This document shows positions 1 to 13,608 of a DNA stretch of 13,608 bases, one piece after another (within the stretch, counting starts at the first letter, position 1; every line of letters starts with the position of its first letter). The notes beneath the pieces were generated by a model. The model was not told the DNA's origin and did no database searches. It saw nothing but the letters and a program-made list of their open reading frames with translations. The position numbers were made by a program, and so were the translations under genes. Origin of the DNA: an uncultured Clostridia bacterium (GTDB taxonomy: Bacteria; Bacillota_A; Clostridia; Oscillospirales; Oscillospiraceae); the NCBI GenBank assembly GCA_947167435.1, contig CAMVIC010000014.1, positions 1 to 13,608 on the forward strand. Direction: 5' to 3'.

Positions 1-629
1 ATCACATACGCCTTCACCTTTAGGCAGTAGTCCTCGCCGGAGACCAGCGTTGCGATCTTCCAGTCGGCCAGGGAGATATACTTGGCGAGAATGTCGTTGA
101 TGCCGCTGGAGACCAGACGCATGGGCGCGCCCTTGATGATGTCCAGGTCCGCCACCACCAGAGCGGGGGCTTTCATGCTGATGGACTTCTTCTGGCCCTT
201 GAGGATCACGGAGCAGATGCTGGCCGTAAAGCCGTCGGAGCTGGCAAGCGTCGGGACGGCCACAAAGGGGATGCCCAGCTTGAAGGCGGGATAGCGGCCA
301 AAGTCCATGATCGTGCCGGCGCCGAAGGCCACCAGCACCTCGGGAGAGTCGAGCCGGGTCATCATGTCCTCAATCAGCACGTCCTCGCTGCGCAGACCCT
401 GGGCGGGGAGCACGATTTCCTGGTCGGCCTTTACGTGCTTGCCCTCGGTCAGGGCGTAGATGTTGCTGTCGTAGACGACGGTGCGGCGCTTGTCCGCAAG
501 GCCGACGGCGGCCATGTACTCTTCAAAACGGCTGAGGGCGTCGTATTCCACAACGACCATCTTGGTCTCCAGTTCGTGGTCGCGGCCGCAGCTGCAGGGT
601 CCGATGTATTTTGAGCAATCCATTATCAT
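1..629 (-). CDS. sn-glycerol-1-phosphate dehydrogenase-like (iron-containing alcohol dehydrogenase superfamily), C-terminus cut by window
   Basis: The first 209 residues are present; the rest lies left of base 1. The nucleotide-binding motif GAGTIMD is at about residues 103-109. It is followed by PTLASSDGFTAS (126-137) and SSGINDILAKY (174-184), a pattern I recognise from bacterial AraM and archaeal EgsA glycerol-1-phosphate dehydrogenases. In that family the Asp of the last motif (here D179) is a metal ligand. The family uses NAD(P)H to interconvert dihydroxyacetone phosphate and sn-glycerol-1-phosphate in the cytosol; related dehydrogenases use other polyols, so the substrate is open. I chose ATG at 629 because GAGGT lies 8 nt before it; ATG at 623 in the same frame is the alternative. 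It is the last visible gene of the TRAP operon, 25 nt after the flavin reductase gene. The metal-binding histidines fall outside the window and cannot be checked. Confidence 0.8.
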   Translation of the reverse strand, partial: MIMDCSKYIGPCSCGRDHELETKMVVVEYDALSRFEEYMAAVGLADKRRTVVYDSNIYALTEGKHVKADQEIVLPAQGLRSEDVLIEDMMTRLDSPEVLVAFGAGTIMDFGRYPAFKLGIPFVAVPTLASSDGFTASICSVILKGQKKSISMKAPALVVADLDIIKGAPMRLVSSGINDILAKYISLADWKIATLVSGEDYCLKVKAYV

Positions 630-654
630 TTCCAACTACCTCTTTTCCCGGTCC

Positions 655-1158
655 TCAGACCGTATCCAGGCGGCCATAGCCGTCCCAGGCAAACAGATGC
701 CGGACTCCCGCGTCCCCGTGACAGGTGAGAATCTCGGCCAGATAAAACGTATGGTCGCCGGCCTCGGCCGTGCTGACCAGGCGGCATTCGAAGGAGACGC
801 GGCTGCCGGAGACAAGGCTGGCCGGAATCACGGAGGCCGCCTCCAGCGGGATATCGAACTCCGCTGCCTTGTCGTGGTCGCGGCCGGAGCAGCGCCCGCA
901 GGCAAGGGCCGCGCTGCGCAGCTCCTCTCCCACAACGTTCAGCGTGAACACGCCGTTTTTCTGAATCAGGGAGCCGCTCAGGCCCTTTTTGCTCAGGCAC
1001 GCGCCCAGCATGGGCGGATGGTTGGACAGATAGGTCCACCAGGACACCGCCATCAGATTATCGCTGCCGTCTTCCCGCCGGGCGGAGAGCAGCGCAAAAG
1101 GGGCAGGCGCAGTCAGGCGCTGTGCCTGCCCCAGGGTGATTTCCGTCATGCCGCTCAT
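655..1158 (-). CDS. Flavin reductase-like domain protein (FMN-binding split barrel)
   Basis: A 167-residue single-domain protein, the usual size of the family. The N-terminal half reads like a flavin reductase domain: PFALLSARREDGSDNLMAVSWW at about 20-41, where such proteins bind FMN, then PPMLGACLSKKG (48-59) and a conserved GVFTLNVV segment (69-76). The C-terminal half has FECRLVS and FYLAEI strands. Such proteins bind FMN and either transfer hydride from NAD(P)H to free flavin or act as small flavoproteins in anaerobes. The partner cannot be read from sequence. Its ATG overlaps the stop of the upstream TIM-barrel gene in an ATGA, so translation is probably coupled. No strong Shine-Dalgarno is seen beyond GAAGG. 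The Etf operon upstream is also flavin-based, which may or may not be coincidence. Confidence 0.82.
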   Translation of the reverse strand: MSGMTEITLGQAQRLTAPAPFALLSARREDGSDNLMAVSWWTYLSNHPPMLGACLSKKGLSGSLIQKNGVFTLNVVGEELRSAALACGRCSGRDHDKAAEFDIPLEAASVIPASLVSGSRVSFECRLVSTAEAGDHTFYLAEILTCHGDAGVRHLFAWDGYGRLDTV

Positions 1159-1829
1159 TTCGCCTTCATGTAGTAGGCCACGGCAACCAGATTGTCGCGG
1201 AAGCTGCCGGTGGGGACAAACTTCTTCTCGAACAGGGCGGAGCCCATGGTGAAGGTCCAGGGTCCGATGTCGAACATGGTGTCGATCCGCTTGAAGCTGT
1301 TGATGCTGCCGGCGATGCAGATCTTGGCAGGGACGGCGGCGCAGAACTCATAGGCCAGCTTTTCGCCGTCGATCACGTGGCGATAGGCCAGAATGTCGAA
1401 GCCCTTGATGCCCTTGTCCATAAGCTCCTTCGCGTTTTCGATGATCTCCTCGTTGCTGCCCTCCAGAATGCTGGGGCTGCCGGAGACCTTGCCGACGAAG
1501 GGCAGATACTCCATGCCGTTGTCCCTGAGGAGCTTGGCGACGGAGTCATAGTACAGCGTGCCCATCAGGTAATCAAAGCCGCAGTCAATGGCGGTCTGGG
1601 CGCCGTCGAGGCAGCTGGCCTCGTCGTAGGTGACAACCTCAAGGAAGGTGGTTTTGCCGGCGGCCTTCATGGCGGCAACCAGCGCCTTCATCTGGTCCTT
1701 GGGAAGGCCCACGTTTTTGAAGCCCCAGTACTTGACCTCTTCCAGGTCCTTGCACTGCTCGAAGACCTCGGCCGCGTCCTTTACGGTCACGTCGTGGTGG
1801 GTCAGCATGATGATGATGTCGGGTCTCAT
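1155..1829 (-). CDS. Uncharacterised TIM-barrel (phosphate-binding beta/alpha barrel) protein
   Basis: 224 residues that parse as repeated beta-alpha units. Strands end in IIIMLTHHD (N-terminus), KYWGFKNVG (33-41), TTFLEVV, DYLMGTLYY, YLPFVGKVSG, GFDILAYR and KICIAGSINS. The C-terminal FTMGSALFEKKF is the Gly/Ser phosphate-binding loop typical of HisA/HisF-, KDPG aldolase- and PcrB-like barrels. Charged residues at strand ends (H11, H12, K38, E64 and the Lys of VGKV) are catalytic candidates. I cannot name the reaction: aldolase, isomerase or prenyl/phosphate transferase are all possible. The start ATG is preceded by AGGAGGAAGAATC, an excellent ribosome binding site. The stop overlaps the flavin reductase start by 4 nt. 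The glycerol-1-phosphate dehydrogenase-like gene two places downstream hints at a phosphorylated triose or polyol substrate, which is inference only. Confidence 0.75.
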   Translation of the reverse strand: MRPDIIIMLTHHDVTVKDAAEVFEQCKDLEEVKYWGFKNVGLPKDQMKALVAAMKAAGKTTFLEVVTYDEASCLDGAQTAIDCGFDYLMGTLYYDSVAKLLRDNGMEYLPFVGKVSGSPSILEGSNEEIIENAKELMDKGIKGFDILAYRHVIDGEKLAYEFCAAVPAKICIAGSINSFKRIDTMFDIGPWTFTMGSALFEKKFVPTGSFRDNLVAVAYYMKAK

Positions 1830-1883
1830 GATTCTTCCTCCTGTAATAAAAATGTTGTGTTGCCGGTATATGCGATTTGCGCT

Positions 1884-1922
1884 TTCCCATGAAAAGCAGA
1901 CGGCGGCCGCTTTTCATGGGAA
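1884..1922 (-). other. Intercistronic 14-bp hairpin
   Basis: A perfect inverted repeat: left arm TTCCCATGAAAAGC (1884-1897), 11-nt loop, right arm GCTTTTCATGGGAA (1909-1922). On the minus strand it begins 6 nt after the stop of the TPR-like gene and 54 nt before the start of the TIM-barrel gene. No U-tract follows on either strand, so it is not a classical terminator. An mRNA-stabilising, processing or partial attenuation element is more likely. It divides transporter genes from enzyme genes. Confidence 0.7.
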
Positions 1923-1928
1923 GTGATG

Positions 1929-2426
1929 TCAGGGCTTCGCGCCGGCCTCGGCTGCCAGCGCCTCAAGCAGGGCGGCGTATTCCGCCGCGGCGTCCGGCTG
2001 CAGCAGGGAGCTGTCCACCGGATCGAGAAGGGCACGGGCCGCCTCGGCGTCGCCGGCGCGCAGCTTTTCCGCGGCCAGCTTTACGGCGCAGGTGTTCGCC
2101 ATGACCGCGGCCGCCTGCTGCTCCTCAATCCCGGCAAAGGCCTCCCGCGCGGCCTCATAGTCGCCGTTTTCATAGAGGAGCCCGGCGTCGATAAAGGCCT
2201 TGAGTTCGGGGCGGTACTGCTCCACCCAGCGGGGATAGACCATCAGCTTCTCCGCCGCGCGGAAATGCCCGGCGAGGGCCAGCCGCTGGGAGACGAAGCC
2301 GGAGATCAGAAAGACCGAGAGCAGCAGGGCCGTGCCCAGAACAATCCGCCACCAGGACATTTTGCCCAGGGGACGCCAGGTGCGCTGGGCGCGGATCTGC
2401 CGGTAGCTGCCATAGCGGTTATCCAT
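1929..2426 (-). CDS. Small membrane-anchored TPR-like protein of the TRAP operon
   Basis: 165 residues that I do not recognise as a named family. After a basic N-terminus (R4, R9, R12, R15, R18) there is one hydrophobic segment at about 25-45 (SWWRIVLGTALLLSVFLISGF), an expected membrane anchor with the rest outside. The C-terminal part is Ala/Glu-rich and helical: AGLLYENGDYEAAREAFAGI (81-100) and AEKLRAGDAEAARALLDPV (119-137) read like tetratricopeptide helices. TPR units normally mediate protein contacts, so it may scaffold or tune the transporter; that is inference. It begins 3 nt after the dctM stop, has no good Shine-Dalgarno, and is probably translated by coupling. It is not a standard TRAP component; the TPR-like protein TatT known from some TRAP systems is a periplasmic lipoprotein, so the parallel is loose. 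Confidence 0.7.
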   Translation of the reverse strand: MDNRYGSYRQIRAQRTWRPLGKMSWWRIVLGTALLLSVFLISGFVSQRLALAGHFRAAEKLMVYPRWVEQYRPELKAFIDAGLLYENGDYEAAREAFAGIEEQQAAAVMANTCAVKLAAEKLRAGDAEAARALLDPVDSSLLQPDAAAEYAALLEALAAEAGAKP

Positions 2427-2429
2427 GGG

Positions 2430-3719
2430 CTACATGGGGCCGAGCAGCAGGTCGGGCAGCCAGGTGCAGAAGCCGGGGATAAAGGTGGTCAGCGCCACGA
2501 CGACCAGGTCCACCAGAATCATCACCAGCATCCAGGGGATGAGCTTGGTCACGCCGGTCTTGACCACGGTGACGGTGACGAAGAGGTAGCTGCCAACCGG
2601 CGGCGTCAGACCGCCGATGATGGTGCAGAGGGTGAACACAAGGCCGAACTGAACCATGTTGCAGCCCAGCTTCTGAAGCAGGGGATACACCAGCGGCAGC
2701 ACCACGGGCATGACCGCAACGGGCTCCATGAAGCAGCCGATCAGCAGCACGAAGGCGCCGACCAGCAGCATGATGACGGTGGGACTGCCGGAGGAGACGT
2801 TCATCAGCCACTCCTGGAAGACCTTGCCGAAGCCCTCGACGGTGAAGATGTAGGCGAACATGGTGGAGGCTGCGTAGAGAGACAGGACCTGGCCCGTACC
2901 CTCGGCGGCCTTGAAGAGGACGCTCAGAATCTTCTTGAGATTCAGCTCGTGGTAGAAGAAGATGCCCACAACCAGACCGTAAACGCAGGCGATGGCGCCG
3001 GCCTCGGTGGGGGTGCAGAAGCCTGCGGTGATGCCGACGATGATGATCAGCGGCATCAGCAGTGCCCAGAAGCAGTCCTTCAGGGCCTTGAGAACTTTTT
3101 TGCCCACAAACTTTCCGCCATAGTCGATGTTGTGCTTTTTGGCATAGAAATGGCAGATGATCATCAGGATGATGCCGATCGCGAAGCCGGGGGTGTAGCC
3201 TGCCAGGAACATGCGCGTGATGGACAGGCCCGTGATCGCGGCGAACATGATCATGACGTTTCCGGGCGGGATGATGGGGGCGGTGGAGGCAGCGCCGGCG
3301 ATCATGGCGCCGGTGAACTCCTTCTTATAGCCGATCTTCTCCATGTCCGGGGCGGTGATGGAGCCGATGGCGGCGACCGCGGCCGTGCCGGAGCCGGAGA
3401 CGGCGCCGAAGAGCATGTTGGCCGCCACGCAGACGATGCCGACGCCGCCGCGCAGCCAGGAGAACAGGGCCGAGCAGAACTGGATGATCCGCTTGGACAG
3501 GCCGCCCTGGTTCATGATGGAGCCGGAGATCATGAAGAAGGGGATTGCCATCAGGGTGAAGGAGTTGATGCCGCTGATAAATCCGCGGCAGTTCATGTAC
3601 ATCTGCAGCGGCCCTTCTCCCAGCAGAACGGCCAGGAAGCCTGCGCCCAGCAGGGAGAAGGTGATGGGGACGCCGAGCAGCATCAGGGCGAGAAGGGAAA
3701 CACACGCGATCAGAAGCAT
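2430..3719 (-). CDS. dctM: TRAP transporter large permease (DctM family)
   Basis: 429 residues, the usual length of the family, and almost wholly hydrophobic with about a dozen membrane segments. It is the transport channel of a sodium-driven TRAP system in the cytoplasmic membrane. Family hallmarks are visible: PIIPPGNVMIMFAAITGLSI and LAGYTPGFAIG in the N-terminal half, FCTPTEAGAIACVYGLVVG in the middle, and FMEPVAVMPVVLPLVYPLLQ and IGGLTPPVGSYLFV near the C-terminus. Its ATG shares one base with the TAA stop of dctQ (TAATG), so the two permease subunits are translationally coupled, as is common for TRAP pairs. The paralogous GxxTP...PPxG patterns in the two halves fit the inverted-repeat elevator fold known for this family. 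Substrate is set mainly by the DctP receptor. Confidence 0.95.
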   Translation of the reverse strand: MLLIACVSLLALMLLGVPITFSLLGAGFLAVLLGEGPLQMYMNCRGFISGINSFTLMAIPFFMISGSIMNQGGLSKRIIQFCSALFSWLRGGVGIVCVAANMLFGAVSGSGTAAVAAIGSITAPDMEKIGYKKEFTGAMIAGAASTAPIIPPGNVMIMFAAITGLSITRMFLAGYTPGFAIGIILMIICHFYAKKHNIDYGGKFVGKKVLKALKDCFWALLMPLIIIVGITAGFCTPTEAGAIACVYGLVVGIFFYHELNLKKILSVLFKAAEGTGQVLSLYAASTMFAYIFTVEGFGKVFQEWLMNVSSGSPTVIMLLVGAFVLLIGCFMEPVAVMPVVLPLVYPLLQKLGCNMVQFGLVFTLCTIIGGLTPPVGSYLFVTVTVVKTGVTKLIPWMLVMILVDLVVVALTTFIPGFCTWLPDLLLGPM

Positions 3720-4267
3720 TACTCCGTCACCTCTCCTTCGTTGATTTTTTCATATTCGGTCTTTTCCAGGGTGTTGTTCCAAAGTGCCATGACCTTGCCC
3801 GGGGTGATGCGCAGATATCCCAGCACCATCAGGATCGAGCCCGCGATGTAGGAATCGTACAGCACCCACTGGGGCCAGCCGGTACCGGTCAGCTTGGTGG
3901 GGGCGTAAATCTTGACCATCTTGAAGGCTGCCGGCAGAAGTGCGATCAGGAAAAAGCAGGCGAGGGTGCGGGTGAGGGCATATAGAACAGCCCGCACCTT
4001 GTTGTTCTTGATCAGCTCCTGCAGCAGGTCAAGGGTGACGTGGTCGTCAGCCCTGGCGGTGAGGGAGGCACCGACACAGGTGACCCAGACGGCGCACAGG
4101 ATGACGATTTCCTCCGCCGCGCGGAAGGAGTGGTGGAATGCGTAGCGGCCGACGGTGTTCACGAAGCAGACCCCGATCATAATCGCCAGCAGCAGCGCGC
4201 AGAAATACTTGATGATAATCGCGAGAGCATCGTCTACCTTCCGATAGACAGCCAGAATTTTTTTCAT
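3719..4267 (-). CDS. dctQ: TRAP transporter small permease (DctQ family)
   Basis: 182 residues with four predicted membrane helices at about 16-36, 51-70, 92-115 and 130-150. The segment FRAAEEIVILCAVWVTCVGA (48-67) carries the family's conserved acidic pair before helix 2, and ADDHVTLDLL follows the usual loop. DctQ forms the membrane scaffold that holds DctM and helps dock the substrate-loaded receptor. It starts at an ATG preceded by AGAGGT, and its stop overlaps the dctM start by one base. The C-terminus after helix 4 is charged and cytosolic (KTEYEKINEGEVTE). It is separated from dctP by 127 nt containing a strong hairpin, unlike the tight junctions downstream, which suggests that receptor and permease levels are set differently. 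Confidence 0.93.
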   Translation of the reverse strand: MKKILAVYRKVDDALAIIIKYFCALLLAIMIGVCFVNTVGRYAFHHSFRAAEEIVILCAVWVTCVGASLTARADDHVTLDLLQELIKNNKVRAVLYALTRTLACFFLIALLPAAFKMVKIYAPTKLTGTGWPQWVLYDSYIAGSILMVLGYLRITPGKVMALWNNTLEKTEYEKINEGEVTE

Positions 4268-4329
4268 AGACCGACCTCTTTTCCTGAGGTATTTGCGTGA
4301 GAAACAGGGAAAATTGCCCGGAAAAGCAG

Positions 4330-4356
4330 CCGGAGAGCCCGGAATGGGCTCTCCGG
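4330..4356 (-). other. Intercistronic hairpin between dctP and dctQ
   Basis: A perfect 11-bp stem with a 5-nt loop: CCGGAGAGCCC (4330-4340) and GGGCTCTCCGG (4346-4356). On the minus strand it lies 38 nt after the dctP stop and is followed by CTGCTTTTCC, a weak, interrupted U-stretch. It can act as a leaky terminator or a 3' stabiliser of dctP mRNA. Either would give more receptor than permease, the usual stoichiometry of binding-protein-dependent transporters. Confidence 0.7.
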
Positions 4357-4394
4357 AAAAAGAGCTTCAGACGGTTATGCTGTGGGAATACTGC

Positions 4395-5447
4395 TTATTT
4401 GGCATTGGCGGCCACATAGTCCAGAGCTTCCTGGAAGATGGCCTCAACGCCCCACTCGGAGATCTTCCCATCGCGGAAGGCGGTGTCAGCGGCCTTGAAG
4501 CCGGCGAAGGCTTCCTCGGTCGGGGTGATGACCTCGACGCCGGCCTCCTTGATCTTCTCAAGCTCGGCTTCGTTGGCGCCTACGCGGTCATAGCACTGCT
4601 CCACGCTCTTCTCCTTGAAGACCTCGATCAGGATCTGCTGCAGATCCTCAGGCAGCTGCTGGAGATTGGACTTGTTGATCATCAGCAGGTTCAGGGAGGC
4701 AATGTGATAGGTCTCGATGTACCAGTGGAAGCCCTCCTGCTGGCCGCGGGCGGTGATGGAGGCGGGGTCAGACTCAAAGCCCTCGATGGTGCCGTTGGCA
4801 AGGCTGGTAATGACCTGGGAGGAGCTCATGGCAGTGGGAGCGCAGCCCCAACCCTCGACGGTGGCCATGTAGACGTCAGACTGGGGAACGCGGATACGCA
4901 GGTTCTTGCAGTCGTCCACGGTGTAGACGGGGAACTTCTCCGCCGTGCAGAGGCAGCGGATGCCCTGGCTCAGAGCGCCCAGGCAGTACAGGTCGATGCC
5001 GGCCTCTTCCAGCTGCTTGTTGGTCAGCTCGGGAAGAATCTCGCCCAGAGCGTTCATCTGGGAGTAGTTGTCGACAACGTAGGGAAGCTCGGACCAGCCG
5101 ATGGCGTCAATGCCGCCGACCGTGCCCCAGACGGAGGGGCCGGAGAGGCTCATGTCCAGTGTGCCGGCGAATACCTGCGGGATCAGCTCTTCCTCGCTGC
5201 CCATGACGCCGCCGGGAACACAGTCGATGACGAGGCGTCCTTCAGATCTTTCCTTGACCTCTTCAATGGCCTTGTTGATCCACAGAGACTCATGGCCGCC
5301 GGCCTCCTCGGCAGCGAAGATGTGGTAGAAGGTCAGGGTGTAGGTGCCGTTCTTCTCGTTGACGGCGAAGGCGGGGGTCAGCCCGGCCAATGCCACAATC
5401 ATAACGAGCATCAGGGCAAACGCCAGAATCCGTTTCGTGCTTTTCAT
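4395..5447 (-). CDS. dctP: TRAP transporter solute receptor (DctP family)
   Basis: 350 residues from the ATG at 5447, chosen because AAGGAGG stands just before it; an in-frame ATG at 5498 would add 17 residues but lacks such a site and would spoil the signal peptide. Residues 1-28 are an export signal (KSTKR, a hydrophobic core, then a TPAFA-V cleavage site). No lipobox cysteine is present. The family core follows: PGGVMGSEEELIPQVFAGTLD (78-98), then NLRIRVP (182-188), where R186 corresponds to the arginine that salt-bridges the substrate carboxylate in DctP proteins, and ANGTIEGFES (217-226). The receptor captures an organic acid outside the membrane and delivers it to DctQM. Which acid cannot be told; the neighbouring hydroxyacid dehydrogenase makes lactate-like or sugar-derived acids reasonable guesses. 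Confidence 0.94.
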   Translation of the reverse strand: MKSTKRILAFALMLVMIVALAGLTPAFAVNEKNGTYTLTFYHIFAAEEAGGHESLWINKAIEEVKERSEGRLVIDCVPGGVMGSEEELIPQVFAGTLDMSLSGPSVWGTVGGIDAIGWSELPYVVDNYSQMNALGEILPELTNKQLEEAGIDLYCLGALSQGIRCLCTAEKFPVYTVDDCKNLRIRVPQSDVYMATVEGWGCAPTAMSSSQVITSLANGTIEGFESDPASITARGQQEGFHWYIETYHIASLNLLMINKSNLQQLPEDLQQILIEVFKEKSVEQCYDRVGANEAELEKIKEAGVEVITPTEEAFAGFKAADTAFRDGKISEWGVEAIFQEALDYVAANAK

Positions 5448-5483
5448 TGAGATCCTCCTTTTTAATATAATAATACTTCCGGT

Positions 5484-5504
5484 GGTCATTTTGTACAAAT
5501 GACC
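5484..5504. promoter_or_regulatory. Palindromic operator candidate of the TRAP operon
   Basis: Two 8-nt arms, GGTCATTT and AAATGACC, flank the pentamer TGTAC. On the minus strand the site begins about 3 nt after the predicted transcription start. A repressor bound there would block the promoter. The core TTGTACAA resembles GntR/FadR-type half-sites (GT..AC), a common regulator class for organic-acid TRAP operons. No regulator gene lies in the window. An RNA hairpin in the dctP leader is the alternative reading. Confidence 0.55.
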
Positions 5505-5513
5505 TGTAAAAAA

Positions 5514-5542
5514 ATAATACTTCTTTTCAGCTCACTTGTCAA
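5514..5542 (-). promoter_or_regulatory. Sigma-A type promoter of the TRAP operon
   Basis: On the minus strand, a perfect -35 box TTGACA (5542-5537), a 17-nt spacer and a -10 box TATTAT (5519-5514). A/T tracts upstream of the -35 (about 5560-5580) look like an UP element. The predicted start is near 5507, giving a leader of about 60 nt before dctP. Confidence 0.8.
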
Positions 5543-5762
5543 GTCGCACAAAAGAAGGAACGAAAAATTTTTTTATTGCACATAACAGAGGCGTTTCGCA
5601 GACAAAAAAGCGGAAAAGAACGATTTTTTGCGCTTTATCGATTAAGCTTTATAAAACAGGCCTGCGGGACAACATATTCCGAATCTTTCCCACTCGAAGA
5701 GCAAAGCGTCCGAATCCGGACAAATAATGAAAACTGAAATGATTTTTGTTGGGAAAACGAAA
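5543..5762. other. AT-rich intergenic region between the two minus-strand operons
   Basis: The gap between etfA and dctP (5448-5806) is clearly more AT-rich than the genes. Besides the promoter, operator and terminator listed separately, it holds a 16-nt near-palindrome GCTTTATCGATTAAGC at 5632-5647 with a central T/T mismatch pair. I find no convincing gene here. Short open frames lack ribosome binding sites. Confidence 0.5.
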
Positions 5763-5793
5763 CAGCAGGCTGACCTTCCGAGCCAGCCTGCTG
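5751..5793 (-). terminator. Rho-independent terminator of the lctD-etfB-etfA operon
   Basis: A perfect 10-bp stem, CAGCAGGCTG (5763-5772) with CAGCCTGCTG (5784-5793), and an 11-nt loop. On the minus strand it sits 13 nt after the etfA stop and is followed by TTTCGTTTTCCC, an interrupted U-tract. It separates the Etf operon from the TRAP operon behind it. Confidence 0.85.
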
Positions 5794-5806
5794 CTTATCC
5801 TGCCCA

Positions 5807-6811
5807 TCAGGGCCCGGCAGAGCGGGACAGCTGCTGCAGAAGCAGCCGGCAGATTTCGTCCATGTCCCCCACGATGCCGTAGTCGCTGTAGTGAAAAATC
5901 GCGGCGTCCGGGTCTTTGTTGACGGCCACGACGCAGCCGGCGTCCGAGAAGCCCGTCACGTGGTTGACCGCGCCGGAAACCCCGAAGCTGAACAGCAGCT
6001 TCGGCCTTACGACGGCCCCGGACTGCCCGATCATGCGTTTGAAGGGGAGAAGCCCCCGGTCAAAGACGGGGCGCGTGCAGGCAAGCTTTCCGCCGAGCCG
6101 CTCCGCCAGCCGGCGGTAGAGCGGGAGGGAATCCGCCCGGACCGCGTTTCCCACGCAGACAATTGCCTGCGCGTCGGCCAGGTTCAGACTGTCGTCCGCC
6201 CGGTCCGGAATAAAGTCCAGCACCGCGGTGCGAATCTGCCCGGCGGGAAAGCTCCGCTCTTCCAGGATCGTCTCGCACTCCCGACGCCCGGAAGGGGCGT
6301 ATCGGAAGGTCCCCGGGCGGATGGTGCTCACCTGGGGCCGCAGAACCGGCACGGTGATGACGGCCATCATTTTCCCGCCCACTGCCGGCTCGATGAATTC
6401 AATGTCGCCCGTCTTCGGGTCATAGACAAGCTCCGTGGCGTCGGAGGTACAGCCGGTGGAAAGGCGGCAGGCGAAACGAGGCGCGAAATCCCGGCCCTGA
6501 ACGGTGCCGCCCACGAATACCGCCGTCGGGCGGTACTTCCGGCATAGTTCGGTAAACAGATGGGTATAGGCGTCGACGCTGAAGGGTGACCAGCCGGCGC
6601 CGCGCACCAGAAGAAGCCTGTCCACGCCGCATTCCAGGACCTTCTCAATCTCCTGCCGGGCAAGCTCCCCCGCAATCACGGCGCAGAGCTTCTCACCGGC
6701 GGCGTCCGCAAGCTTTCGGATTTCGCAGCACAGCTCCAGCGAGACCGGCTGAACGGCGACGCCGTCATGCTCCACATAGACCCACATATCGTGAAAACTG
6801 TGTTTATCCAT
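5807..6811 (-). CDS. etfA: Electron transfer flavoprotein alpha subunit (LctC-like)
   Basis: 334 residues. The C-terminal FAD-binding domain is unmistakable: RPVFDRGLLPFKRMIGQSGAV followed by RPKLLFSFGVSGAVNHVTGF, then AVNKDPDAAIFHYSDYGIVGDM near the end. This matches the EtfA signature, with GQSG in place of the usual GQTG. The N-terminal half (VYVEHDGVAVQPVSLEL onward) is the alpha/beta domain that pairs with EtfB. The pair passes electrons between the dehydrogenase and NAD+ or ferredoxin. EtfA subunits of confurcating lactate dehydrogenase (LctC of Acetobacterium woodii) carry an extra N-terminal ferredoxin-like domain; this protein has none and shows no CxxCxxC cluster motif. The ATG follows GAGGAGG that overlaps the end of etfB, 12 nt away. 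A terminator follows. Confidence 0.93.
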   Translation of the reverse strand: MDKHSFHDMWVYVEHDGVAVQPVSLELCCEIRKLADAAGEKLCAVIAGELARQEIEKVLECGVDRLLLVRGAGWSPFSVDAYTHLFTELCRKYRPTAVFVGGTVQGRDFAPRFACRLSTGCTSDATELVYDPKTGDIEFIEPAVGGKMMAVITVPVLRPQVSTIRPGTFRYAPSGRRECETILEERSFPAGQIRTAVLDFIPDRADDSLNLADAQAIVCVGNAVRADSLPLYRRLAERLGGKLACTRPVFDRGLLPFKRMIGQSGAVVRPKLLFSFGVSGAVNHVTGFSDAGCVVAVNKDPDAAIFHYSDYGIVGDMDEICRLLLQQLSRSAGP

Positions 6812-6823
6812 GTGAGCGCCTCC

Positions 6824-7618
6824 TCAAAGCACGTCGGCCAGAAGGCCGAGCAGGGTTTCCACGGTTTTCTCCGGGCTCTCTTCCCGGAGCATCTGCCCGA
6901 GCTGGCCCACCGGGGGCGGATAGGTGCGCGGCACCTTGGTGGGAGAGCCGGGATCTCCGATCCGACGGGGGTCCAGGCCGGGAATCGTATGGGAGGTATA
7001 GCGCGAAATCTCCGCCCTGCGCGACGCCTTCCACTGCTTCAGGTTCGGGATGCGGGGGCGGAAGTTCGTTTTCTCCACCGTGAGCAGGCAGGGGTATGCG
7101 GAGCGCGTCAGCTCGGTTCCGGTTTCCAGCGCGCGATTGACGGTGAGGGTCCTGGCCGCCTCATTCAGCTCCTGTATCTCTTCCACGCAGCTCAGCTGCG
7201 AGGCGCCGAAGCCCTCGGCCAGCTGGGAGGCCATCTGTCCGGTGGCCCCGTCCAGAGATTCCTTCCCGCAGAAAACCAGGTCAAAATCCCCCAGCAGGCG
7301 GGCGGCGGAGACGATTGCATAGCTTGTGGCCAGAGTGTCGGCATTGGCGAAGGCCCGGTCCGAGAGCAGCACCGCCCGGTCCGCGCCGGCGGCCAGACAC
7401 TCCCGCAGCGCCTCCTCCGCCTGGTCCGGCCCCATGGTGATGCAGGTCACCGTGCCACCATAGCGCTCCTTCAGCCGCACGGCGGCCTCCAGGGCGTTTT
7501 CGTCGTTGGGGTTCAGAATGGCCGGAACCCCCTTGCGGATCAGGCTGCCGGTCTCCGGGTCGATTTTCACCAGGTTTACGTCGGGCACCTGCTTGACGCA
7601 GACCAGAATGTTCAGCAT
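6824..7618 (-). CDS. etfB: Electron transfer flavoprotein beta subunit (LctB-like)
   Basis: 264 residues, normal for the family. It opens with NILVCVKQVPD and continues ILNPNDENALEAAVRLKE (34-51) and TCITMGPDQAEEALREC, all EtfB hallmarks. DLVFCGKESLDGATGQMASQLAE (about 116-138) is the nucleotide-binding loop of the subunit. In confurcating Etfs the beta subunit holds the flavin at which electrons from two donors meet and are handed to NAD+; in ordinary Etfs the equivalent site holds AMP. Which type this is needs structural comparison, but the gene order with an LctD-like dehydrogenase and the anaerobic setting favour the former. The ATG follows GGAGGATGAGCC, and the gene overlaps the end of lctD by 7 nt, so the two are probably translationally coupled. 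Confidence 0.94.
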   Translation of the reverse strand: MLNILVCVKQVPDVNLVKIDPETGSLIRKGVPAILNPNDENALEAAVRLKERYGGTVTCITMGPDQAEEALRECLAAGADRAVLLSDRAFANADTLATSYAIVSAARLLGDFDLVFCGKESLDGATGQMASQLAEGFGASQLSCVEEIQELNEAARTLTVNRALETGTELTRSAYPCLLTVEKTNFRPRIPNLKQWKASRRAEISRYTSHTIPGLDPRRIGDPGSPTKVPRTYPPPVGQLGQMLREESPEKTVETLLGLLADVL

Positions 7619-9054
7619 GGCTCATCCTCCTCCCCGTCGTGGCAGACCTTGCCCGGGTTCAGAATTCCCGCCGGGTCAAACACCTGCTTGATGGCGCCCA
7701 TGAGGCCGTAGGCGGTTTCTCCGACGGATTGGCGCAGGTAGCGCTTTTTTGCGTGCCCGATGGCGTGCTCGCCGGAAACCTGCCCCTCAAACGCGGCGCA
7801 TTTGGCGTAGCAGGCGTCCATCAGCCGCCTGACGCGGCGCCGGAACTCGTCCTCCTCCAGGTCGTTGGAGCAGCAGTAGATGTGGAGGTTGCCGTCGCCG
7901 GCGTGGCCGAAGGAGCGCACCCGCACCCCCTGCTTTTCCGCCTCCTCGTGGGTATAGACCAGGAAGGCGGCGATTTTGTCCACCGGGACCACCACGTCCA
8001 TCTCGTCAAGCAGGCGGGTCTCCGCCTCAATCACGGTCAGAAAGGCGCTGCGGGCGGCCCAGACCTCTTTTTTCAGGCTGTCGGTCCAGACGACCAGGGT
8101 ATCGTAGGCGCCGGCTTCCTCCGCAAGCTGCCCGAGGCGGTCCATTTTATCGCTCAGCTCCGCCTCGCTGTCTCCCGTCAGGGTAACGAGAATATATGCC
8201 CCGACCGACTTCCCGTTCACGACCGTGGGAAACACGGGGGCGCCCGTGAAGGCCGCGGAGGAATCCACGATGTCCCGCTCCATGAACTCAATGGACTGGG
8301 GATCCAGGCTTGCCAGCTTGATGGCCGGAACCGAGGCGATCGCCCGGGCGATGTTTTCAAAGGGGAGAATCAGGCTGACGTCCCGCAGGGGCTTTGGAAT
8401 CAGCTTCAGGGTCAGCTCCGTGATGACGCCCAGGGTCCCCTCCGAGCCGATCATCAGATGCAGCAGACTGTAGCCGGAGCTGGTCTTGCAGACGGCCTTG
8501 CCCAGCCGGAGAATTTCACCGCCTGGCAGCACCACCGTCATCGCCAGCACATAGTCCCGGGTAACGCCGTATTTGACGGCGCGCATGCCGCCCGCGTTGG
8601 TGCTGACGTTGCCGCCGACGGTGGCGGTTTTTTCGCCGGGATCCGGCGGATACATCAGGCCGTGGGCCAGGGCGTCCGCCGCCAGGTCCTGCAGCAGGAC
8701 GCCGGGCTGGGTTCGGACCACCAGGTTGTTGAGGTCATAGGAGAGGATGCGGTTCATCTTCTCCATGCTCAGCACGATGCCCCCGCAGATCGGCACGCAG
8801 CCGCCCACAAGCCCCGTCCCGGCCCCGCGCACGGTGACGGGAATCCGACGGGCCGAGCAGTACTTCATGATTTCGGAGACCTCTTCGGTGCTCTGCGCCA
8901 GGATTACCGCCTCCGGCAGCCGCTTTCCGTAGATGGGCATTTCGTCGTGGCTGTACGCTTCCTTTACCGAGTCGCCGGCATGAAAGCACCCGGGCCCCAC
9001 GAGCTTCTCCAGCCGGGCGGCATCCTCCGGGCACAGCCTGTTATAATGCGCCAT
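7612..9054 (-). CDS. lctD: FAD-linked 2-hydroxyacid dehydrogenase (GlcD/LctD family)
   Basis: 480 residues from ATG at 9054, which follows AGGAAGGAGGAATTCA; an in-frame upstream start at 9330 would add 92 residues of unrelated sequence running through the promoter. The PCMH-type FAD domain shows RGAGTGLVGGCVP (77-89), PPDPGEKTATVGGNVSTNAGG (136-156) and GSEGTLGVITELTL (203-216). The C-terminal FAD-oxidase domain has GHAGDGNLHI (383-392), whose His residues help bind the metal or substrate, GEHAIGHAKK (428-437) and the closing LNPGKV. The family oxidises D-lactate, glycolate or related 2-hydroxyacids. Adjacent etfB and etfA make the electron-confurcating lactate dehydrogenase LctBCD the best model. 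Exact substrate is uncertain because family members with different acids look alike. No lactate permease or racemase gene is present. Confidence 0.9.
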   Translation of the reverse strand: MAHYNRLCPEDAARLEKLVGPGCFHAGDSVKEAYSHDEMPIYGKRLPEAVILAQSTEEVSEIMKYCSARRIPVTVRGAGTGLVGGCVPICGGIVLSMEKMNRILSYDLNNLVVRTQPGVLLQDLAADALAHGLMYPPDPGEKTATVGGNVSTNAGGMRAVKYGVTRDYVLAMTVVLPGGEILRLGKAVCKTSSGYSLLHLMIGSEGTLGVITELTLKLIPKPLRDVSLILPFENIARAIASVPAIKLASLDPQSIEFMERDIVDSSAAFTGAPVFPTVVNGKSVGAYILVTLTGDSEAELSDKMDRLGQLAEEAGAYDTLVVWTDSLKKEVWAARSAFLTVIEAETRLLDEMDVVVPVDKIAAFLVYTHEEAEKQGVRVRSFGHAGDGNLHIYCCSNDLEEDEFRRRVRRLMDACYAKCAAFEGQVSGEHAIGHAKKRYLRQSVGETAYGLMGAIKQVFDPAGILNPGKVCHDGEEDEPC

Positions 9055-9169
9055 TGAATTCCTCCTTCCTGTTGATAAACCGGTATCACCCGACTCCCGG
9101 TATGCGTTCGACTGCCGGATCAAGGCGGGCAGAAATGAGAAAGCTGAGCGATTCCGCACACTCTTCCGC

Positions 9170-9192
9170 GGGCAGGGAGTCATGGCCTGCCC
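9170..9192 (-). other. Hairpin in the lctD mRNA leader
   Basis: GGGCAGG (9170-9176) pairs with CCTGCCC (9186-9192) around a 9-nt loop. It lies inside the predicted leader of about 170 nt. There is no U-tract next to it and I do not recognise a riboswitch. Its significance is unknown. Confidence 0.4.
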
Positions 9193-9216
9193 GTACGCAT
9201 ACGAGGCCGTGCACAT

Positions 9217-9237
9217 TGCTTTATCAATATTAAAGCA
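9217..9237. promoter_or_regulatory. Inverted repeat at the lctD promoter, operator candidate
   Basis: Arms TGCTTTA (9217-9223) and TAAAGCA (9231-9237) are separated by 7 nt. The repeat covers the -10 box and the predicted start point of the lctD promoter, the position expected for a repressor site. The regulator is not in the window. Confidence 0.5.
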
Positions 9238-9258
9238 TGGCAAATCGAAAAACATCAA
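9229..9258 (-). promoter_or_regulatory. Putative promoter of the lctD-etfB-etfA operon
   Basis: On the minus strand, -35 TTGATG (9258-9253), an 18-nt spacer, and -10 TTTAAT (9234-9229), in a locally AT-rich patch of an otherwise GC-rich gap. The predicted start near 9222 leaves a leader of about 170 nt before the lctD start. Box quality is moderate. Confidence 0.5.
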
Positions 9259-9493
9259 GCAATACTTTTTCACAGCTGGGCGAACCGGCATAATCACCAT
9301 ATTTCCGTCAGAAAAGCCGTTATCTTTCACAATGAAATCTCAGCTTCCGTTTCAAATTGATCCTGATTACCGGGAGCTTCCGACAGCCGGTTTGGAAACC
9401 GGACGGCTTCGCGGGAAAGGAAAGCCCCGCTTTATGGCAGGCCGGCAGCAGGGGAGACGGCAACACGTCCCGCGTTTTGCGCCGCGGCCGCCC
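9259..9493. other. Intergenic stretch between divergent units
   Basis: The gap between lctD and the esterase gene is 499 nt. Outside the two promoters and leader elements this part holds only a short palindrome, CCGGTTT-GG-AAACCGG at 9387-9402, with no U-tract. An open frame runs through it in frame with the esterase, but it has no ribosome binding site and no recognisable protein sequence. I see no gene. Confidence 0.5.
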
Positions 9494-9522
9494 TTGCACA
9501 GCCGATCAGGACACAGTATAAT
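9494..9522 (+). promoter_or_regulatory. Promoter of the esterase gene
   Basis: A perfect -10 box TATAAT (9517-9522) stands 17 nt after TTGCAC (9494-9499), a partial -35 match. The predicted start near 9529 gives a leader of about 25 nt that still contains the ribosome binding site. Confidence 0.65.
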
Positions 9523-9553
9523 GGCCGTACGACTGACGGGCAGGAGGGCAGAA

Positions 9554-10249
9554 ATGGAGAAACAGACTTTTGCGTGCAGAGGGAAAAGCGCGGCTTTGTA
9601 CCTGAGCGGGCGGACGGAAAGCCCTCTGATCGTCCTGAATCATTATTCGGGAGACGGGGAAGAAATCGTGCGGGAACTGGAGAAAACGGATGCGCCTGAC
9701 TGCAGTCTTCTTGTCACGGGAAATCTCAACTGGGACCACGATATGAGCCCCTGGTACTGCCCGCCGCTCTCCGCAAGGGATACTCCCTGTACAGGGGGCG
9801 CGGACGAATATCTGGAGCTTCTGCTGACGGAAATTCTGCCGGAGGCAGAAAAGCGGATCAGCGGCAAGCCGGCCTTTCTGGGGATCGCGGGCTATTCCCT
9901 CGCGGGCCTGTTTGCGTTGTACGCGGCTTACCGGTGCGCGGCCTTTGACCGGATTGCCAGCATTTCGGGATCTCTCTGGTTCCCGGGCTTTATGGAATAC
10001 GCGCTGAGCCATGAGATGCCGAAACGCCCGGAAAAGCTCTATCTCTCCCTGGGAGACCGGGAAGCCTGTACCAAAAACAGCCTGCTGAAGACCGTGCAGA
10101 CCAATACCGAGACGCTGGCCGGACACTACAGGGACCTTGGCTGTGCGGTGACCTGGGAGCTGAATCCGGGAAACCATTTCCGGGATGCGGAGCGCAGAAG
10201 CGCGAAGGGAATCCGATCCATTCTGGAACAGGGCGTGATTGCGGGCTGA
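9554..10249 (+). CDS. Alpha/beta-hydrolase, putative esterase
   Basis: 231 residues from ATG at 9554, chosen because AGGAGG ends 6 nt before it and a TATAAT promoter lies just upstream; a longer frame reaching back to 9182 would start upstream of that promoter. The nucleophile elbow GYSLAG places the catalytic Ser at residue 115. LYLSLGDRE (162-170) offers the acid at D168, and NPGNHF (204-209) offers the His at 208, completing a triad in the right order. The arrangement resembles the Fes/IroE-type putative esterase family (PF00756), which cleave carboxylic esters. There is no signal peptide, so it acts in the cytosol. The natural substrate is unknown. It is followed after 169 nt by the sng genes, which have their own promoter, so a shared function is not implied. 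Confidence 0.82.
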   Translation: MEKQTFACRGKSAALYLSGRTESPLIVLNHYSGDGEEIVRELEKTDAPDCSLLVTGNLNWDHDMSPWYCPPLSARDTPCTGGADEYLELLLTEILPEAEKRISGKPAFLGIAGYSLAGLFALYAAYRCAAFDRIASISGSLWFPGFMEYALSHEMPKRPEKLYLSLGDREACTKNSLLKTVQTNTETLAGHYRDLGCAVTWELNPGNHFRDAERRSAKGIRSILEQGVIAG

Positions 10250-10285
10250 CCAATGCTTTCGGGCAATAAAGCGGAAGCTGTCCCG

Positions 10286-10306
10286 GCGCCCGCCTGAGAA
10301 GGGCGC
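10286..10306. other. Short GC-rich hairpin after the esterase gene
   Basis: GCGCCC (10286-10291) pairs with GGGCGC (10301-10306) around a 9-nt loop, 37 nt after the esterase stop. Only GGTATCAAAAAG follows on the plus strand, so no U-tract supports termination. It may be a weak terminator or a 3' stabiliser. Confidence 0.3.
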
Positions 10307-10345
10307 GGTATCAAAAAGCGTACCAGGTATGAAGAAACTGCGTAC

Positions 10346-10373
10346 TTGATTTCAAAAACGGATATGGTACAAT
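10346..10373 (+). promoter_or_regulatory. Promoter of the sngABC operon
   Basis: TTGATT (10346-10351), a 16-nt spacer and TACAAT (10368-10373), with TG one base before the -10 (10365-10366), an extended -10 feature. The predicted start is near 10380, about 40 nt before sngA. The AT-rich patch stands out from its GC-rich surroundings. Confidence 0.65.
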
Positions 10374-10418
10374 AAATATACTTGAAAAGAAAAAACGTGG
10401 CGGAAGGAGGTGCCGGAG

Positions 10419-12245
10419 ATGCGGATGGCGGAGCTGATCGACTATGCCAGAGAGAAATATCAGATTGAGGAACAGCACAAGTGGGAAGGATTCCCCGGCT
10501 TTTCCGTGCTCAACCATCCGCAGACGGGGAAATGGGTCGCCCTGCTTATGCGGCAGTGGGACATGGAGACAGGCACAGAGCTGGAACGCTGCGACCTGAA
10601 GTGCGGCGGCAGCAGCCTGCTGCGTTTCTCCCGGCCATACCTTTCGGCGCCGGTGCGCATGCCGGGGAAAAGGTGGATCAATATCACCTTTGACGAGAGT
10701 ACGGAACCGGACGTGGTCTTTCGGCTTTTCGATCAGGCGGTCGCGGAGGGAAGGGAACACGGCTATACCGTCGTTCTGGGCTCGGCGCCGTCAGAGGGGG
10801 GCGGACACTGGCAGGAAACGCCGCTGCCCTTTTCCGGGCGCACTGACCGCACGGAGAGGGAGCAGCTGCCGGAAAAGCTGCGGGAAATGCGCCGCCTGTA
10901 CGAATACGGCAGCCAATCCGCCGAGGCCAGAGCCGAAAATTTCTTCCGTCAGGCGGTATTCATGGAGGACTACGAAGACGACGCTCCCTGGCCGGGGGGC
11001 GATTTCGTCCGCTATTTTCCCACCTATCAGGACCTGAGCGCAAGGCAGCTTCGCGGATACTTCACCTGGCGCGCCGGGGTGCGCAGGGGCGTGTTTCAGC
11101 CCATCGCCACCTCAGCGGCTTATCTCTATCTCTACGAGCTGCTCAACGGCGTCGGTGCCTGCTCGCCGGAGGATGCGCTGGAAAAGCTGCGGGCGTTTGA
11201 GCAGGGCTATCTGGATTCCGGCATCGGCGATCAGCGGATGCGGCGGAACCTCCGCCGCTGGATGCTGGAGTATGCCGTGATCAACGACCTGCCGCCCTCT
11301 CTTGCCCGGGAATATGCCGAGCCGGAAATGACGGCGCGGGACGAGGCTCTTGCCGCACTGCGAAGGCCGGAGGACTGCCCGGACGAGGAGGTCTTCCGGG
11401 CTCTCTGCCTGCTGGGCGGGAAAAAGATTGCCGAATCGCCGGTCGTCAGCCGGGACCCCGCGCGGGGACAGCACCTGTTCAGCGAGGCCTGGCGCTCCGC
11501 CGCGGCCTATCGCTGGCAGGACAAGAAGCTGTTTGCCCTCTGCTTCGGAGAAAAGAAGACCCGGCGCTGGGCGCCGCTTTCCAACGCCGTCTATTATGAG
11601 AAAAAGCGACAGGAAGACAGAACCTATGTGCTGAACGAATGCCGCAGCTTTCGCTGCAGGGACGGGCTTTGGACGGTTCGCGCCTTTGAGAGTCTGTCCT
11701 GGGACAGGGCCAGAATGCAGGGCTTTTTGCATGAGGCGGACGCCAGACTGCGCCGCTATCTGAAAACGGGGCGCTATCTCAGAGAGAAGCCGGAGGATGC
11801 CTGGGCAATCCCCTTCATCGACGCGGTCATCGATGCGGACAGGAAGGCCGCGATCGAAGCCGCTAGGCCCAAAATCACCATCGACCTGTCCGAGTTGGAG
11901 CAGATTCGCCGGGACGCGGCGGGCACGCGGGACAGCCTGCTCACTGAGGAAGAGCTGGATGAGTACGAAGAGCCCGCCCCGGCGCCGGAGGAGGAAAAAG
12001 CGGCCGAGCTTCCGCTGGATTCTGTACAGGTCCGGATTCTGCGGGGACTTTTGCAGGGCGAAGACGTGACGGCGATTCTCAGGGCCAATCATCTGATGCC
12101 GTCCATGACGGCGGATTTTATCAACGAAGCATTGTATGACGAGATCGGCGATACGGTTCTGGCATGTGAGGGGGACCGGCTGACCCTGATCGAGGACTAT
12201 ATCGAAGACCTGGCACAGTTGCTTGGAGGAACAAGGCATGGATGA
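10419..12245 (+). CDS. sngA: TerB_N/TerB_C protein with N-terminal MmcQ/YjbR-like domain, Shango component SngA
   Basis: 608 residues from ATG at 10419, set 8 nt after a perfect AAGGAGG; a GTG three codons upstream overlaps that site and is unlikely. Residues 1-110 resemble MmcQ/YjbR proteins (MRMAELIDYAREKYQIEE, then PGKRWINITFD and a final helix). A TerB_N region follows at about 170-265: AENFFRQAVFMEDYEDDAPW, YFPTYQDLSARQLRGYFTWRA and TSAAYLYLYELLNGVG. The C-terminal TerB_C-type region (about 483-608) has PKITIDLSELEQIRRDA, an acidic linker (509-529), and MPSMTADFINEALYDEIGDTVL. TerB proteins are linked to tellurite and stress systems and occur in phage defence. Here the gene overlaps a P-loop ATPase gene and heads a trio like Shango, where the TerB protein is SngA. 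Its biochemical role is not known to me. There is no signal peptide, so it is cytosolic. Confidence 0.82.
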   Translation: MRMAELIDYAREKYQIEEQHKWEGFPGFSVLNHPQTGKWVALLMRQWDMETGTELERCDLKCGGSSLLRFSRPYLSAPVRMPGKRWINITFDESTEPDVVFRLFDQAVAEGREHGYTVVLGSAPSEGGGHWQETPLPFSGRTDRTEREQLPEKLREMRRLYEYGSQSAEARAENFFRQAVFMEDYEDDAPWPGGDFVRYFPTYQDLSARQLRGYFTWRAGVRRGVFQPIATSAAYLYLYELLNGVGACSPEDALEKLRAFEQGYLDSGIGDQRMRRNLRRWMLEYAVINDLPPSLAREYAEPEMTARDEALAALRRPEDCPDEEVFRALCLLGGKKIAESPVVSRDPARGQHLFSEAWRSAAAYRWQDKKLFALCFGEKKTRRWAPLSNAVYYEKKRQEDRTYVLNECRSFRCRDGLWTVRAFESLSWDRARMQGFLHEADARLRRYLKTGRYLREKPEDAWAIPFIDAVIDADRKAAIEAARPKITIDLSELEQIRRDAAGTRDSLLTEEELDEYEEPAPAPEEEKAAELPLDSVQVRILRGLLQGEDVTAILRANHLMPSMTADFINEALYDEIGDTVLACEGDRLTLIEDYIEDLAQLLGGTRHG

Positions 12246-13566
12246 ACACAGAAAGGTACCCAGGCGCATCGCGCAGACGGTGCTGAATTCCCTGAAGGGC
12301 GGCGTGGTGCCCCGCATCGGGCTGCCCTATATTACGGTGGGCCGGAAAAACGAGATCGAGGCGCTGCTGCACGATGTGGATATCATCGCGGAGGGCGGCG
12401 CGTCCTTCCGCTTTATTGTGGGCCGCTACGGCAGCGGCAAGAGCTTTCTGCTGCAGACCATCCGCAACTACGTGATGGACCGGGGCTTTATCGTGGCGGA
12501 CGCGGACCTCTCACCGGAACGGCGGCTGCAGGGAACAAAGGGACAGGGCCTGGCCACCTACCGGGAGCTGATCTCCAATCTGTCCACCAAAACAAAGCCG
12601 GAGGGCGGCGCGCTGACCCTGATTCTGGACCGCTGGATCAGCGCGGTACAGAACGAGGCCATGCAGGAGACGGGACTCGGCCCCGACGATCCCGCCCTGG
12701 CTTCCGCCACGGACAGAAAAATCTTCGCGGTGACGGCCGACCTCAGCGAGCTGGTCCACGGCTTTGAGTTTGCAAGGCTCCTGTCCGCCTATTACCGGGC
12801 CTATCTCGGCGGCGACGATGAGACGAAGGCGAAGGTGGTACGCTGGTTTCGGGGCGAATACGCCCTGAAGAGCGAGGCCAGGGAAGCCCTGGGCGTCAAC
12901 ATCATCATCACCGACGACGACTGGTACGACTATCTGAAGCTCTTTGCCGCCTTCTTCCGCATGGCGGGCTATACGGGCATGTTCATTATGATCGACGAGC
13001 TGGTGAACATCTATAAGGTTCCGAACGCCATCACCCGACAGTATAACTATGAGAAAATCCTGACCATGTATAACGACACCCTCCAGGGCAAGGCCAGGTA
13101 TCTGGGCATCCTTATGGGCGCCACGCCCCAGGCCCTGGAGGACAAGCGGCGGGGTATCTACAGCTACGAGGCGCTGCGCTCCCGCCTGGCGGAGGGGCGC
13201 TTCTCCAGGCCGGGCGCCAGGGACCTGCTGGCGCCGGTGATCCGCTTGGAGCCGCTGACCGCCGAGGAGATGCTGGTGCTGTGCGAAAAGCTTGCGGAAA
13301 TGCACGCGGGGCTCTACGGCTATGCCCGCAGCGTCACCACGCAGGACCTGGCGGATTTCATCAGGATCGAATACGGGCGCATCGGCGCGGATCAGAACAT
13401 CACGCCCCGGGAAGTGATCCGGGATTTCATCGAGCTGCTGGACCTGCTGTACCAGAATCCGAAGATGCACATTGCCGAGCTGCTTTCCTCCGAGGAATTC
13501 AGCTACGCCAAATCGGAAGCCGTCTCGGATGAGACGGACGCGGGCTTTGCGGAGTTTACGATATGA
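12238..13566 (+). CDS. sngB: BrxC/BrxD-like P-loop ATPase, Shango component SngB
   Basis: 442 residues from ATG at 12238, preceded by GGAGGA with a 7-nt gap; an in-frame TTG at 12223 would overlap this site. Walker A is GRYGSGKS (62-69, K68) and Walker B is MFIMIDEL (248-255, D253 and E254). The protein starts with a conserved entry IGLPYITVGRKNEIEALL (27-44) and ends with an ATPase lid and helical region containing NITPREVIRDFIELLDLL (387-404). The pattern fits the BREX system ATP-binding family (PF10923, formerly DUF2791), which includes BrxD and the Shango ATPase. It probably powers or gates the helicase encoded next. It overlaps sngA by 8 nt and the third gene by an ATGA, so all three are translationally coupled. 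No other BREX gene is present, which argues for Shango rather than BREX. Confidence 0.85.
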   Translation: MDEHRKVPRRIAQTVLNSLKGGVVPRIGLPYITVGRKNEIEALLHDVDIIAEGGASFRFIVGRYGSGKSFLLQTIRNYVMDRGFIVADADLSPERRLQGTKGQGLATYRELISNLSTKTKPEGGALTLILDRWISAVQNEAMQETGLGPDDPALASATDRKIFAVTADLSELVHGFEFARLLSAYYRAYLGGDDETKAKVVRWFRGEYALKSEAREALGVNIIITDDDWYDYLKLFAAFFRMAGYTGMFIMIDELVNIYKVPNAITRQYNYEKILTMYNDTLQGKARYLGILMGATPQALEDKRRGIYSYEALRSRLAEGRFSRPGARDLLAPVIRLEPLTAEEMLVLCEKLAEMHAGLYGYARSVTTQDLADFIRIEYGRIGADQNITPREVIRDFIELLDLLYQNPKMHIAELLSSEEFSYAKSEAVSDETDAGFAEFTI

Positions 13567-13608
13567 ATGTGTATGAGCGCTATGCGCCTTTTATTCAGAA
13601 CTATATCT
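13563..13608 (+). CDS. sngC: N-terminus of the third operon gene, expected SngC-type SF2 helicase (cut by window end)
   Basis: Only 15 codons are visible, MNVYERYAPFIQNYI, starting in an ATGA overlap with the sngB stop. The motif of a hydrophobic 'PFIQNYI' close to the start is what I would expect ahead of the first motif of Lhr/BrxHI-type DEAD/DEAH helicases that follow BrxD-like ATPases. The identification rests mostly on gene order: TerB protein, ATPase, helicase. Fifteen residues cannot prove it. Confidence 0.5.
   Translation, partial: MNVYERYAPFIQNYI

Follow-up and report, generated by a model that had tools for sequence, protein, structure and literature searches.

Three coupled genes lie on the plus strand at the end of a 13,608-nucleotide stretch of DNA (the window) from an uncultured Clostridia bacterium, which raises the question of whether they form a defence system and, if so, how such a system might act and be controlled. 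The first gene, sngA (10419..12245), encodes a fast-evolving TerB_N/TerB_C protein of 608 aa. It overlaps by 8 bases the second, sngB (12238..13566), whose product is a BrxC/BrxD-like AAA+ ATPase of 442 aa. An overlap of 4 bases (ATGA) then joins sngB to a third ORF, which opens at 13563 and is cut by the window end (13563..13608), leaving 15 codons within the window: MNVYERYAPFIQNYI. The ATG at 10419 is the better start for sngA, since a GTG at 10410 falls on the ribosome-binding GGAGG. A single promoter-like site precedes the operon (10346..10373, plus strand), with the form TTGATT-16-TACAAT and a TG before the -10 (extended -10); shuffled sequences gave 0.2 +/- 0.5 such sites. Most of the 18 loci in an alignment with the window keep it; these 18 had been selected largely for having an HxlR gene. 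A sequence-only reading of this DNA had proposed three coupled genes behind one promoter, in agreement with these overlaps and the single site. The same reading had called a TerB_N/TerB_C protein, a BrxC/BrxD-like ATPase with Walker A and B motifs and a Shango-type system, and each of these calls was borne out by the profile searches described below. Neither outcome that it had named as refuting, a third gene lacking helicase motifs or a missing TerB_N/TerB_C profile match, was encountered.

A Pfam scan covered nine window proteins and a PADLOC scan two. TerB_N matched residues 140-351 of SngA (10836..11471, plus strand; 89.6 bits, cut-off 25) and TerB_C residues 473-598 (76.5 bits, cut-off 26.3), while BrxC_BrxD (PF10923) spans residues 7-419 of SngB (570.5 bits, cut-off 22.2). 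The Walker A of SngB, GRYGSGKS, lies at 12421..12444, and G[RK]YGSGKS is found in 56 of 59 complete relatives. A motif search placed the Walker B stretch, FIMIDE, at 12982..12999 (both on the plus strand); our first Walker B pattern fitted 17 of the 59 SngB proteins, because the residues preceding DE vary. The PADLOC models for SngA (PDLC03958; 265 bits, profile positions 12-527 of 528) and SngB (PDLC03959; 637 bits) both matched almost end to end, and among 14 control genomes the former matched in none and the latter in one. Operons on plasmids of E. coli, Sulfitobacter and three others showed SngA and SngB model matches in the same annotated gene order, and the Sulfitobacter operon is printed as Shango with identical coordinates in PMC10221251. 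From these scores and the shared gene order, the window operon almost certainly belongs to the Shango lineage (sngA-sngB-sngC).

The comparison of the third gene used 80 related loci chosen by SngB similarity, a choice that inflates SngB identity and in which SngC was no criterion. The ORF after sngB agreed with the window's at 9 or more of the 15 residues from the first codon in 70 of the 80 loci, 56 of which also have the 4-base overlap; four more were similar after extra residues and six were dissimilar. The start of the third gene thus resembles that of SngC in related loci. In one of them, L001, the third gene is SngC (PADLOC SngC 939 bits versus BrxHI 410), a full-length SF2 helicase with DEAD and Helicase_C domains, and helicase motifs are present in SngC relatives. 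The gene order is also stable: of the 76 loci that extend 1 kb downstream, 72 have sngC no more than 600 bases after sngB, and of the 76 that extend 1 kb upstream, 75 have sngA before it. Published work places SngC, BrxHI, DruE and DpdJ in a potentially distinct antiphage SF2 clade (PMC12278908). Scans of SngA, SngB and SngC gave no nuclease family, apart from helicase-core matches that bear the names of restriction and Cas3 proteins.

The ATPase and helicase families are common to Shango and BREX, where BrxD is described as an ORC-Cdc6 AAA+ protein and BrxHI as carrying an Lhr-like CTD (PMC12839542). The operon might then be a fragment or relative of type 2 BREX, with a BrxD ATPase and a BrxHI helicase, and indeed SngB falls in the PF10923 family and matches PADLOC BrxD at 165 bits, as L001 SngC matches BrxHI. 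The BREX scores are nevertheless far below those of the SngB and SngC models, and the NCBIfam BrxD equivalog NF033438 scored 165.5 bits where 350 are required. With nine window proteins scanned by Pfam and two by PADLOC, a BREX fragment is very improbable.

Compared with Shango as published in P. aeruginosa PA14 and E. coli (SngABC, PDLC03958-03960), the window has the same gene order and proteins that match the SngA and SngB models over most of their length, SngC being seen in relatives such as L001. This comparison draws on the PADLOC models and plasmid members, whose listed SngB proteins are 38.7-54.5% identical to that of the window. Window SngA differs from the printed form by an added YjbR head. 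In addition, PMC10952713 lists the TerB domain PF05099 for Shango, and the SngA proteins from E. coli, Sulfitobacter and Azospirillum plasmids match it, whereas window SngA gave no match at E<=1. Neither did SngA of L007 and L023, nor the whole genomes of L001 and L023; two other whole genomes had matches, all in ORFs smaller than SngA (87-291 aa). A PADLOC SngA match does not require PF05099. When window SngA and its E. coli plasmid counterpart were compared as profiles, only a C-terminal stretch aligned, at 6% probability. The operon is called a variant because PF05099 was not found, though TerB_N and TerB_C are present; it is a variant of an already known defence system, not a new kind. A Paenibacillus cellulositrophicus plasmid (NZ_CP045296.1, L091) carries a Shango-like SngABC order with an SngB 54.5% identical to the window's and an SngA of 573 aa that also lacks a PF05099 match but has no YjbR profile match. 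The YjbR-headed variant is found in gut (mostly rumen) bacteria, and the HxlR-linked element described below is a further difference from published Shango. A defence role for the window operon would follow by analogy with Shango tested elsewhere, which in P. aeruginosa PAO1 reduced plaquing 10-100-fold and protected in liquid (PMC10250203).

The head comprises residues 1-112 of SngA (10419..10754, plus strand). Both profile and fold match assign it to YjbR/MmcQ (PF04237), with fold matches to E. coli YjbR (2fki) and P. syringae PSPTO_3016 (2kfp/3h9x), the latter also matched by profile. Those two proteins are free-standing, whereas in window SngA the domain is joined to TerB_N/TerB_C. PMC7641849 refers to a fusion of YjbR with TerB, for which it cites Anantharaman 2012, and itself gives double-wing DNA binding by YjbR as a prediction. 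The extra N-terminal head is probably DNA-binding, and a CyaY/frataxin-like metal- or protein-binding module in its place seems rather unlikely. The head is absent from 14 SngA genes among the relatives and hence not essential, and it is gained or lost several times: on the tree, its presence requires 10 changes against a shuffled mean of 12, with 30-43 of 500 shuffles equally low, so that it is hardly more clustered than shuffled labels. The modelled SngA core (residues 150-608) found no match in the PDB at E<=0.001, with weak winged-helix matches at its end only; the missing match does not establish a new fold.

SngA also stands apart in its rate of change. Over 59 complete loci, mean pairwise identity was 50% for SngA, 85% for SngB and 83% for SngC, and SngA was the more diverged of SngA and SngB in all 1711 pairs. 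In the 22 pairs closest in SngB, restricted to equal SngB length, dN of SngA was 2.7-15 times that of SngB and dS 0.9-2.9 times. The excess is therefore mainly protein change rather than gene replacement.

The mechanism of Shango is given as unknown in a 2026 review (PMC12926258). We tentatively propose, as a possibility below even odds, that the three proteins together form a DNA-surveillance machine. SngA would be the DNA-reading specificity subunit, through its double-wing YjbR head and winged-helix-like tail; SngB, as an Orc/BrxD-like AAA+ ATPase, would assemble or load the complex; and SngC, as an Lhr/BrxHI-like SF2 helicase, would translocate on and disrupt invading DNA or replication intermediates. 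As the scans gave no nuclease family, destruction of DNA would have to come from unwinding by itself or from a partner nuclease.

The genomic surroundings bear on whether the operon instead serves chromosomal DNA repair or a Ter-type stress response, with the acceleration of SngA reflecting relaxed constraint. The operon is surrounded by metabolic genes in the window, as are most relatives, and there is little defence-island signal around the latter: among 102 flanking ORFs, none of the 25 PADLOC defence models listed, out of 70 that matched at least one ORF at 1e-10, matched more than two. These ORFs were taken mechanically as the nearest of at least 120 aa within less than 2400 bases on each side, so that some may not be genes, and are 102 of 115, leaving out 12 HxlR genes and one near-duplicate. 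A second SngB-SngC pair lies next to ordinary genes in genome G001, which also has an isolated SngA-like gene at another place, and SngA dN/dS is below 1 in all 22 pairs examined, all of which would fit a repair or stress function. HxlR-type control would likewise suit a chemical-stress response. Against this, just 3 of the 151 genomes from one order, the query's own among them, have a strong full SngC (at least 880 bits), which marks it as accessory. Of 72,556 plasmid records, 690 carry SngB relatives, and 542 of these 690 are typed as conjugative; none was found in 50,697 phage records, and none was confirmed in viral contigs. The window's other genes do not lie beside related operons, with the exception of an esterase gene, the only one to recur by DNA near relatives (in L001, some 3 kb ahead of the operon) besides one short transporter match in L005; beyond that, a few transporter and ETF genes have only distant counterparts there. 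Since related systems also protect against phage (PMC10250203), we regard a repair or stress function as unlikely and favour phage defence.

Upstream of sngA, we identified a 48-base promoter-proximal element (10307..10354, plus strand; GGTATCA-N6-GTACCANGTAY-N7-CTGCGTACTTGATTTCA), a candidate operator that is conserved in an alignment of HxlR-bearing relatives. A matrix leaving the window out scored 68.5 here and -5.9 at the next best position in the window; the pattern occurs once in the window and in none of 200 shuffles. An HxlR gene (PF01638) is present in the operon in 15 of 63 classifiable relatives. The element, its motif being built from HxlR loci (leave-one-out), was present in all 14 HxlR-bearing loci with visible upstream DNA and in 3 of 45 without the gene. 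On well-supported branches this link amounts to three independent contrasts, none opposing, which is not significant. Two extra copies were found, one in L001 directly upstream of an esterase gene and one in L018 upstream of an esterase remnant; on its other side, each borders a divergent HxlR-like stretch. Searched across 13 genomes, the core of the element had 10 exact sites, spread over 9 of them. Allowing one mismatch raised the number to 15, whereas a reversed control had 16, and in this loose form the pattern is not specific. The exact pattern was absent from viral contigs.

An HxlR-type repressor, predicted just past the window, would bind this element over the -35 box, and we consider it an evenly balanced possibility that operon expression is kept low in this way. 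The element might instead mark the left end of a mobile cassette, whose insertion point would be the edge of homology: of the 43 alignments with a left edge at 10200-10450, 11 have DNA homology beginning at 10300-10307, and a serine recombinase gene lies just upstream in L002. This seems improbable, as the element overlaps the promoter with its spacing to the -10 kept and tracks the HxlR gene, and the extra copies in L001 and L018, beside an esterase gene or remnant and an HxlR-like stretch, are as expected of a shared operator.

Taken as a whole, the best explanation is a Shango-family operon, a YjbR-headed gut variant with the proposed mechanism and regulation, to which we assign a probability of roughly 0.7. 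A more detailed joint picture, which we hold as doubtful, is that of a gut Shango subtype in which a fast-evolving SngA performs recognition, and its YjbR head, gained and lost many times, would take the place of the TerB domain on top of SngBC, a motor that hardly varies. Some members of the lineage would also encode, as a fourth gene, an HxlR repressor that binds the GTAC-rich operator over the operon's promoter and silences it until a chemical or infection signal brings release. To judge from the rate contrast and the swappable head, contact with the phage or its DNA would fall to SngA, with SngBC as the conserved engine. The HxlR-linked element would offer a direct handle on how the Shango operon is switched off and on.

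The final 3.3 kb of the window carry, on the forward strand, sngA (10419-12245), sngB (12238-13566), which overlaps sngA by 8 bases, and a third gene (13563-13608), which overlaps sngB by 4 bases and is cut after 15 codons by the window end. Upstream of sngA there is one sigma-70-like site whose -10 is extended (10346-10373), in agreement with a sequence-only reading that had described three coupled genes behind one promoter. In profile searches, SngA exceeded the Pfam cut-offs for both TerB_N and TerB_C and matched the PADLOC SngA model over nearly its full length (265 bits). SngB is an ATPase with Walker motifs, scoring 570 bits against PF10923 and 637 bits against PADLOC SngB. These matches bear out the TerB_N/TerB_C protein, the BrxC/BrxD-like ATPase and the Shango name that had been proposed, and the earlier description holds for every part testable within the window. 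SngB was rejected as a BrxD, since the PADLOC BrxD model gave just 165 bits, against 637 for SngB, and the protein fell under the NCBI BrxD cut-off. The operon is a member of a known defence family, Shango, with a variant architecture. Operons on plasmids of E. coli, Sulfitobacter, Azospirillum and two Paenibacillus also match the PADLOC SngA and SngB models; PMC10221251 gives the one from Sulfitobacter as Shango, at identical coordinates.

A scan of species genomes yielded 338 SngB relatives, and the 80 best loci were retained. Going by their titles, most derive from metagenome-assembled genomes of the rumen and other gut sources; their organism labels span several phyla but, as bin assignments, could be mistaken. 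SngA is found upstream of SngB in 75 of the 76 loci with 1 kb of room, and SngC no more than 600 bases downstream of SngB in 72 of the 76 with such room. The SngC of one relative, L001, contains DEAD and Helicase_C domains and scores 939 bits as PADLOC SngC versus 410 as BrxHI. Across 59 complete SngC proteins, helicase motifs TASGKT, SAT and VI are present in all 59 and DEIH in 57. Of the 80 ORFs picked downstream of sngB, 70 agree at 9 or more positions with the 15 residues encoded by the third gene in the window. Within one order, 3 of 151 genomes, the query's own among them, have an SngC scoring at least 880 bits; as expected of a helicase model, the SngC model also gives matches in 13 of 14 control genomes. 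Among 72,556 plasmid records, 690 carry an SngB relative; 50,697 phage records yielded none.

Several relatives depart from this layout. In L047 (3783-6810), sngB and sngC flank a restriction-modification set nested within the Shango operon, made up of two genes for DNA methylases (PF01555) and one for an EcoRI-family endonuclease (PF02963, 501 bits). A RhuM/Fic-like gene separates sngB from sngC in L056 (3690-4619), as does an opposite-strand gene resembling, by eye, histidinol dehydrogenase in L075 (2985-4295). One genome (G001) holds a second, diverged SngB-SngC pair with no adjacent SngA match (L089, 5445-9025); a different contig of this genome has an isolated SngA-like gene (L090, 7288-8985). 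The SngA of L009 (7987-9321; 445 aa) looks disrupted because its stop precedes the end of the matching stretch.

The three proteins evolve at unequal rates. Where all three genes are complete (59 loci), pairwise identity averages 50% for SngA, 85% for SngB, which is biased upward by selection of loci on SngB similarity, and 83% for SngC, which is nearly as conserved although it was no selection criterion. The SngA/SngB distance ratio has a median of 3.3 and exceeds 1 in all 1711 pairs, against a median of 1.1 for SngC/SngB. Among pairs with equal SngB length, the 22 with the most similar SngB show an SngA/SngB ratio of 2.7 to 15 for dN and of 0.9 to 2.9 for dS, so SngA changes faster as a protein. 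Since its dN/dS is below 1, the data show accelerated or relaxed protein evolution of SngA and not positive selection.

Upstream of the operon, the window genes are metabolic (esterase, FAD-linked oxidase, ETF alpha and beta, flavin reductase and, by eye, a TRAP-type transporter); two ORFs among them (1155-1829 and 1929-2426) have no Pfam match above cut-off. The nearest neighbours of the relatives' operons are likewise mixed, and none of the defence models listed matched more than 2 of 102 flanking ORFs. In L015 (6810-8015), a gene just upstream of the operon encodes a Card1-like endonuclease domain of CRISPR-associated type.

In 11 of 43 alignments with relatives, DNA homology upstream of sngA has its left edge close to 10307, coinciding with a 48-base element (10307-10354, forward strand), a candidate operator that extends into the -35 box. 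Downstream of sngC, 15 of 63 classifiable loci (15 further loci are cut and 2 not classifiable) carry a gene 78-100% identical to the HxlR-family protein of L005, a putative regulator; the two scanned match PF01638 (96 bits). Measured from its nearest start codon, the gene begins 8-35 bases before sngC ends in 13 of these 15 loci, 1 base after the sngC end in L040 and 140 bases after it in L003. After the HxlR gene, L001 has a DUF5131 gene (13975-14850; PF07505, 139.7 bits), and at the DNA level homology 3' of sngC extends to the DUF5131 region in L011, L012, L018, L032 and L040.

Among HxlR loci the element is present in 14 of 14 whose upstream DNA is visible, versus 3 of 45 without HxlR, as scored leave-one-out with a matrix derived from HxlR loci (Fisher p 5e-11, kinship ignored). 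Well-supported branches provide only 3 independent contrasts, about 2 in favour and none against, and the kinship-corrected test is therefore not significant. The exact core pattern occurs at 10 sites in 9 of 13 genomes searched, all inside Shango loci: 8 before sngA, 1 before an esterase gene (L001) and 1 before an esterase remnant (L018). With one mismatch allowed, 15 sites were found in the 13 genomes versus 16 for the reversed control, so the strict form alone is informative. Both esterase-side copies adjoin an opposite-strand HxlR-like stretch (L001, 4376-4197; L018, 4961-4837, in two pieces), lying between it and the PF00756 esterase gene in L001 (whole arrangement 4197-5173) or the remnant in L018 (whole arrangement 4837-5183), a layout that fits an element common to a divergent regulator gene. 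The window's esterase gene, which lies just before sngA, lacks this element at the score used. L022 has SngB and SngC with no SngA upstream, and a weak element copy about 150 bases before sngB (9849-10001). Scored leave-one-out with a matrix built from HxlR loci, the window element reaches 68.5, from which an HxlR gene is predicted directly beyond the window end.

Published work shows that Shango gives phage protection in P. aeruginosa (PMC10250203), SngC may belong with BrxHI, DruE and DpdJ to a single antiphage SF2 clade (PMC12278908), and BrxD is an ORC-Cdc6-type AAA+ protein (PMC12839542). SngA, which has a YjbR-fold head, might read DNA, SngB would assemble or load, and SngC would translocate and disrupt. 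No nuclease family was matched in the window SngA and SngB or in L001 SngC, other than helicase-core hits whose names come from restriction and Cas3 proteins. In Sulfitobacter (L092), sngC is directly followed by genes for a PD-(D/E)XK nuclease and a UvrD helicase (6015-8739), and this position of the nuclease gene hints that a nuclease can be added to Shango.
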